Shown piece by piece: positions 1 to 64,000 of a DNA stretch of 64,000 nt. Made by a program: the position numbers and the translations under genes. Positions within the stretch are counted from its first letter, which is position 1, and every line of letters starts with the position of its first letter. This stretch comes from Umboniibacter marinipuniceus (GTDB lineage: Bacteria; Pseudomonadota; Gammaproteobacteria; Pseudomonadales; DSM-25080): contig NZ_REFJ01000004.1 in NCBI RefSeq assembly GCF_003688415.1, positions 62,001-126,000 on the forward strand. Reading direction: 5' to 3'. The notes beneath the pieces are model-generated. The model searched no databases. It was not told the DNA's origin and worked only from the letters and a program-made list of their open reading frames with translations.

Positions 1-97
1 ATAACTCCAGCCACTCAGCCTTTATCATCTGCCTCAACTGCCCACACCAATAGGCGTGGGATGCCGCATGGTAACCAGAGAGAAGAAGAATCCTCAC
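1..97 (-). CDS. tRNA-queuosine alpha-mannosyltransferase-like protein, N-terminal fragment cut by the window edge
   Basis: Only about the first 32 codons are inside the window. Reading from a GTG at 97 gives a start RILLLSGYHAASHAYW, which resembles the N-terminus of the DUF3524 glycosyltransferase family (LLLSAY.A.SH..W). Members of that family mannosylate queuosine in tRNA-Asp. The gene begins 4 bases after the aminopeptidase stop and is probably its operon partner. No clear ribosome-binding site precedes the GTG, so the start is tentative. The family assignment rests on a short motif remembered from the family, and the rest of the protein lies outside the window. Confidence 0.55.
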   Translation of the reverse strand, partial: MRILLLSGYHAASHAYWCGQLRQMIKAEWLEL

Positions 98-101
98 CGA
101 A

Positions 102-1409
102 TCAGCGTGCGGCGCCTGGGGCGTTCTTCATCACGTAAAATGCTTTGAGTACCGCCACCAAATTGAACGAGTCCAAACTGCCCGCTAACTCTCGAATGGA
201 GTGCATCGCAAAAGTGGGCACGCCAACGTCAATGGTTTTAACACCCAACTCCGCTGCGGTAATTGGCCCAATAGTGGAACCGCACCCCATATCCGCACGC
301 GTCACGAACGCCTGGCAGGCTACGCCCGCATCAGCACATAGCGTTCTAAACTGAGCCGAGGTCTCGCTTGTCGTTGCGTAACGTTGGTTCGCATTGATCT
401 TGATCACAGGACCTTGATTAAGCAGTGGCCCGTGATTGTTGTCATGCTTGTTAACATAGTTAGGGTGCACACCGTGCGCGTTATCAACGGAAATCATCAT
501 AGAGCGATCTAGCACCCGCGCCACGGTTTCATCGCTACCTAGCCAACGACGTAACAAGCTCTCAAGCATCGGCCCCTGAGCGCCCGTGGCAGACATCGAG
601 CCCACCTCTTCATGATCAGTACAAATCAATACTGTAGAGACATCGGTCCCCGCTGAAATCATTGCTTCAAGCCCAATGTAACAGGACAAAAGGTTATCCA
701 AACGAGCACTGGCGATAAAGTCTTTGTTAATCCCCACCAGGCTGGCACGCTGAACATCGTAAAAGCTCAGTTCGTGATCAAGAATGCTATCTACTTGCAG
801 GTCCGAATAGTTAGCTTCGATGTAATTCAGAAGCAGCGCATTAAGGCTGGGTTTGTGGTCATCATCGCATTGACCAAGCACTGGAGCCATCTGTTCCTGC
901 GGGTTAGGCGCTCCCTTGTCATTGGCTTCTCGGTCAAGATGAATTGCCAAGTTAGGAATAATGGCAATTGGGTCTTCGAAATTCACCAGCAGATTCTGTA
1001 ACTGACCCGCGGTATCACGGATTGTTACCCGCCCTGCGAGGCTCAGGTCACGATCCATCCACGGAGCCCGAAGCACACCGCCGTAGACTTCTACGCCCAA
1101 TTGCCAGTAGCCCTTAGTGTAAATATCCGGCTGCGGCTTGAGTTTGAGATTGGGCGAGTCTGTATGGGCACCAACCATCCGAATGCCAGTTTCAACTTCA
1201 TCGGATAAACCCTTTACAAAGGCTATAATCGACGCATCGTTACGCGTAATGAAGTAGCGCCCGCCACGCTGGAGATCCCATTCGTCGCCTTCACGCAGCC
1301 GCGTAAAGCCAGCATCGATAAGCGCGTTCGCCATGTTCTCTACCGCGTGAAACGGGGTCGGCGAAGCCGCTAGGAAATTAAGTAGTCCACGGTTGAAAGT
1401 ATCGATCAT
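102..1409 (-). CDS. apeB: M18 family aminopeptidase (aspartyl-type, ApeB-like)
   Basis: A cytosolic di-zinc metallopeptidase expected to remove N-terminal residues, preferentially acidic ones, from peptides. The predicted protein is 435 aa, close to the family length of about 430. Visible family signatures are LLNFLAASPTPFHAV near the N-terminus, the metal-binding GAHTDSPNLKLKP segment, TDHEEVGS with the catalytic and ligand glutamates, DMGCGSTIGP, and a C-terminal MHSIRE with the last metal-binding histidine. The ATG at 1409 is chosen because GAGG lies 5 bases upstream. An in-frame ATG at 1436 overlaps the preceding gene and has no ribosome-binding site. The gene follows the alpha/beta hydrolase by 19 bases in a same-strand run. 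Confidence 0.93.
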   Translation of the reverse strand: MIDTFNRGLLNFLAASPTPFHAVENMANALIDAGFTRLREGDEWDLQRGGRYFITRNDASIIAFVKGLSDEVETGIRMVGAHTDSPNLKLKPQPDIYTKGYWQLGVEVYGGVLRAPWMDRDLSLAGRVTIRDTAGQLQNLLVNFEDPIAIIPNLAIHLDREANDKGAPNPQEQMAPVLGQCDDDHKPSLNALLLNYIEANYSDLQVDSILDHELSFYDVQRASLVGINKDFIASARLDNLLSCYIGLEAMISAGTDVSTVLICTDHEEVGSMSATGAQGPMLESLLRRWLGSDETVARVLDRSMMISVDNAHGVHPNYVNKHDNNHGPLLNQGPVIKINANQRYATTSETSAQFRTLCADAGVACQAFVTRADMGCGSTIGPITAAELGVKTIDVGVPTFAMHSIRELAGSLDSFNLVAVLKAFYVMKNAPGAAR

Positions 1410-1428
1410 CACGTCCTCTTGGCTCAAT

Positions 1429-2313
1429 CTAGCCATTGTTATTATCGTAAAGAGAAAGCATTTTTTTCGCTATCTTCTCGGGATTTTCCTGCATAAAACA
1501 ATGCCCCCCTGATTCGCGATATAGTTTCATCTTAGCGTTAAGCTGCGCAACTTCAAGTATTGCTCGCTGTTGAAAAGGGTAAGTTTTATCACCATACAAG
1601 ACATGCATCGGAATAGTAATCCGCTTGATAGCGGCCCGCAGTCTGCGCGCATAGCTACCAAATATCTGCGCCTCTAAGTCTGGCGAGGTTGTCAGGCGTA
1701 CGCCATCTTCGACATCAGTAAAGTTGGCATCGGCAAAGTCGCTTAGCGCCTCAGGATCCCAATTATCGAAAACGCCTTTACCCTGAAGTTGCCCACAGAC
1801 CGCTTCCTTTGATGGGAAATGCTCTCTTCTCCGGCGTGTCATCGCGATCATTGGATGAAGATGACCCAGCCCTGCCGCACATACCAAACGCGTGAACCAA
1901 ACGCTTCGCCTTGGAAGATAGATGGGGTCTAACAGGATGAGTTGATCAAAGAGGCTTGAATGCTTGGCCGCAATTAGCGTGGTGAGTACACCACCGAAGC
2001 TATGCCCACTGCCAATACAGTTTATCCAGTCAGCGCGTTTTGTCTGAATCAGCTCCGCGATCGCCTCGGCCCATTCATTCCACCCCTCGAAGTTTCCGGT
2101 GGCCGGATTACCACCGTGCCCTTGGACTTCTGGCAGAAACAGATCAAAGTTTTCTGCGAGGTGGGTGAATAACTTTTCATAGGTTCGGGGGGAAAAACCG
2201 TTACCGTGTACAAAGACCAGAACGGGTCGGCGACCAATATTCTCAGACTCGTAATAGGCTACGTTAAGCCCTTTGGTAGTGCGGTAATTCCTATAGTTCA
2301 ACACTAGCGACAT
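1429..2313 (-). CDS. alpha/beta hydrolase fold protein
   Basis: A 294-residue alpha/beta hydrolase of unknown substrate. The oxyanion-hole region reads FVHGNGFSPRTY, the nucleophile elbow is GHSFGG (G-x-S-x-G), and a late GGHCFMQE supplies the likely catalytic histidine. No signal peptide is visible, so it is probably cytoplasmic. It sits 12 bases after the 3-hydroxyisobutyrate-dehydrogenase-like gene and 19 bases before the aminopeptidase, so co-transcription is likely. The short spacing suggests a shared transcript but does not reveal a substrate. Esterase, lipase-like or C-C hydrolase activity would all fit the fold. Confidence 0.85.
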   Translation of the reverse strand: MSLVLNYRNYRTTKGLNVAYYESENIGRRPVLVFVHGNGFSPRTYEKLFTHLAENFDLFLPEVQGHGGNPATGNFEGWNEWAEAIAELIQTKRADWINCIGSGHSFGGVLTTLIAAKHSSLFDQLILLDPIYLPRRSVWFTRLVCAAGLGHLHPMIAMTRRRREHFPSKEAVCGQLQGKGVFDNWDPEALSDFADANFTDVEDGVRLTTSPDLEAQIFGSYARRLRAAIKRITIPMHVLYGDKTYPFQQRAILEVAQLNAKMKLYRESGGHCFMQENPEKIAKKMLSLYDNNNG

Positions 2314-2325
2314 AGCTTACACCTA

Positions 2326-3207
2326 TTAATATTCGATGTTATCAATATGTTGCAAGCGCGCTAATAGGCTAGAGGTATCCCAGCGACCGCCACCGGCACG
2401 CTGCACATCACCATAAAATTGATCTACCAAGGCCGTTATCGGAACGCTCGCACCTTGCTGGTCGGCTTCCGCCAAAACTATCGCTAGATCCTTGCGCATC
2501 CAGTCTACCGCAAAACCATGCTCGTACTCGCCCGCTAACATCGTTTGGTAGCGATTTTCCATTTGCCAAGACTGCGCGGCTCCCTTCGAAATCACCTCAA
2601 TCACCGCGGCGGCATCAAGGCCCGCCTTCTGGGCAAAATGTAATCCCTCTGAAAGCCCTTGAACAACCCCTGCAATACAGATCTGATTGACCATTTTAGT
2701 CAACTGACCAGAACCCACGGGGCCCATTAACTTCACCGATTGAGCGAAATGATTTATCAGCGGCACGGCGCGATCGAACACACTTTGATCTCCACCGCAC
2801 ATGACTGTGAGCTTGCCATTTTCGGCGCCAGCTTGACCGCCGGATACCGGCGCATCAATGAAGGCTAATCCCAATGCGTTAGCAGCTTCACCAAGCTCTC
2901 GGGCCACGTCAGCTGAAGCGGTAGTATGATCCACAAACACGCTGCCGGGCTTCATCGCTGCAAAGGCTCCCTCTTCGCCCAAACAAACGGAGCGAATGTC
3001 GTTATCATTCCCTACACAGGCAAAAACAAAATCAGCCTCCGCCACTGCGGCGGCCGGAGTAGGTTGCGCCACCCCAGGGTAGCTCTCGAGCCAGCGCTGC
3101 GCCTTCTCAACGCTGCGGTTATAGACCACCACTTGGTGCCCAGCCTTTGCTAAATACCCCGCCATAGGGAAACCCATGACGCCTAGGCCTAAAAATGCAA
3201 CCTTCAT
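2326..3207 (-). CDS. NAD(P)-dependent beta-hydroxyacid dehydrogenase (3-hydroxyisobutyrate dehydrogenase family)
   Basis: The 293-residue protein has the beta-hydroxyacid dehydrogenase plan. A Rossmann nucleotide-binding motif GLGVMGFPMA lies at the N-terminus, followed by the substrate-binding signature DAPVSGGQAGAENG near residues 117-130 and the catalytic lysine region GSGQLTKMVNQ near 165. Family members oxidise 3-hydroxyisobutyrate or reduce tartronate semialdehyde and similar substrates, and sequence alone does not decide which applies here. Valine catabolism genes are not adjacent, so mmsB is not asserted. The ATG is preceded by AGGA. It lies 10 bases downstream of uppP. Confidence 0.87.
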   Translation of the reverse strand: MKVAFLGLGVMGFPMAGYLAKAGHQVVVYNRSVEKAQRWLESYPGVAQPTPAAAVAEADFVFACVGNDNDIRSVCLGEEGAFAAMKPGSVFVDHTTASADVARELGEAANALGLAFIDAPVSGGQAGAENGKLTVMCGGDQSVFDRAVPLINHFAQSVKLMGPVGSGQLTKMVNQICIAGVVQGLSEGLHFAQKAGLDAAAVIEVISKGAAQSWQMENRYQTMLAGEYEHGFAVDWMRKDLAIVLAEADQQGASVPITALVDQFYGDVQRAGGGRWDTSSLLARLQHIDNIEY

Positions 3208-3217
3208 ATAATAAGTC

Positions 3218-4009
3218 CTATACCAACACTACGATGAGAAGTAAGCCAAGAGCGAAACGATAAATCACAAAGGGCAACATACCCAATTGATCCAACCATC
3301 GCATGAACAATTTGATACATACGAATGCACTAATAAATGAGACCACCAAGCCAAACAGCACCGGAAGCCAGTCAACACTTGGCGACTCCAGTAGCTCTAA
3401 GGTCTTATAGGAGCCCGCTGCCGTAATGAGGGGTATGGAGAGCAAAAACGAGATGCTCGCCGCTGCTTCGCGCTTGTAACCAAGCAGTAGCGCTGTGGTC
3501 ATGGTGATCCCCGAACGCGACGTCCCCGGAATCAGAGCTAAGGCTTGAGCGAAACCAATCCAAAGCATATGCCGTAGGGTGATTGCTTCACGCTCCTTGA
3601 TACGTTTGCCGCTGACATCGGCGTACCACAAGAGCGCGCCAAATAAGATGGTGGTGGCGGCAATCACCCAACCTGAGCGCAAATAAAGTTCGACAATATC
3701 ATTGAGTAGTAGACCCGCGATAACAGCAGGAATGGTTGCGAATACAAGCATCCAAGCTAACTGTGAATCCTGGTTACGGGTACCAAGGAACCAACCAAAC
3801 CACGCCGTTGCCAAGCGGATGACTTCATGACGAAAGTAAATGACTACGGCCAAAAGTGTGCCGACATGTACCGCTACGTCGAATGCCAAACCCTGATCTG
3901 GCCACCCGAAGACTTCGGCGGGAAGAATTAAATGTGCCGAGCTACTAATCGGCAAAAATTCCGTCAATCCTTGTATCACGGCCAAGACAAAGGCCTGAAA
4001 TAAATCCAT
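3218..4009 (-). CDS. uppP: undecaprenyl-diphosphate phosphatase UppP (BacA)
   Basis: An integral inner-membrane phosphatase that regenerates undecaprenyl phosphate, the lipid carrier for peptidoglycan and other envelope polymers. The 263-residue protein is almost entirely hydrophobic. It carries both family signatures: EFLPISSSAHL near the N-terminus and PGTSRSG near residues 170-176, which contain the catalytic glutamate, serine and arginine. The start at 4009 is chosen because GGAG lies 5 bases upstream. The longer reading from 4045 would overlap the end of tsaB. With this start there are 13 bases between the two genes. Length fits the family (about 265-275 aa). Confidence 0.96.
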   Translation of the reverse strand: MDLFQAFVLAVIQGLTEFLPISSSAHLILPAEVFGWPDQGLAFDVAVHVGTLLAVVIYFRHEVIRLATAWFGWFLGTRNQDSQLAWMLVFATIPAVIAGLLLNDIVELYLRSGWVIAATTILFGALLWYADVSGKRIKEREAITLRHMLWIGFAQALALIPGTSRSGITMTTALLLGYKREAAASISFLLSIPLITAAGSYKTLELLESPSVDWLPVLFGLVVSFISAFVCIKLFMRWLDQLGMLPFVIYRFALGLLLIVVLV

Positions 4010-4022
4010 TACAACTCCAATA

Positions 4023-4730
4023 TTATGATTGTTTAAACTGATCAACCAGTTTAACGCGTTTCTTCCAACTCACTTCATTGCGCAGGTAAATCGGCTCAAC
4101 GCTATCCGCTACACTCGCTTCGCCACGAACAAATGGTGCCACCGCTAAGCGGGCGATGTAACTGGCACGCGGATCTATCTGCCCCACGAACTGTGTACCC
4201 GCCGATTGCTGTTGCGCTTCAGCGATCATCGAAAACCCACTGCCAATGATTAGCTCGTCCGCTGCCGAAACTTCTATTTCATCCGGTGAAATGAGCCGAT
4301 CCGAAAGCACTGGCGTTATCGTCTCGCCGGCTCGCTCCCATATTGCTTCGTAACATTCAGACATTCGCGCGTCCTGAATAACGTGACAACGGGAGACTTG
4401 GTGTTCTTCAATGGCTTGGAACGCCATGGCTGCAAGCGTAGACACTCCAACTACCGGTTTATCCACTGAGAAAGCTAATCCCTGCACAACCCCTAGACAG
4501 ATTCGCAATCCCGTAAAACTGCCAGGGCCGGCACCATAGGCAATACAATCAACGTCTTTAAGTGTCAGCTGAGCTTCAGTCAACACCTCATCTACCATTG
4601 GCAGAAGTCGCTTAGTGTGTTGTCGAGCTGCCTGCTCAAATCGCTCAACGCTAGAGCTTTCACTCAGAAGTGCTACTGAACACGCATCGGTAGAGGTATC
4701 AAGGGCCAAAATAGTGGGGAGTTTAGACAT
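4023..4730 (-). CDS. tsaB: tRNA threonylcarbamoyladenosine biosynthesis protein TsaB
   Basis: TsaB is the partner and scaffold of TsaD in attaching the threonylcarbamoyl group to A37 of ANN-decoding tRNAs. The 235-residue protein starts with the ASKHA-type phosphate motif ILALDTSTDACSVAL. It carries ARQHTKRLLPMVDEVL and the family hallmark YGAGPGSFTGLRI near residues 65-77. It is cytoplasmic. It lies just upstream of uppP on the same strand and is separated from adk by a probable terminator, so it likely has its own promoter in the 4731-4799 gap. Confidence 0.95.
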   Translation of the reverse strand: MSKLPTILALDTSTDACSVALLSESSSVERFEQAARQHTKRLLPMVDEVLTEAQLTLKDVDCIAYGAGPGSFTGLRICLGVVQGLAFSVDKPVVGVSTLAAMAFQAIEEHQVSRCHVIQDARMSECYEAIWERAGETITPVLSDRLISPDEIEVSAADELIIGSGFSMIAEAQQQSAGTQFVGQIDPRASYIARLAVAPFVRGEASVADSVEPIYLRNEVSWKKRVKLVDQFKQS

Positions 4731-4746
4731 GACTTTTCCCTCGCAG

Positions 4747-4777
4747 AAAACAAAACAGGCCCCGTTTAAGGAGCCCG
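4747..4777 (-). terminator. probable intrinsic terminator of adk
   Basis: On the minus strand, just after the adk stop, GGCTCC and GGGGCC (4775-4770 and 4763-4758) can pair with one G-U wobble around a 6-base loop. The run TGTTTTGTTTT follows. This hairpin plus interrupted T-tract separates adk from tsaB. Confidence 0.5.
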
Positions 4778-4799
4778 TAGCAATGAACGCAATACTAAG

Positions 4800-5444
<645 letters not shown>

Positions 5445-5623
5445 TTACTTTTCCTCTGATCGCTGATTGCCGCGACATGAATAACAATTTGTTTCACCAA
5501 TAAACACATCTAGCCTACGTGAAGTAAGTACTCACGGCTAGCGGCCTGTGAAATTTGCCCACATTTTAAAGTAATTATCGTGAACTTCCCAGTGCCAAAT
5601 AACTGCCATTTCGGTAGTGAATT

Positions 5624-6424
5624 CTAATCTTTGCACTTAGCCGCTTGCCAAAGGGTTTCCATTTCTTCGAGACTTGCCGATTTCAAAGAACGACCCTGAC
5701 CGCTCAAGCTCTCTTCGATAAAACTAAAGCGCTGATAAAATTTTTCATTGGTCCGACGTAGCGCGGCGTTTTGATCCAACTCGAGAGCCCTAACCAAATT
5801 AATAACGCTAAACAGGAGGTCACCAAGTTCCTCCTCAACAGCATCCATGTTGGCCGATGCTATCGCCTCTTCCACCTCAGCCAACTCTTCATGAACCTTG
5901 GCTAAGACCTGAAGACTATCAGGCCAATCGAAGCCGACCTTTGCCGCTTTCTTCTGCAGAGCCAACGCACGATCAGCAGGAGGTTGCGCTCGACTCACTG
6001 AATCTAAGTATCGGACAGTTGCACGAGGTTTTTCGCTCTGCTTGATCTTATTCCAGTTGTCGCGAATCTCCTCATCGCTAAGTACATGGCTTGGATCACG
6101 CGAGCTCTCTAGGGTTCCATCTGGAAAAACATGGGGATGGCGGCGAAGAAGCTTCGCCACAATGCCGTCAACCACCTCCGCAAAGCTGAAATGCTGATCT
6201 TCTTCGGCTAAGCGACTGTAAAACACTACCTGAAAGAGGAGATCGCCAAGCTCCTCACAGAGGTTTTCCATGTCGGCACGATCGATAGCATCAACCACTT
6301 CGTAGGTTTCTTCAATAGTATGAGGAACAACCGAAGCGTAGTCCTGCTTTATGTCCCACGGACACCCCGTTTGTGGGTCTCTCAGACGAGACATCAAGCC
6401 GATGAGATCCGCTAAGTTATGCAT
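5624..6424 (-). CDS. mazG: nucleoside triphosphate pyrophosphohydrolase MazG
   Basis: MazG hydrolyses (d)NTPs to monophosphates and pyrophosphate and modulates ppGpp-linked stress. Two tandem MazG domains are visible. The first, at roughly residues 10-110, has CPWDIKQDYASVVPHTIEET and ENLCEELGDLLFQVV. The second, around 165-240, has EELAEVEEAI and EEELGDLLFSVINL, with the E-E-x-x-D metal-binding pattern in each. The start at 6424 (MHNLADL) gives 266 aa, matching the family. It overlaps the relA stop as ATGCATAA, which suggests translational coupling. A longer reading to 6457 would lie inside relA. Confidence 0.95.
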   Translation of the reverse strand: MHNLADLIGLMSRLRDPQTGCPWDIKQDYASVVPHTIEETYEVVDAIDRADMENLCEELGDLLFQVVFYSRLAEEDQHFSFAEVVDGIVAKLLRRHPHVFPDGTLESSRDPSHVLSDEEIRDNWNKIKQSEKPRATVRYLDSVSRAQPPADRALALQKKAAKVGFDWPDSLQVLAKVHEELAEVEEAIASANMDAVEEELGDLLFSVINLVRALELDQNAALRRTNEKFYQRFSFIEESLSGQGRSLKSASLEEMETLWQAAKCKD

Positions 6425-8669
6425 TGGCGGACTTCTTTGAATCAATTCGCTGAGCACTGATAACGTTGGGCAGCTGGTTTAACACGCTAATGAGCTGAGC
6501 AAGCGAGTGGATACTATCCACTTCGCACTCAATACTCATATCTACGGTACTACTATCTCGATCTGATTTGGTGCTGATCGCAGTAACGTTGACACTCTCC
6601 AGATCCAGTACCGTAGTGACGTCTCGGAGCAACCCGGTTCTATCCCACGCCTCAATTTTTAGCTGCGCGACATAACGGTCTTCCTGTTGGCCGCCCCAAC
6701 TGAGCTTAATGATCCGCTCAGGTTCGTCCTGCATGAACTGTAGTGCCGTTGGGCAGTCGCTACTGTGAACGATAACAACCCTTCGGTTATCAACAAAGCC
6801 AGTGATATCAGTATCTGAACTCGGTGAACAGCAGCTACCAAACTCCATAGCAAGATTGCCCAAACCGTTGATGGCAGGCCCAGATTCCTGCTGGTGTTTA
6901 GACTGAACGGGCAACAATCCGTGACTTCCTGGACCATTCTCCAGTTCCAGTGCCGCACTAATCACATCCATTACGCCGAGGTCGCTGGCCCCAACGGCCG
7001 CATAAAGGTCATCTAGACTTTCGAAACCAAGCCGTTCATAGAGCGCTTGAAAGTCAATACTCATCAACCCAAGCCGCTTGAACTCTCGGTCCAACAACAT
7101 GCCGCCGTCGGCAACATTTTGATCGCGTGCTTGCTGGCGGAACCAGTGACTAATATTGGTTTTTGCCCGCGAGGTAACGATGTAGCCCAAGGAGTCGTCC
7201 AACCAAGAACGACTGGGCGCCTCTCTACGACCGGTGATAATTTCCACTTGATCACCGTTACGAAGGTTCTGATTTAGCGGTACAACTCTCCCATTGACCT
7301 TGGCGCCTCGGCAGCGATGACCAACTTCGGTATGAACTTGATAGGCAAAATCCAACGCGGTGGCCCCAAGAGGTAGATCTACAACATGGCCTTCGGGAGT
7401 AAAAACATAGACCCTGTCCTGAATAATCCCCACTCGAATCTGTTCAGCGAACGCCGCCCTACTGCCCTCTTCCTCATGCCAGCTTAAGACGTTGCGTAAC
7501 CAGTCCATCTTCTGCTCGTAGGCATTGGCTGACTTCTCCATGTCCGCACCTTTGTAACGCCAGTGCGCACAGACGCCAAACTCTGCTTCTTCGTGCATCT
7601 CATTGGTGCGAATCTGAACTTCAATTACCTTACCTTCTGGCCCCACTACAGCAGTGTGAAGTGATCGGTAACCATTCTCTTTTGGAGAGGCGATATAATC
7701 GTCGAATTCATGGGGAATGTTACGCCACAATGCATGAACCAAACCCAGCACCGAGTAGCAGTCTCGCGTAGAGTCAACCAAAATACGTACTGCTCGGATG
7801 TCATACACCTGAGAGAAAGCAATTTCTTTTTTGAGCATTTTCTTCCAGATGGAAAAAATATGTTTAGCTCTACCTTCAACCACGCCATGAATACCCGCTT
7901 CACCCAGTACGTTGTTCAAGCGGCCTATCATCATAGCGATGTATTCCTGCCTAGCAACGCGCTTTTCATCAAGCTGTTTGGCAATTTCTTTGTAGGTTTC
8001 GGCTTCTAGATAGCGAAAAGCAAGATCCTCTAGCTCCCATTTAAGATGACCAATACCTAAGCGATGGGCAAGCGGAGCGTAGACATCGCGTACTTCCCTC
8101 GCAACGCGAATTTGCTTCTCGGGATCATTAAATTTAACGGTTCGAATAGCGCAAGTTCGCTCAACAATCTTGATCAAGCCAACACGAACGTCATCGATCA
8201 TGGCCACCAGCATTTTGCGTACCGATTCAATCTGATCTGCCTCGGCTTGGCCAAACGCCCCAGACGAATCATTGCGGAGCGCGCCAATAACCGCCATACG
8301 TAAGACACCATCAATGAGATCTGCAACGGCGCTCCCGAACAGTTGCTTCACTTCGTTAAGATCCACTTTTTCTTCACGCACACAGCGGTAAATAGCCGCC
8401 GCAACCAGTGTTTCCACATCGCAATGGAGCTCAGCCAGCACCTCGACCATTTCTAGGCCAAATTCGAGGGTACTTACTTCGCCACCACCCCAAACATTAT
8501 TCTCAGCAATAGCTCGTTGTTCTACCGCGTCCGCAAACTCAATGGCGATGGTTAACTGACTCTGCTGCTCGGGCGTCAGTCCGAAACGATGGCGAAACTT
8601 TTCTGACCAAGCGACTAGGTCAATTCGCCCCTCAGGGCATAGCGGGTGATCATCGCGAACTTTTACCAT
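6417..8669 (-). CDS. relA: GTP pyrophosphokinase RelA (ppGpp synthetase I)
   Basis: Ribosome-associated (p)ppGpp synthetase that drives the stringent response, 750 aa. The N-terminal hydrolase-like domain (about 50-200) lacks the His-Asp pair needed for hydrolysis, as in monofunctional RelA. The synthetase domain follows, with YDIRAVRILVDS, SPKENGYRSLHTAV and EVQIRTNEMHEEAEFG. A TGS domain begins at DRVYVFTPEGHVVDLP. The zinc-finger-like region around FGSCCSPSSDTDITGFV and a C-terminal ACT domain complete the protein. It is 20 bases downstream of rlmD and overlaps mazG, the classical rlmD-relA-mazG order. Confidence 0.97.
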   Translation of the reverse strand: MVKVRDDHPLCPEGRIDLVAWSEKFRHRFGLTPEQQSQLTIAIEFADAVEQRAIAENNVWGGGEVSTLEFGLEMVEVLAELHCDVETLVAAAIYRCVREEKVDLNEVKQLFGSAVADLIDGVLRMAVIGALRNDSSGAFGQAEADQIESVRKMLVAMIDDVRVGLIKIVERTCAIRTVKFNDPEKQIRVAREVRDVYAPLAHRLGIGHLKWELEDLAFRYLEAETYKEIAKQLDEKRVARQEYIAMMIGRLNNVLGEAGIHGVVEGRAKHIFSIWKKMLKKEIAFSQVYDIRAVRILVDSTRDCYSVLGLVHALWRNIPHEFDDYIASPKENGYRSLHTAVVGPEGKVIEVQIRTNEMHEEAEFGVCAHWRYKGADMEKSANAYEQKMDWLRNVLSWHEEEGSRAAFAEQIRVGIIQDRVYVFTPEGHVVDLPLGATALDFAYQVHTEVGHRCRGAKVNGRVVPLNQNLRNGDQVEIITGRREAPSRSWLDDSLGYIVTSRAKTNISHWFRQQARDQNVADGGMLLDREFKRLGLMSIDFQALYERLGFESLDDLYAAVGASDLGVMDVISAALELENGPGSHGLLPVQSKHQQESGPAINGLGNLAMEFGSCCSPSSDTDITGFVDNRRVVIVHSSDCPTALQFMQDEPERIIKLSWGGQQEDRYVAQLKIEAWDRTGLLRDVTTVLDLESVNVTAISTKSDRDSSTVDMSIECEVDSIHSLAQLISVLNQLPNVISAQRIDSKKSANA

Positions 8670-8689
8670 CTTACTAACTTTTCCTTGTT

Positions 8690-9949
8690 CTAAGTGCGCG
8701 TTAACAACACGATAGTTTCCGAATGAACGGTATTCGGGAACATGTCAGCTAATGCGAGTCGTTCTATACTAAAGCCACCCGCCACCAATATGGTTAAGTC
8801 TCGAGCTAAAGTGCTCGTATCACACGATACGTAGACAAGACGTTCGACATTCTGGGCTTTAGACAACTGCTCACAGAGGTGTTGAGCGCCGGCCCTGGGC
8901 GGGTCTAATAGTGCTTTATTAAAATTATTTAAGGCTAACTGGGTACCAAAGAGGTCAACACTCTGGTAGCTAATGCGATCTGAGATATCTACCTCAACCG
9001 CTTCGGTGGCACGCCTCACCATCGCGTCGCTTCCTTCGAAGCCAACAACAGCGGCCCCTTTGACCGCCATTGGCACACTAAAGTTCCCCAACCCTGAAAA
9101 GAAATCGGCGACTGAGTCGCCCTCTTCGAGCGCCATCCATTCCAACGCCCGCGCAACCATCTCTTGATTAATCTTGTCATTGGCCTGCAAGAAGTCACCC
9201 GGATGGTAAGTTACCTCAGTGCCGTGACTGCTTACTATCCAGGGCGTATCCACTATCCATTGGCTTTCCAGCGAAATCTTGAGGGCCATGCTTGGCAGGG
9301 CTTGAAATTCGGCGAGCGCATCAGCTGACAATGGCTCGGTAAGCCTCAGGTGAACGCCTACTTTGTCATCCAGAGCGAGAAGATCAATATGCGAGACCGC
9401 ACGTTGTTGGGCCAAGAGTGGTTTGATCGCTTTAAGTGCGTTATTTAGCGACGGCCTCAAGTTGTAACAGTCATCAATATCAACGATTCGATTTGACTTA
9501 GCTTGACGAAACCCCACCCGTAACTTGCCGCCGCGATAACTCACCGCGAGCCGAGCACGTCGACGGTAGCCACTATCCTCAGCACTGATCACCTCAACGT
9601 CAGGCAAACTGTCCAGCGCCAAACCATGAAGAAAGCGAGTTAGCCTGTCGGCCTTGAAGGCCAATTGCCCTGCTGGCGCCACATGCTGAAGTTGGCAACC
9701 TCCGCAATCACTTGCATACCGACAAGGTGGCTTTCGCCGAGTCTCGCTGGCTTCAAGTACTTTTAATAACTTCGGCGGCTTCGCTGCCAGCACAGATATC
9801 CTTTCTCCCGGGATCGCTCCCGCGACAAAAAGGCGCTTCGAACCAACATGTAATGCCCCCTCGCCATGATCACCCCATGCCAAGACTTCAGTCTCTACAG
9901 GCTTAGGCTCCCGGTCACGACTTATTGACGAACGCCAGCGATTACTCAC
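8690..9949 (-). CDS. rlmD: 23S rRNA (uracil(1939)-C(5))-methyltransferase RlmD
   Basis: SAM-dependent enzyme that makes 5-methyluridine at position 1939 of 23S rRNA. The 419-residue protein has an N-terminal TRAM-like region and the iron-sulfur cysteine cluster PCRYASDCGGCQLQH. The methyltransferase core has DFFSGLGNFSVPMA, then DPPRAGAQ, and the catalytic cysteine lies in YVSCDTSTLARDL. The start is taken as the GTG at 9949. GGAG lies 6 bases upstream, and the GTG overlaps the cysM stop (GTGAGTAA). The ATG at 9994 lies well within cysM and would add 15 residues unlike the family. Confidence 0.94.
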   Translation of the reverse strand: MSNRWRSSISRDREPKPVETEVLAWGDHGEGALHVGSKRLFVAGAIPGERISVLAAKPPKLLKVLEASETRRKPPCRYASDCGGCQLQHVAPAGQLAFKADRLTRFLHGLALDSLPDVEVISAEDSGYRRRARLAVSYRGGKLRVGFRQAKSNRIVDIDDCYNLRPSLNNALKAIKPLLAQQRAVSHIDLLALDDKVGVHLRLTEPLSADALAEFQALPSMALKISLESQWIVDTPWIVSSHGTEVTYHPGDFLQANDKINQEMVARALEWMALEEGDSVADFFSGLGNFSVPMAVKGAAVVGFEGSDAMVRRATEAVEVDISDRISYQSVDLFGTQLALNNFNKALLDPPRAGAQHLCEQLSKAQNVERLVYVSCDTSTLARDLTILVAGGFSIERLALADMFPNTVHSETIVLLTRT

Positions 9950-10829
9950 TAAAGACTCCAGAAGACAGGTAGCGATCACCACGATCGCAAACAATGGCTA
10001 CAATCGTGGCATTTTCCACGCTTTTTGCCAGTTCGAGTGCAGCGAACACTGACCCTCCCGATGAAACACCTGCAAAAATACCCTCTTCGCGAGCTAGTCG
10101 GCGCATGGTATCTTCCGCATCCTTCTGGCGAATATCCATGACTCGATCCACTCGTTTACTGTCGAAGATCGCCGGCAGGTAGGCTTTAGGCCAGCGACGT
10201 ATCCCCGGTATCTGATCGCCATCTACCGGTTGTAGACCCACGATTTGTATGGCGGAGTTTTGACCTTTCAAATACTCAGAGACACCCATAATGGTCCCAG
10301 TAGTGCCCATAGATGAAACAAAATGAGTGATTTCACCCTTCGTCTGCTGCCAAATCTCTGGCCCCGTACCATGGATATGAGCGCGAGGATTGTACAGGTT
10401 AGCGAATTGATTAAGTACAATACCCTCACCGCGAGCCGCCATTGCGTCGGCTAAGTCTCGAGCACCTTCCATACCCTCTTGCGCTGAGACCAAAATAAGC
10501 TCTGCGCCATAGGCTCTCATCGCATCCTTACGCTCGGTTGTAGCGTTATCAGGCATAATCAAACACATTTTATAGCCTTTAATGGCCGCCGCCATTGCTA
10601 GCGCAATCCCGGTGTTGCCACTAGTTGCCTCAATCAACCTATCACCTGGTTGAATATGACCGTCTTCCTCAGCGCCTTGGATCATATTTAATGCGGGGCG
10701 ATCCTTCACCGAACCGGCAGGATTATTCCCTTCGAGCTTTAGCAAAATGGTGTTACTGGTGGTATTCATCCGCTGCAATCGGACCAATGGCGTATTGCCA
10801 ACACAGTCTTCGATAGTGGGGTAAGACAT
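9942..10829 (-). CDS. cysM: cysteine synthase B (O-acetylserine sulfhydrylase, CysM)
   Basis: PLP-dependent enzyme forming cysteine from O-acetylserine and sulfide or thiosulfate. The 295-residue length fits CysM. The PLP lysine lies in NPAGSVKDRPAL near residues 35-46, the substrate loop is EATSGNTGIALA, the phosphate-binding motif is SSMGTTGTIMG, and the late active-site motif is FAGVSSGG. A cytoplasmic protein. It heads the cysM-rlmD-relA-mazG operon known from Pseudomonas-like genomes. The 166-base gap to the divergent Hpt gene should carry promoters for both directions. Confidence 0.96.
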   Translation of the reverse strand: MSYPTIEDCVGNTPLVRLQRMNTTSNTILLKLEGNNPAGSVKDRPALNMIQGAEEDGHIQPGDRLIEATSGNTGIALAMAAAIKGYKMCLIMPDNATTERKDAMRAYGAELILVSAQEGMEGARDLADAMAARGEGIVLNQFANLYNPRAHIHGTGPEIWQQTKGEITHFVSSMGTTGTIMGVSEYLKGQNSAIQIVGLQPVDGDQIPGIRRWPKAYLPAIFDSKRVDRVMDIRQKDAEDTMRRLAREEGIFAGVSSGGSVFAALELAKSVENATIVAIVCDRGDRYLSSGVFSE

Positions 10830-10995
10830 AAAGCTTCCTTGAACAAAGGCAATTTAAAATGGCATTACAACTAAGGTATCTATTTTAGATGAGCCGATGA
10901 CAAAGACCTAGCTGCAAAATTCCCACAGTGTATTCCTCACTTGCCTCAATGCCAACTTTCGGAATATGCTAAACAACAGAAAGAAGGAAACGAGA

Positions 10996-11343
10996 ATGGC
11001 AATAGCACTAGAGATCAACACCTCCCATTTTAAAGACATTTGCTGCCAACAGGCCGACATTGCTTCAAGCCTTCTCTCTCAGATTCGCAATGACCTCCCC
11101 GAAATCTCAGCGGCACTCAACTCAAACAACCAGGACGAAATACTATTTGCCGTACACCGGCTTCTGGGAATCGGTCGCTACTGTGGAATTGGACAGCTTG
11201 TTGTTTTGAGTCAACAACTTGAATCCGAGGGAATGCGAGGGACGCTCAATCACGCTAAACTGAAGGAGTTAAAAAAATTAAGTCACCAGCTAAGTCAGTG
11301 GCTGGATGAATCAGAAGCCTGGGTGGCTAACAACTTTCGATAG
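10996..11343 (+). CDS. stand-alone histidine phosphotransfer (Hpt) domain protein, BarA/GacS-like
   Basis: A 115-residue all-helical protein consisting of little more than one Hpt domain. The phosphoacceptor is probably His54 in AVHRLLGIGRYCGIGQL. This aligns well with the Hpt segment at the C-terminus of BarA/GacS hybrid kinases (H-x-L-H-G...Y-C-G-V/Y-S-G-V). The start at 10996 is preceded by AAGGA at good spacing, and an upstream in-frame ATG at 10966 is not. It is divergent from cysM, which is where gacS/barA often stands in relatives. No kinase, receiver or HAMP sequence is next to it. Expected role is phosphorelay between a hybrid kinase and a response regulator encoded elsewhere. The function is inferred. 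Confidence 0.75.
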   Translation: MAIALEINTSHFKDICCQQADIASSLLSQIRNDLPEISAALNSNNQDEILFAVHRLLGIGRYCGIGQLVVLSQQLESEGMRGTLNHAKLKELKKLSHQLSQWLDESEAWVANNFR

Positions 11344-11365
11344 TGCCGCCATCAACCCCACCGTG

Positions 11366-11848
11366 CTATTGCTCGCCCTGCGCTAACCACTCTTCAAGGC
11401 TAATATCACTACTAGCGTCCACGCGAACCAATTCAGACTCTTGGCCACGCAGCCAACCAATCCCGTCACTCGCTCTAGGCGCATGAACCACTAGGCCATC
11501 GCCTTGCAACTCACGGAAGCTTGATGCCCCATCCTGACTCAGCTGCATCTTGTAAGCATAGCAAAGCGAATCACCACTCCACGAGTGATTAACAATGGTC
11601 TGAGTTTCAACCACTTCCATTGTTAAGCGTTGAGTGACACCCGTTGACTGCTGCCTAGCAGACAGTTCAAGTTCACCGTTAATGGGCTCTGAGCTAATGT
11701 AATAGAGTCGTACTTCTTCAGGCTGAGCCGCGATGGTCTCGGTATCACTCCAAATCGCTAGCGGACTCCAATCAAAGGAGCTCACAGATGAGCAAGCGCT
11801 CAGTATAACGATAGCGACTAGAACAGATATTCTATTGATGAAACTCAT
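11366..11848 (-). CDS. predicted lipoprotein of unknown function
   Basis: A 160-residue protein with a lipoprotein signal. After the start MSFINRISVL a hydrophobic stretch runs to the lipobox LSAC near residue 19, predicting a diacylated cysteine and periplasmic or outer-membrane location. The mature part looks like a beta-rich domain that includes VRLYYISSEP and an acidic C-terminus ending in ISLEEWLAQGEQ. The start at 11848 has GAGG 5 bases upstream. I do not recognise a family. It is convergent with the Hpt gene, leaving 22 bases between stops, and has its own promoter region at 11849-11976. Confidence 0.7.
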   Translation of the reverse strand: MSFINRISVLVAIVILSACSSVSSFDWSPLAIWSDTETIAAQPEEVRLYYISSEPINGELELSARQQSTGVTQRLTMEVVETQTIVNHSWSGDSLCYAYKMQLSQDGASSFRELQGDGLVVHAPRASDGIGWLRGQESELVRVDASSDISLEEWLAQGEQ

Positions 11849-11976
11849 GGTTGCCTCGGGCCTGTGGCGGAACTGCGTATCGATACGCACTATTATTATT
11901 TAATTATGAATAGTATTCTGTAACGCTTTTCGCAAAAGTACAAGGTCGAACTGGCCGCAATGAGACACACGAAACT

Positions 11977-12387
11977 ATGCAAGAAATAATCGATGAACTA
12001 TTGAGTGTTGCCGACGACGTGGCCTACCCACTGGACGAACCTGATTTCGATGACATTGTCCGAGTAGAAGAAGCTATCTTACTGCCTCTTTCGCGCAGCC
12101 TGAAAACCTTCTTAGAGGAATGTTCTCACATTACGCATGGACGCTATGAGCCTGTTACGGTGGCCGATGAGCAGTCACACACCTATCTAGCAGAAGTCAC
12201 AGCAAAAGCGTGGTCGGAAGGTATTCCGAGAGATTGCGTCCCCCTATGTGAGCATGGCGCGAATCTGTTTGTCGTCACACTAGATGATGAAGTCGCACTC
12301 TACGAAAATGGCGAGCTATCTGACAAGACATGGCCCAGCATTTGGCACTGGGTAGAAGAAGTGTGGATTCGTGATTCGGAGTATTAA
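11977..12387 (+). CDS. SMI1/KNR4-like family protein
   Basis: A 136-residue acidic cytoplasmic protein. The pattern of an N-terminal helix, AILLPLSRSLKTFLEECS, a central strand region ending CEHGANLFVVTLDDEVALYENG, and a C-terminal WPSIWHWVEEVWI resembles the SMI1/KNR4 (SUKH) fold. Bacterial members are often immunity proteins, but many solitary ones have no known partner. No toxin gene is visible next to it. It precedes a homocysteine methyltransferase by 2 bases and is probably co-transcribed with it. The family call is by pattern and moderately secure. The function is unknown. Confidence 0.65.
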   Translation: MQEIIDELLSVADDVAYPLDEPDFDDIVRVEEAILLPLSRSLKTFLEECSHITHGRYEPVTVADEQSHTYLAEVTAKAWSEGIPRDCVPLCEHGANLFVVTLDDEVALYENGELSDKTWPSIWHWVEEVWIRDSEY

Positions 12388-12389
12388 CA

Positions 12390-13322
12390 ATGAATACCAT
12401 TAAATCGCTAACGCTTCCCTGGCAGCTATCTCGCTTTGAGACCCCCACCATTTTGCTTGACGGCGGACTAGCGATTGAGCTCCAGAATGCTGGTGCGCGA
12501 GTAGACTCCTCACTATGGACTGCTAAGGCAATTATCAATCGCCCAGAATACGTCATAGCGGCCCATCAGGCCTATTTGAATGCAGGGGCCCGTATTATCA
12601 GCACCGCATCCTATCAAGCTACAATAACGGGCCTTATGGAATCAGGATTGAGCGGACACGAGGCCAAAGATGTTATTCGTCAGAGCGTTGAATTGGCTGA
12701 AGAAGCTCGTATGCGCGCGAAATCCGACGCGCTTATTGCCGCAAGTATTGGGCCCTACGGTGCTTATTTAGCGGGCGGCGAAGAATATACCGGCGCCTAC
12801 GATATTGAGAGCGATGCATTGCGCCAATTTCACCTCGACCGACTCAATGTTATTTTTGAAACGAATGCAGACTTACTGGCTATCGAAACTATCCCCAATC
12901 GTATGGAAGTTGCGGTACTGGCAGATATTTTGCGTGCCAAGCCGGACATTGCCGCTTGGATAAGCTTGAGCTGCAAGAATGAACATCAACTGGCCGATGG
13001 AAGCGAGCTGCAGCCGCTGATCGAAAAACTCAACACCCTCAACAACGTCGTTGCATTAGGCGTAAATTGCTGCGCCCCAGACCTAGCTGGGAAATTGGCC
13101 GCTTGGCTACGCACAGTAACGGATAAGCCGCTTGTAATTTACCCCAACCTTGGGCAAATCTACAATGCAACAACTAAGGAATGGTCAGGTGAAGGCGGAT
13201 CACTAACCAACACCATCGCTAACGTCGTTTCCTCAGGAACCAGCCTGGTGGGTGGCTGCTGTGAAGTAGATGCTAAAGCCATCAGCGCACTAAATGATCA
13301 ACTCTGGAACACAGACAACTAA
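12390..13322 (+). CDS. homocysteine S-methyltransferase family protein (MmuM-like)
   Basis: Zinc-dependent transfer of a methyl group, usually from S-methylmethionine, to homocysteine to give methionine. The 310-residue protein has the N-terminal ILLDGGLAIEL and the zinc-ligand cysteines at GVNCCAP (Cys227/228) and GGCCEVD (Cys290/291). These are the three-Cys signature of the pfam02574 family. Length fits MmuM (about 310). It starts 2 bases after the SMI1-like gene. Substrate preference cannot be read from sequence, so mmuM is given only as a comparison. No S-methylmethionine permease is beside it. Confidence 0.9.
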   Translation: MNTIKSLTLPWQLSRFETPTILLDGGLAIELQNAGARVDSSLWTAKAIINRPEYVIAAHQAYLNAGARIISTASYQATITGLMESGLSGHEAKDVIRQSVELAEEARMRAKSDALIAASIGPYGAYLAGGEEYTGAYDIESDALRQFHLDRLNVIFETNADLLAIETIPNRMEVAVLADILRAKPDIAAWISLSCKNEHQLADGSELQPLIEKLNTLNNVVALGVNCCAPDLAGKLAAWLRTVTDKPLVIYPNLGQIYNATTKEWSGEGGSLTNTIANVVSSGTSLVGGCCEVDAKAISALNDQLWNTDN

Positions 13323-13357
13323 GTGCCAACTTAGTTGCTACGGTGGCCCCAAAGCAT

Positions 13358-13579
13358 CTATCGTGGCGCCCGCCGTAACGGCTCCACCAGATGCTTCAGA
13401 CTTTCAGTATTAACCAGTAGCGCCAGCGCCAGAAGCTCACCCAGTTCTCCGTTGGGAAAACCTTCCCGAGAAAACCATTGCAGATAGGCCTCAGGCAAAT
13501 CAATCAGCACGCGCCCCTGATACTTACCAAAGGGCATTCGAGTGTTGGCAATCTTAATCAAACCACTGGTATCAAACAT
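13358..13579 (-). CDS. DUF3820 family small protein
   Basis: A 73-residue protein with the DUF3820 pattern: RMPFGKYQGRVLIDLPEAYLQWFSREGFPNG near the N-terminus and a helical tail ending HLVEPLRR. The family is widespread in Gammaproteobacteria and is sometimes labelled a quorum-sensing-regulated virulence factor, but the biochemical role is not established. GAGTAAGAA precedes the ATG. It lies just past the terminator of the aldehyde dehydrogenase gene, so it needs its own promoter or read-through. It is convergent with the homocysteine methyltransferase gene. Confidence 0.85.
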   Translation of the reverse strand: MFDTSGLIKIANTRMPFGKYQGRVLIDLPEAYLQWFSREGFPNGELGELLALALLVNTESLKHLVEPLRRAPR

Positions 13580-13583
13580 TTCT

Positions 13584-13617
13584 TACTCGCAAAAAAAAAC
13601 GCCGCTAATGCGGCGTC
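13584..13617 (-). terminator. intrinsic terminator of the aldehyde dehydrogenase gene
   Basis: On the minus strand, GACGCCGC-ATTA-GCGGCGTT forms a strong GC-rich hairpin followed by about nine T residues. It lies directly after the aldehyde dehydrogenase stop and before the DUF3820 start. Confidence 0.85.
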
Positions 13618-13633
13618 TTATCTTATCGAAAAC

Positions 13634-15124
13634 TTAACCGGAAATCTCAATCCAAGTTGTTTTCAATTCAGTGTAATCGTCAAACGCATGGATTGACTTA
13701 TCACGGCCGTTACCCGATAGCTTAAAGCCACCGAATGGAACTGTCATATCACCACCGAAGTAGTTGTTTACTCCCATGGTGCCAACACGAACTTTACGCG
13801 CTACTCGCAGCGCAGTATTGATATTCAAGCTCCACACCGCACCGGCAAGACCGAAGTCAGAATCGTTAGCAATGCGAACAGCATCGTCTTCATCTTTGAA
13901 GCGAATGATACTTAGCACCGGACCGAAGATCTCTTCTTGAGCAATTCGCATGTCGTTAGTTACGCCGTCAAAGATCGTTGCCGGCATGAACCAGCCACCC
14001 ATCTCCTCCAGTACACGTTCGCCGCCGATGAGGCGCTTACAACCTTCAGAATCACCGATATCGACATAGGACTTAACGGTATCGTATTGACCTTTGTCTA
14101 CCATTGGCCCCATGGTGGTCGCTGGATCTAGCGTATCGCCACACTTCCACCCTTCGGTGGCAGCCAACAGCTTTTCAATAAACTCGTCGGCAATAGATTC
14201 CTGAACAATCAGGCGCGTACCCGCGGTACAGGTCTGACCGCTGTTGTATAGGAACGCCGTGGCCGCATTTGAGGCTGCTGCATCCAGATCCGCATCCGCA
14301 AAGACAATATTAGGCGACTTACCGCCAAGCTCAAGGAAGGTACGCTTAAGGTTCGACTGACCTGAGTATTCCATCAAAGTCTGACCAACTGGCGTTGAAC
14401 CTGTGAAGGTCAAGCCATCAATATCCATGTGCATACCCAGGTGCTTACCTAAGCTTGCGCCCGAACCCGGTAGTACCTGGAGAACACCGCTCGGCAATCC
14501 AGCTTCGGTCGCTAGTCCGGCAATGTATAGCGCCGTTAGCGGAGTATTCGAAGCAGGCTTAAGGATAACTGAGTTACCTGTTGCAAGCGCCGGCGCAAGT
14601 TTCCAGGCGGTAGTAGAGAGCGGGAAGTTCCAGGGGACAATCGCCGCTACAACACCTAATGGCAAACGTTCAACCAACGCTAATTCGTTGTGCGCAGTAG
14701 GCGCCACTTCGTCATAGACTTTATCAATGGCTTCACCTGACCAGCGGATACAACGCACCGCAGCAGGTACATCAACGTCATAGGTGTTCGAAATTGGCTT
14801 ACCTACATCTAGACACTCTAGCAACGCAATCGTGTCGCGGTGCGCATCAATCAATGACGCCCACTTTACCATCACTTCTTTACGCGCAGCGGGGGCCATA
14901 TCAGCCCACACGCCAGACTCAAATGCTTCGCGCGCTGACGCAATAGCAAAATCCGCGTCCTCGATACCACAGCTGCTTACTTCGGTAAGCTTCTCACCGG
15001 TAGCGGGATTATAAGTAGGTCGTGTTGCACCAGACTTGGCGTCAACGTACTGGCCGTTAATGAATGCTCGGCCTTCAAATTTGATTGCAGCAGCGCGCTG
15101 CTGCCACTCTTGGTATGAATACAT
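13634..15124 (-). CDS. NAD(P)-dependent aldehyde dehydrogenase, PuuC-like
   Basis: A 496-residue aldehyde dehydrogenase of the betaine/gamma-aminobutyraldehyde type. Key motifs are PWNFPLSTTAWKLAPALATG (nucleotide and oxyanion Asn), FTGSTPVGQ, the catalytic glutamate in LELGGKSPNI, and the catalytic cysteine in NSGQTCTAGTRL. The late EEIFGPVLSI and the C-terminal YFGGDMTVPFGGFKLSG also match. It most resembles PuuC-type enzymes that oxidise gamma-glutamyl-gamma-aminobutyraldehyde, but no putrescine pathway genes are next to it and the substrate is open. It is monocistronic: a terminator follows, and a 138-base gap lies upstream. Confidence 0.9.
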   Translation of the reverse strand: MYSYQEWQQRAAAIKFEGRAFINGQYVDAKSGATRPTYNPATGEKLTEVSSCGIEDADFAIASAREAFESGVWADMAPAARKEVMVKWASLIDAHRDTIALLECLDVGKPISNTYDVDVPAAVRCIRWSGEAIDKVYDEVAPTAHNELALVERLPLGVVAAIVPWNFPLSTTAWKLAPALATGNSVILKPASNTPLTALYIAGLATEAGLPSGVLQVLPGSGASLGKHLGMHMDIDGLTFTGSTPVGQTLMEYSGQSNLKRTFLELGGKSPNIVFADADLDAAASNAATAFLYNSGQTCTAGTRLIVQESIADEFIEKLLAATEGWKCGDTLDPATTMGPMVDKGQYDTVKSYVDIGDSEGCKRLIGGERVLEEMGGWFMPATIFDGVTNDMRIAQEEIFGPVLSIIRFKDEDDAVRIANDSDFGLAGAVWSLNINTALRVARKVRVGTMGVNNYFGGDMTVPFGGFKLSGNGRDKSIHAFDDYTELKTTWIEISG

Positions 15125-15262
15125 AGGAACCTCGGAAAATTTTCGTGCAGTTAGATTGTTAACGATGCACTACTGCTAAAAGTTAATCTGAGTGTACCAG
15201 AGCCATTTTCGCTCTTAAAGTAAATGTTTAAAATATTTTACACCCGTTGAGTAATTCACAAT

Positions 15263-15745
15263 TTACGAATCACCAAACCCAAGAAAAACATCTTCCATGG
15301 ACTTAGGATTAGACTCAACAAAGCGCCCTACTTCGCCACCTTCAGCATTAAGCACCACAAAAGTAGGCGTTGATTTGAGTCCATACTCTGCTGCTAAACC
15401 GGCATCATCTTGCTTGCTATAATCAACACCAATTAATTGATATTCAGTGATTCCCGCTGCTTCCATGATGCGAATAAAGTAGGGAACTTCCCGCACCGAG
15501 TCATGGCACCAGCTGCCGAATAAGACGATAAACTCCATTTCGTTAAGCGTTTCTATTTCCGCGGGCGTTAGCTCAACTTGCCCCACTGCTTCATAGCGTT
15601 CGCTGAAATGATGGTGGTTAGCCAATAATTGTTCCGCACTGATTGGCCCAACCACCATGGACTTTGATGACGCTGCCTGAACAGAACCCATACATCCAAC
15701 TAGGATACTGAATATCATTGTGAAAAAAACGAATTTAAGCTGCAT
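15263..15745 (-). CDS. thioredoxin-fold lipoprotein with a single active-site cysteine
   Basis: A 160-residue exported protein. An N-terminal hydrophobic segment ends in LVGC, a plausible lipobox. The mature part is a thioredoxin fold with LFGSWCHDSVREVPYF in place of the usual W-C-x-x-C, so the second cysteine is serine. The cis-proline segment KSTPTFVVLNAEGGEVGRF is intact. A one-cysteine site suggests a reductase that works by mixed disulfide, or a non-redox role. The start at 15745 has GAGG 6 bases upstream and is preferred over the ATG at 15757. It is divergent from the TonB-dependent receptor. Confidence 0.78.
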   Translation of the reverse strand: MQLKFVFFTMIFSILVGCMGSVQAASSKSMVVGPISAEQLLANHHHFSERYEAVGQVELTPAEIETLNEMEFIVLFGSWCHDSVREVPYFIRIMEAAGITEYQLIGVDYSKQDDAGLAAEYGLKSTPTFVVLNAEGGEVGRFVESNPKSMEDVFLGFGDS

Positions 15746-15933
15746 TTCATACCTCATATGTGCACGTTCGTCATCGATCGTGAATATTAACTTAACAAGT
15801 TATTGATCCCATTCCCCACAGGAATCAAAATCAAAAATGACGTGTAAAAAAACAATCAAAAGCCACCAGAGCTTAACACCCTAGGCGAAATTCTTCGCGC
15901 TAGTGAATTGTTATTTATCATTAGGAGATCACC

Positions 15934-18093
15934 ATGTCGGGTCAGTCTACTCGCACCATTATGAGTCTTGCAATCGCTTCTGCATTAAGCTCAACCGCTT
16001 ATGCTCAAGGGCTGGAAGAAATTGTTGTCACCGCACAAAAACGTGAACAGAGCGCAATGGAAGTCCCATTATCTGTTACCACCGTTGACGCAGAACTCAT
16101 GCAGTCAATTTTTGATGGTGGCAGCGACGTTCGCGCCCTATCAGCACGAGTCCCAGGCTTGTATATTGAGTCATCTAACGGCCGTGTGGCACCACGTTTC
16201 TACATTCGTGGCTTGGGGAACACTGACTTTGACCTTGCTGCCTCACAACCGGTATCCGTCATCATGGATGACGTGGTCATGGAAAACGTGATCCTTAAGA
16301 GCTTCCCAATTTTCGATGTGGAGAACGTTGAAGTCCTTCGTGGCCCACAGGGAACTCTCTTCGGCCGCAACACTACAGCAGGTATTGTTAAGTTCCAATC
16401 AGCTAAGCCAACTCAAGAACTTGATGGCTACGCAACTATCTCAGCTGCCCAATTGGGTTCCTATAACTTCGAAGGTGCAGTGGGCGCAGGGATTACTGAC
16501 GACCTAGCTTTTCGCGTATCGGTTCTCAATCAACACCGCGATGACTGGATCTCAAATGGCTACACGGGTGACAGCGATGTAATGGGTGGTTTTGATGAAC
16601 TTGCTGTTCGCGGCCAACTACTATGGACCGCCAGTGACCGCTTAGAAGTGCTCGCAAACGTTCACTCGCGTGACCTAGACGGCACAGCAGCCATGTTCCG
16701 CGCGAACATTTTCGACAAAGGTAGCAATGAGCTAAACGGCAACTTTGACCGTGACACGGTTTATTACGATAGCCCGTACAACAACCCACAGTCATACAAG
16801 TCTTCGGGCGCGAGTCTAAACGTTAGCTATGCGCTAGATTCAGTTGAATTCACATCTATTACTGCTATCGAAAATGCTGAAGGCTCAAGCCTCGGTGATA
16901 TCGATGGCGGCTACGGTTGTGCATTCTGCGGCACTCCAACGGGCCCAGGCTTTATTCCGTTCGATTCAACTACGTCAGATAAATTGGATGACCTGAGTCA
17001 GTTCACTCAAGAATTCCGCGTAGCAGGGGACGCCTCAGACACAATCCGTTGGCAAGCCGGCGTTTATTACTTTGATTCAGGCTTTAACGTTACTACCAAC
17101 CCATTCTTCGTCCCTGCTACGAAGGTTCGCCACGAAAATACCTTGAGCGCCGTATTCGGCCAAGTTGAAGTAGACCTAACTGACGCACTTCGCTTAACCG
17201 TTGGTGGTCGCTACACCAGTGATGAGAAACGTTTTTTCGGGCCAGGCATTGAAGACGAGGCCAGCGACAAGAAATTCTCGGGTGATGTTGCCGTGAACTA
17301 CGACCTCAACGATGACATGGTTATCTATGGTCGAATTGCTAACGGTTTCCGTGGTCCATCAATCCAAGGCCGAGACATGGCATTCTCAGGAACCTACTCG
17401 ATTGCCGACTCTGAGACTGTTACTTCCTACGAAATTGGTTACAAAGCCGAACTGGCTGACCGTGTTCGCCTGAACGCAGCTATCTTTACCTACACCGTTG
17501 AAGATATGCAGTTTACCGCAGTGGGTGGCGATGGTAACAACATCCGTCTCCTCAATGCCGAAGAAGGTAACGTAGTTGGCGCTGAGATTGATACTACCAT
17601 CCTCATCACGGACAACCTCGTTGCAACCGCGGGTTTCGCTTACAATGACACCGAAATCAATGATAAGGACCTACTTGTCAGCGCCTGTGGCAACTTTGGC
17701 TCATTCCTCTGTACGGTTACTGACCCTATTGTTAACGGCTTCGCAGCCATTGACGGCAATCCGTTCCCGAACGCACCGGAGACAACCTTTAACTTCACCT
17801 TAAGCTACACCCTGCCACTTGCTGGCGGCGATGAATTGTTTGCATTCACTGACTGGGCCTACCAGGGTGCGACAAACATCTTCCTCTACGAGTCTAAGGA
17901 GTTCCAAACAGACGGCCAATTCGAAGGCGGCCTTCGCGCCGGCTACCGCGCTGGCGATACGTGGGAAGTAGCATTATTCGGCCGTAACATCACGGACGAG
18001 CAGAACGTTCAAGGTGCTATTGACTTCAACAACCTTACTGGCTTCGTTAATGAGCCACGCATCTTTGGTGTTGAAGCGTCCTACAACCTATAA
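15934..18093 (+). CDS. TonB-dependent outer-membrane receptor
   Basis: A 719-residue outer-membrane active transporter. An N-terminal signal peptide ends near ...TAYAQ. A TonB-box-like EEIVVTAQKREQ follows, and the plug domain (about 40-160) contains FYIRGLG and LRGPQGTLFGRNTTAGIV. The rest is an aromatic-rich beta-barrel with FTQEFRVAG, NGFRGPSIQG, ETVTSYEIGYKAEL and a C-terminal strand FGVEASYNL. Two close cysteine pairs (GCAFCG and ACGNFGSFLC) probably form loop disulfides. AGGAG stands 7 bases before the ATG. The substrate cannot be read from sequence. No siderophore or polysaccharide genes adjoin it. A strong terminator follows. Confidence 0.95.
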   Translation: MSGQSTRTIMSLAIASALSSTAYAQGLEEIVVTAQKREQSAMEVPLSVTTVDAELMQSIFDGGSDVRALSARVPGLYIESSNGRVAPRFYIRGLGNTDFDLAASQPVSVIMDDVVMENVILKSFPIFDVENVEVLRGPQGTLFGRNTTAGIVKFQSAKPTQELDGYATISAAQLGSYNFEGAVGAGITDDLAFRVSVLNQHRDDWISNGYTGDSDVMGGFDELAVRGQLLWTASDRLEVLANVHSRDLDGTAAMFRANIFDKGSNELNGNFDRDTVYYDSPYNNPQSYKSSGASLNVSYALDSVEFTSITAIENAEGSSLGDIDGGYGCAFCGTPTGPGFIPFDSTTSDKLDDLSQFTQEFRVAGDASDTIRWQAGVYYFDSGFNVTTNPFFVPATKVRHENTLSAVFGQVEVDLTDALRLTVGGRYTSDEKRFFGPGIEDEASDKKFSGDVAVNYDLNDDMVIYGRIANGFRGPSIQGRDMAFSGTYSIADSETVTSYEIGYKAELADRVRLNAAIFTYTVEDMQFTAVGGDGNNIRLLNAEEGNVVGAEIDTTILITDNLVATAGFAYNDTEINDKDLLVSACGNFGSFLCTVTDPIVNGFAAIDGNPFPNAPETTFNFTLSYTLPLAGGDELFAFTDWAYQGATNIFLYESKEFQTDGQFEGGLRAGYRAGDTWEVALFGRNITDEQNVQGAIDFNNLTGFVNEPRIFGVEASYNL

Positions 18094-18111
18094 GCTTGGT
18101 TGCTAGAGACT

Positions 18112-18149
18112 AAAAAGCCCGCGCTACTTAGGTAGTGCGGGCTTTTTTT
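18112..18149. terminator. intrinsic terminator after the TonB-dependent receptor gene
   Basis: An 11-bp stem GCCCGCGCTAC / GTAGTGCGGGC with one G-U pair and a TTAG loop (18117-18142) is followed by seven T residues. It is preceded by an A-run, so it may also work for the convergent gene on the minus strand. Confidence 0.88.
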
Positions 18150-18169
18150 ATAATATTTAAAAAAGTAGG

Positions 18170-18964
18170 TTAACGATATTCGCAGAGCCCTGCCATTTTC
18201 CTCTCCACTAGCAGCGTGTTCATTTCAAAAGCCCTGATTCCTGGTATTTCGGCATCTGGGATTAACGTTAATTGCGAGGCATTCGCAGTGGCCAACTGAA
18301 GCCTACAGGCATTATCTCCCGCCAGCGCCGCCACCAAAGCTCGCTCTAGCGAAGACTCACAGACACAAATACCTTCAGATTGAACTATCATATACGGCGA
18401 TTTTGAAATCAACTCTCGGAACTTAGCCCCCGAAGGACCAGTTTCTTGGTAGGCCGCACTTAGATTTGCTTGAAGACCTTGCCACAAGACTGCGTGACGA
18501 GAAATGGGCTCCAATCTTCTCCCTAACAACGAAAACGGCTCGGAGTCATTGCTTCCAATGAAGATGAACGCATTAGCGTCCGGATTCTCTTGAAACGCAA
18601 CCACGGCCATTTGCACTTTCGGACAACTGAGACTTTCTAACGCACACGAAGAGCCGTCGACGCTAAGCTGAACAATATCTCTGACCTCTATCGACTGTAA
18701 TTCTGTAAAGGGTGAGTTGAGAAATATCGTGTTGCGGTCTACCGCTGAACGAATACAAATGAGCACCTCGTTATAATGCGCAGGTTGACGACGATGAAGT
18801 CCTCGCAGTACCGCCACGAGTTGTTGTGTGGAAAGCGCATTACGATCCCAACTTGTAGCGCTACGATTAGAATATTTCTTCTTGTTATTTATTCTGGTAG
18901 ATGCGTTCGTCATTGCGAGTGCAACCTTGTTGGCTAGCTTTTCTTTCGCCCCTCCAATCTGCAA
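18170..18964 (-). CDS. class II aldolase/adducin-fold protein lacking the metal-binding histidines (putative pseudoenzyme)
   Basis: A 264-residue protein whose residues 47-230 follow the class II aldolase/adducin pattern. NSPFTELQSIEVRDIVQLSVDG corresponds to the usual IN..G..F.E.TASDLV.VDLDG. NPDANAFIFIG stands where the family has P.VNAVIHTH, so the two histidines are Phe135 and Gly137. LEPISRHAVL is kept, and QSEGICV replaces the NHG motif, removing the third histidine. Catalysis of the usual zinc type is therefore unlikely. The longest reading uses a TTG at 18964, and an ATG at 18913 is an alternative start. It is convergent with the TonB-dependent receptor. The role is unknown. Confidence 0.7.
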   Translation of the reverse strand: MQIGGAKEKLANKVALAMTNASTRINNKKKYSNRSATSWDRNALSTQQLVAVLRGLHRRQPAHYNEVLICIRSAVDRNTIFLNSPFTELQSIEVRDIVQLSVDGSSCALESLSCPKVQMAVVAFQENPDANAFIFIGSNDSEPFSLLGRRLEPISRHAVLWQGLQANLSAAYQETGPSGAKFRELISKSPYMIVQSEGICVCESSLERALVAALAGDNACRLQLATANASQLTLIPDAEIPGIRAFEMNTLLVERKMAGLCEYR

Positions 18965-19089
18965 GCAATCAGATAAAATCTGAGCATTCGAAACCTTACC
19001 ACAAAGCTCACTATTCTCGCAATACTGTGACGAGAATCACGCGCATAATAATTCCACCCTGCGAAATGTGACCGAGCTCTCACAATGAA

Positions 19090-20166
19090 TCAAAGAACCT
19101 CGTCGTGCCACTGCACCCCCTTCAATTTTGCGCGTTTTTTCCACAATTCATGGGCTGCCTGTTGCATATCTTCGGTTCTATCTAGCTCATCAACAATTTC
19201 CAAACCAATGAGGGTTTCCAACACGTCTTCCATGGTGACCAAACCACGAACACTTCCGTATTCGTCAACCGCCAACATGATATGTACGTTCAAATCCACC
19301 ATTGTCTGAAGTGTTTGGTAGACGCTTTGACTATGAACCACCGCGGCCACATCACGGATAAACCGACCTATACGTTTGCCCTGTCGCCCGGCGGCATAGG
19401 CGCTCAAGATATCCGCCCGGAGCACAAAACCGACAATATTGTCGGGTTCATTTTTGTAGATGGGTATGCGGCTATAACTCTCATAGTCACCACTGGCCAT
19501 AAATTCGGCTACCGTCATTTTTTCATCGGCGATCACCATCACAGGTCGAGGTGTCATGATGTCTTTCACTCGCGTATCGCGAAGCGCCATGAGATTCTTA
19601 AAGATTTTCATCTCAGTTTCGTCAAGATGGCCTTCAACCTGGCCCACTGATGCTAACGCCGTAAACTCGTCTCGATCAAAATGCGCACCCTTCTTTGACG
19701 GGGAAATCAGCTGCGTAATTTTGGCCGTAAGCCAAATGATACCGGTGTATTTGCAAGCCAACACTAAGCCCACTAAAAATGTGCCCGTAATAGGTGCAAG
19801 TTGCCGCCAATAATACGAGCCAATTGTCTTCGGAATAATTTCTGAGAACACTAAAATGAGAAATGTCAGTACCGCCGAGACCCAAACCAACGCACTACTA
19901 CCGAACACAACTCCCGCCTGAGCACCAACCCCGGCCGCGCCAATAGTATGCGCAATGGTATTGAGCGACAGAATTGCCGATAGCGGTGACTCAACATCCT
20001 GTTTAAGTGCAGACCATCGCTTTGCCCAAGGCTGACCCGCTTCTTTACCAGCGCGGATATATCCAGTTGTCACACTCAATAGCACCGCTTCGGCAATTGA
20101 GCACAGAAAAGAAACCACGAGGGCGAGCATTAAAAATAACAGGAGAAGCAGCATACCAATTTCCAC
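19090..20166 (-). CDS. CNNM/CorB-type membrane protein with DUF21 and CBS pair
   Basis: A 358-residue inner-membrane protein. The N-terminal DUF21 domain (about 1-150) has three or four hydrophobic segments and the conserved SIAEAVLLS and FSEIIPKTIG. It is followed by a CBS-domain pair with MTPRPVMVIADEKMTV, YSRIPIYKNEPDNIVGFV and MLAVDEYGSVRGLVTMEDVLETLIG. The C-terminal CorC/HlyC domain seen in longer relatives is missing. Homologues are implicated in magnesium and cobalt efflux or homeostasis. Such proteins are often annotated hemolysin, which is misleading. It is divergent from the liu operon, and their start regions share 20167-20302. Confidence 0.92.
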   Translation of the reverse strand: MEIGMLLLLLFLMLALVVSFLCSIAEAVLLSVTTGYIRAGKEAGQPWAKRWSALKQDVESPLSAILSLNTIAHTIGAAGVGAQAGVVFGSSALVWVSAVLTFLILVFSEIIPKTIGSYYWRQLAPITGTFLVGLVLACKYTGIIWLTAKITQLISPSKKGAHFDRDEFTALASVGQVEGHLDETEMKIFKNLMALRDTRVKDIMTPRPVMVIADEKMTVAEFMASGDYESYSRIPIYKNEPDNIVGFVLRADILSAYAAGRQGKRIGRFIRDVAAVVHSQSVYQTLQTMVDLNVHIMLAVDEYGSVRGLVTMEDVLETLIGLEIVDELDRTEDMQQAAHELWKKRAKLKGVQWHDEVL

Positions 20167-20259
20167 AAAGAATTCGTGCCAATATTAGCGCTATTTGGCC
20201 GCAAAGACGAAGCGATATTCACCTAGTTACACTTGTAACAGGCTAACTTTTAAGTTACG

Positions 20260-20275
20260 TTTACGTTAACGTAAA
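20260..20275. promoter_or_regulatory. perfect 16-bp palindrome, probable LiuR operator
   Basis: TTTACGTTAACGTAAA is a perfect inverted repeat 27 bases before the liuR ATG. MerR-type regulators bind such dyads between promoter elements. The position upstream of liuR suggests autoregulation and control of the whole liu operon. The binding is inferred from the palindrome and location. Confidence 0.75.
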
Positions 20276-20302
20276 GCAACGATTGAATCGCAAGGTCCTT
20301 TC

Positions 20303-20677
20303 ATGAACGATTTCTTCACCATTTCAGAGCTTGCTCAGGAATTTGACATCACCACCCGCAGTATCCGCTTCTACGAAGAAAAAGGGCTCATCACCCCTCG
20401 ACGAGAGGGGACTAAACGATGGTTCAGCAGTGCTGATCGGGTCAGATTGAAGCTTATTCTTCGCGGCAAACGCTTGGGCATGACACTTGAAGAAAGCGCC
20501 GAAATCATCAACTTATATAACCCAGAAGACGGCAATCGTCGCCAGCGGGCCCAACTAATCCAACAACTCGAAAACCGCCGTCAGCAACTACTCGCTCAGC
20601 GTGAGGATATTGATCTGTCACTGCGTGAACTTGATCAGCTCCAGCAACACGTAGAGCAACAACAGGAAGAAGAATAA
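20303..20677 (+). CDS. liuR: MerR-family transcriptional regulator of leucine/isovalerate catabolism, LiuR-type
   Basis: A 124-residue MerR-family regulator. The N-terminal winged helix-turn-helix contains [25 protein letters not shown]. The C-terminal half is a coiled-coil dimerisation helix rich in Gln and Glu. LiuR proteins repress branched-chain amino acid degradation genes in Gammaproteobacteria, and position at the head of liuABCDE supports that identity. Its stop overlaps the liuA start by one base (TAATG). A perfect palindrome upstream is the likely operator. The effector is not shown by the sequence. Confidence 0.92.
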
Positions 20678-21852
20678 TGACAATAGCTCAGTATCCCAGT
20701 TTGAACTTTGACCTTGGCGAAGACATCAACGCGCTTCGTGAAATGGTTCAGCAATTCGCCCAGAACGAAATTGCCCCCATTGCTCAGCAGATCGACAAAG
20801 AAAATGACCACCCAAAGGCCCTCTGGCGTCAAATGGGTGACTTAGGTCTTCTTGGCATGACCGTGGACCCTGAATATGGCGGCAGCGGCATGGGATACTT
20901 AGCGCATTGCGTGGCAATTGAAGAGATATCGCGAGCAAGTGCCTCAATTGGCCTGAGCTACGGCGCTCATTCAAATCTCTGTGTTAACCAAATTCACAGC
21001 AACGGCACCCATGAGCAGAAACAAAAATACCTTCCCAAGCTTTGCACTGGCGAGCATATCGGCGCACTCGCCATGTCTGAAACTAGCGCGGGCTCCGATG
21101 TTGTTGCGATGAAACTGCGCGCTGATAGGGTGGATGGCGGCTTCAAACTAAACGGCTCCAAGATGTGGATCACTAACGGCCCAGACGCCGAAGTGTTCGT
21201 TGTCTACGCCAAAACTGATCCCAACGGCGGTAGCAAGGGGATTACAGCTTTTATTATCGAGCGTGATACGGCTGGGTTTAGCCGGTCCCCTAAATTGGAT
21301 AAGCTCGGCATGCGCGGTTCCAACACCTGCGAGCTAATCTTTGAGGACGCTTTTGTTCCCGAAGAAAATATTTTGGGTGGCGAAGGTAACGGCGCCGCTG
21401 TACTGATGAGCGGTTTAGACTACGAACGCACTACCCTCGCCGCGGGTCCAGTGGGCATCATGCTAGCTTGCTTAGACATCGCGATCCCCTACTTGCATGA
21501 GCGCAAACAATTCGGCAAGGCCATTGGTGAATTTCAATTGATGCAGGGTAAATTAGCTGACATGTATGTCGACCTCAATTCTACTCGCGCCTACTTGTAT
21601 GCCGTGGCTCGCTCCTGCGACAGAGGGGAGACTACCCGTGCAGATTCCGCCGCCATCATCCTCTACGCTGCAGAACGCGCTACTCAAGTGGCGTTACAGA
21701 CTATTCAAACCCTTGGCGGCAATGGATATATGAATGACTACGACACCGGTAGGTTACTTCGCGACGCCAAGCTCTACGAGATTGGTGCCGGCACTTCAGA
21801 GATCCGCCGGATGTTAATTGGCCGTGAACTGTTTGCTCAGAGCGAGGCCTAA
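20677..21852 (+). CDS. liuA: isovaleryl-CoA dehydrogenase
   Basis: FAD-dependent oxidation of isovaleryl-CoA to 3-methylcrotonyl-CoA in leucine breakdown. The 391-residue protein has the acyl-CoA dehydrogenase plan: the N-terminal helical domain with [11 protein letters not shown], the central beta domain with [15 protein letters not shown] and [10 protein letters not shown], and the C-terminal helical domain with [21 protein letters not shown] and [12 protein letters not shown]. The glutamate in [13 protein letters not shown] sits at the catalytic-base position used by isovaleryl-CoA dehydrogenases, in contrast to the C-terminal glutamate of most other family members. It is translationally coupled to liuR. 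Confidence 0.96.
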
Positions 21853-21855
21853 GCC

Positions 21856-23448
21856 ATGTTCAAATCCAAATACGACCCCTTAACCGCGGGATCACTATCA
21901 AATCGCGAGGCACTCCTCGCCGCCATCGACGAGATTGAATCTGTTCGCCAACGCATCCTCTGTGGCGGCGAGAAGAGCCGCGCTCGTCACGAAGCGCGCG
22001 GTAAACTTTTTGTCCGAGATCGGATTGATGCACTACTCGATGTGGGCAGCCCCTTTCTTGAACTGGGGACCTTTGCAGCTCACGGTATGTACAGTCATGA
22101 TATTCACAGTGCTGGTATCGTCACCGGAATAGGCCTAGTTAAAGGCGTTGCCTGTATGGTCATCGCTAACGACGCCACCATCAAAGGCGGAACTTACTTC
22201 CCAATGACCTGCAAAAAACAGCTTCGGGCTCAACAGGTCGCCATGGAGAACCACCTACCATGCGTCTACCTCGTTGATTCTGGCGGCGCGAATTTACCGC
22301 ATCAGGCCGAAGTTTTTCCCGATAGAGACCACTTTGGCCGGGCTTTTTATATGCAAGCCAAGATGAGCGCAGCGGGTATTCCTCAGCTAGCTGTGGTAAT
22401 GGGTAGTTGCACCGCCGGCGGAGCCTACGTTCCAGCCATGGCCGATGAGGCCATTATCGTTCGTGAACAGGGCACCATCTTTTTAGCTGGGCCACCGCTG
22501 GTGAAGGCAGCAACCGGAGAGGATGTCAGCGCCGAGGAACTGGGCGGCGGTGCGATGCATACTTCAATTTCGGGCACTGCGGATCAACTCGCTGACTCCG
22601 ACCAACATGCTCTCTCACTGGCTCGCCAGTCAATTAGTAGGTTTAACATAACCAAACTAGACGCTGCGCCTGAGTTCAATGAACCACTCTACGACGCTGA
22701 GGAAATCCTTGGACTCATCCCCGCTGACAAACGCCAGTCCTTTGATATTAGAGAGCTCATTATTCGGATTTGCGACGACTCAAACTTCGAGGAATTCAAG
22801 CCCAGCTACGGACCCACCCTATGCTGTGGCTTCGTTACAATTGAAGGGCGCAACGTTGGCGTTGTCGCCAACAATGGCATTCTCTTCTCGGAATCTGCCG
22901 AAAAAGGAGCCCACTTTGTGCAACTCTGTGCGCAGCGCAAGATTCCGCTGCTATTCCTGCAGAATATTACTGGTTTTATGGTGGGAAAGAAGCACGAACA
23001 GCAGGGCATCGCTAAACATGGAGCGAAGTTAGTTCGCGCCGTTGCCTGTGCCGAGGTACCCAAAATCACCATTATCGTTGGCGGCTCCTATGGCGCTGGC
23101 AACTACGGCATGTGCGGGCGAGCGTATGATCCACGGTTCCTATTCATGTGGCCCAACGCGCGAATTTCCGTTATGGGTGGAGATCAAGCAGCCGGCGTCA
23201 TGGCACAAATTCAGGAAGAACAATTGGCCCAAAAGGGCGAATCTTGGACGGCGGAGCAGCGCGATCAATTCACACAGCCAATTCGCGACGAGTACGAAAG
23301 ACAGGGGCATCCGCTCTTTGCCTCCGCTCGCGGTTGGGACGATGGCATTATCGACCCCAGAGACACACGCAAAGTCGTCGCCGCGTCGTTGGCAATAAGT
23401 TGTCAGCACCCAATCCCAGAAAGTCGCTTCGGCGTATTTAGGATGTAA
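21856..23448 (+). CDS. liuB: 3-methylcrotonyl-CoA carboxylase beta (carboxyltransferase) subunit
   Basis: The 530-residue carboxyltransferase transfers CO2 from biotin on LiuD to 3-methylcrotonyl-CoA. Motifs fit the acyl-CoA carboxyltransferase fold: [70 protein letters not shown] and the C-terminal [20 protein letters not shown] plus [14 protein letters not shown]. It starts 3 bases after liuA. It works as a complex with LiuD, the biotin-containing alpha subunit encoded two genes downstream. Length matches MCC beta subunits. Confidence 0.97.
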
Positions 23449-23450
23449 TA

Positions 23451-24233
23451 ATGGAATCTCTTATCAAGGTAAAATTTGACGGGGCGGTAGCGCGTATCAC
23501 CCTAGACAACCCGGAACGTCACAACGCTTTCAACGCTTCAGTCATTGCCGAGCTTAGGCAATCGATCAGTGAGCTGGCACAGAATTCCGCAGTCAGGCTA
23601 TTGGTTTTAAACGCCACAGGGACGAGTTTTTGTGCTGGGGCTGACTTAGCTTGGATGAAAGAAATGGCGCAATTTAGCCAGAGCGAGAATCTCGACGATG
23701 CCCGCCAGCTTGCAGCTCTATTCCAACAACTTGCCGAATTTCCGGCCCCTACGCTCTGCGTAGTTCAGGGAGCGGCCTTTGGCGGAGCAATTGGCCTTAT
23801 CGCCTGCTGTGACCTCGTACTTGCTTCCAACCGCGCCGAGTTCTGCTTGAGCGAAGTGAAGCTTGGTCTAAGCCCGGCTACTATCTCTCCCTACGTCATG
23901 CGCGCGATGGGCTACCGAAACACCATGCGCTTTGCCTTAACCGCCGAACGCTTTAATGCCGATGAGGCGTTAGCGGCAGACTTGATCCACTGGATTGCCA
24001 AGTTGGACGATCTAGCAGAAAGACAAACGCAGCTAGAAAAACAATTACTCGGTAACGGCCCAGAAGCCATGCGTGCCACCAAGGCGCTGCTTCAGCAAGT
24101 GAACGAAAGCTCGATGAACGAGATGATTGAGCCAAGCTGCGAGTTGATTGCCGCCCTGCGCGTTTCAACTGAAGGGCAAGAGGGCCTTAATGCATTTTTC
24201 GAGCGACGTGCGCCGTCCTGGAGAACCAAATGA
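23451..24233 (+). CDS. liuC: methylglutaconyl-CoA hydratase
   Basis: A 260-residue crotonase-family enzyme expected to hydrate 3-methylglutaconyl-CoA to HMG-CoA. The family pattern is clear: ITLDNPERHNAFNASVIAEL near the N-terminus, the oxyanion-hole segments FCAGADLAWMKEMA and GAAFGGAIGLIACCD, and SEVKLGLSPATISPYVM carrying the catalytic glutamate. It is 2 bases after liuB and overlaps liuD by 4 bases (ATGA). Crotonases vary in substrate, but position in a complete liu cluster makes this specificity likely. Confidence 0.93.
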   Translation: MESLIKVKFDGAVARITLDNPERHNAFNASVIAELRQSISELAQNSAVRLLVLNATGTSFCAGADLAWMKEMAQFSQSENLDDARQLAALFQQLAEFPAPTLCVVQGAAFGGAIGLIACCDLVLASNRAEFCLSEVKLGLSPATISPYVMRAMGYRNTMRFALTAERFNADEALAADLIHWIAKLDDLAERQTQLEKQLLGNGPEAMRATKALLQQVNESSMNEMIEPSCELIAALRVSTEGQEGLNAFFERRAPSWRTK

Positions 24234-26113
24234 TCAACAGACTACTTATTGCCAACCGCGGAGAAATCGCCGTACGCATTATGAAAACGGCCCAAGCGCA
24301 GGGCATTGAATGCTTTGCTATCTATAGCTTTGCCGATAGAAACGCTCAGCATGTTCGCCAAGCGGATCAAGCACTTGCCCTGAATGGCGCTTCGTTGGGC
24401 GAGAGCTATTTGAATATTGAACAAATCATCGCACTCGCCAGCGCTCATAACATTGACGCTATCCACCCCGGTTACGGCTTCCTGTCAGAGAACGATGCCT
24501 TTGCGGAGCGCTGTGCCCAGGCCAATATCCGCTTCGTAGGCCCGCCACCAAGTGCTATTCAAGCAATGGGTAGTAAGTCTAAAGCAAAGCAGATCATGGA
24601 GGCCGCTAACGTACCACTGTTACCGGGCTACCATGGCGATAAGGACGATGCTGAACTCCTGAAAAAGGCGGCTAAGCAAATGGGCTTTCCAGTGTTGCTC
24701 AAGGCATCCGCTGGCGGCGGTGGCAAGGGCATGCGAGTGGTAGATTCAGAGTCACAGTTCGCCGATGGTTTGGCCGCTGCTAAGCGAGAGGCCGAACATG
24801 CCTTTGGCTCTAGCCATATGATTATCGAAAAATTCCTCGCCCACGCGCGGCATATCGAAGTACAAGTTTTCTGCGATAGTCACCATAACGGTGTGTACCT
24901 CTTTGAACGAGACTGTTCAATTCAGCGCCGCCACCAAAAAGTAGTGGAGGAAGCGCCGGCTCTAGGCGTTGATGAAGCCCTCCGTAAAGCGATGGGCGAA
25001 GCGGCAGTGCGCGCGGCTCAGGCTATCGGCTACGTAGGTGCAGGTACCGTAGAGTTTCTTCTGGGCGAAGATGGCGATTTTTACTTCATGGAAATGAATA
25101 CGCGCCTACAGGTCGAACACCCTGTCACCGAGGCCATAACTGGTGAAGATTTGGTGTCGTGGCAGTTAACGGTGGCCGAAGACAAACCACTTCCGAAGCT
25201 GCAAGACGAGTTAAGCATTAACGGTCACGCTATCGAAGTCAGGCTCTACGCAGAAAACCCGCAGCGTGGATTCCTCCCCAGTACCGGGCGAATTGCTTTG
25301 CTGGAATGGCCGAATGGGGTTCGAATTGATGCCGGTGTTGTCGGCGGAGACACCATCACCCCGCTATATGATCCAATGATTGCGAAACTCATTGTTCACG
25401 GCTCGAGCCGAGATGACACCATTCAGCGAATTCAGTCTGCCCTGGCAGACACACACATACTTGGCATTCATTCCAATACCCAACTGCTTCGTCAAATTTG
25501 CGCTCACGCTGATTTCGTTCGTGGTGGCGTATCAACCACTTGGCTGGATGAACGCCTAGCGGATTTACTTGAACACACTGCATTGCCACTAGATATCAAG
25601 GAGCATGCCGTTGCGAGTATTCTGCGGAATATATCAAACGCAAAGGAATGCCAGAGTACTTGGCATCAGCACGATGACTTTCGCCTTGGAAACGATACCC
25701 GCAACTATCATTTCGACGTAGAAGGCACCGCTATCTCACTCAGTTTAGCGTCAGCCAAAACACACCTAAGTACTGCGCCGGCATACCAGGTAGTTCGTGA
25801 CCACGACGCCTACTGGGTTCATGGCAGCGGACTTGAATTGCGGATTACGCCCTTTCACCCTGCCCGTGCGCAAACCGCGAAAAGCTCTGGCGCAATTTCG
25901 GCTCCAATGAGTGGCTCGGTCATAGAGATCTGCTGTCAAGATGGCGATAAAGTCAAAGCAGGCGACAAACTAATTAGCATCGAAGCCATGAAGATGGAAC
26001 ATGCCTTGTATGCGCCTGTGGATGGTGTTGTTGTTGGAGCAGGTCTTGCTGTGGGCGACTCCGTTAACGATGACCAATTATTGCTGACCGTTGAGGAGCT
26101 TAATCATGCCTGA
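24230..26113 (+). CDS. liuD: 3-methylcrotonyl-CoA carboxylase alpha subunit (biotin carboxylase plus biotin carrier)
   Basis: The 627-residue protein carboxylates biotin with ATP and bicarbonate and carries the biotin. The N-terminal biotin carboxylase domain begins LLIANRGEIAVRIM. It has the ATP-grasp loop GGGGKGMRVV, FLAHARHIEVQVFCD and EMNTRLQVEHPVTE. A linker domain follows, and the C-terminal biotin carrier domain has the biotinylated lysine in IEAMKMEHAL near residue 587. It overlaps liuC by 4 bases and liuE by 8 bases. With LiuB it forms the MCC holoenzyme. Confidence 0.97.
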   Translation: MINRLLIANRGEIAVRIMKTAQAQGIECFAIYSFADRNAQHVRQADQALALNGASLGESYLNIEQIIALASAHNIDAIHPGYGFLSENDAFAERCAQANIRFVGPPPSAIQAMGSKSKAKQIMEAANVPLLPGYHGDKDDAELLKKAAKQMGFPVLLKASAGGGGKGMRVVDSESQFADGLAAAKREAEHAFGSSHMIIEKFLAHARHIEVQVFCDSHHNGVYLFERDCSIQRRHQKVVEEAPALGVDEALRKAMGEAAVRAAQAIGYVGAGTVEFLLGEDGDFYFMEMNTRLQVEHPVTEAITGEDLVSWQLTVAEDKPLPKLQDELSINGHAIEVRLYAENPQRGFLPSTGRIALLEWPNGVRIDAGVVGGDTITPLYDPMIAKLIVHGSSRDDTIQRIQSALADTHILGIHSNTQLLRQICAHADFVRGGVSTTWLDERLADLLEHTALPLDIKEHAVASILRNISNAKECQSTWHQHDDFRLGNDTRNYHFDVEGTAISLSLASAKTHLSTAPAYQVVRDHDAYWVHGSGLELRITPFHPARAQTAKSSGAISAPMSGSVIEICCQDGDKVKAGDKLISIEAMKMEHALYAPVDGVVVGAGLAVGDSVNDDQLLLTVEELNHA

Positions 26114-26954
26114 TGTGCGTATTATTGAGGTTGGCCCTCGTGATGGCCTCCAAAACCAACCTAGCGTGCTAACCGTACCGCAACGTATCAAATTTATTAA
26201 TCAGCTTTACCAGGCCGGCTTTCAGAGTGTTGAAGTGGGCAGTATGGTTCGAGCAGATCGAATTCCGCAAATGGCGAATTCCGAGGACGTCATCCGCGGC
26301 ATTCAACCCACGGCGGGATCAGAGGTGAGTGTACTCGTGCCAAATATCCGCGGCTTTGAGCGTATTGACACCAACATCGTCACCGAGATTGGCGTTTTCA
26401 CAGCGGCCTCCGACACCTTCAATCAGCACAATATCAACTGTAATATTGATGAATCGCTAATGCGTATAAAGCCACTAGTAGAAGTTGCTCTGGATCAGAA
26501 CATCAAGGTTCGTGGCACCGTGAGCTGTGTCGCCAAGTGTCCATATGAAGGCACAACATCGGTCGCAAAGGTAGTTGATACCTGTGAGAAGCTGTTCGCT
26601 CTGGGCTGCTATGAAATCGTCCTGGGCGATACAATTGGCGCCGCGACACCTCAGCGAATTCGGGCGCTAATTCAGGCTCTGGCGCCGTCAATCGGCACTG
26701 ATCGCATTGCCCTCCACGCCCACGACACCTTCGATACTGCCATTCACAATGTCGCTGCGGCGCTTGAGTTGGACGTACGCGTCTTCGATTCAGCGGCATC
26801 GGGCTTGGGCGGCTGCCCCTACGCACCTGGCGCTAAGGGCAATGTTAATAGCCGGACTGTTATTGAATTTTGCGAATCCCAAGGGGTTTCAACTGGGGTT
26901 GATTTGGAACAGTTGGCGATAGCGGAAGCGTATATTCAGGAGTGTTTAAACTAA
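26106..26954 (+). CDS. liuE: hydroxymethylglutaryl-CoA lyase
   Basis: Cleaves HMG-CoA to acetoacetate and acetyl-CoA, the last step encoded by the liu cluster. The 282-residue TIM-barrel begins IIEVGPRDGLQNQ with the catalytic arginine and aspartate. It continues with YEIVLGDTIGAATP and the metal-binding LHAHDTFD, and ends with the family signature GLGGCPYAPGAKGNV containing the active-site cysteine. The start at 26106 has GGAG 7 bases before it and overlaps the liuD stop (ATGCCTGA). The longer reading from 26091 would extend further into liuD. Confidence 0.95.
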   Translation: MPDVRIIEVGPRDGLQNQPSVLTVPQRIKFINQLYQAGFQSVEVGSMVRADRIPQMANSEDVIRGIQPTAGSEVSVLVPNIRGFERIDTNIVTEIGVFTAASDTFNQHNINCNIDESLMRIKPLVEVALDQNIKVRGTVSCVAKCPYEGTTSVAKVVDTCEKLFALGCYEIVLGDTIGAATPQRIRALIQALAPSIGTDRIALHAHDTFDTAIHNVAAALELDVRVFDSAASGLGGCPYAPGAKGNVNSRTVIEFCESQGVSTGVDLEQLAIAEAYIQECLN

Positions 26955-27284
26955 CTTCACACTCCTGAGCTGTGTACTGACACGTTAATGTGATTAAGCC
27001 CAGCGAATGATTAGACCTGAGTTAAATGCGGTATCAGTAGTTAGCCGACACTTTATCGAAGGTCTTCTGCCACATCATTATTAAGCGCCGCTTAAAATGG
27101 AGATATGTGCTATTAGCATTAGTCCTATACGATATGTTGGTGATAGTTGGGCGAACTCCCTTAACACATTCTAACTCACCATCACGTCCCTAACCCACCA
27201 TCACGTCCCTAACCCACCATCACGTCCCTAACCCATCATCACGTCCCTAACCCATCATCACGTCCCTAACTCACTATCACGCCT
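26955..27284. other. intergenic region between convergent genes, with a tandem repeat
   Basis: The 330 bases between liuE and the minus-strand unknown gene hold no convincing gene. The first 215 bases show a small palindrome at 27081-27095 (TTAAGCG-C-CGCTTAA) but no clear terminator with a T-run. The last 114 bases are the 19-bp tandem repeat described separately. Confidence 0.7.
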
Positions 27285-27303
27285 CTAGCCCACCATCACG
27301 CCT
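27171..27303. repeat. seven-copy 19-bp direct tandem repeat
   Basis: Seven adjacent 19-bp units start at 27171, 27190, 27209, 27228, 27247, 27266 and 27285, with consensus CTAACCCACCATCACGTCC. Units 2-3 are identical, units 4-5 are identical, and the outer units carry one to three changes. The last unit lies inside the minus-strand gene and includes its TAG stop codon and its last five sense codons. Confidence 0.95.
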
Positions 27304-28067
27304 TCAATTCGCTCTCTCTCACGCTGTTCCAACAGCGCTGCAATCTCAGGAGGAAGCGTGTGCAGGCAGATCAAACTCCGGTATACACCCACTTCACACG
27401 CGTCAAGAAACTTATAGCGGCACCATTTCACTGCCAGATGCTTGTTAACCAGAAGATGCTCTGAAAAGGGATGCAAACTACCTGGTCTACCCCGTGAGCA
27501 CGGGATGAGATGGTAGTCGTCGCGACCGTTTTGAATACTCTCCCGAAGAAACGGTTGCGAACGGATGTAGCGCACATAGCCATCGCTAAGGCCCTCTAGA
27601 TGCTCACCACCCAGCAGCCATTCCGAGAGGCTGCCCTTCATACATTGATACTCAAGCGTGGCAAGATTAAGCTCCGCTTCAACACTACTTACTGCTAAAA
27701 CAACGGTACCGCTCAGCTGCTCTAGCGCTGACAGGTTAAGATCGTCAACCTCATCTAAGGATAAGCTGCCTATCGCAAGCATCCCCGTGGGTAGCGCCAC
27801 ATAGCGGATCAAAGGATGACGTTTAAGCGTTGGCGGACTGAGGTAGTATTCGCCCAGTAAATAATGACTAAAGAGCGCGGTCCCCTCTCCATCATTTCCC
27901 GCTTGGTAACAACTATGAGCGAAGTGACCGCTTGCTTTGAGGGCGCTATAGAAGCGCTTAGTAACACCTTGGAGCGCAAGGACCTCAATCTTTTGAACCG
28001 CGATTAATGCCAGCTGACGAGGGCAGAACTCTGCCCCATCAACCATCCAACTGCCGATAACACCCAT
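27285..28067 (-). CDS. protein of unknown function
   Basis: A 260-residue protein that I do not recognise. It is mixed hydrophilic and hydrophobic with no signal peptide or membrane segment. Noticeable pieces are a basic segment CSRGRPGSLHPFSEHLLVNKHLAVKW near 195-220, and a C-terminal charged helix LLEQRERERIEG followed by VMVG. The last five codons and the stop lie in the end unit of the 19-bp tandem repeat. The start at 28067 has GGAGG 5 bases upstream, while an ATG 12 bases earlier contains that ribosome-binding site. It may be an accessory gene. Coding status is supported by an uninterrupted 783-base frame. Confidence 0.6.
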   Translation of the reverse strand: MGVIGSWMVDGAEFCPRQLALIAVQKIEVLALQGVTKRFYSALKASGHFAHSCYQAGNDGEGTALFSHYLLGEYYLSPPTLKRHPLIRYVALPTGMLAIGSLSLDEVDDLNLSALEQLSGTVVLAVSSVEAELNLATLEYQCMKGSLSEWLLGGEHLEGLSDGYVRYIRSQPFLRESIQNGRDDYHLIPCSRGRPGSLHPFSEHLLVNKHLAVKWCRYKFLDACEVGVYRSLICLHTLPPEIAALLEQRERERIEGVMVG

Positions 28068-28149
28068 ACAGCCCTCCATCCTTTGGATTGTTTGATGAGT
28101 ACTATTGATAACTAGTTTTGAGGGTGGAACAACTCTGCAAAAGTGCGGT

Positions 28150-28530
28150 TTATTGAAGCGCTACGGGTTGATTCAGGTCGGCGTTTATCAATTCCCGATC
28201 GGGGAGTAATCCGGCCAACATATTGAGTACTACAGAATTCATCTCCAGTGAGTCGGCGTCTCCGAGTAGCGACTCCGCAATATCATGATCGAAGCTAATA
28301 TCCATGGAGAAGCCGCGCGAGTTATCGCTGCATAATGCTCGTACTAGGACGCCAGGGCCCAAGTCGACTTCGAGTTTCCACCAGTAACCGCCGTAATCGT
28401 CATAGGTTAACTCCGATGATTTCACGGTCACTTCAATTGATTCTAGATTTATATCCACGTAGTCGACTCTAATTGAGAAAATTCGCGCTATCTTACGCGC
28501 TTTTCGGCGTATTAATAGTCGTTGTTCCAC
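28150..28530 (-). CDS. protein of unknown function
   Basis: A 126-residue acidic protein not recognised as any family. It begins with a basic stretch RLLIRRKARKIARIF and continues with alternating strands such as VDINLESIEVTVKSSELTY and WWKLEVDLGPGVLVRALC, then a helical acidic C-terminal half. No signal peptide or membrane segment is seen. The reading starts at a GTG without an obvious ribosome-binding site, so the start is uncertain. It lies 82 bases upstream of the other unknown gene on the same strand. Confidence 0.5.
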   Translation of the reverse strand: MEQRLLIRRKARKIARIFSIRVDYVDINLESIEVTVKSSELTYDDYGGYWWKLEVDLGPGVLVRALCSDNSRGFSMDISFDHDIAESLLGDADSLEMNSVVLNMLAGLLPDRELINADLNQPVALQ

Positions 28531-28672
28531 GCATTATTGACTGACTGGTGCGGTGAGCGGCAACGGAGCTGCTTTTGTTCTATAACGCTGCCAAAGAGAT
28601 AGTCGTGGATACGTCGCGTTAACCGCAATTATAAATTACAATGGGATAACTACTACTATTGAGAGCATCGCT

Positions 28673-28951
28673 ATGTCTGCCGAGGAACAAACCCTTTTCA
28701 AGCTCATCGAACAAATACTTGACCTGGCCAATGAAGCCGCTGAAGAGGCGGGGCCCGACCTAGTAAATTCGGCATTATTACAGGCGGCTGCTCGCTACAA
28801 TGCATTTATTGTTGCTGCAAATAGTGATGACCTTCGCGACGAAAAGCATAGCGCCGTCAGTTACTTGGTGACTCGTTATAAGGAGATGTTGGGTGACAAC
28901 ATTGACGACTTCATTGAGAATCCACTGCCAAAGGTCGATTTAGATGATTAA
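28673..28951 (+). CDS. DUF3144 family protein
   Basis: A 92-residue acidic helical protein. FKLIEQILDLANEA, SALLQAAARYNAFIVAA and YLVTRYKEMLGDNIDDFI match the DUF3144 pattern of small cytoplasmic proteins found in marine and soil Gammaproteobacteria. No function is established. The ATG is followed downstream by an 8-base overlap with the DUF1653 gene (ATGATTAA), implying coupling. Divergent from the unknown 126-residue gene, with a 142-base shared upstream region. Confidence 0.82.
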   Translation: MSAEEQTLFKLIEQILDLANEAAEEAGPDLVNSALLQAAARYNAFIVAANSDDLRDEKHSAVSYLVTRYKEMLGDNIDDFIENPLPKVDLDD

Positions 28952-29168
28952 GCCCTATCTCAATACTGGTAGATATCGCCATTACAAGGGCGGTGAATAT
29001 CAAGTGATTGATGTAGTAAGACATTCCGAGACCGAAGAGTGGCTAGTCCTCTACAAACCGCTCTACGGCGATGAATGTTTGTGGGTGAGGCCCTACGACA
29101 TGTTCTTGGAGTCTGTTGACATAGCGGGGGAAACGGTGCCTCGGTTTAGCGAGATTCTGTCTGCTTAG
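28944..29168 (+). CDS. DUF1653 family protein
   Basis: A 74-residue protein with the compact DUF1653 pattern: GRYRHYKGGEYQVIDVVRHSETEEWLVLY, then a LWVRPYDMFLE segment and PRFSEI near the end. Family members are small SH3-like beta-barrels of unknown role. It overlaps the DUF3144 gene by 8 bases. Its last 23 bases overlap the recO 3' end on the other strand. Confidence 0.9.
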   Translation: MIKPYLNTGRYRHYKGGEYQVIDVVRHSETEEWLVLYKPLYGDECLWVRPYDMFLESVDIAGETVPRFSEILSA

Positions 29169-29832
29169 TAAAAAGTGACTCATAGAGGCGGCGACTTTCT
29201 AATTGCCGCCCTCCTAATGCCGAGTTCACCAGATATCGAAACAACGGATTTACACTGGCATCATACGCTTGCTCCGCTAAACCTAGCAGCACTCTCCCCG
29301 AGAAAGCATTCTTCTGTTTGTCCGCCACACACTCAAATTGACTGTCCTGATTAAAGGAATACCAGCTATTGGGATCAATGGGGTTTGCAAGTGAGTCCGA
29401 AGATATGTCAGGAAAAACGCCTAACTCCTGCAAAAGTATGTGCTCGAAGCCACGCAACGCTTGCGCAGTATCCTCCTCCCTACTCAGGCTAACTAAACAG
29501 GCTTGATAGGCACTGAATAACGCTTGGCTAGAGGCGGGACCTAGGAGGCGATAGCAGAGCTCGTTGACATACAGCCCCATATAGAGAAAGCGCCCCGCTA
29601 AATGAATAGGTGCGCTAACGGCTTCAACTTTAGAGAGAGTGAGAACGCTGCCTTTGCCACTCCAACGGGCTAACAGCGGAACGTAAGGTTCACCCTGAAA
29701 TCCACGCTTCGGCTTACGCCAAACCGCCGTCACCTTGCCCTCATCGCGAGTAAGAAGCTCCACCAGCAAACGCCCCTCTTGATAGGGGCGGCGGTGCAAA
29801 ATCCAGGCAGGTTTAAGCGGCGCTTCAGCCAT
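29146..29832 (-). CDS. recO: DNA repair protein RecO
   Basis: Mediator of RecA loading in the RecFOR pathway, 228 aa. The N-terminal OB-fold starts AWILHRRPYQEGRLLVELLTRDEGKVTAVWRK, the usual RecO opening. It is followed by the helical domain with LYMGLYVNELCYRLL and a divergent C-terminal region. It begins 2 bases after era, the standard rnc-era-recO order. The zinc-cysteine motif of longer homologues is not evident. Its tail overlaps the convergent DUF1653 gene by 23 bases. Confidence 0.94.
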   Translation of the reverse strand: MAEAPLKPAWILHRRPYQEGRLLVELLTRDEGKVTAVWRKPKRGFQGEPYVPLLARWSGKGSVLTLSKVEAVSAPIHLAGRFLYMGLYVNELCYRLLGPASSQALFSAYQACLVSLSREEDTAQALRGFEHILLQELGVFPDISSDSLANPIDPNSWYSFNQDSQFECVADKQKNAFSGRVLLGLAEQAYDASVNPLFRYLVNSALGGRQLESRRLYESLFTKQTESR

Positions 29833-29834
29833 GA

Positions 29835-30734
29835 TTAATCCGAATCGTAGCCCAAGCTCTTCAGCGCACGCGCGTCATCAGACCAACCACTGCGGACTTT
29901 AACAAACGTATGCAGCATAATCTTTCGATCAAACAGGCGTTCCATATCCAGGCGCGCCTCCTGACCAATCAGCTTAATTCGGGACCCCTGCTTGCCCACA
30001 ACAATCCGCTTTTGCCCATCTCGCTCTACCAGAATGACAGCATGAATATCTAACACATTACCTTTGTCAGTGAAGCTCTCAATCTCGACAGTCATCTGAT
30101 AAGGCAATTCATCTCCTAACTGACGAGTAACTTTTTCTCGAACAATCTCAGAGGCAAGAAAACGCGAACTTTTATCCGTAATTTGGTCATCTTCGAAGAA
30201 ATGCGGGCTTTCCGGAATGTGCTTTTCGATGGCCGCCAATAGCGACTCAACCTGAGTTCCCTGTAGTGCGGAAATAGGGACAATATCAGCGAAATCGCCC
30301 TTGGCCTGAAGTGTTTCGATATAGGGAAATACTTCGTTCTTATTCTCTAAGCGCTCAACTTTGTTGATGGCCACCACTACTGGAGTCTTGGTACGTTGCA
30401 CCAATTTTAAGACAGCCTCATCATCTTCGGTCCAACGAAGGCGGTCGATAACAAAGATAATGGCATCAACATCACGAAGTGAGTCCGTTGCCTCTTTGTT
30501 CATGTAGTCATTGAGTGCTCGCCCCTTACTATTGTGTAAGCCTGGCGTATCAACGAAGACATACTGAGTATCAGCTTCGGTATGAATACCCAACATACGG
30601 TGACGAGTCGTTTGCGGCTTGCGCGAAGTGATCGCTAACTTCTGACCAAGAATACGGTTAAGCAGCGTTGACTTGCCCACATTCGGGCGACCTACAATCG
30701 CGATAAAACCACAGCGACTTTGATTCTCTGACAT
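29835..30734 (-). CDS. era: GTPase Era
   Basis: Essential GTPase that binds 16S rRNA and takes part in 30S maturation. The 299-residue protein has an N-terminal GTPase domain with G1 [13 protein letters not shown]3 DTPGLHN, and G4 AINKVERL near residue 122. The C-terminal KH domain has [25 protein letters not shown]. It overlaps the rnc stop by one base and precedes recO by 2 bases. The protein is cytoplasmic and associates with the membrane and ribosome. Confidence 0.98.
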
Positions 30735-31426
30735 TATTTTTGCCTCAATAATTGCAGCGCCTTCGCGGCAGCTGCCTGCTCGGCTTTTCGACGAGACGTT
30801 CCCTCGCCAAAAACTTCACTTAATAGATTGGGAATATCACAGCGTACCTTGAAGGTCTGGTTATGGTCTGCACCATCAATAGACGCCACTTGATACACTG
30901 GAAGCGCTACTTGTTTCTTCTGCACAGCTTCCTGTAGCTCTGTCTTGGCATCTTTCTTAGGCTTGCCCACCTTGAGATTCGCGAGGCGACTTTGATACCA
31001 CCTTAGAACACTCGCCTGAGCCGTGGCCATATCGGCATCCAATGAAATAGCGCCAATAAGCGCTTCTACCGTATCGGAAAGTATAGATGGCCGCTGAGCA
31101 CCACCGCTTTTTATCTCTCCCGCTCCCAGGAATAGGCTAGCGCCCAACTCCCACTCGCGCGCTATCTCTGCGAGCGTGGTCTCGCAGACAAGGTCCGCTC
31201 GAAGCCGGCTAAGATCACCTTCAGTGGCTTTTGGTAACTGCTGATAGAGTGCCTGTGCAATCGTACAATTGAGGATAGAATCCCCGATAAACTCCAAACG
31301 TTCGTTGTTAGGCGTGCCAACGCTACGATGCGACAAGGCCTGCTTGAGCAGGCCCTGGTCCGAAAATTGATAAGCGATACGCACAAGCAGCTGATCAATA
31401 TGCTGCTGTTTGGAACTGTCTAGCAT
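30734..31426 (-). CDS. rnc: ribonuclease III
   Basis: Double-strand-specific endoribonuclease that processes rRNA and structured mRNAs. The 230-residue protein has the family signature [12 protein letters not shown] near residues 39-50. A second acidic site [13 protein letters not shown] lies near 117. The C-terminal double-stranded-RNA-binding domain runs from [13 protein letters not shown] to [14 protein letters not shown]. It directly abuts the DUF4845 gene and overlaps era by one base, so translation is likely coupled. Confidence 0.98.
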
Positions 31427-31786
31427 TCACTGAGCCTTAATTTCATTCTCAAAACTTAATACCACATCAATGTTATAGAATAGATCAATTCTGACCTCGT
31501 AGTTGGCGGTAACGATAAAGCTATCATCCTCACGCGCTATCACGAGGGCGTTTCGTGCCTCAGGTGAAATATTGTCAATGACCATGGCTTTACTAATACC
31601 CTCACGGAAATCAGACAATGAAACATCTTCTGTACCGGAATCGAAGACTTTTTGCACTGACGAGACAAGCATTGTGTTGTCTAGGTAGTATGGCCCAAGC
31701 TTCACACCTAACATGCCGAAGAAGACGGCAATCACAATAACCAAACACATTCCGTAGAATGACATACCGCGCTGTAACCGCTGCAT
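31427..31786 (-). CDS. DUF4845 single-pass membrane protein
   Basis: A 119-residue protein with one N-terminal transmembrane segment (GMSFYGMCLVIVIAVFFGMLG) and a periplasmic domain containing KLGPYYLDN and a late SFIVTANYEVRIDLFYNIDVVL. This matches DUF4845, which is regularly found between lepB and rnc in Gammaproteobacteria. The role is not established. Conserved synteny with the signal peptidase suggests an envelope function. It follows lepB by 16 bases. Confidence 0.88.
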   Translation of the reverse strand: MQRLQRGMSFYGMCLVIVIAVFFGMLGVKLGPYYLDNTMLVSSVQKVFDSGTEDVSLSDFREGISKAMVIDNISPEARNALVIAREDDSFIVTANYEVRIDLFYNIDVVLSFENEIKAQ

Positions 31787-31802
31787 AACTTTCCCCTAAA
31801 TT

Positions 31803-32555
31803 TTAGTTAATCGGGCCAACGTTCGAGAAGCTTGGCACACTGAAAAATTCATCCCAATGCATCCACTTATAAACGGCTTTGCCAACAATATTGGCCTCGG
31901 GAACGGGGCCCCACTCACGCGAATCGCGAGAGTTGTCTCGATTATCACCCATCATGAAGTAGTGCCCTTCAGGTACCACCGTATTAAAGTCCTCACTGTA
32001 GCGACCTGCCTGAACGTGGCGGAACATTCGATGCGAAACCTCACCCAGCTGCTCTGTAGTTTCTAACACTCGGGGCTCATTTACTGGGTAACCCATCACA
32101 AGTTCTTGCTGCTGCAATTCGCCGTTGACGTAGAGCATGCCCTGTTTTACCTGCACACGATCACCCGGTAGGCCGATCACACGCTTGATAAAGTAGCGCT
32201 TATCATTGGGCGGAAAGAACACCATAACATCACCCCGTTGAGGGCTATTCACTTCAATCAATGTTGTATTGGCAATAGGCAAACGAATCCCGTAATCGTA
32301 CTTGTTCACCAAAATAAAATCGCCTACGTCCAACGTTGGCTCCATTGATGAGCTGGGGATCTGAAACGGCTCATACAAGAATGAGCGCAACACAAATACA
32401 AACGCTAGGACAGGAAATACTGACTTAGAGATATCAACCACTGCTGGATCTGGGTTATTGCCGCGATTCTTGGCGAGAAATAACTTATCAATTAACGCGA
32501 TAAGTCCTGTCACAGCAACCGCCGAGGCAAAAATCAGGGGTAAATCTAAATCCAT
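31803..32555 (-). CDS. lepB: signal peptidase I
   Basis: Inner-membrane serine protease that removes signal peptides of exported proteins. The 250-residue protein has an N-terminal membrane segment and the catalytic serine in PSSSMEPTLDVGD near residue 70. The catalytic lysine is in KRYFIKRVIGLPGDRV near 125, and the conserved box MGDNRDNSRDSREWG lies near 200. Two hydrophobic stretches near the N-terminus (residues 5-25 and 45-65) fit type I topology. It is 35 bases downstream of lepA, the standard lepA-lepB pair. Confidence 0.97.
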   Translation of the reverse strand: MDLDLPLIFASAVAVTGLIALIDKLFLAKNRGNNPDPAVVDISKSVFPVLAFVFVLRSFLYEPFQIPSSSMEPTLDVGDFILVNKYDYGIRLPIANTTLIEVNSPQRGDVMVFFPPNDKRYFIKRVIGLPGDRVQVKQGMLYVNGELQQQELVMGYPVNEPRVLETTEQLGEVSHRMFRHVQAGRYSEDFNTVVPEGHYFMMGDNRDNSRDSREWGPVPEANIVGKAVYKWMHWDEFFSVPSFSNVGPIN

Positions 32556-32590
32556 AGTTCTATCCTAGTAGTATTTATTGTTATGGTTTC

Positions 32591-34390
32591 TTAGCTATCT
32601 ATCTTCAGCACAGCAAGGAAGGCTTCCTGCGGAATCTCCACGTTACCCACTTGCTTCATACGCTTCTTACCAGCCTTCTGTTTCTCTAGCAGCTTCTTCT
32701 TACGGCTAGCATCGCCACCATAACATTTCGCCGTAACGTTCTTACGCAGGGCTTTCACGTTAGTTCGAGCAATAATTTGCCCGCCTAATGCCGCCTGAAT
32801 TGCTACATCAAACATCTGACGAGGAATGAGTTCCTTCATCTTTTCACACAGCGAGCGCCCGCGCGGGGCCGCAAAATCACGGTGAACAATCAGTGCTAGC
32901 GCATCAACGCGATCGCCATTAATGAGGACATCTAAACGAGCCAACTTTGCCGCTTCGAAGTGGTCAAACTGGTAATCCAATGACGCAAACCCACGGGAAA
33001 CCGATTTCACCCGGTCGAAGAAGTCCATGACAACCTCATTCATCGGCAGGTAATAGCTCAACTGTACCTGACCACCCATGAACAACATATCTTTCTGAAC
33101 GCCGCGCTTCTCAACACACAGATTGATTACATTACCCAGGTAATCCTTTGGTACCAAGATATTCGCAAGCACGATGGGCTCGCGCATTTCTTTGATGGTA
33201 CCCGGATCAGGTAATTGCGAGGGGTTATCCACCGTGACTACCTGATCATTATTCAATACGACTTCGTAAATTACCGTAGGCGCGGTGGTGATGAGATCGA
33301 GATTATACTCTCGCTCCAAGCGCTCCTGGATGATCTCCATGTGGAGCATTCCCAAGAAACCACAGCGGAAACCAAAGCCCAAAGCTTCGGAGCTCTCTGG
33401 CTCATAGAACAGTGACGCGTCATTAAGACATAGCTTTGACAGTGCCTCACGGAATACTTCGTAATCATCTGAGCTTACTGGGAACAGACCGGCGTAGACC
33501 TGCGGCTTCACCTTCTGGAAACCTGGTAACTGATCAACTTCAGGGGTCTGTGCGTGGGTGATGGTATCGCCAACAGGCGCGCCATGAATATCCTTAATAC
33601 CCGCTACGATGTAGCCCACTTCGCCGGCCTTCAGAACGCCAGTTTCCGTACGTTTCGGCGTGAAGATACCCACCCCGTCAACCACATGCGAACGACCTAG
33701 ACTTTTAATGATGATCTTGTCTTTCTTGTTGAGCGTGCCGTGTTTTACACGAACCAATGACACCACACCCAAGTAATTATCGAACCATGAATCAATGATT
33801 AGTGCTTGCAACGGTGCATCCACATCACCTTCTGGTGGCGGAACACGATGAACTAAGGTTTCAAGTACGTCTTCAACGCCGATTCCGGTTTTTGCCGAAC
33901 AGGTGGTTGCATCGGTGGCGTCGATACCAATGATCTCTTCAATTTCTTCACTGACTCGCTCCGGCTCGGCCTGCGGCAAGTCAATTTTATTAAGTACCGG
34001 GACAACTTCTAGCCCCTGCTCAATTGCCGTATAACAGTTCGCGACCGACTGAGCTTCTACGCCCTGCGCCGCATCAACCACCAGCAAGGCACCCTCACAG
34101 GCCGCGAGCGAACGCGATACTTCATAGGTGAAATCAACGTGCCCTGGGGTATCAATGAAATTCAATTGATAGGTATTGCCGTCTTTCGCCGTATAATCAA
34201 GGGTGACGCTCTGCGCTTTAATAGTAATACCGCGCTCGCGTTCAATATCCATTGAATCGAGAACCTGGGCGGCCATTTCACGCTCGGACAAACCACCACA
34301 AATCTGGATGAAGCGGTCCGCTATAGTCGATTTACCGTGATCGATGTGGGCAATGATAGAGAAATTTCGGATATGGCTGAGATCGGACAC
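32591..34390 (-). CDS. lepA: elongation factor 4 (LepA)
   Basis: Ribosomal back-translocating or quality-control GTPase, 599 aa. The G domain starts [17 protein letters not shown]. It has [14 protein letters not shown] (G2), [15 protein letters not shown] (G3) and [10 protein letters not shown] (G4). Domains resembling EF-G follow, including [19 protein letters not shown]. The C-terminal LepA-specific domain ends in [19 protein letters not shown] and a short tail. Length matches the family. The gene is preceded by a 550-base gap with a 34-bp tandem repeat. Confidence 0.98.
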
Positions 34391-34479
34391 AATTACCTCT
34401 GAGAATCACCTAGATTCTGCGCTACTTTAAAAACGCTAATTGTAATCGAAAAATTGCGCCAGCCCTACACCTAATTCTA

Positions 34480-34683
34480 CTTAGCCTGAAGACCACTCAA
34501 CCATCCAATTAAACTTAGCCTGAAGACTACTCAACCATCCAATTAAACTTAGCCTGAAGACTACTCAACCATCCAATTAAACTTAGCCTGAAGACTACTC
34601 AACCATCCAACTAAACTTAGCCTGAAGACTACTCAACCATCCAACTAAACTTAGCCTGAAGACTACTCAACCATCCAACTAAA
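34480..34683. repeat. six-copy 34-bp direct tandem repeat
   Basis: Six contiguous 34-bp units start at 34480, 34514, 34548, 34582, 34616 and 34650. A partial CTTAGC copy follows at 34684. Each unit starts CTTAGCCTGAAGACTACTCA. Units 1-3 end with AATTAAA and units 4-6 with AACTAAA. Unit 1 differs at one further position (GACCAC). There are no spacers between units. Confidence 0.97.
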
Positions 34684-34884
34684 CTTAGCGGAAAAGCTTA
34701 CCATTAGTGCGGCCCTGTGCTCTCAAGCGCACCTACGAGCTCAGCTTCCCCTCACTCACTCCAATCCACTGCCGCAATCTCCAAAGTAATCAAGCTCCGG
34801 GGTATTGATACCTAAAGGAAGTGAAAAGTCTTTGTGATCCGGCTAGGACTTACACACCTAGCCACAAGCAGTTCGCTAAACTTA

Positions 34885-34912
34885 ATAAAAAAACCCCTCA
34901 TCAGAGGGGCTT
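34885..34912 (-). terminator. intrinsic terminator of mucD
   Basis: On the minus strand, GCCCCTC-TGAT-GAGGGG forms a 6-bp GC-rich stem with a tetraloop and is followed by seven T residues. It lies about 30 bases past the mucD stop. Confidence 0.85.
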
Positions 34913-34940
34913 TTAGGCTTTCTAGCAAGATACTAGGGGT

Positions 34941-36329
34941 TTAATCCTCTAGCTCAATAGTCCTAAACACGGGTTGCCCGTTACGGAAGAAGCGTATTGG
35001 CAACTTCTGACCTACCGGTAAATCTGCCTCGATAGTGGTGAGTGATTCAATATCCATCACTTCCTTGAAGTTCAGCAAGTTAATCACATCGCCCGGACGA
35101 AGACCGGCTCGGTCCGCGGCAGAACCATTAACCACCGCTTTTACTCGGACACCGCCTTCGATGTCGAGCTCAGTAAGTTCATCTTCGGACAGGTTAGCGG
35201 CTACTACACCTAAGGCGCCCGCTTCGGATTCCTGGCTCTCGCCTACCTTTGCAGGAGACCCGCTGTTGGGTAGCTCTCCCAATGTTACGGTCAAGGTCAT
35301 TGGCTCAAGCTCGCGCATGATATTCACTGAATAGCTTTCACCAGCTTGAGACAAGCCCACAATATGCGGAAGGTCGCCCGAGTTCATCACGGCTTTGCCA
35401 TCAAACTCCAATACGATATCCCCAATCTGGAGACCACCCTCTGCGGCTGGGCCATCCTTTTCAACCAAGGTAATTAGGGCTCCACGAGAACGCTCTAGAC
35501 CATTCGCTTCAGCCAGGTCTCGATCAACATTCATAATGGCAACACCTAACCATCCACGGCTAACAGAACCGTTCTCTTTCAGCTGTTCCACTACTTGCAG
35601 TGCCACATCGGAAGGAATAGCGAAGCTCAAACCCATGTAGCCACCAGAGCGTGTGAAAATCTGGCTGTTTATACCAACTACTTCACCTTCTAGGTTGAAC
35701 AGTGGACCACCGCTATTACCGGGGTTAATCGCCACATCAGTCTGAAGAAATGGCACGTAATTATCGCCGTTTTCGGTTGGCAGTGAACGACCGCGAGCGG
35801 AGACAATACCTGCGCTGGCAGAGTAATCTAGACCAAATGGTGAACCGATGGCGACAACCCACTCACCTACTTTAGGCTGTGCTGATGCAAAGCGCACCGG
35901 ACGCAGGTCTTCCGCATCAATTTTCAGCAATGCCAGGTCGGAACGAGGGTCCTGCCCTACTACTTCAGCGTCGTATTCCCGCTGATCCGGGAAACGCACA
36001 ACGATACTATCGCCATTCGCGACCACATGATCATTGGTTAGAATATAACCATCATCAGAAATAACGAAACCAGAGCCACTTGACTGAGCTCGCTGCGGGC
36101 CACGATTCCTGGGCTCATCGAAGAAACGGCGGAACATATCCGGCATACCTTCAGGCATTTGTCTTCGACCGACTTCGCGAACCGACTCCACTTCAATCTT
36201 CACCACGGACGGTGAATTGTTTTCAATCAGATCAACTAAATCGGGAAACTGATTGGCAGACGCAAATGGCGCCATCACCAAACACACAAGTAACAACGAC
36301 ACCTTGTAGCAACGGTGTGTAAATGACAT
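34941..36329 (-). CDS. mucD: periplasmic serine protease Do-type (MucD/DegP family)
   Basis: HtrA-type periplasmic protease and chaperone of the envelope-stress response, 462 aa. A signal peptide ends near APFASANQ. The protease domain has the catalytic triad His in LTNDHVV, Asp in RSDLALLKI, and Ser in INPGNSGGPLFN. Two PDZ domains follow, with RGWLGVAI and RAGLRPGDVINLL as anchors. AGGAG stands 7-8 bases before the ATG at 36329. It is the fifth gene of the algU-mucABCD-type cluster. DegP/DegQ is the alternative name, and the locus position favours mucD. Confidence 0.93.
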   Translation of the reverse strand: MSFTHRCYKVSLLLVCLVMAPFASANQFPDLVDLIENNSPSVVKIEVESVREVGRRQMPEGMPDMFRRFFDEPRNRGPQRAQSSGSGFVISDDGYILTNDHVVANGDSIVVRFPDQREYDAEVVGQDPRSDLALLKIDAEDLRPVRFASAQPKVGEWVVAIGSPFGLDYSASAGIVSARGRSLPTENGDNYVPFLQTDVAINPGNSGGPLFNLEGEVVGINSQIFTRSGGYMGLSFAIPSDVALQVVEQLKENGSVSRGWLGVAIMNVDRDLAEANGLERSRGALITLVEKDGPAAEGGLQIGDIVLEFDGKAVMNSGDLPHIVGLSQAGESYSVNIMRELEPMTLTVTLGELPNSGSPAKVGESQESEAGALGVVAANLSEDELTELDIEGGVRVKAVVNGSAADRAGLRPGDVINLLNFKEVMDIESLTTIEADLPVGQKLPIRFFRNGQPVFRTIELED

Positions 36330-36490
36330 AAACAATCTCCTAAAAAAGACGATACGAGTTAATAACAGCTTATTATTCAATCTAGTGGCTAAGAAAATAG
36401 ATTCTCCACCAACCTAAGCAATATTGTCTGCCGCTAAACCTTGAACTTCAATTGCGCAATACCGAACTCAAGTCTAGACACAGTTGGTAC

Positions 36491-36517
36491 TTAGAACCTC
36501 AGTTTCATCAATGGTTC
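36491..36517 (-). promoter_or_regulatory. candidate sigma-E-type promoter for mucD
   Basis: On the minus strand GAACCA, a 16-base spacer and TCTAA lie about 160 bases before the mucD start. This resembles the extracytoplasmic sigma pattern GAACTT-N16-TCtgA. The -35 hexamer is imperfect, so this is a weak call. Confidence 0.3.
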
Positions 36518-36582
36518 AATGCAATAGTGAAAGAAATCAACGCGGGTGATCACAACGATTCTTTACCGCAACGTTAGCGGTG

Positions 36583-37038
36583 CTAAGCCTTGGTGATAAT
36601 GGCAGAGGAAAGAATGATAGGGTGGAGCTTCGGGTTACACTGATCTCTGCGCGCACGACGATAGAGCCAGCAACCCGCCGTTGCTAGACCAACCAAGGCT
36701 CCCGCAAATGATCCCAAGTCGGGATTGAACAACTCGGCGCCCAGCACTGCGCCTAATACTAAAGCAAGCACTGGAACGAGATACAACCAGAGCGAACCCA
36801 ACGCAACCACTTCTCGAGGAACACCTATCTCCACACTGTCCCCCACGTTTAAATGAAGCTTGGGCTGATTCGGATCAAAGAGAGCATGAATTTGCGTAGT
36901 CTCTGAAGTAGCTTTATTAAGCAAACGTTGGCCGCAAACCGCGCGCGCGCTACAGGCGTCACAGGCAGACTGGCGTATGGTAAGCACCCAGGCACCCAAG
37001 TCATCAACCTCGGTTACTTCGGCCTGTTCAATGATCAA
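36583..37038 (-). CDS. rseC: SoxR-reducing/sigma-E regulatory protein RseC (MucC)
   Basis: A 151-residue inner-membrane protein. A cytoplasmic N-terminal segment carries the cysteine cluster SACDACSARAVCGQ near residues 24-37. Two transmembrane helices (ALGSLWLYLVPVLALVLGAVLG and SFAGALVGLATAGCWLY) follow. RseC proteins affect sigma-E activity and SoxR reduction, but the mechanism is incompletely known. The gene overlaps mucB by 4 bases, as in the standard rpoE-rseA-rseB-rseC order, equivalent to mucC in Pseudomonas. Confidence 0.93.
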   Translation of the reverse strand: MIIEQAEVTEVDDLGAWVLTIRQSACDACSARAVCGQRLLNKATSETTQIHALFDPNQPKLHLNVGDSVEIGVPREVVALGSLWLYLVPVLALVLGAVLGAELFNPDLGSFAGALVGLATAGCWLYRRARRDQCNPKLHPIILSSAIITKA

Positions 37039-37994
37039 TCGCCGCCACCTCTGCGTCGTAGCGACGCGATGGAGCGCTCTACCGTCTCGGACGGTACATC
37101 CCCCAACAAGGTAATGGTGTAATCCACACCATCAACTTTGATTGGCTGAGCCACAAGGGAAATCGCCCCAACACGCTGAATACCGCGACCATTAACACCT
37201 GGCTCAATAAATACCGAGAACACGGCATAGCCATCACCATACATTAACCAAGTACGATCATTTTCGGCGTTGTATTCGGCACTAAATAATTCGAAGCCAG
37301 GTGGAGGCTCTGTTACCGCCCAATCTACCTGATCGTAATTTGCCAACTGCTCCTGAACACAATCACTTGGCTGATTGAAGATAAGCGGCGAGTTAGTTTG
37401 TGCGTTTAATTCTTCGGGGGTAATAGGCCGAATTTGAATATCCAAGTACTGCATTGACTCAAGAACTTGACCTTGGCGATCTAATAACAGGCTTTTTAAA
37501 ATCAGTCCGGAGGCTTGATCTACATAGACCAAATGCGCGAAGCGATACTGATCAATGGGTGTTAACTGCATCTTCCAAGCAAGCCTACCTGCCACCCGCT
37601 CTTCACCAACAATCGATGGCTCGTACACGCCACCAACCATGCTGTGAAGTTGGGCAAAACGCGCCCGTCTTAGCGCCTGACCTGGCTGGAGACAGTCGAC
37701 TGGCATGGCTTCGCGAATCACTTCCCGAGCGGCACCGTCTAGATGAAAGATACGTTCGTATTCAATACCGTCTTCAACCTGATGAACAACGCGTACGTTT
37801 TGCTCGGTCGCTCCATTTGTCCAACTCAACACACCAGTATAACTAATCTGACGACCTGCCTCTGACATGGCAGCGAGAACAATTTCAACGGGATCGGTAA
37901 CGGTATTGACTGGGGTAGTCTCGTTAGTTTGTGCTACCAGCGCAGGCGAAGACAGTAATCCGCCCAGCGCGAGTAACAGGAGACATCTAAACAT
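37035..37994 (-). CDS. mucB: sigma-E factor regulatory protein MucB/RseB
   Basis: Periplasmic protein that binds MucA/RseA and shields it from proteolysis. The 319-residue protein has a signal peptide (MFRCLLLLALGGLLSSPALVA) and an N-terminal LolA-like domain with YTGVLSWTNG and VHQVEDGIEYERIFHLDGAAREVIRE. The C-terminal domain has GFELF and MYGDGYAVFSVFIEPG. The start at 37994 is 7 bases after the mucA stop. A longer reading from 38060 would overlap mucA and add a segment before the signal peptide. It overlaps rseC by 4 bases. Confidence 0.93.
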   Translation of the reverse strand: MFRCLLLLALGGLLSSPALVAQTNETTPVNTVTDPVEIVLAAMSEAGRQISYTGVLSWTNGATEQNVRVVHQVEDGIEYERIFHLDGAAREVIREAMPVDCLQPGQALRRARFAQLHSMVGGVYEPSIVGEERVAGRLAWKMQLTPIDQYRFAHLVYVDQASGLILKSLLLDRQGQVLESMQYLDIQIRPITPEELNAQTNSPLIFNQPSDCVQEQLANYDQVDWAVTEPPPGFELFSAEYNAENDRTWLMYGDGYAVFSVFIEPGVNGRGIQRVGAISLVAQPIKVDGVDYTITLLGDVPSETVERSIASLRRRGGGD

Positions 37995-38001
37995 TAATAA
38001 C

Positions 38002-38673
38002 TTATTCCGGCGCAGCTTGGAGGTAGGTCCGCACCGAAGAGGCTGTGTTTGGACCTGCACGCTCCACGTGTAAGCGTAGGTATTCCGACATCAACAGCTG
38101 AATACGCTGTTGCTCTTCCGGGGACTGAAGGATCGCACCATTCGGCTGAATGATACTGTGACCCGCCGGCGCACCCGTAGAACTTAGTGTTAGGGGGGCT
38201 CCTGAGATCTGAGTTGATACCTGGCGAGTAGCAAGTTGCGGTAGGGCCAGCTCGGCATTCAAACTGTATAACGGTTCATCGACGCTCTGGAAACCGGGAA
38301 TCAACGCTTCATCTGATTGAGTCTGAGTGAGTGGCGAAATAACCACCACTAACGCCGCTACCGCCGCCGCAACGGCAAACTGTCCAGCGGGTTTCAGCCA
38401 CCGTGCATGTAACTTCTGAACGGTTGTTGGCGCCTCATCAACCAACACTTCATCACCGATTTCGGCGCGAATACGGTTAGCAAGGTCTAGACCCAAATTC
38501 GCATCAACGTGCTCGTTCAGCGCACTTTGCTGAAGATTCAACTCCGACCAGTGGCTACGCACTTCATCGTTTTCATCTGCTGCACGTAAGAGTCGGTGCA
38601 ATTCGAGCTCCGAGATCTCGCCGTCGATCAATTTCGACATAAGCTCTGATGTTGAGTTGTTAGTGTTAGTCAT
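38002..38673 (-). CDS. mucA: anti-sigma-E factor MucA/RseA
   Basis: Inner-membrane anti-sigma factor that holds RpoE inactive, 223 aa. The cytoplasmic N-terminal domain has LMSKLIDGEISELELHRLL, the canonical sigma-binding start. One transmembrane segment (QFAVAAAVAALVVVISPL) lies near residues 117-134. The periplasmic tail is the target of regulated proteolysis. It sits 22 bases after rpoE and 7 before mucB. Release of RpoE by proteolysis of this protein is established for the family and inferred here. Confidence 0.93.
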   Translation of the reverse strand: MTNTNNSTSELMSKLIDGEISELELHRLLRAADENDEVRSHWSELNLQQSALNEHVDANLGLDLANRIRAEIGDEVLVDEAPTTVQKLHARWLKPAGQFAVAAAVAALVVVISPLTQTQSDEALIPGFQSVDEPLYSLNAELALPQLATRQVSTQISGAPLTLSSTGAPAGHSIIQPNGAILQSPEEQQRIQLLMSEYLRLHVERAGPNTASSVRTYLQAAPE

Positions 38674-38695
38674 TCAGTAATCCTCGATGCACAAA

Positions 38696-39316
38696 CTACA
38701 CGTGACGACGCGAGCTTGGCGTGCTCTTTATTTCGCTCAAGTAGGGTTTAATGGCTTCATTAACCGCTTCTCTCGCTCTAAAAATTCTCGACCTGACAGT
38801 TCCCACGGGACAACCGAGTGATTCAGCTATTTCATCGTAGCTCAAGCCTTCGAGCTCACGAAGGCGAATCGCGGAGCCTAGTTCTGCGGGTAAATCATCG
38901 ATAGCGGCGACAATTGCCGCGGCCAACTGGTCACTATTAGTAACCGCCTCGGGGGTTGAGGCGTCACTTAACTCCATGAGTTCAGGACTTTCGGTGTCAT
39001 CAATATCCACATCCATTGTTGGACGTCTGGATTGAGCCACCAACCAGTTCTTTGCGGTATTCGCCGCAATTCGGTAGAGCCAAGTATAAAATGCACTGTC
39101 ACCGCGAAACTTATCGATGGCTCGCCAAGCACGAACAAACGTATCTTGAGCCACATCTAACGCCGCATCTCGGTCACTCACAAAGCGAGAAATTACCACC
39201 ACAACTCGGTGCTGGTACTTCAGTACCAGTAAATCGAATGCGCGCTTATCGCCTTTTTTGACTCGCTCCACCAGCAAAAGATCTGCATTTTTGGAGGCAA
39301 GTTGTGATTCAGACAT
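38696..39316 (-). CDS. rpoE: RNA polymerase sigma-E factor (AlgU/RpoE)
   Basis: Extracytoplasmic-function sigma factor, 206 aa. Region 2 has DLLVLKYQHRVVVVISRFVSDRDAALDVAQDTFVRAWRAIDKF, and region 4 has LRELEGLSYDEIAESLGCPVGTVRSRIFRAREAV. It directs RNA polymerase to envelope-stress promoters. It is controlled by MucA and MucB encoded just downstream. A candidate sigma-E promoter lies upstream, consistent with autoregulation. It is divergent from nadB, as in many Gammaproteobacteria. algU is the synonym used for the mucABCD type of cluster. Confidence 0.97.
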   Translation of the reverse strand: MSESQLASKNADLLLVERVKKGDKRAFDLLVLKYQHRVVVVISRFVSDRDAALDVAQDTFVRAWRAIDKFRGDSAFYTWLYRIAANTAKNWLVAQSRRPTMDVDIDDTESPELMELSDASTPEAVTNSDQLAAAIVAAIDDLPAELGSAIRLRELEGLSYDEIAESLGCPVGTVRSRIFRAREAVNEAIKPYLSEIKSTPSSRRHV

Positions 39317-39355
39317 ATCATTACCTAATTGGTTGCGCTGTTATCAACGCGTTAC

Positions 39356-39382
39356 TATGACCAGCAAGATTTTTAGTAGTTC
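39356..39382 (-). promoter_or_regulatory. probable sigma-E autoregulatory promoter of the rpoE-muc operon
   Basis: On the minus strand GAACTA, a 16-base spacer and TCATA lie about 40 bases before the rpoE ATG. This is close to the sigma-E/AlgU consensus (GAACTT, 16-17, TCTGA/TCAAA). The position and the sigma factor it precedes support it. Confidence 0.6.
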
Positions 39383-39467
39383 CCTAACACTTATAAAAAA
39401 ACCTCAGTTATAATTTCGAATCAGGGAATTTGCCCTCCATTATACGGCATACAGTGGTCTAACACGA

Positions 39468-41099
39468 ATGACAATTAAAGAACATGACGTACTCGTCATT
39501 GGCAGTGGCGCCGCAGGGCTGACTATCGCAATTGAATTGGCTCAGCACCTTGATGTGGCGGTCCTGTCAAAGGGCGAACTCAATGCCGGCTCAACTCGCT
39601 GGGCTCAGGGTGGCATCGCTGCGGTACTGACTGAAGATGACACCATCGAAAGCCACGTGGCCGATACCCTTGCAGCGGGCGGTGGACTTTGCGATGAGGA
39701 GCGTGTCCGCCATGTTGTCAGTCACTCTAGTGAGGCTATTCACTGGCTGATTGACCAAGGCGTGGAATTCACCAAAGAAGAAGATGGCCAGCAATATCAC
39801 CTCACACGAGAGGGCGGCCATAGCAAACGTCGAATCATTCATTCGGCGGATGCCACGGGTCAAGCCGTTGCAAAAACGCTCATTGAACGAGCTACTCAGT
39901 CTGAGCGAATTGATTTCTTCACCCATCATATCGCCGTAGACCTCATCACCCACGCGGACCCTTCCGATACTAAGATACGCTGTGCTGGGGCCTACGTACT
40001 GGACACGGATACCGGCGAAGTGGAAACGTTTTCCGCCCGTTTCGTGGTTTTGGCAACCGGTGGTGCTTCAAAAGTTTACCTCTACACCAGTAACCCTGAC
40101 GGCTCTAGCGGCGACGGTATTGCTATGGCCTGGCGCGCAGGCTGCCGAATTGCCAACATGGAGTTTAATCAATTCCACCCTACTTGCCTGTACCACCCCA
40201 AGGCCAAGTCATTTTTAATTACCGAAGCCTTACGAGGTGAAGGCGCACAGCTGAAGTTACCTAACGGCGAGCGCTTTATGAAGCGATTTGACCCTCAGGG
40301 CGAATTGGCACCGCGAGATATTGTCGCCCGCGCCATAGACCACGAAATGAAACGCTTGGGCTCAGACTGTTTGTTTTTAGATATCAGCCATAAAGATGAG
40401 GACTTCATCAAGGCGCATTTCCCAACGGTTTATAAGCGCTGTTTAAAGTTCGGCATTGATATCACTAAGGAAGCTATACCAGTGGTTCCCGCTGCTCATT
40501 ACACCTGCGGCGGCGTGGTGGTAGATACCAATGGCGCTACCGACCTTAAGCATCTTTACGCTATTGGCGAATCTAGCTTTACCGGATTGCACGGAGCCAA
40601 TCGTATGGCGTCAAACTCGCTCCTTGAGTGCATTGTCTACGGCAGGTCAGCAGCGCAAGATATTCTTGATAAGGTTGCCAGCACTCAGCGAGCCAGAGCA
40701 CTTGTTCCGTGGGATGCTAGTAGAGTAACCGATTCTGATGAAGACGTGGTGATCTCCCACAACTGGGACGAACTTCGCCGCTTTATGTGGGATTATGTGG
40801 GCATTGTTCGAACCAAAAAACGCTTGGAACGTGCGCAGCACAGAATCAAATTACTGAAACGGGAAATTGCAGAATACTACGGACACCACAAGGTCAGTAG
40901 TGATTCAATTGAACTGCGAAATCTCGCCGACGTTGCCGAGTTGATTATTCGATCAGCCCTTCAGCGAAGAGAGTCTCGAGGATTGCATTTTACCCGTGAC
41001 TATCCGAATTGTTCGCCGGTAGCTCGAAATACCATTATGGTGCCCATTAACTTTGCTGGCCAGGACATTGTGGTGACTGACCCGCAGTCTCAGCGCTGA
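39468..41099 (+). CDS. nadB: L-aspartate oxidase
   Basis: FAD enzyme converting L-aspartate to iminoaspartate, the first step of NAD synthesis from aspartate. The 543-residue protein starts with the FAD-binding [17 protein letters not shown]. It has [17 protein letters not shown], the substrate region [20 protein letters not shown] (written as [12 protein letters not shown] here), [13 protein letters not shown], and the FAD signature [20 protein letters not shown]. It is divergent from rpoE. NadA is not in the window. Length fits the family. Confidence 0.97.
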
Positions 41100-41152
41100 G
41101 GCTGGTAGGCACCGATAATCTGGTGTATTGAGACGCCCTAAGACACTTCGGC

Positions 41153-41545
41153 TCAATAGTTGCCTGTATTTAAACGCCGCCTAAGACGGCGCCAGCGGAT
41201 TAATGGCAACTGATCCCACCACCAAGTGTAGGTGCCGCGCTGGGTACTTATCTTGGTCCAAAAAGCACCCAATTGCAGCGCGTGTATTTTCCCTAACGAA
41301 CGCCAAGTACCTTTTTCACAACGCCACAATTCGCCACCATAGAGTGTGTAGGTCTGAGGATTACCAGGTAGAGCAAGCAACCATACAATAGTAGTAACGC
41401 CCGTAAGCGTTGCTACTTCTGGGCGCGCCAAAACAAGTAGATAGTTGCAAGCCGAGAAACTGACGAATAAGAACAGCCAAAAAAGCGATGCACTGGGGAG
41501 GAAGGTAAATAGCTGGTTGGTGCCGCGATTAGCCGCGGGCAGCAT
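41153..41545 (-). CDS. YgfX-family membrane protein (SdhE partner)
   Basis: A 130-residue protein with two hydrophobic segments (residues 13-32 and 40-58 approximately: LFWLFLFVSFSACNYLLVLA and TGVTTIVWLLAL) followed by a basic, tryptophan-rich tail (GTYTWWWDQLPLIRWRRLRRRL). This is the YgfX/CptA pattern. The gene overlaps the sdhE end by 17 bases, the usual operon arrangement. YgfX was described as a toxin-like inhibitor of cytoskeletal proteins in E. coli, but its primary role with SdhE is unclear. Confidence 0.85.
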   Translation of the reverse strand: MLPAANRGTNQLFTFLPSASLFWLFLFVSFSACNYLLVLARPEVATLTGVTTIVWLLALPGNPQTYTLYGGELWRCEKGTWRSLGKIHALQLGAFWTKISTQRGTYTWWWDQLPLIRWRRLRRRLNTGNY

Positions 41546-41786
41546 GGCGATCCAATATTAATCTGACCATTGCCGCGTGCTCCGGATCTTCAGGCAAATC
41601 TGCCTTAAGGAACCAGCGAAACAGATCTTGATCTTGTTCTTCAAGTAGCGACACATAGCGCACTTTATCAGCCTGATCCAAACCTTCGTATTCAAACTCT
41701 ACAAAAGGACCAAGTACCAGGTCCAACTCCAGCATACCGCGTCGGCTTGCCCAAGCAATACGATTCTGTGCGAAGAGATCTGTCAT
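41529..41786 (-). CDS. sdhE: FAD assembly factor SdhE
   Basis: A small 85-residue helical protein that promotes flavinylation of succinate dehydrogenase and fumarate reductase. The hallmark RRGMLELDLVLGPF lies near residues 15-28, and the C-terminal part LLEEQDQDLFRWFLK and helical tail match. It precedes ygfX with an overlap. Its location near nadB and ygfZ is usual in Gammaproteobacteria. Confidence 0.95.
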   Translation of the reverse strand: MTDLFAQNRIAWASRRGMLELDLVLGPFVEFEYEGLDQADKVRYVSLLEEQDQDLFRWFLKADLPEDPEHAAMVRLILDRHAARG

Positions 41787-41935
41787 AGGATATTTCCACC
41801 TTTAATACGTTTTGCCCATTATCGCCCAGCGCCACTAGGTAAGTCACGCACTTCAGTGTAGCTTTCGCATCAAGCTGCCTTGATTTTCTAGACTAGCGCC
41901 CCCATAACTAAGTTATATTGATCTACGAGGTTTTC

Positions 41936-42748
41936 ATGGCTACCACCAACATTGGTCATCTCAGCATTTACGCCATTACCGGCGCGGATGCCGCAACATT
42001 TTTACAGAATCAAATTACGGCCGACATCAATAAGGTAACCGCCGAAAAAGCGGCCTTTACTGCTAGCTGCGATCTTAAAGGACGAGCCATTGCTACCTTT
42101 CTCATTGCCAAAATTGACACCGGCTTCCTAATTCTAGTTGATGAAAACTGTGCCGATGAGCTCGTTGCGCACTATCGCAAGTACGCCGCGTTCTCCAAGG
42201 TATCCATTGAGCAACGCAGTGATCTTTCGGTACACTTTTGCGCGCAAAGCGACCAACCTGCAACTAATCCCTTCAGTCAGCAAGACTCACTTATTCGCCA
42301 CCCCAATGGCACTTCAGCTTGGCTGATTCAAGCGCAGGCTTCGAGCCAGCAAACATCTCTGCCAGCCGCTCGCGCCAATGTTGACGCAGGCGTTGTCTTT
42401 ACTGACGCCTCCTCGAAGAGTGCGTTTATTCCGCAAATTATTGGCGTTGATCAACTTGGCGGTATCTCGTTTACCAAGGGCTGCTACCTTGGCCAAGAAA
42501 TCGTTGCTAGAATGAAGTACCTGGGCAAATCCAAGAAATCGCTTCACCGCGCTAAACTTTCAGGTGTAGCACCCCACAACGGTGACGAGCTACAAACCGC
42601 TGAAGGGAAACTGGCCGGCACCGTCGTTGCTACCGCTGGAGAGCTTGGTGAATACCAGATCTTAGCCGTGATAAGCGATAAATTCGTCAATGACCCACTA
42701 ACGCTAAATGGTGAAATGATCACCGAGCTAACAGCGAGTAACTCATGA
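41936..42748 (+). CDS. ygfZ: folate-binding iron-sulfur cluster assembly protein YgfZ
   Basis: A 270-residue tetrahydrofolate-binding protein of the GcvT-like fold that aids maintenance of some Fe-S enzymes such as MiaB. The signature KGCYLGQEIVARMKYLGK lies near residues 185-202. GAGG stands 5 bases before the ATG at 41936, so this start is preferred over the one at 41918. It overlaps the next gene by 4 bases (ATGA). It is divergent from sdhE with a 149-base gap. Confidence 0.93.
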   Translation: MATTNIGHLSIYAITGADAATFLQNQITADINKVTAEKAAFTASCDLKGRAIATFLIAKIDTGFLILVDENCADELVAHYRKYAAFSKVSIEQRSDLSVHFCAQSDQPATNPFSQQDSLIRHPNGTSAWLIQAQASSQQTSLPAARANVDAGVVFTDASSKSAFIPQIIGVDQLGGISFTKGCYLGQEIVARMKYLGKSKKSLHRAKLSGVAPHNGDELQTAEGKLAGTVVATAGELGEYQILAVISDKFVNDPLTLNGEMITELTASNS

Positions 42749-43788
42749 CTGACCAACTTCTCACCCTTAGCGCACTGCTAGAACAAGCGGATCTAGAAGT
42801 AGCAACTTACGATTTATCGCGACAGATCCAACGTATCGACCATGCCGATTGGCTGGCCTTTGAGCGCGGCGAACGAGCATGGGAGAATCCCGTCCAAGCT
42901 GCCGCAACCTTCGCCATAGTAGGTTTGAATAAGCAACAAATCGAAAACAGCGTGGTCTGGTTTTTCCAGCTTCCTTTAGACGAACGAATGCATCTAAATT
43001 TGGGCGCCCGCGATGGCCTAATTGATCAGTTATTGAGTCGCGCCGCCGCCAATGCGGAGAATCTGCAGGCGGAAGAGGCCAGCGATCTACAAGCCGCCGC
43101 CAAAGACCTTAGCGCGAGTATTCAACCACCCGTTGAACGGCGCGCCAAGTTCCACTCCATGCTGCGTGTTGATAATCAACTGGCTTCAACGGACGACTAT
43201 CAGCTCGTCAAACGCTGGTTAGACAATCCCGAAGATCAGGATGTAGATCTCCTTCCTCTGCAAGGGCTCGCTGATTTGAGTGTCCGCTTGAATCAACCAG
43301 GCGTTGCCCAAAAACTCAGCGCCAATGCGCATCGCCTCAGTGTTCGACACTGGCAAATTCTTGCGCACCTTTTAGAGAATGAAGCGTTGCCAGCAGTACT
43401 GATTAAGACCATCGAAACACAGCTGCAAACCGAACTGACCAGTGACCGTGATGCCAGTAAAACCGCCGCTTTACTGCAAAGTCTGGCAGGCTGTGACACC
43501 AACTGCCGCGAGCGCAACCTGCTGCGAAGTTTGAACTCGGCACATGGCATTTCGGGCGATGTCATTGGTGTGGTGGCGGGACGTTTTTGGAATGATCTGC
43601 AACACCCCGATATTTGTCGCCAATTCTTTAGCAACGTACTGCTATTTAACGAAGGAACTAGCTTCATACCGGTGGTTCGACAGCTCATGACGTTTGAGCA
43701 ACTGCGCCCGTTTATCATCGCCTGTCTGAATCAACCCTTTGAGGACGAACAACTCGAAGCGCTTCGCGTGAAGCATTTGGGCCACTAG
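42745..43788 (+). CDS. DUF3549 family protein
   Basis: A 347-residue soluble, mostly helical protein. The N-terminal segment DLEVATYDLSRQIQRIDHADWLAFERGE and FFQLPLDERMHLNLGARDGL match the DUF3549 pattern seen in Pseudomonas and relatives (V.D.GRR...FE.G, WFLK.PLDEQ). No catalytic motif is visible. It overlaps ygfZ by 4 bases. The family's function is not established. Confidence 0.78.
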   Translation: MTDQLLTLSALLEQADLEVATYDLSRQIQRIDHADWLAFERGERAWENPVQAAATFAIVGLNKQQIENSVVWFFQLPLDERMHLNLGARDGLIDQLLSRAAANAENLQAEEASDLQAAAKDLSASIQPPVERRAKFHSMLRVDNQLASTDDYQLVKRWLDNPEDQDVDLLPLQGLADLSVRLNQPGVAQKLSANAHRLSVRHWQILAHLLENEALPAVLIKTIETQLQTELTSDRDASKTAALLQSLAGCDTNCRERNLLRSLNSAHGISGDVIGVVAGRFWNDLQHPDICRQFFSNVLLFNEGTSFIPVVRQLMTFEQLRPFIIACLNQPFEDEQLEALRVKHLGH

Positions 43789-43890
43789 TTTTTCACTTTA
43801 AGTAGCTTTGGTTGGCGCTTCTCTGCAATTAGAGTTGCGCCCAAGCCACCTTCTTCCCCATAATAGTCAAAATCTGAGTGGAGCATCACG

Positions 43891-45327
43891 GTGACAACCA
43901 ACACCATCCTTTGGCACGACTATGAAACTTGGGGCGTAAACCCTAAGCTCGACCGACCATCCCAGTTTGCCGCCATTCGAACCGACGAACACCTCAATGA
44001 AATTGGCGAGCCCATTAACTGGTTTTCTCAGCCTACCTTAGATCGTTTACCTCACCCGCAAGCCGCATTAATCACCGGCATTTCGCCTATTGAATGTCTG
44101 CAGCGTGGTATGCCGGAACCAGAGTTCATTGCCAAAATTAACGCTGAATTCATGACGCCGAATACCTGCGGCGCCGGCTACAACAGCATCAACTTTGATG
44201 ATGAAGTGACTCGCTTCACCCTGTTTCGTAATTTTCATGATCCCTATGAGCGAGAATACAGCAACAACAATAGCCGCTGGGACTTGATCAATGTGTTACG
44301 AATGGCCCGTGCTCTTCGCCCTGAAGGTATTAACTGGCCTACGGTTAACGGCAAGCCAAATTTTCGCCTAGAAGTCCTGAGTGCCGCCAACGGTATTAGT
44401 CATGAAAACGCCCACGACGCCCTCAACGATGTCCGCGCCACCATTGGCATGGCTAAGAAGCTTCGTGACGCTCAGCCAAAACTATTCAACTACCTATTCC
44501 AAATGCGACAGAAGCATAAGGTGGCCGAACTACTACATGTAGGCAATGGCCCGTTTATGCACACTTCGCCTAAGTTGGGCGCTGAGCGCCACTACACGTC
44601 GGCAATGTTGGCGCTGGGACAGGGTGGCAGTAATCGTAATTCGGTTGTGTGCGTTGACCTGAATACCAATAATGATTGGCTGCTGAGCGAAAGCGCCGAG
44701 ACCATCCGCAACATCCTATTTACTCGATTTAGCGATCGTCCAGCGGGTTACGAATCTCCAGGGCTCAAGCAGATTATGCTCAATAAGTGCCCCGCCGTCG
44801 CACCGCTAAAAACAGCCACCGCTGACCCCGCTACCTGTGAACGACTACAGCTAGATGAAGGCGAAATAATGAGGCGCGCTGAACGCTTCGATGACCCAGC
44901 CATTCGCGCTAAGCTCTGTAGTGTTTTCAACAGCGAATATCAATCACCGTCGGTAGATGCTGAAGCCACCCTTTACCAGGGCTTCCCGTCACCAGGTGAT
45001 AAGGCAACGATGGCGGAACTACGCACCGCGAGTGCCGACGATCTCGCCAGCAGAGTCTATCATTTTGCCGATGAGCGCTATAACCAGCTACTGTTACGCT
45101 ACAAAGCACGCTTTTATCCTCAGACCCTGAACGATGATGAGCGCTATACTTGGCGAGAACTTTTACTCAGCCGCTTTACCGATGACGGCAGAGGTGAGCT
45201 AAGCTTAGAAGCATTCGCTGGCGAGCTTATGTTGCTCAGCCAGGATGCAGATATTATTAATAACGAGCGTAAGCTCAAGATTCTTAAAGATTTAGAGCGT
45301 TTTGCGCTATTAATTCAGAACGCTTAG
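43891..45327 (+). CDS. sbcB: exodeoxyribonuclease I
   Basis: 3'-5' single-strand DNA exonuclease in recombination and repair, 478 aa. The DnaQ-like exonuclease domain begins ILWHDYETWGVNPKLDRPSQFAAIRTD with the DEDD-type acidic residues. It has GAGYNSINFDDEVTRF and HENAHDALNDVRATIGMAK with further catalytic aspartates. The SH3-like and helical domains follow. The ATG (43891) is GTG on the strand, with GGAGCATCACG just upstream. It is preceded by a 102-base gap and followed by a 102-base gap with a hairpin. Confidence 0.97.
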   Translation: MTTNTILWHDYETWGVNPKLDRPSQFAAIRTDEHLNEIGEPINWFSQPTLDRLPHPQAALITGISPIECLQRGMPEPEFIAKINAEFMTPNTCGAGYNSINFDDEVTRFTLFRNFHDPYEREYSNNNSRWDLINVLRMARALRPEGINWPTVNGKPNFRLEVLSAANGISHENAHDALNDVRATIGMAKKLRDAQPKLFNYLFQMRQKHKVAELLHVGNGPFMHTSPKLGAERHYTSAMLALGQGGSNRNSVVCVDLNTNNDWLLSESAETIRNILFTRFSDRPAGYESPGLKQIMLNKCPAVAPLKTATADPATCERLQLDEGEIMRRAERFDDPAIRAKLCSVFNSEYQSPSVDAEATLYQGFPSPGDKATMAELRTASADDLASRVYHFADERYNQLLLRYKARFYPQTLNDDERYTWRELLLSRFTDDGRGELSLEAFAGELMLLSQDADIINNERKLKILKDLERFALLIQNA

Positions 45328-45369
45328 CAGCTTTAATCTGCACACTTAGTAACTTACATTCAACACGCT

Positions 45370-45389
45370 CAGCGCAGATTGTTGCGCTG
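45370..45389 (+). other. short perfect hairpin in the pyrB leader
   Basis: CAGCGCA-GATTGT-TGCGCTG (7-bp stem, 6-base loop) lies 41 bases before the pyrB ATG and 42 bases after the sbcB stop. No T-run follows, so it is not a standard terminator. A leader structure is possible. Confidence 0.45.
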
Positions 45390-45429
45390 GCGAAGTAGAA
45401 CGCCCAAAGTGACAATTTAAGAGGACATT

Positions 45430-46449
45430 ATGCAGTTTCGTGGAGCCAACATTTTATCTATCGCTCAATTTGAGCGCGCCGACATCGAATCGCTCTTCAC
45501 TACCGCAGACCTTCTTGCGCCCTATGCTCGCCGAGAGAAACGAACTCGCGTGCTGGACGGTGCAATTCTGGGCAATATGTTCTTCGAACCAAGTACCCGA
45601 ACCCGCGTGAGTTTCGGCTCCGCGTTCAACATCCTGGGCGGTTATGTTCGTGAAACTACCGGACTAGAGAGCTCTTCGCTTAGCAAAGGCGAATCTCTCT
45701 ACGACACCGCACGGGTCTTATCTGGCTATTCCGATGTCATCTGTATGCGCCACCCAGAAATTGGTTCAGTAGCTGAATTCGCTCAAGGTTCGCGCGTTCC
45801 TGTTATTAATGGTGGTGACGGACCCAATGAGCACCCTACTCAAGCCCTGCTTGACCTTTACACGATTCGCAATGAGCTACGCAGTTTCAATCGCAGCGTT
45901 GATGGTCTGCGTATCGCCATGATTGGCGACCTGAAGCACGGCCGAACGGTGCACTCACTGAGCAAGCTACTGTGCCTCTTTAGCAATGTAGAAGTTCGCC
46001 TCGTCTCGCCACAACCTTTACAGCTTCCCGCTGCGCTGGTTGAACAAATGCGCGCCGCCAATGTCAAAGTGACTATCACAGACAAACTTGAGGAAGGTAT
46101 CCACGCGGTGGACATCGTTTACAGCACTCGTATTCAAGAGGAACGCTTTGCCGATCAAGCTGAGGCCAACCTCTACCGTGGCCAGTTCCGACTTAATCAA
46201 AGTATCTATACTGCGCACTGTGAACCCAATACGGTAATCATGCATCCGCTACCCCGAGATTCCCGAGCAGAGGCCAACGAGCTGGATATTGACTTGGATC
46301 GCAATCCCAATTTGGCCATCTTCCGTCAAGCGGACAACGGTGTTATCGTGAGAATGGCACTTTTTGTGAAAGTATTAGATGTGGAAGCAGAGCTAAAGAA
46401 ATCTGAACAGCCTGTGATTTGGTATACACAAAGAAACAACACGCCTTAA
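45430..46449 (+). CDS. pyrB: aspartate carbamoyltransferase
   Basis: Forms carbamoyl-aspartate from carbamoyl phosphate and aspartate in pyrimidine synthesis. The 339-residue protein has the carbamoyl-phosphate motif FFEPSTRTRVSFGSAFNILGG. It also has SSLSKGESLYDTARVLSGYSDV, CMRHPEIGS, HPTQALLDLYTI and the aspartate-binding HPLPRDSRAEANELD. AGGACATT precedes the ATG. No pyrI or pyrC pseudosubunit is in the window. It is 11 bases upstream of a small secreted protein gene. Confidence 0.96.
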   Translation: MQFRGANILSIAQFERADIESLFTTADLLAPYARREKRTRVLDGAILGNMFFEPSTRTRVSFGSAFNILGGYVRETTGLESSSLSKGESLYDTARVLSGYSDVICMRHPEIGSVAEFAQGSRVPVINGGDGPNEHPTQALLDLYTIRNELRSFNRSVDGLRIAMIGDLKHGRTVHSLSKLLCLFSNVEVRLVSPQPLQLPAALVEQMRAANVKVTITDKLEEGIHAVDIVYSTRIQEERFADQAEANLYRGQFRLNQSIYTAHCEPNTVIMHPLPRDSRAEANELDIDLDRNPNLAIFRQADNGVIVRMALFVKVLDVEAELKKSEQPVIWYTQRNNTP

Positions 46450-46460
46450 GGATAATCATT

Positions 46461-46835
46461 ATGACGGTTCGACTTCTAGCAATATTACTACTTTGTTTTT
46501 CGATGGCGGCCGAAGCGAATTGGCGCTCTGCCATTCCTCGGGTCACGCCTGAAGATATGGCACTACTTTCCACCGCGGTCTCGGAAGGCCTGAACGATCA
46601 ACCCGTTGGTACCGAAGTAGCTTGGCAGAATGATGAAAGTGGCAGCTATGGAACGGCAAAATTGTTGCGACTGTTTACCCTAGGTGATATTCCCTGCCGT
46701 CGAATTCGCTTTACCGTAACGACTCCAAACAAAGATAACTGGCAGCTAGATTTCGATTTCTGCCTCAATGAAGACGGCTTATGGGAACGTCAACCCGGCC
46801 TCTTCAACATTCCTGAGGTACCGCAAAATGACTAA
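46461..46835 (+). CDS. RT0821/Lpp0805-like secreted surface protein
   Basis: A 124-residue protein with a signal peptide (MTVRLLAILLLCFSMAAEA). The mature domain has WQNDESGSYGTAKLLRLF, CRRIRFTVTTP, then FCLNEDGLWERQP. That is the pattern of the small surface-antigen family with a W.N..SG..G motif and two cysteines. The start at 46461 has AAGGA 8 bases upstream. An earlier in-frame ATG at 46419 lies inside pyrB. Function is unknown. It overlaps the next gene by 8 bases. Confidence 0.72.
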   Translation: MTVRLLAILLLCFSMAAEANWRSAIPRVTPEDMALLSTAVSEGLNDQPVGTEVAWQNDESGSYGTAKLLRLFTLGDIPCRRIRFTVTTPNKDNWQLDFDFCLNEDGLWERQPGLFNIPEVPQND

Positions 46836-47427
46836 TCGTTCCAGCACTGCCATAAGTTTATTTGCCGCAAAACTAACAGCCGGCATCACCGCCATCCTAC
46901 TTCTAGCCGCGTGCGCGGGCTCACCCACTGCGGATTACGATCCGGATTATAATTTTGGTGGCAGCAAAACTTATCAGCTTGTCCCGTCATCAGCACTCGC
47001 TTCAGATGAAACCGCTATTTCTAGTCAGCTTCTTAACGATCGGATGGTTGCAAGCATTAAGGCGCAATTAGCTTACGCCGGCTACACCGAACAACAGGAA
47101 GGCGCCGCGCTGCAAATTACCTATCACCTAGAAAGCCTAAGCGCCTTCCGTGGCAACTCAGTTGGCGCGTCTACCGGCCTTGGCTGGTATGACTATCATC
47201 GCTATCCTATGCACTATTCACCGCGTTTCTATGGCGAACAAACCACGCTGAAAGAGACCGATAATGATAAAGTGAAAGTGACCATTGATATTTCCGATGC
47301 CGCATCTGAAAAATTGGTCTGGCGAGTCAGCTCCGCACGCAGGCTGTTAAATCAATCAACACCTGAGCGCTCAGAGGCGGCGGTAGATAAGGCGGTTCAG
47401 TACTTACTTAAAAACCTTCCAAGATAG
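46828..47427 (+). CDS. DUF4136 lipoprotein
   Basis: A 199-residue lipoprotein. After the start MTNRSSTAISLF a hydrophobic segment ends at the lipobox LAAC near residue 28. The mature part has DPDYNFGGSKTYQL near the start and ends NQSTPERSEAAVDKAVQYLLKNLP, the DUF4136 pattern. The start at 46828 overlaps the previous stop (ATGACTAA). A second DUF4136 lipoprotein is encoded at 49051-49605. Both are envelope proteins of unknown function. Confidence 0.85.
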   Translation: MTNRSSTAISLFAAKLTAGITAILLLAACAGSPTADYDPDYNFGGSKTYQLVPSSALASDETAISSQLLNDRMVASIKAQLAYAGYTEQQEGAALQITYHLESLSAFRGNSVGASTGLGWYDYHRYPMHYSPRFYGEQTTLKETDNDKVKVTIDISDAASEKLVWRVSSARRLLNQSTPERSEAAVDKAVQYLLKNLPR

Positions 47428-47456
47428 GCCTGAAGAGGCACCAAGCTTTCCGCTAT

Positions 47457-47477
47457 GCGCAGCTTTGTCAGCTGCGC
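47457..47477. terminator. hairpin between convergent genes, possible terminator
   Basis: A perfect 8-bp stem GCGCAGCT-TTGTC-AGCTGCGC lies between the convergent DUF4136 and channel genes. T-runs on either side are short (TGTCTTAATT on the plus strand), so the call is weak. Confidence 0.4.
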
Positions 47478-47481
47478 TGTC

Positions 47482-48183
47482 TTAATTGTCTGGCGAAGCT
47501 TTGGCCGTGCGCTCCTGAAGGTATAGACCCACCAACCTCGCCAAGACAATCGTGAGGTAGAGCTGCCCTAAAATAGCCTCAAGAATAGTTACTGAGCGTG
47601 CCGCCGGTGCAACGGGTGTAATATCACCGTAGCCGAGGGTAGTCAGGGTAACGTAACTGAAGTACTCCATCTCAACCATTAATTCATGATAGTTCAATTG
47701 CCCCAGTACCCGCAGCTCGTCATTAAAGATGAACGAACCCGGCTGCCAGGCCTCAATGGCAAGATAAACGTAAGTCCAACTCTGCCCCATCATGAGATAC
47801 ACACACATTGCGGCATAGATAGTCGAAAGATTCGCGTGGCGGGCGTAAATTAACGTCAGCACCAAGAATACCGTCACCGAAATATGCGAGAGCACGAAGA
47901 GTACGTTGTTAATAGACTCTAGCTCCGGCATACCCAAGAAGGATACGAGAGAATTGTTCACGATGGCCGGAACGCTTGTTAGGCTAAGTATGATAAGCCA
48001 CCTTCGACTATGGGAAACCAAGTAGATGGCGGCAAGCAAAACGCCCGCTGAGGTAACATTACCAATACTCGTTGCGAAGGCGCTTGCCGATAGAAAACCG
48101 GTGGCTAGGATATTAACAATCATCACCCAAAATAACGCGGTAAACGCGTAATGGGGATCGTGCGGGAGATCAAATTCCTTCAT
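47482..48183 (-). CDS. potassium-channel-like membrane protein
   Basis: A 233-residue inner-membrane protein with several hydrophobic segments and a pore signature near the C-terminus. YFSYVTLTTLGYGDITP (residues 174-190) holds the TLGYGD selectivity-filter motif, flanked by a segment at 121-142 and a final helix at 195-222. The first 120 residues form three or four further hydrophobic helices of unknown role. Potassium selectivity is inferred from GYG. It overlaps the patatin-like gene by 14 bases and is the last gene of a four-gene unit. Confidence 0.85.
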   Translation of the reverse strand: MKEFDLPHDPHYAFTALFWVMIVNILATGFLSASAFATSIGNVTSAGVLLAAIYLVSHSRRWLIILSLTSVPAIVNNSLVSFLGMPELESINNVLFVLSHISVTVFLVLTLIYARHANLSTIYAAMCVYLMMGQSWTYVYLAIEAWQPGSFIFNDELRVLGQLNYHELMVEMEYFSYVTLTTLGYGDITPVAPAARSVTILEAILGQLYLTIVLARLVGLYLQERTAKASPDN

Positions 48184-49051
48184 CGGCAGCCTGCTGTTTC
48201 ATGGTATTTGCGGCAACTTGGTAGCCAATATCGGCTAACTCTTTAGCGCGCCAAAATTCATGGGTGGCGGATAAGTCCCTAGCGAATTCGAAGATCACAT
48301 CGGGTGAGTGTGTCGCCAATTTCGTACGGGAAATAACCGTTTGCATAATATCAAAGCTGCGGTTGCTAATATCTAGTACGCCCGGCAACTCAACGACTTC
48401 ATCATCATTATCACCCATTAAGTCAGCAATAAATGATGCAATTCGACCGCGTTTTTCGGTATTTTTAAGCGCCTTAGGCTGTTCGTTGTGACGACGACTT
48501 TGCGTTGATCGGGCCGCTAAATCCACTGCTACCGTCATATCGGTATGATCAGCCAGCGTTGGCGCTATGGGCACCGGGTTCAAAAGCCCACCGTCCACAT
48601 AAACTCTGCCGTTAACAACGTGCGGGGAGAGGACATTTGGCACTGCTATTGAGGCCCGAATGGCGTCAAACAAATCGCCGCTTTGAAACCATTTTTCCTG
48701 ACCTCGATGCAAATCAGTTGCAACGGCAGTGTAGCGAATATCTAGTTCTTCAATCTGCTTAGCGCCTACCAAGGAGCGGAGAGCATTCATCACCCTATCA
48801 CCCTTGATAAAACCGCCAGCGCCCCAGTGTAGATCAGTGAGACGCAGTACGTCACCCTTTTCTAATTCGAACACCCAGGACTTAAATTCTTCGAACTTGC
48901 CGGCGGCATAGACACCGCCGATGAGCGCCCCAACAGAGCAACCTGATATTGACTCAATCTCATAGCCATTATCCAACAGCCAGTCAATTACCCCAATCTG
49001 AACCAGACCTCTGGCACCGCCGCTACCAAGAACAAGAGAGATACTAGCCAT
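48170..49051 (-). CDS. patatin-like phospholipase family protein (RssA-like)
   Basis: A 293-residue serine lipase-like protein. The oxyanion loop is GSGGARGLVQIG near residues 8-19, the nucleophile elbow is GCSVGALIGG (G-x-S-x-G), and the catalytic aspartate lies in VDGGLLNPVP. It resembles the RssA subgroup. Substrate is expected to be a membrane phospholipid or related acyl ester. No signal peptide is visible. The start overlaps the DUF4136 stop by one base, and the end overlaps the channel gene by 14 bases. Confidence 0.93.
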   Translation of the reverse strand: MASISLVLGSGGARGLVQIGVIDWLLDNGYEIESISGCSVGALIGGVYAAGKFEEFKSWVFELEKGDVLRLTDLHWGAGGFIKGDRVMNALRSLVGAKQIEELDIRYTAVATDLHRGQEKWFQSGDLFDAIRASIAVPNVLSPHVVNGRVYVDGGLLNPVPIAPTLADHTDMTVAVDLAARSTQSRRHNEQPKALKNTEKRGRIASFIADLMGDNDDEVVELPGVLDISNRSFDIMQTVISRTKLATHSPDVIFEFARDLSATHEFWRAKELADIGYQVAANTMKQQAADEGI

Positions 49052-49605
49052 TAGCGACGGCGCGGTATGCTCTTATAGGCTTTCTTCAACGCCTCTTCAA
49101 TGCGTGCTTTGAGCCCTTCAGTGGTAGCGGCATTTTCATGCACACCGCGGATTTCAATTGCGTAGAGGGGTTCTTGTGTCGCGGTATCGGCGAAGAGGAT
49201 CACCAGTTGATCTACCGACACAAATTCGCTACTAGACTGAAAAACCTGACCGTCATGAACAATGCTCGCCTGCATGTTGTCACCGAGTGAGTTATCAATG
49301 GTATAAACAGGCTCTTCAAACACCTCCACTTCACTACGCCCCACTCGCCAAGTCATGGTAATCTGCGCGCCGTCGTTAACCACTTCATAGCCCTTTCGCT
49401 GTAACTCATTGTTCAATGAGGCGCGAATAGTGGTGTCTGCAATGGCCAGCGAACTTTGGGTACTCTGATCTAACGCATTATCCCCCCAGGCGAAGAACTC
49501 ATATTCCGCTAGGTTAGTCTCTTTTTCATTGTGTTCAATGACGCGAAGACTTGAACAGCCAACAACTAGGCTACTCAGTACAATACTCACTAAAAATTTT
49601 CTCAT
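49051..49605 (-). CDS. DUF4136 lipoprotein
   Basis: A 184-residue lipoprotein with lipobox VVGC near residue 17 and a mature domain with the DUF4136 layout: NLAEYEFFAWGDN, RASLNNELQRKGYEVV, VFEEPVYTIDNSLGDN, and a late EEALKKAYKSIP. It starts 10 bases after the alkaline phosphatase stop and overlaps the patatin gene by one base. It is a distant paralogue of the lipoprotein at 46828-47427. Function unknown. Confidence 0.85.
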   Translation of the reverse strand: MRKFLVSIVLSSLVVGCSSLRVIEHNEKETNLAEYEFFAWGDNALDQSTQSSLAIADTTIRASLNNELQRKGYEVVNDGAQITMTWRVGRSEVEVFEEPVYTIDNSLGDNMQASIVHDGQVFQSSSEFVSVDQLVILFADTATQEPLYAIEIRGVHENAATTEGLKARIEEALKKAYKSIPRRR

Positions 49606-49615
49606 GATCTACCTC

Positions 49616-51130
49616 TTACTGCTGGAAACCGAGGGCGTGAGCCATCGCGTGATATAAAAATGTTTGTTCTACAAAGCCGTGGAAGGCATGGGCCATGGGT
49701 CCACGCGCCATCACTACAACGTCCTCGCCACCATGATGTTCACCTCGACTTGGGATACGTGCGCCTTGGCGGAAATTGGGATGGGAAGGATCTAGCTCTC
49801 CATAGGCCTCATCCCGAGGCACCATAAAACCGGTGGTGTAGCCCAGCATGCTATATGGCTGACCATCTTCTGCTAACTCCACCTCATTGGTAGGGTGACC
49901 TCGCTCATCAGTACCGCGTACCCAATCGAAGACGCCGTTGCCTTTTGCTGGGTAACCGGCAAGCGCGAAGCTGTGACTATGGTCTGCTGACACCACTATT
50001 AAGGTATCCTGTTCAGAGGTCATAGCCATCGCCTGCGCCACAGCACGAGACATTTCTACTGCATCATGTAGCGCACGATAGGCGTTATTATAGTGATGGG
50101 CATGATCAATACGACCAGCTTCGATGAACAGGTAGTAGCCTTCTTCGCTATCCTCTAAACGACTAATCGCGGTGGCCGTCATTTCGGTCAACGACGGTTC
50201 ACCGCCGGCATCGTGTGGTCGATCAACTTCAAACTGCATATGCGAAGGCTCAAACAGACCAAGTAAAGGCTGATCCTGAGGCGCATCACGAAGCTGCTGT
50301 TCATTCCAGACAAACTGACCACCAGCGGCTTGCCATTGCGCAACCAGGTCACGACCATCTTCGCGTCGTCCCTGCTGGTCCGGATACTCTGGGTCTGCGA
50401 CGGTGTTCGGCAAGAAGCCGCGACGACCGCCGCCAAGAATAACGTCTACGCCATCGCCGTGTTCAAATTCAATTAATTGTCGCGCAATATCAACACAACC
50501 CATTTCGATATCAGCAGGGAGCATATCTTTGTCAGTTTCCCATTCGCGACTGGCAGCATGTGCGTAGGCGGCAGCAGGCGATGCGTGGGTAATACGAGCG
50601 GTGCTCACCAAACCTGTGGCCATACCTCTGTCTTCAGCCATTTTTAGCAAGCTCGTGACTTCATGCTCTGCCTGGCCGTCACAGACGTTGTAATCGGCAA
50701 ACTCCGACAAACCAATTACGCCAGATTTGGTTTTCACCCCGGTGTGATAGGCGGTTGCGGTGCCCGCGGAGTCCGACACTTGATGGTTAGTGGTGTAAGT
50801 CTTTACTAGCGCGGTGTATGGGAGCGTTTCGAAACTCAGTAGGTTTTCTTCGCCATCTTGGCCACTAAGTTGCCCCTCTAAGATTCGCGCCGCCGTTTGC
50901 GTAGTGATACCCATACCGTCACCAATGAAGAAGATGACATTTTTAGCAGGTTTATTGATGGGCTGTTGGTTTAGCGCATTAGCTAGGTCCCGCTGGCCAT
51001 CAATTATCCACTGATTAGTAGTTTGATCGGCAACCTCTGCAGTTGGCGCTACCGAGTTATCGGAGCAACCCGAGATAGTCATTGCACAAAAACCCGCCAA
51101 TGCGGTCATCGAAAATCTTTTCATCATCAC
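49616..51130 (-). CDS. alkaline phosphatase, PhoA-type, lipoprotein-like
   Basis: A 504-residue secreted phosphomonoesterase. The signal ends in ISGC, a lipobox, so it is probably a lipoprotein. Catalytic motifs are FIGDGMGITTQT (metal and phosphate site), DSAGTATAYHTGVKT with the nucleophile serine, EAGRIDHAHH, and SADHSHSFALAGYPAKG. This fits the PhoA/alkaline phosphatase superfamily. Expression in response to phosphate limitation is likely, but no Pho box was located with confidence. It is the first gene of a four-gene minus-strand unit. phoA is not asserted because family subtypes are numerous. Confidence 0.92.
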   Translation of the reverse strand: MMMKRFSMTALAGFCAMTISGCSDNSVAPTAEVADQTTNQWIIDGQRDLANALNQQPINKPAKNVIFFIGDGMGITTQTAARILEGQLSGQDGEENLLSFETLPYTALVKTYTTNHQVSDSAGTATAYHTGVKTKSGVIGLSEFADYNVCDGQAEHEVTSLLKMAEDRGMATGLVSTARITHASPAAAYAHAASREWETDKDMLPADIEMGCVDIARQLIEFEHGDGVDVILGGGRRGFLPNTVADPEYPDQQGRREDGRDLVAQWQAAGGQFVWNEQQLRDAPQDQPLLGLFEPSHMQFEVDRPHDAGGEPSLTEMTATAISRLEDSEEGYYLFIEAGRIDHAHHYNNAYRALHDAVEMSRAVAQAMAMTSEQDTLIVVSADHSHSFALAGYPAKGNGVFDWVRGTDERGHPTNEVELAEDGQPYSMLGYTTGFMVPRDEAYGELDPSHPNFRQGARIPSRGEHHGGEDVVVMARGPMAHAFHGFVEQTFLYHAMAHALGFQQ

Positions 51131-51271
51131 AAGCGCCCTATTTATCGTGTTTTTAGCGGTAATACCCCATAGTAGCTGCTCTGAACCCAGCGCTCAACAT
51201 AAGGGCAGTGATTACATAGTATTAATGCCATTAAAACGCTAAACTAGGGTCGAATTTGGAAGAGTATTAAG

Positions 51272-51865
51272 ATGATTTTAGGGGTAACAGGCGGCATTGG
51301 CAGCGGTAAATCCGCAGCTACAGACCATCTCCATCAATTGGGGGTCACAATTGTTGACGCTGACGTATGCGCACGTATTGTAGTTGAACCTGGAAGGCCA
51401 GCACTCGAAGCAATTTTCTCGCACTTCGGCGAACACCTCAAAGCAGCCAACGGTAGCTTAGATCGCGCCGCACTTCGGCAAATTATTTTTTCTGATTCTA
51501 GCCAAAAGGCTTGGTTAGAGGCGCTCCTCCACCCGCTAATACGGGAGGAAATTCAGGGCCAACTTCAGGACGCAAAAGGCCCCTATGTGGTACTGTCATC
51601 ACCACTACTCTTTGAAACACAGCAAAGCGAACTCTGTGATCAGGTGCTCGTCATTGATGTTGATGAAGTAACACAAAAACAGCGAACTGCCAGCCGAGAT
51701 GGCGTCAGTAGTGACCAGGTGGACGCTATCATGGCCGCCCAATTGGCACGAAAAAAGCGTCTCGACAAAGCCGATTATGTGATCGACAATAGTGGCACTA
51801 TTGAGCAGCTACATAATGCCCTGCAACAATTTCACGAAGCGCTGATTCAGCGCGAAGTTTCATGA
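51272..51865 (+). CDS. coaE: dephospho-CoA kinase
   Basis: Last enzyme of coenzyme A synthesis, 197 aa. The P-loop is GVTGGIGSGKSAATDHL near residues 4-20. VDADVCARIVVEPG, then LLHPLIREEI and VVLSSPLLFETQ complete the pattern. It is divergent from the alkaline phosphatase gene, with a 141-base gap, and 9 bases upstream of yacG. The usual pilus peptidase gene is not immediately upstream here. Confidence 0.96.
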   Translation: MILGVTGGIGSGKSAATDHLHQLGVTIVDADVCARIVVEPGRPALEAIFSHFGEHLKAANGSLDRAALRQIIFSDSSQKAWLEALLHPLIREEIQGQLQDAKGPYVVLSSPLLFETQQSELCDQVLVIDVDEVTQKQRTASRDGVSSDQVDAIMAAQLARKKRLDKADYVIDNSGTIEQLHNALQQFHEALIQREVS

Positions 51866-51874
51866 GACTAATTT

Positions 51875-52090
51875 ATGACTAAGAAAGCGTCAGTTACCGC
51901 AACACCGCTCGTGGACTGCCCAACCTGTGGCATCGCCCACAGCTACGACACGGCATCACCTTACCGACCGTTCTGCAGTGATCGCTGCAAGCTAATTGAT
52001 TTGGGTGAATGGGCCAGTGAAGGGCATGCTATTCCCGGTGAACCAGTCTGGGATGACATGATGTCAGACGAACTTGAGCTCAAGCATTAA
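51875..52090 (+). CDS. yacG: DNA gyrase inhibitor YacG
   Basis: A 71-residue zinc-ribbon protein. CPTCGIAH and [18 protein letters not shown] carry the four zinc-binding cysteines in the C-x2-C...C-x3-C pattern. It inhibits DNA gyrase by binding GyrB in E. coli. Standard partner of coaE. The stop is 2 bases from the start of the AraC-type gene. Confidence 0.95.
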
Positions 52091-52092
52091 TC

Positions 52093-53040
52093 ATGCAACC
52101 TGGCTTACTTGTTCACTCATCCGTTTTTAAGAACATCGCAGATTTAGCGGTGGTCTTTGGCTCGTCACCCAGTAAGCTGCTTGAAAAGTTCGATATCGAC
52201 TTTTCGAAGCTCGACATCCCTGACAGCTACCTCCCCATGGACACCTACCACCGTGTTGTTGACGAATGTAAGCAACGCTTTAATCAACCCAACTTCAGCG
52301 CCATTTTAGGTGAGCTCCATGTAAATAGCCTCTTTAGCGGTTACAACGGCAACCTCCTCAGCATGAAGAACGTTTCGGCAAAGCTCAAAGAGTTTAGCGA
52401 ACGCTGCGCTCACTTGCTTCCCGGCGTTTCCTATAAAAGTCACGTTACCGCTGACACGGCCTCCATCGAACTCATCAGTGAACAAACCCTACCCTTGAGC
52501 GCTCAAATACACGCGCTCAGTTTGATTGACCAACTGATTTGTCAGCTCACTAATCGTTCAGGGTCAATTCGCAGCTGGGTTGTCTCGGAGAAGCACGAGG
52601 GTGATTATCACCGCCCCGTGATGGTTGAGTCTGGACGGACGGCGCTTCATTTTGCTCCGGAATTGCTCGCTCAGCCGGTTAGCTCGGCGCAGTTAAAGCC
52701 AACTAAAAAGTTGACCGCTATTTTGGCCGTTATCCGTGAGCAGCTTAATATCGAAGATGCGTCGCTTGAGAGTGTAGCGGCGAGATTCAATGTTTCTGGC
52801 CGCCAACTTCAGCGCCAGCTAAAGGAAGCAGGTACTACCTTTCGTCACGCTCTGGACGCAGTTCGCTTTGATCGCGCGCGGGACTACCTAAAGAACCCAT
52901 CATTCAAACTAGGATTGATTGCTAATTACTTAGGTTACTCGGAAGACAGCGCCTTCAGCCGCTCGTTTAAACGTTGGTCAGGTATGGCACCAAAATCTTG
53001 GCGTAGGATGACCTCAGATTCACAATCAAAGGATAGATAG
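52093..53040 (+). CDS. AraC-family transcriptional regulator
   Basis: A 315-residue regulator. The N-terminal effector domain of the arabinose-binding-like type (PF12625 pattern) begins around ADLAVVFGSSPSKLLEKFDIDFSKLD. The C-terminal double helix-turn-helix contains LESVAARFNVSGRQLQRQLKEAGTTF and RDYLKNPSFKLGLIANYLGYSEDSAFSRSFKRWSGMAP. It is wedged between yacG (2 bases) and a secreted protein gene (1 base). The target and effector are unknown. Confidence 0.9.
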   Translation: MQPGLLVHSSVFKNIADLAVVFGSSPSKLLEKFDIDFSKLDIPDSYLPMDTYHRVVDECKQRFNQPNFSAILGELHVNSLFSGYNGNLLSMKNVSAKLKEFSERCAHLLPGVSYKSHVTADTASIELISEQTLPLSAQIHALSLIDQLICQLTNRSGSIRSWVVSEKHEGDYHRPVMVESGRTALHFAPELLAQPVSSAQLKPTKKLTAILAVIREQLNIEDASLESVAARFNVSGRQLQRQLKEAGTTFRHALDAVRFDRARDYLKNPSFKLGLIANYLGYSEDSAFSRSFKRWSGMAPKSWRRMTSDSQSKDR

Positions 53041-53041
53041 C

Positions 53042-53485
53042 ATGAAGAGTTTAAAGCACGGGTCCGTAAAATTAGCCCTAGGCATCACCGTTGGCCTAGC
53101 CACAGCTGGTACTCACGCTGATATTTATGTCGATAGCATTGCCGAGCAAATCTCTGGGGTCACCGATTCGATGAGCGAAGAGGGTTGGACCATGGAGTCC
53201 ATCGTGATGTCGAAGTTGAACGAAAATTCCGACGACACCTGGAGCTTTGTTCCCACTCGCGGCCAGCGCTATCGTCTGGTTGCCGTCTGCGATCAGGACT
53301 GCCCTGACATTGACCTATTCATCTACGATCACCGTGACAACCTGGTAGATTCTGATGAAGAGGAGGATGCCTTTCCAGTGGTAACGCTACCTAGCGCCAA
53401 CGGCAATAGCTACGATTACACCGTAAAGATGTATAGTTGTTCCGCTGAACCCTGCTATTACGCACTGGGTATTTACACCCAGTAG
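53042..53485 (+). CDS. secreted PPC-like beta-sandwich protein of unknown function
   Basis: A 147-residue exported protein. The signal peptide ends near AGTHA. The mature domain contains YRLVAVCDQDCPDIDLFIYDHRDNLVDSD, reminiscent of pre-peptidase C-terminal (PPC) domains. It ends with VKMYSCSAEPCYYALGIY. Two cysteine pairs (83/87 and 133/138) may form disulfides. It begins one base after the AraC-family gene and is probably co-transcribed. No catalytic motif is seen. The PPC assignment is by resemblance. Confidence 0.7.
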   Translation: MKSLKHGSVKLALGITVGLATAGTHADIYVDSIAEQISGVTDSMSEEGWTMESIVMSKLNENSDDTWSFVPTRGQRYRLVAVCDQDCPDIDLFIYDHRDNLVDSDEEEDAFPVVTLPSANGNSYDYTVKMYSCSAEPCYYALGIYTQ

Positions 53486-53564
53486 TAAGCTCACATGGGG
53501 CGCTAAAGCGATTCAATACGGGCGGCGCTAAGTTGCCCGAAGATATTTAACCGCTAGCGCTAAC

Positions 53565-53602
53565 AAAAAAGGCCGAATCACATGATGATTCGGCCTTTTT
53601 TT
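53565..53602. terminator. bidirectional intrinsic terminator
   Basis: A perfect 10-bp stem GGCCGAATCA / TGATTCGGCC with a 5-base loop (53571-53595) is flanked by an A-run on the left and seven T residues on the right. It can serve both the plus-strand secreted protein gene and the minus-strand lysS gene. Confidence 0.92.
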
Positions 53603-53617
53603 GCTAGCAGGAGTGAA

Positions 53618-55123
53618 TTACTCCGGACGCATATGAGGGAATAACAACACATCGCGAATTGAAGGACTGTTGGTCAATAGCATAACCAATCGATCAATTC
53701 CGATACCCTCTCCGGCTGTTGGCGGCAAGCCGTACTCCAGCGCACGAATGTAATCGTGGTCGAAGTGCATAGCTTCGTCATCGCCCGCATCCTTGTCGGC
53801 TACCTGCGCGGCGAAACGCGCTGCCTGGTCTTCCGCATCATTAAGCTCCGAGAAACCGTTAGCAATTTCCCGACCACCGATAAAGAACTCAAAACGGTCC
53901 GTCACATCCGGGTTGTCATCGCTACGACGAGCAAGCGGCGAAACTTCGGTTGGGTAGTCGGTAATGAAGGTGGGTTGAATGAGGCGTGATTCAACCGTCT
54001 CTTCGAAGACTTCAGTTAAAATCTTGCCGTATCCATAACGCGCTTCGATCTTCACACCCAGTGACTTCGCTACCGCAGTAATCCCTTCCAGCGTATTAAT
54101 ATCCTCGGTCTTTAACTTCGGATTGTAAGCCAGAACGGAATCAAACATGCTTAAGCGAGCAAAGGGCTTGCCGAATTCATAGGTAACAGAATCAACCACT
54201 TCGCCATCACTATTCTTCGTTGTATTAACCACGTCAGTTGAGCCTAACACATCAAGGCAGACCTGGCGGATCATCCCCTCGGTGAGGTCCATCAAGTCAC
54301 GATAGTCCGCGTAGGCTTGGTAAAATTCCAACATGGTGAATTCAGGGTTGTGACGCGTAGAAAGACCTTCGTTACGGAAGTTACGGTTAATCTCGTAAAC
54401 CCGCTCATAACCACCCACTACCAAACGCTTCAAATAAAGCTCAGGGGCAATTCGCAAATAGAGGTCCATATCCAAGGCATTGTGATGCGTCACGAACGGG
54501 CGTGCTGACGCGCCGCCGGGAATCACGTGCATCATGGGGGTTTCAACCTCCATAAAGTGCTTGTCGCCCAGGAAATTACGAATAGACTGAATCACCGCCG
54601 AACGGGTGGCAAACACATTGCGTGACTCTTCGTTCATAATAAGGTCAACATAACGCTGACGATAACGCTGTTCGGTATCGGTCAAGCCGTGAAACTTATC
54701 CGGTAGTGGGCGCAGGCTCTTAGTTAACATCACTGCACGGTGCATATCTACAAACAAGTCACCCTTACCCGAGCGCTGCACTGGACCTTCGATACCAACG
54801 ATGTCACCAATATCCCATGTCTTCACATCGGCAGCCTCGGCCTCCGACAATACCTTACGATTGATATAGAGCTGGATCTGACCAGAAACGTCCTGAAGCA
54901 CCATAAACGCACCGCGCTTACGCATAATTCGACCCGCCACCTTTACTCGGTGATCCAAACTCTCTAGGGTCGGCTTATCGTGCTCGGCAAACTGCTTCTG
55001 CAAATCGGCCGATAACGCATCACGGCGCCAGTCATTCGGGAAGGCGTTACCGCGCTCACGCAGGCCATTCAACTTGGTACGGCGCTCTGCTACTAGCTTG
55101 TTTTCTTCGCTGCTATTACTCAT
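53618..55123 (-). CDS. lysS: lysyl-tRNA synthetase (class II)
   Basis: Charges tRNA-Lys, 501 aa. The N-terminal OB-fold anticodon-binding domain has [19 protein letters not shown]. The class II catalytic core has motif 1 [16 protein letters not shown], motif 2 [26 protein letters not shown], and motif 3 [24 protein letters not shown]. It starts 8 bases after the prfB stop, the usual prfB-lysS pair. Length and motifs leave little doubt. Confidence 0.98.
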
Positions 55124-55131
55124 AGTTTTTC

Positions 55132-56227
55132 CTACAGGCCGCTCTTCAAACTGGCGACAATAAATTGGTCAATATCGCCGTCGAGTACGGCATTACAATT
55201 CGATGACTGCACACTAGTACGGAGATCCTTGATACGTTGATCGTCCAGTACATAGGAGCGAATCTGACTTCCCCAGCCAATATCCGACTTAGTATCTTCC
55301 AACGCCTGGGCACTGGCACTGCGCTTTTGCAGTTCCAACTCATAGAGCTTGGCTTTTAACTGCTTCATGGCTCGGTCACGGTTTTGGTGCTGCGAGCGTT
55401 CACTCTGACACTGAACCACAATACCCGATGGCTCATGGGTAATACGCACAGCTGAGTCCGTGGTGTTAACGTGCTGTCCACCCGCGCCGGAGGCACGATA
55501 GGTATCGGTGCGCAAATCGGCAGGGTTGATTTCAATTTCAATATTATCGTCGATTTCAGGAGATACGAACACTGAGGTAAAGGACGTATGTCGGCGGCCA
55601 CCGGAGTCAAAGGGGCTCTTACGAACTAAACGGTGTACACCTGTTTCGGTACGAAGCCAGCCGTAGGCATAGTCGCCTTCAAACTGAATGGTCGCACTCT
55701 TGATACCGGCTACATCACCCGCCGAACATTCCACCAGACTGGTTTTGAAACCCTTTGAGTCACCCCAACGAAGGTACATACGAAGTAGCATTTCCGCCCA
55801 ATCTTGAGCTTCAGTGCCACCGGAGCCAGATTGAATATCCAGGAAGCAATTGTTTGGGTCCATCTCATTGGAGAACATCCTGCGAAACTCGAGCTCTTCC
55901 AACAGCGTAACGATATTCGCTAACTCGGTTTCAACCTCGGTAACCGTGTCTTCGTCATCTTCCTCTACGGCTAGTTCAAGCAAGTCCGAGACATCGTCGA
56001 CACCGGCGTCAACGTCGTCAATGGTCTTGACCACGCCTTCGAGTAGTGACCGCTCTTTACCCAGTTCCTGGGCTAATTTAGGATCGTCCCAAACGGACGG
56101 TTCGCCAAGCTCTAGCTCAACTTCTGCAAGTCGGTCTTTCTTGTTGGCATAGTCAAAGATACCCCCTCAAGATATCAACGCGTTCGCGGACATCTTTGAT
56201 GGTATTGAGGATCGGATTAATTTCCAT
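55132..56227 (-). CDS. prfB: peptide chain release factor 2, with programmed +1 frameshift
   Basis: Release factor recognising UAA and UGA, 364 aa after frameshifting. Translation starts at the ATG at 56227 ([12 protein letters not shown]...). After 24 codons it meets an in-frame TGA at 56155-56153 inside the slip site AGGGGGTATCTTTGAC, preceded by the internal Shine-Dalgarno-like AGGGGG. A +1 shift gives ...[12 protein letters not shown] and reads on to 55132. The mature part has the recognition motif region near RLVRKSPFD and GGQ in [19 protein letters not shown]. Its level is autoregulated by that TGA. It precedes lysS by 8 bases. Confidence 0.97.
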
Positions 56228-56356
56228 TTAGTGGCTAACCATTATCAAATTCGAATTAGGCGGCGATTCTACTTCAAAGCCATAAAAAAATCATGTTGTT
56301 TGCGAGTATAGCGAGCGAAAGTCAGTAGCGCCAAAGCGCAATAAATCCAACAGCTT

Positions 56357-58099
56357 TCAATCGTAGACGACATCGAGGTGACGTAACATTAACTGCAGCG
56401 ATTCATTCCCTCGCCAACGATTGACATCAAGCTGATACACGGCGTGAATTTTCGACGTTTGTTCATGCCATCGGCGGTCCGCAGTTTGATAGTTAAAGAG
56501 GATACCATCCACCAGATGCTGACGATTATCTACCGGCGCTAGGGTCAACTTAACATGCTTGTCCTGAAGAACTTTGCTGGACACCACGAAGAACTCGCCA
56601 TCAAAGCTAGGCTCTGGAAAACCTTGCCCCCAGGGTTGAGCTGTGGATAGCAGCTTGGCATTATCAGTGTGCAAGTCTGCACTAGTAAGTACGCCATCGG
56701 ACAATAGGGTTTCGGTCAGATCGTCCGCCGTTAGCTGGCTGCGAACCACCTCGTCAAAACGCTCACAGAACGCTTCGAAATGAGCTCGGTGAATACTCAA
56801 TCCAGCAGCCATGGCGTGCCCCCCGAATTTGTGGAGCACCTCTGGGGCTTGTTTTGCAACTTGATCCAAGGCATCGCGCAGATGTAAGCCCGGGATACTT
56901 CGCCCTGACCCCTTAATAAAGCCGTCGCTTTCATCGGCAAAAACGATGACCGGACGATGATGCTGTTCTTTGAGTCGGGATGCGACGATACCCACCACAC
57001 CAGCATGCCAGCTGGGCTCGTACACACATAGCCCCCACGGTAGTTCACCCGTCAAGGTAATAGCTTTAACGGCAACTGCGGCTTCAGCCTGCATGGACGC
57101 TTCAATCTCGCGCCGCGACACGTTGTATTGATTGAGCTGATCAGCTAGGGTCATGGCCTGCGAGTCATCGCTAGTGAGCAAACAACGAATTCCTACGCTT
57201 ATATCATCTAATCTCCCCGCGGCGTTGAGCCTGGGGCCCACTGCGAAGCCTAAATCTGTGGCTTTCGCTACTACAGGATCCCGCTTGGCAATCTGTAACA
57301 GCGCCTTAATTCCCGGCCTACATCGGCCGCTGCGAATTCTTGCTAGGCCCTGGCTAACTAGCAGGCGATTATTAGCATCTAATGGCACCACATCCGCTAC
57401 CGTCCCAACGGCAACGATATCCAGCCATTGCGCGAGATTGACCTGCTCAACAGCGGTATTACCCAGCGCCCGTAACCTTGATCGCAGAGCAATCAGAAGA
57501 TAGAACATAACCCCAACACCGGCTAGGTGCTTCGAGGGAAACTCACACCCGTGTTGATTAGGATTGACGATTTCTGAAGCGTCTGGAAGTTGATCACCAG
57601 GAAGGTGGTGGTCGGTCACCACGACATCCCAGCCATAGCTGCGTGCCAAGGCCACGCCTTCCACACTAGAAATCCCGTTATCAACGGTGATGATCAGATC
57701 GGGCGACCGCTCCCGTGCCACCTCAACAATTTCAGTGGAGAGCCCGTAGCCGAACTCAAAGCGATTCGGCACAAGGTAGTCAACGTGGTTGGCGCCTAGG
57801 GCGCTGAGACCCAGCATTGCTAATGCCACGCTGGTAGCGCCGTCGCAGTCGAAATCACCCACAATAAGAATACGTTTTTGCTCAGCAATCGCGGCGGCGA
57901 CAATTTCGGCGGCTTCGGACAGCCCCATCATCAGGGTGGGCGGTAACAGCTGTGCGAGTGATTGAGGAAGTTCAGCCTCAGATTGAATACCCCGATGGGC
58001 CAGAACCCGAGCCAACAGCTCGGGGTAGTTATCAAGGGGCTTGGTCAGCGCCTTGCGACGCTGAATATTGACTAGATGTTCACCTGCTGCTGAATCCAC
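56357..58099 (-). CDS. recJ: single-stranded-DNA-specific exonuclease RecJ
   Basis: 5'-3' single-strand DNA exonuclease of the RecF pathway and mismatch repair, 580 aa. DHH phosphoesterase motifs are visible: LIVGDFDCDGATSVALAM, TVDNGISS, VTDHHLPGDQLPDA, HLAGVGVMFYLL. The DHHA1 region has GVVGIVASRLKEQHHRPVIVF, GSGRSIPGLHLRDAL and FGGHAMAAGLSI. The first codon is GTG at 58099. It overlaps the thrC end by 28 bases, which fits coupling but has no strong ribosome-binding site. Length fits the family (about 575). Confidence 0.96.
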   Translation of the reverse strand: MDSAAGEHLVNIQRRKALTKPLDNYPELLARVLAHRGIQSEAELPQSLAQLLPPTLMMGLSEAAEIVAAAIAEQKRILIVGDFDCDGATSVALAMLGLSALGANHVDYLVPNRFEFGYGLSTEIVEVARERSPDLIITVDNGISSVEGVALARSYGWDVVVTDHHLPGDQLPDASEIVNPNQHGCEFPSKHLAGVGVMFYLLIALRSRLRALGNTAVEQVNLAQWLDIVAVGTVADVVPLDANNRLLVSQGLARIRSGRCRPGIKALLQIAKRDPVVAKATDLGFAVGPRLNAAGRLDDISVGIRCLLTSDDSQAMTLADQLNQYNVSRREIEASMQAEAAVAVKAITLTGELPWGLCVYEPSWHAGVVGIVASRLKEQHHRPVIVFADESDGFIKGSGRSIPGLHLRDALDQVAKQAPEVLHKFGGHAMAAGLSIHRAHFEAFCERFDEVVRSQLTADDLTETLLSDGVLTSADLHTDNAKLLSTAQPWGQGFPEPSFDGEFFVVSSKVLQDKHVKLTLAPVDNRQHLVDGILFNYQTADRRWHEQTSKIHAVYQLDVNRWRGNESLQLMLRHLDVVYD

Positions 58100-59472
58100 G
58101 ATTGCACGGTTTCCAAGTTATTTTCAATAACCTCATAGGACTCTTCGCGGTCAAGCAAATCAGTCAGATGAGCGGGAAGCACCACCTCCTGATCTACCCC
58201 AGAGGCCTTAACAGCATCTTCGAATTTAGCGGCATGTGCTGTGGCCAAGCATACCATTACCTCGTCATCACTGCGACGACAAGCCGCCGCGGCACCAATA
58301 CCAATTGCAGTATGCGGGTCAGCTAAATAGCCGGACTGTGCAAAAGTATCTCGAATCCACGTCAAAGTGTCTTCATCATCCAGCGCAGCCGAACTAAAGT
58401 GCGTAATCACATTTTGGTATACCTCCGCCGGCAGCGATAGTTCGCCCGTGGCGGCAAAGGATTCCATCTCCGCCTTCAGTGCCTCGCCGTTTTGATCAAA
58501 AGCGTCGAAAAGTAAGCGCTCAAAGTTACTAGAGACCATGATATCCATTGACGGCGAATAGGTCTTCTGCAGCCCCTGTTTTGAGTAATCATTGGCTGAA
58601 ATGGCGCGATGAAGAATATTATTGGCATTGGTAGCAACCACTAGCTGACCAATAGGCAAGCCCATCTGCTTGGCCAAGTAACCGGCATAGATATCGCCAA
58701 AGTTGCCGGTTGGCACACTAAAACTAATTTGCTTCTGCGGCGCCCCCAGGGCAAGTGCTGACGAGAAATAGTAGACAATTTGCGCCATAATCCGCGCCCA
58801 GTTAATGGAGTTTACCGCAATTAACTGGCGACCTTCTGGAAGGAAAGATTGGTCTGCGAAACTGGTTTTGACCATTTGCTGACAGTTGTCAAAATGACCT
58901 TCAAGCGCAATGTTGTGGACGTTATCTGACAACACCGTCGTCATCTGACGCCGCTGCACTTCCGAGACCCGCTGGTGTGGGTGCAAAATGAAGATATCGA
59001 GATGATCACAGGCAACACAGGCCTCAATGGCTGCGGAACCGGTATCACCCGAAGTAGCGCCCATCACAACACCGTGTTGATTACGCTTACTAAGGAAGTG
59101 ATTCAGCAATCTACCAAGTAGTTGTAGAGCGAAGTCTTTAAACGCTAATGTAGGGCCGTGAAACAGCTCTAAGACCCAGGTGCGCTGGTCAATCTGCACC
59201 AGTGGCGCAACAGCCGAGTGATTAAACTGCGCGTAGGCATCATCTATGAGGGCGCGAAAATCGACAGCGGAAATACACCCTTCCACGAAGGGCCACATAA
59301 TTTCGAAGGCAAGCGCCTCATAACTCAATGTCGCGAGCCGAGTGAGATCCTCATTGCTAAACTTTGGGAGCTCAGTGGGGACAAATAGGCCACCATCATT
59401 CGCCAAACCTTTTAAAAGCACATCTTCGAACGACAATTGCTCGGAGGCGCCTCGAGTACTTTGATACTTCAT
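58072..59472 (-). CDS. thrC: threonine synthase
   Basis: PLP enzyme converting O-phosphohomoserine to threonine, 466 aa. The PLP lysine is in GPTLAFKDFALQLLG. MGATSGDTGSAAIEA and SVPTGNFGDIYAGYLAKQMG hold the phosphate and cofactor contacts. The start at 59472 (MKYQSTRG) is preceded by AAGG at 8 bases. An upstream in-frame start at 59502 would overlap the hom end. It follows hom by 10 bases and overlaps recJ by 28. Length matches the longer thrC class used in Pseudomonas-like bacteria. Confidence 0.95.
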   Translation of the reverse strand: MKYQSTRGASEQLSFEDVLLKGLANDGGLFVPTELPKFSNEDLTRLATLSYEALAFEIMWPFVEGCISAVDFRALIDDAYAQFNHSAVAPLVQIDQRTWVLELFHGPTLAFKDFALQLLGRLLNHFLSKRNQHGVVMGATSGDTGSAAIEACVACDHLDIFILHPHQRVSEVQRRQMTTVLSDNVHNIALEGHFDNCQQMVKTSFADQSFLPEGRQLIAVNSINWARIMAQIVYYFSSALALGAPQKQISFSVPTGNFGDIYAGYLAKQMGLPIGQLVVATNANNILHRAISANDYSKQGLQKTYSPSMDIMVSSNFERLLFDAFDQNGEALKAEMESFAATGELSLPAEVYQNVITHFSSAALDDEDTLTWIRDTFAQSGYLADPHTAIGIGAAAACRRSDDEVMVCLATAHAAKFEDAVKASGVDQEVVLPAHLTDLLDREESYEVIENNLETVQSWIQQQVNI

Positions 59473-59482
59473 AGCATTAACC

Positions 59483-60766
59483 TTAAAAACGCGTTTCGAC
59501 ACGTATCATTGCAATATCACCTACCACGCCATCCAGCGCTTTAAGGTCAATGAGAGCCTGATTGAACAACCACTCGCGAACGCCATGTGTGAGCAACACA
59601 ACGGTAACTTGGTCATCTTCAGCACTTTGTTTCTCTTTCTGCGAGATAGCCTCAAGGCTAATTCCGTGGTTGGAGAAGGCACTGGTGATGGCGGCCATTA
59701 CCCCCGCCTTATCAATGGCCTTGAAACGGATGTAGTAGCTCGATTCCGCATCTTCAAGCGGCAAGACTTTTCCTTTAGTTTGCTTCGGACGAATTACTCG
59801 CGCCGCCTCTCCTGCTTTAACAATGTCTACCACGTCGGCGATGACCGCGGAGGCAGTAGGCTCGGAGCCTGCTCCTGCGCCAACGGAAAGTACGCCACCC
59901 ACCGCATCACCATAGAGGAAGACGGCATTCAGTGCGTCATCAACATTGGCCAAACTGTGTTTAACGGGGACCAGAGCTGGGTGAACGCGTAGCTCGAAAC
60001 CGTGATGTCGACGGCGGGCAATACCAAGATGCTTGATGCGATAGCCCAACTCTTTGGCGTATTCAATATCCGCGGGGGTAATCTTGCTAATCCCTTCGGT
60101 GGACACTGAGCCAAATTCAAAAGGCTTATCGAAACCGAGTGATGCTAGGATCTGTAGCTTGTGCGCTGCATCGATACCTTCCACATCAAAAGTTGGGTCC
60201 GCCTCGGCATAACCTAAACGCTGAGCCTCAGCTAAGGCGCTTTCAAAGGTTTTACCTTCGTTAGTCATTGCGCTCAGGATAAAATTGCCGGTACCGTTGA
60301 TGATGCCTACAATGCTGTGAATTTCATTCGCCGACAAACCCTCTGTTAGGGTCTTGATGATTGGTATACCACCGGCAACTGCGGCTTCGTAGCGCAGCAC
60401 CACTTCGCACTCTTCAGCAAGTTTGAACAGGTGATCACCGTGCTCAGCAATAAGCGCCTTGTTGGCGGTGACAACGTGCTTACCGTTCTTAAGCGCGGCC
60501 TCAACCAAGTCCTTTGCAACCGTGGTGCCGCCAATTAGCTCAATGAGAATATCAACGTCATCATCATTGGCCACCGCAAAAATATCTCGGCTTAGTTTGA
60601 TGTTGGCAACATCACATTGAGTGGAATCAGAACGCGCTCCGATGTGATTGATCACCACTCGCTTACCCGTTCTCCGACGAATTAGATCGGCATTGCGTTC
60701 GAATATATTTACAACACCGCTACCAACCGTACCTAAACCACACAGACCTAATTTGACTACTTTCAC
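59483..60766 (-). CDS. hom: homoserine dehydrogenase
   Basis: NAD(P)-dependent reduction of aspartate semialdehyde to homoserine for threonine, methionine and isoleucine synthesis. The 427-residue single-function enzyme has an N-terminal Rossmann motif GLCGLGTVGSGV and the catalytic-domain segments ANKALIAEHG, GGIPIIKTL, GIINGTGNFIL, YAEADPTFDVEGIDAAHKL. A C-terminal ACT domain (YYIRFKAIDKAGVMAAI) allows feedback by threonine. The GTG at 60766 has GAGG 6 bases upstream, and the TTG at 60778 is a weaker start. thrC follows by 10 bases. Confidence 0.96.
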   Translation of the reverse strand: MKVVKLGLCGLGTVGSGVVNIFERNADLIRRRTGKRVVINHIGARSDSTQCDVANIKLSRDIFAVANDDDVDILIELIGGTTVAKDLVEAALKNGKHVVTANKALIAEHGDHLFKLAEECEVVLRYEAAVAGGIPIIKTLTEGLSANEIHSIVGIINGTGNFILSAMTNEGKTFESALAEAQRLGYAEADPTFDVEGIDAAHKLQILASLGFDKPFEFGSVSTEGISKITPADIEYAKELGYRIKHLGIARRRHHGFELRVHPALVPVKHSLANVDDALNAVFLYGDAVGGVLSVGAGAGSEPTASAVIADVVDIVKAGEAARVIRPKQTKGKVLPLEDAESSYYIRFKAIDKAGVMAAITSAFSNHGISLEAISQKEKQSAEDDQVTVVLLTHGVREWLFNQALIDLKALDGVVGDIAMIRVETRF

Positions 60767-60855
60767 GCTGAACCTCAATATTTTTCGGGAGAACTCCCCC
60801 AGTTAAACCGAGAGTATCAGACACCCAAGGTAGGTCAATTACACTAACTTATGGT

Positions 60856-61608
60856 TTATATTCCCAATTGTTGAAGCAGCACTTCAGTTGGCTGTGCGCC
60901 CGGAATCTTAGTGCCATCCTCAAGGAAAATATGCGGGGTAGAATTTACACCCAATGACGAACCAAAATTGTACTGATCGCGCACCGCATCGGAGCAATTG
61001 GCGGCCTGAAATGACTCACCTGCAAAGGCCTCATTTAAGGAGCCCTTGGGGTCACGTGAACACCAGACGCCCGTCATTGTTCGATAAGCCGTAGGCTGTC
61101 GACTTTGAGTATCTCGCGGGTAAGCCAGATAGACCACCTCGACACCGGCATCATTCAGCTCATCCAGCTGACCATGAAAGCGGCGGCAATAGCCGCAGGA
61201 TACGTCCGTAAAGACATAGATCCGCGCTTTCTTTTCGCTACTGGCAGGGTAAATTAGCGCTTCACTGAGATCATAGTTGGCAAGCTTTTCTGCACGCTCT
61301 GGCATCATTCGCTCTTCTTCAATATCCACCGGTGAATTACCACTGATGCGAAATACCTTTCCGGTAAACAGGTGCTCACCGTCATTCGATACGTAAATTG
61401 CTTCCGGAGAACCGATGATAGGCACCATGAGCCAGCCCTCAACAGAAGATGGCGCCGGTGTTCCCCAGGGGATCTGCGGGTAGATACGCTGCAGATTAGC
61501 TTGGGCTCGGTCCACGTTTGCTTCGGCCTGCGGTACTAGCGCCTGACCGATAGATGGGACAGATAAACTCAAGGCCATTAGGGCCACAGCAATTTTGAAC
61601 AACTTCAT
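60856..61608 (-). CDS. dsbC: periplasmic thiol:disulfide isomerase DsbC
   Basis: Disulfide isomerase and chaperone in the periplasm, 250 aa. A signal peptide (MKLFKIAVALMALSLSVPSIGQA) is followed by a dimerisation domain and a thioredoxin fold with active site SCGYCRRFH (C-x-x-C near residue 133). The cis-proline segment is NSTPHIFLEDG. It lies 16 bases after xerD, the usual xerD-dsbC order. The start at 61608 marks the signal peptide. A longer reading (61659) overlaps xerD. Confidence 0.95.
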   Translation of the reverse strand: MKLFKIAVALMALSLSVPSIGQALVPQAEANVDRAQANLQRIYPQIPWGTPAPSSVEGWLMVPIIGSPEAIYVSNDGEHLFTGKVFRISGNSPVDIEEERMMPERAEKLANYDLSEALIYPASSEKKARIYVFTDVSCGYCRRFHGQLDELNDAGVEVVYLAYPRDTQSRQPTAYRTMTGVWCSRDPKGSLNEAFAGESFQAANCSDAVRDQYNFGSSLGVNSTPHIFLEDGTKIPGAQPTEVLLQQLGI

Positions 61609-61624
61609 GATATAAATTCTCTCT

Positions 61625-62524
61625 TTAGCCTCTAGGGTGATGGGTACGATGTACGTCACCTAAACGGGCTCTACTAACGTGTGTATAAATCTGAGTGGTG
61701 GATAAATCGCTATGCCCCAACAACATTTGCACCGCCCGTAAATCTGCTCCGTGATTTAGCAAGTGAGTGGCAAACGCATGGCGCAAAACATGGGGAGAAA
61801 TTGCTTCCTCTAACCCAATAGCCGCCGCATATTTTTTTATTCGATACCAGAAAGTCTGGCGGGTCATCAGGGTCCCTCTTGAAGAGGGAAATAGTACGTC
61901 ACTTTGCTGCGCTTTTAACAGCTCGGTACGTGCACTTTTCATATAGCGAATAAGCCAGTCTTCGGCTTCTTCACCCAACGGCACAAGTCGGTCCTTGGAA
62001 CCCTTTCCAGTAACGCGAATAAGACCTTGGTTGATATTAAGCGACAAGATGGACAAATTTACGAGCTCGGATACCCGCAACCCCGTTGCGTACATCAGTT
62101 CGAGCATGGTGCGATCGCGGCATCCTAACGCCGATGTAACATCAGGCTCAGCTAATAGCAGTTCAACCTGTTGCTCACTAATATCCTTGGGAAGGCGCCG
62201 TCCAAGCTTAGGTAATTCAATATTTGCACAGGGGTTGTCGGCGCGGTAGTTACTGCTAATTAACCACAAACAAAGATTACGCAAACTCGAAAGCCGCCTC
62301 GCTTGCGACTTGGCCGACGCTTCCCCTTTAAAGCCGTTAGCTAACCAATGCTTCACATCATCACTATTGAACTTATCAAGCGAGATATCGGCAAAGCGGA
62401 TGAACTGACTGACATCGCGGCGGTAACTCTCACAGGAGAGTTTTGATAGGCCTGCTTCAAACTGCAGATAATGACACCAGCCTTCGAGCCTATCCCGATT
62501 AGCTGGGCTCAATTCGGACATCAC
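61625..62524 (-). CDS. xerD: site-specific tyrosine recombinase XerD
   Basis: Partner of XerC in resolving chromosome dimers at dif. The 299-residue protein has a SAM-like N-terminal DNA-binding domain (LEGWCHYLQFEAGLSKLSCESYRRDV). The catalytic domain has the Arg of ATGLRVSELVNLS, the Lys in GKGSKDRLVPL, the H-x-x-R of HVLRHAFATHLLNHG, and a final LLGHSDLSTTQIYTHV with the nucleophile tyrosine. Location next to dsbC and hom supports XerD over XerC. Confidence 0.96.
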   Translation of the reverse strand: MMSELSPANRDRLEGWCHYLQFEAGLSKLSCESYRRDVSQFIRFADISLDKFNSDDVKHWLANGFKGEASAKSQARRLSSLRNLCLWLISSNYRADNPCANIELPKLGRRLPKDISEQQVELLLAEPDVTSALGCRDRTMLELMYATGLRVSELVNLSILSLNINQGLIRVTGKGSKDRLVPLGEEAEDWLIRYMKSARTELLKAQQSDVLFPSSRGTLMTRQTFWYRIKKYAAAIGLEEAISPHVLRHAFATHLLNHGADLRAVQMLLGHSDLSTTQIYTHVSRARLGDVHRTHHPRG

Positions 62525-62549
62525 ACTAACAACTACCCGCGCAATTCAC

Positions 62550-63380
62550 TTAAGCACCAGCGATGGCTAACAGACTAAAGGCCGCCAACCACACCAACTC
62601 GGCATTTTGCACCAATTGAAAGAGCCGCTCGAAGGGTTTTTCACCTTCATCTTGAGCATCATTATCCACCACCAGTGCCGCCTTAGCGCCATCACAGAGT
62701 AGGCGGCTAGTGCGAATATGGAAGTCAGTTAGCGAACGCATTAATACGGGGATAGTGGTACTAAAATTACCGACAAACGCGTAACCCAACAACGCCAACC
62801 TAGCGGGAATCCACCCTGCCATATGACGTAACTTAAAGAACCAGCTGTCGTGCGCAGCACCAATAAAGATAAGCCGCCAAGCCATGGCGAACAGTGCGCC
62901 TAAACCAAAGAAGCTTTCGCCCAGCCAGTACCAAAATAAGATGGCAAAGAAGTCAATAAAAGCACGACGGGCAAGGGCCTGCCACACCAACTTATAGGCG
63001 CTTTCGCTATCTGTAGGATTATCATAACCAAGATCCTTCGCTGCTTGAGCACCAACCTCCATCATCTCGCCCGCTACCAACTGCTCACGATAATCATCAA
63101 AATGAGCACGAAGGGACTGTTCGCCCAAGATCTGAACCAGAACAAAGAGATCAATCAGGACTAACGCTAAACTGCCCATCAACCCCATGGGCGAAAGCAG
63201 CCAATAGGCTGAAGCAAGCCCACCCAGCGGTAGCGCCAGGTAAATAAACCTACCAACAGCCGTACCCTTATCGCCACTGACATTCCACCAATTACCCAGC
63301 CACACTCGGCGCTGGAGACGATGCCAACCCTCACCCTTGCGATAAAGTAAATACACAACCAAAACTACAAAGAAGCTCAT
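62550..63380 (-). CDS. ampE: inner-membrane signalling protein AmpE
   Basis: A 276-residue polytopic inner-membrane protein of the AmpE/CobD-like family. Hydrophobic segments include FFVVLVVYLLY at the N-terminus, LALVLIDLFVLVQIL, FFAILFWYWLG and a final VWLAAFSLLAIAG. WHRLQRRVWLG and AYKLVWQALARRAFIDFFAIL resemble the family's conserved regions. It overlaps ampD by 4 bases. In other bacteria it is linked to beta-lactamase regulation together with AmpD, but its activity is poorly defined. Confidence 0.88.
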   Translation of the reverse strand: MSFFVVLVVYLLYRKGEGWHRLQRRVWLGNWWNVSGDKGTAVGRFIYLALPLGGLASAYWLLSPMGLMGSLALVLIDLFVLVQILGEQSLRAHFDDYREQLVAGEMMEVGAQAAKDLGYDNPTDSESAYKLVWQALARRAFIDFFAILFWYWLGESFFGLGALFAMAWRLIFIGAAHDSWFFKLRHMAGWIPARLALLGYAFVGNFSTTIPVLMRSLTDFHIRTSRLLCDGAKAALVVDNDAQDEGEKPFERLFQLVQNAELVWLAAFSLLAIAGA

Positions 63381-63919
63381 GCTTTCTCCAATTCTTCCCT
63401 AAATTCTTTCCAGGCAAACTGCGGCCCGGGATCGGTCTTGCGACCTGGTGCGATGTGCTCGTGCCCAACCACTCTCTCCGAAGAAAGCGCTGGGAAGTAA
63501 TCCTGTAACCGCTTTACTAGGTCACGTAACACCTGATACTGCGCGGGTTCGTACCCATCTTTGTCACAGCCTTCCAGCTCAACGCCAATGGAGAAATCAT
63601 TACAGTTAGTGCGCCCATTGAATGACGACAACCCAGCGTGCCAAGCGCGGCTAAAACAATTCACGTACTGAGTAAGCGTACCGTCTCGAGCGATAAAAAA
63701 ATGTGCCGAAACTTCCAAACCTTCGAGGTCAGCAAACGAAGGATGTTCCGTCCCGCGAATTCGATTTAGAAACAGCCTATCTACCCACGGGCCACCATAA
63801 CTACCCTCTGGCAAGCTAATACAATGTACTACCAGCAGGTCTACCTGACAGTCCGGTCGCTCATTAAAATTGGGCGACGTTCTTTTCTCGGCATTGTCTA
63901 ACCAACCGTCCCACTGCAA
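63377..63919 (-). CDS. ampD: 1,6-anhydro-N-acetylmuramyl-L-alanine amidase AmpD
   Basis: Cytosolic zinc amidase in peptidoglycan recycling, 180 aa. The zinc site has VVHCISLPEGSYGGPWVD and GHEHIAPGRKTDPGPQFAW. RAWHAGLSSFNGRTNCNDFSIGVELEG holds the substrate and catalytic segment. The start is a TTG at 63919 with AGGAG 7 bases upstream. No ATG lies nearer the family start. AmpD limits the anhydro-muropeptides that activate AmpR-type regulators. It overlaps ampE by 4 bases. Confidence 0.95.
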   Translation of the reverse strand: MQWDGWLDNAEKRTSPNFNERPDCQVDLLVVHCISLPEGSYGGPWVDRLFLNRIRGTEHPSFADLEGLEVSAHFFIARDGTLTQYVNCFSRAWHAGLSSFNGRTNCNDFSIGVELEGCDKDGYEPAQYQVLRDLVKRLQDYFPALSSERVVGHEHIAPGRKTDPGPQFAWKEFREELEKA

Positions 63920-63952
63920 TGGCGGACTCCTTCTAGTTCGCTTAGTAGCAGT

Positions 63953-64000
63953 ATGGGGGGCTATTATCCTGAGTTCAAGAGCGCCTTAACGGGAATTCCA
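63953..64000 (+). CDS. possible start of a divergent gene cut by the window end
   Basis: An ATG at 63953 opens a frame (MGGYYPEFKSALTGIP) that continues past the window. It lies 33 bases from the ampD start on the opposite strand, where many Gammaproteobacteria have nadC. No ribosome-binding site is visible, and 16 codons cannot identify a gene. The idea is only positional. Confidence 0.2.
   Translation, partial: MGGYYPEFKSALTGIP

Follow-up and report, generated by a model that had tools for sequence, protein, structure and literature searches.

The 64,000-nucleotide stretch of Umboniibacter marinipuniceus DNA analysed here (the window) encodes a stand-alone BarA/GacS-type Hpt protein of 115 residues (10996..11343, + strand), with a phospho-acceptor predicted at His54; the assignment draws on Pfam, NCBIfam and a BarA-only HMM. 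We propose, with moderate confidence, that the sensor kinase has been lost and that its BarA-derived Hpt has been kept as a free relay to GacA, which is fed by Hpt-less hybrid kinases. The Hpt identity of the protein, its affinity to BarA, its conservation, the presence of GacA and CsrA, and a search that found no BarA were all obtained by computation. Few global switches of gammaproteobacteria have received as much study as GacS/GacA, which tends to be regarded as a fixed sensor-regulator pair. The case described here would be that of a phosphorelay regulator that has outlived its sensor and retained nothing of it but the relay domain. If a lineage keeps only this last relay domain, then it would be the Hpt rather than the GacS kinase that is indispensable to GacA. 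The first-pass annotation had offered two alternatives, loss of the kinase with retention of the Hpt, or conversion of the Hpt into a separate relay partner, and its interpretation proved largely right.

The window protein consists of essentially one Hpt domain, as had been claimed. The Pfam Hpt family (PF01627) matches it with an E-value of 5.9e-9 and 36.5 bits, against a gathering cut-off of 24.6. Residue His54, the His of the HxxxG motif, sits in VHRLLGIGRYCGIGQL and aligns with the invariant His of the BarA Hpts. The AlphaFold2 model adopts a helical bundle (mean pLDDT 83.6) composed of helices 9-18, 20-41, 46-63, 66-80 and 86-113, the third of which harbors His54. Structural similarity search against the PDB using Foldseek ranked Hpt domains first, with a best E-value of 3.1e-3, which is marginal, and none at or below 1e-3. 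Among the top folds are the Hpt of a Shewanella hybrid kinase, HptB of P. aeruginosa and the BarA Hpt of E. coli, all with weak E-values, and HptB takes rank 4, ahead of E. coli BarA. The 115-aa ORF does not combine sCache_4, HAMP, H1, D1 and H2 in one protein, the architecture of a BarA/GacS kinase; it is a descendant of one BarA domain and not a BarA kinase.

The ORF list gives this frame as 10966..11343 (+), starting at ATG 10966 and encoding 125 aa, whereas the later ATG at 10996 yields the 115-aa protein. We prefer the start at 10996 for three reasons. In the second species of the genus (G002; the own genome is G000), a 115-aa ORF begins at the place aligned to 10996. A Shine-Dalgarno-like AAGGA (10984..10988, +), read from the sequence 7 nt before ATG 10996, is kept in G002. 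In addition, the G002 ATG at the place of 10966 meets an in-frame TAG, as read from the alignment.

Profile and sequence searches point to the Hpt of BarA/GacS. At E ≤ 0.01, NCBIfam yields only two models for the window protein: BarA (E 2.8e-6), matched over positions 821-911 of 920, and LetS, with an E-value of 0.0044. Neither score comes near its whole-protein cut-off, which a single domain would not be expected to reach. Among 177,635 PDB sequences, the only Hpt-domain matches at E ≤ 1 are 3myf, a Shewanella sensor Hpt (E 1.3e-5), and 3iqt, E. coli BarA (E 0.064); a third match, at E 0.24, is a non-Hpt enzyme, and HptB gave no match in this search. Across 56 genomes, the own genome included, the window Hpt found matches in 14, namely itself, its G002 counterpart and 12 in frames of 920-997 aa. 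The 12 are orthologues of BarA, as the G021 protein can be aligned near full length with the other 11, in one case only from residue 75 on.

A BarA-only HMM built from 14 BarA Hpts gives 45.2 bits to the window protein and 34.2 to the G002 copy, whereas none of the other genus Hpts in the comparison exceeds 21.4. As 11 of the 14 rows came from genomes first found via the window Hpt, a second HMM was built from 25 BarA Hpts found through cysM; the corresponding scores are 40.6, 34.6 and at most 20.6 bits. The profile of a second free Hpt of the genus gives the window protein -0.3 bits. Judged by these scores, the window Hpt is closer to the BarA Hpts than to the remaining Hpts compared from the genus. 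The match to the C-terminal Hpt of BarA/GacS, recognised earlier from the letters of the sequence, is thus borne out by NCBIfam, the PDB, the BarA-only HMM and the ORFs of the cysM loci described below.

The tree is less decisive. A first Hpt tree was unresolved, with the ChpA rows on very long branches. In a second one, which left out ChpA_pos9, ChpA_pos1162 and 7 of the 21 BarA rows, the window Hpt groups with the BarA Hpts (support 88/93), but a grouping with unrelated Hpts was not rejected (p-AU 0.363). The tree therefore agrees with the BarA affinity claimed at first and does not dismiss the unrelated placement, and so the BarA origin rests on synteny and profile scores. Could the protein be an unrelated, HptB-like free Hpt whose gene came to stand beside cysM by chance? 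The p-AU value, an identity to BarA Hpts of only 18-25% and the rank of HptB above E. coli BarA in the fold search would fit such an origin. Nevertheless, we regard it as very improbable, given that the profile scores, the PDB and NCBIfam single out BarA, that the profile of the second free Hpt yields a negative score, and that the gene occupies the place of barA in relatives.

This place is defined by several anchors. The cysM gene (cysteine synthase B; 9942..10829, -) passes the curated models, with NCBIfam PRK11761/TIGR01138 above cut-off. Downstream of it lie an rlmD/rumA-like 23S rRNA methyltransferase gene (8690..9994, -; TIGR00479 above cut-off) and a relA-like (p)ppGpp synthetase gene (6417..8669, -; profile matches). 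The hpt gene is divergent from cysM at a distance of 166 bp, in agreement with the first reading of the locus. On its other flank, a lipoprotein-like ORF of 174 aa (11366..11890, -) has no Pfam match, and a similar ORF stands here in G002 and in a further member of the genus, G001. Beyond it, the window encodes a SUKH_5 family protein (11977-12387, +; E 2.1e-33), with a similar ORF at the same place in G002 and G001. The SUKH_5 family is often linked to immunity proteins; on view of the neighbourhood, a toxin gene beside this ORF was not evident.

For the relatives we took the best 80 of 579 named cysM loci, one of which is probably that of G001 itself. BarA stands within 6 kb of cysM in 52 of these 80 loci, being adjacent and divergent in 16 (one as a 521-aa partial frame) and further upstream in 36, and the examined stretch of the other 28 has no BarA. 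The earlier statement that the full kinase often stands at cysM in relatives thus holds. When the window Hpt was searched against the 80 loci, all 45 ORFs matched at E ≤ 1 were BarA, and no short ORF was among them. Across the order, the BarA-type Hpt profile finds matches at E ≤ 1e-6 in 257 of 391 genomes. Among the 150 matches listed, which do not include that of G002, the frame measures 736-1444 aa in 149 cases; the remaining one is the G000 window Hpt itself in a frame of 143 aa. Taken as synteny, the position of the window Hpt fits the barA place in relatives.

The gene is maintained in the genus. Its counterpart in G002 (L036:1495-1842) has the same place and the same neighbours, and the two proteins share 68% amino-acid identity. 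Codon positions 1, 2 and 3 are identical at 75, 85 and 45%, respectively, with a dN of 0.22 and a dS beyond estimation. Owing to saturation, dS could not be estimated by either method for hpt and hpt2, and by one of the two methods for the lipoprotein gene and gacA. His54 and its surrounding motif are kept in both species. The conservation in G002 excludes a chance ORF, and hpt is under purifying selection, not decay, between G000 and G002. The divergent intergenic region (10830..10995) is 77% identical to that of G002 over 166 columns, and its last 100 bp reach 83%, compared to 45% at the third codon positions of hpt. A putative promoter pair, TTGCCT(10941)-18-TATGCT(10965), with 8/12 promoter matches, was read by eye and was not reported by the scan; it is kept in G002, there with TTGCGT for TTGCCT.

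In G001, cysM is directly followed by the lipoprotein ORF with no hpt between them, at a locus that is otherwise similar. Such an absence would suit a decaying, functionless remnant of barA. We find this hardly credible for the window gene, as two species carry the ORF intact and with its own ribosome-binding-site-like motif despite saturation at third codon positions, and as both retain the predicted phospho-acceptor and its motif.

The kinase from which the Hpt would derive was not found. The own genome is 99.4% complete. The sCache_4 sensor domain was found in none of G000, G001 and G002; however, five other GacA-positive genomes at least 90% complete (G005, G017, G019, G034 and G037) were also without it at the same threshold, so its absence alone is weak evidence. 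The only G000 frame with both HisKA and Hpt matches is a 1176-aa kinase with SBP_bac_3 sensors, which is not BarA. Profiling covered the hybrid kinases of 1176, 777, 820, 884 and 449 aa; HisKA and receiver matches also coincide in two further frames, of 516 and 546 aa. Among the four profiled kinases that lack an Hpt, the nearest BarA-like core is that of the 820-aa kinase, which scores 437 bits over model positions 236-792 against a BarA cut-off of 890 and has neither the BarA sensor nor an Hpt. By the sCache_4 search, the frames with HisKA and Hpt, and the profiled hybrid kinases, no BarA/GacS kinase was found in G000, and the sensor kinase appears to be gone in this genus. The two alternatives first posed for the locus therefore appear to be both true, with no BarA found and the Hpt intact and conserved.

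Four of the profiled hybrid kinases of G000 have no Hpt: a 777-aa 7TM kinase of LadS architecture (DISMED2 just below cut-off), an 820-aa kinase with a DAHL sensor, an 884-aa kinase, and a 449-aa kinase encoded beside an H-NOX protein (L029:3801-5691, -). The H-NOX protein is a haem-NO-binding protein paired with this Hpt-less kinase. Each of the three genus members, G001 without the window Hpt among them, has the 449- and 884-aa kinases; for those of 777 and 820 aa, G002 offers no frame of corresponding size with a HisKA match. Hence none of these hybrid kinases strictly co-occurs with the window Hpt among G000, G001 and G002.

The second free Hpt (G000 L030:7987-8325, -, at about C3 444986-445324; G002 L152:9988-10326; G001 L145:1636-1968) is conserved in all three members, the other two copies sharing 77% and 65% identity with that of G000. 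The 884-aa kinase is encoded close by in G000 and next to it in G002; in G000 it is also directly beside the 777-aa LadS-architecture kinase, of which G002 shows no counterpart here. This Hpt may be the partner of some of these hybrid kinases instead. In G001, the H-NOX/kinase pair, the second free Hpt and ORFs of 638, 905 and 734 aa lie within about 10 kb (L145:1636-10966), and the 638- and 905-aa ORFs resemble hybrid kinases.

The lack of a strictly co-occurring kinase would suit a window Hpt that serves mainly as a phosphate drain, drawing phosphate off by back-transfer together with a receiver partner, with GacA charged by another route such as acetyl phosphate. We hold such a drain to be improbable, as none of the findings calls for it and G000 has hybrid kinases that could feed the Hpt.

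Two further components of the pathway, GacA and CsrA, are present. A GacA/UvrY-type regulator, which the first-pass annotation had suggested looking for, is encoded in G000 at L031:3652-4296, before ORFs taken to be uvrC and pgsA. Its highest-scoring model is UvrY/SirA/GacA, with 182.6 bits against a cut-off of 280 that it does not reach, and the protein retains D7 and D8 of the acidic pocket, Asp53 (D53) and Lys103 (K103). The alignment drew on 30 of 33 matched loci, and of these 30, L071, L072 and L079 were dropped because their ORF was missed by the motif filter. The G000 GacA has a mean identity of 42% to 25 other GacA proteins, compared to 62% among those 25, and departs from them at 13 of the 63 columns that are at least 95% conserved in them. 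Two such columns, Arg18 and Asp22 of the other GacA, are changed to Tyr and Ser/Ala, respectively, in this genus. Positions 18 and 22 would lie in receiver helix alpha-1, and by analogy with other relays the changed residues presumably face the Hpt, whose own changed residues are at H+3, H+5 and H+6. Going by this alignment, GacA is fast-evolving in this genome.

G000, G001 and G002 each encode a CsrA-like protein. The csrA gene of G000 (L028:4927-5127, -) was assigned by similarity to a G002 ORF, which we take to be CsrA. It is located between a gene for a receiver-kinase protein and that of the 1176-aa H1-D1-H2 kinase, and stands beside the latter in G002. About 2 kb from the 1176-aa kinase, the gene of a receiver and HTH regulator (L028:2900-3260, -) is frame-disrupted in G000 at a short tandem duplication and open in G002; the disruption could be an assembly error.

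At one mismatch, GacA-box matches against the control number 3 vs 3 in G000, 6 vs 3 in G002 and 4 vs 6 in G001, and are not clearly enriched. A GacA-box site shared by G000 and G002 was considered as a lead to an sRNA and rejected, as it sits just before a transporter-like ORF. In G002, short elements GTACCCGACCCC are repeated on both strands before a transporter-like gene (L275, about 1050-1500), whereas the repeat in the corresponding part of G000 is a different one. An Rfam scan of 135 kb gave no match to an Rsm/Csr sRNA.

Co-occurrence was counted in 49 genomes that are at least 90% complete and carry 41 family codes, with thresholds of E ≤ 1e-40 for GacA and E ≤ 1e-6 for the BarA-type Hpt. 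Both are present in 29 genomes, GacA alone in 0, the Hpt alone in 6 (three of these being weak Hpt matches) and neither in 14. Fisher's test gives 5.7e-8, or 1.1e-7 without this genus, values that are uncorrected for relatedness and obtained with a GacA query that is itself divergent. Joint loss of hpt and gacA in G001 was rejected as evidence. This genome has no GacA at E ≤ 1e-40, but its uvrC match starts at base 8 of the contig, so the place of gacA is missing and the absence is unusable.

The unusual divergence of GacA, the lack of a clear box enrichment and the many other receivers of G000 (26 Response_reg matches at E ≤ 0.01) would also accord with a BarA-derived Hpt that now serves another response regulator or a general, HptB-like Hpt pool, with GacA driven otherwise. 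We consider this unlikely, though less so than a drain. A BarA-type Hpt accompanies GacA in 29 of 29 GacA-positive genomes, and with BarA gone, nothing of the known GacA donor was found except the window Hpt. Moreover, in P. aeruginosa the 7TM hybrid kinase LadS signals through H1-D1-GacS H2-GacA and uses none of HptA, HptB and HptC (PMC4866733).

For the free relay to GacA that we favour, the following scheme is proposed. The window Hpt would be the C-terminal Hpt (H2) of an ancestral BarA/GacS, whose sensor, H1 and D1 would have been deleted from the cysM-linked locus, the Hpt being kept with its own start signals; synteny and sequence both suggest such a deletion. A hybrid kinase with a receiver but without an Hpt would autophosphorylate and pass the phosphate from H1 to D1, from which it would reach His54 of the free Hpt in trans, then Asp53 of the retained GacA, which would act on the CsrA branch. 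Candidate feeders are the LadS-architecture 7TM kinase, the H-NOX-linked kinase, the 884-aa kinase and the DAHL-sensor kinase. By analogy with known relays, we infer every phosphotransfer step, including that from the window Hpt to GacA, as well as the feeder role of the kinases; the window Hpt would accordingly have its function in GacA signalling. The steps from D1 to His54 and on to Asp53 are modelled on an engineered GacS-H2 construct, of which the window protein would be the natural equivalent. In P. aeruginosa, the GacS H2 construct alone carries the LadS signal in a gacS mutant, and its His-to-Gln form does not (PMC4866733).

More tentatively, the Hpt may have become the centre of a hub: after loss of the sensor, the free GacS-H2 would collect phosphate from several unrelated hybrid kinases and hand it to a co-evolved GacA. 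It is possible, at a similarly tentative level, that these kinases are the 7TM LadS-type, the NO-linked H-NOX kinase and others, and that the alpha-1 changes of GacA at two positions at least 95% conserved elsewhere belong to this rewiring.

Compared to known systems, the window Hpt shares with other free Hpts, namely P. aeruginosa HptA, HptB and HptC and the second free Hpt of the genus, the state of a single-domain phosphotransfer protein; it differs from them in matching no HptB sequence of the PDB at E ≤ 1, in its negative score with the second free Hpt profile and in its genomic place. It resembles BarA/GacS of the BarA/UvrY - GacS/GacA - Csr/Rsm pathway in its Hpt affinity and cysM-linked position, and in the presence of a GacA/UvrY before uvrC and of CsrA. 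By contrast, it is a free protein of 115 aa without sensor, H1 and D1, its GacA is divergent, the 135 kb scanned yielded no sRNA, and GacA boxes are not clearly enriched. In titles and abstract openings of the open-licence PMC literature, we found no description of a natural stand-alone GacS/BarA Hpt. The closest parallel is the engineered GacS-H2 of P. aeruginosa (PMC4866733): both are isolated GacS Hpts expected to connect a hybrid kinase to GacA in trans, but one is a laboratory construct in a gacS mutant and the other occurs naturally in two species. The construct is fed by LadS, and G000 has a candidate kinase of LadS architecture. The window Hpt would thus be the natural counterpart of engineered GacS-H2 and a clean system for studying how phosphorelays are rewired by domain loss.
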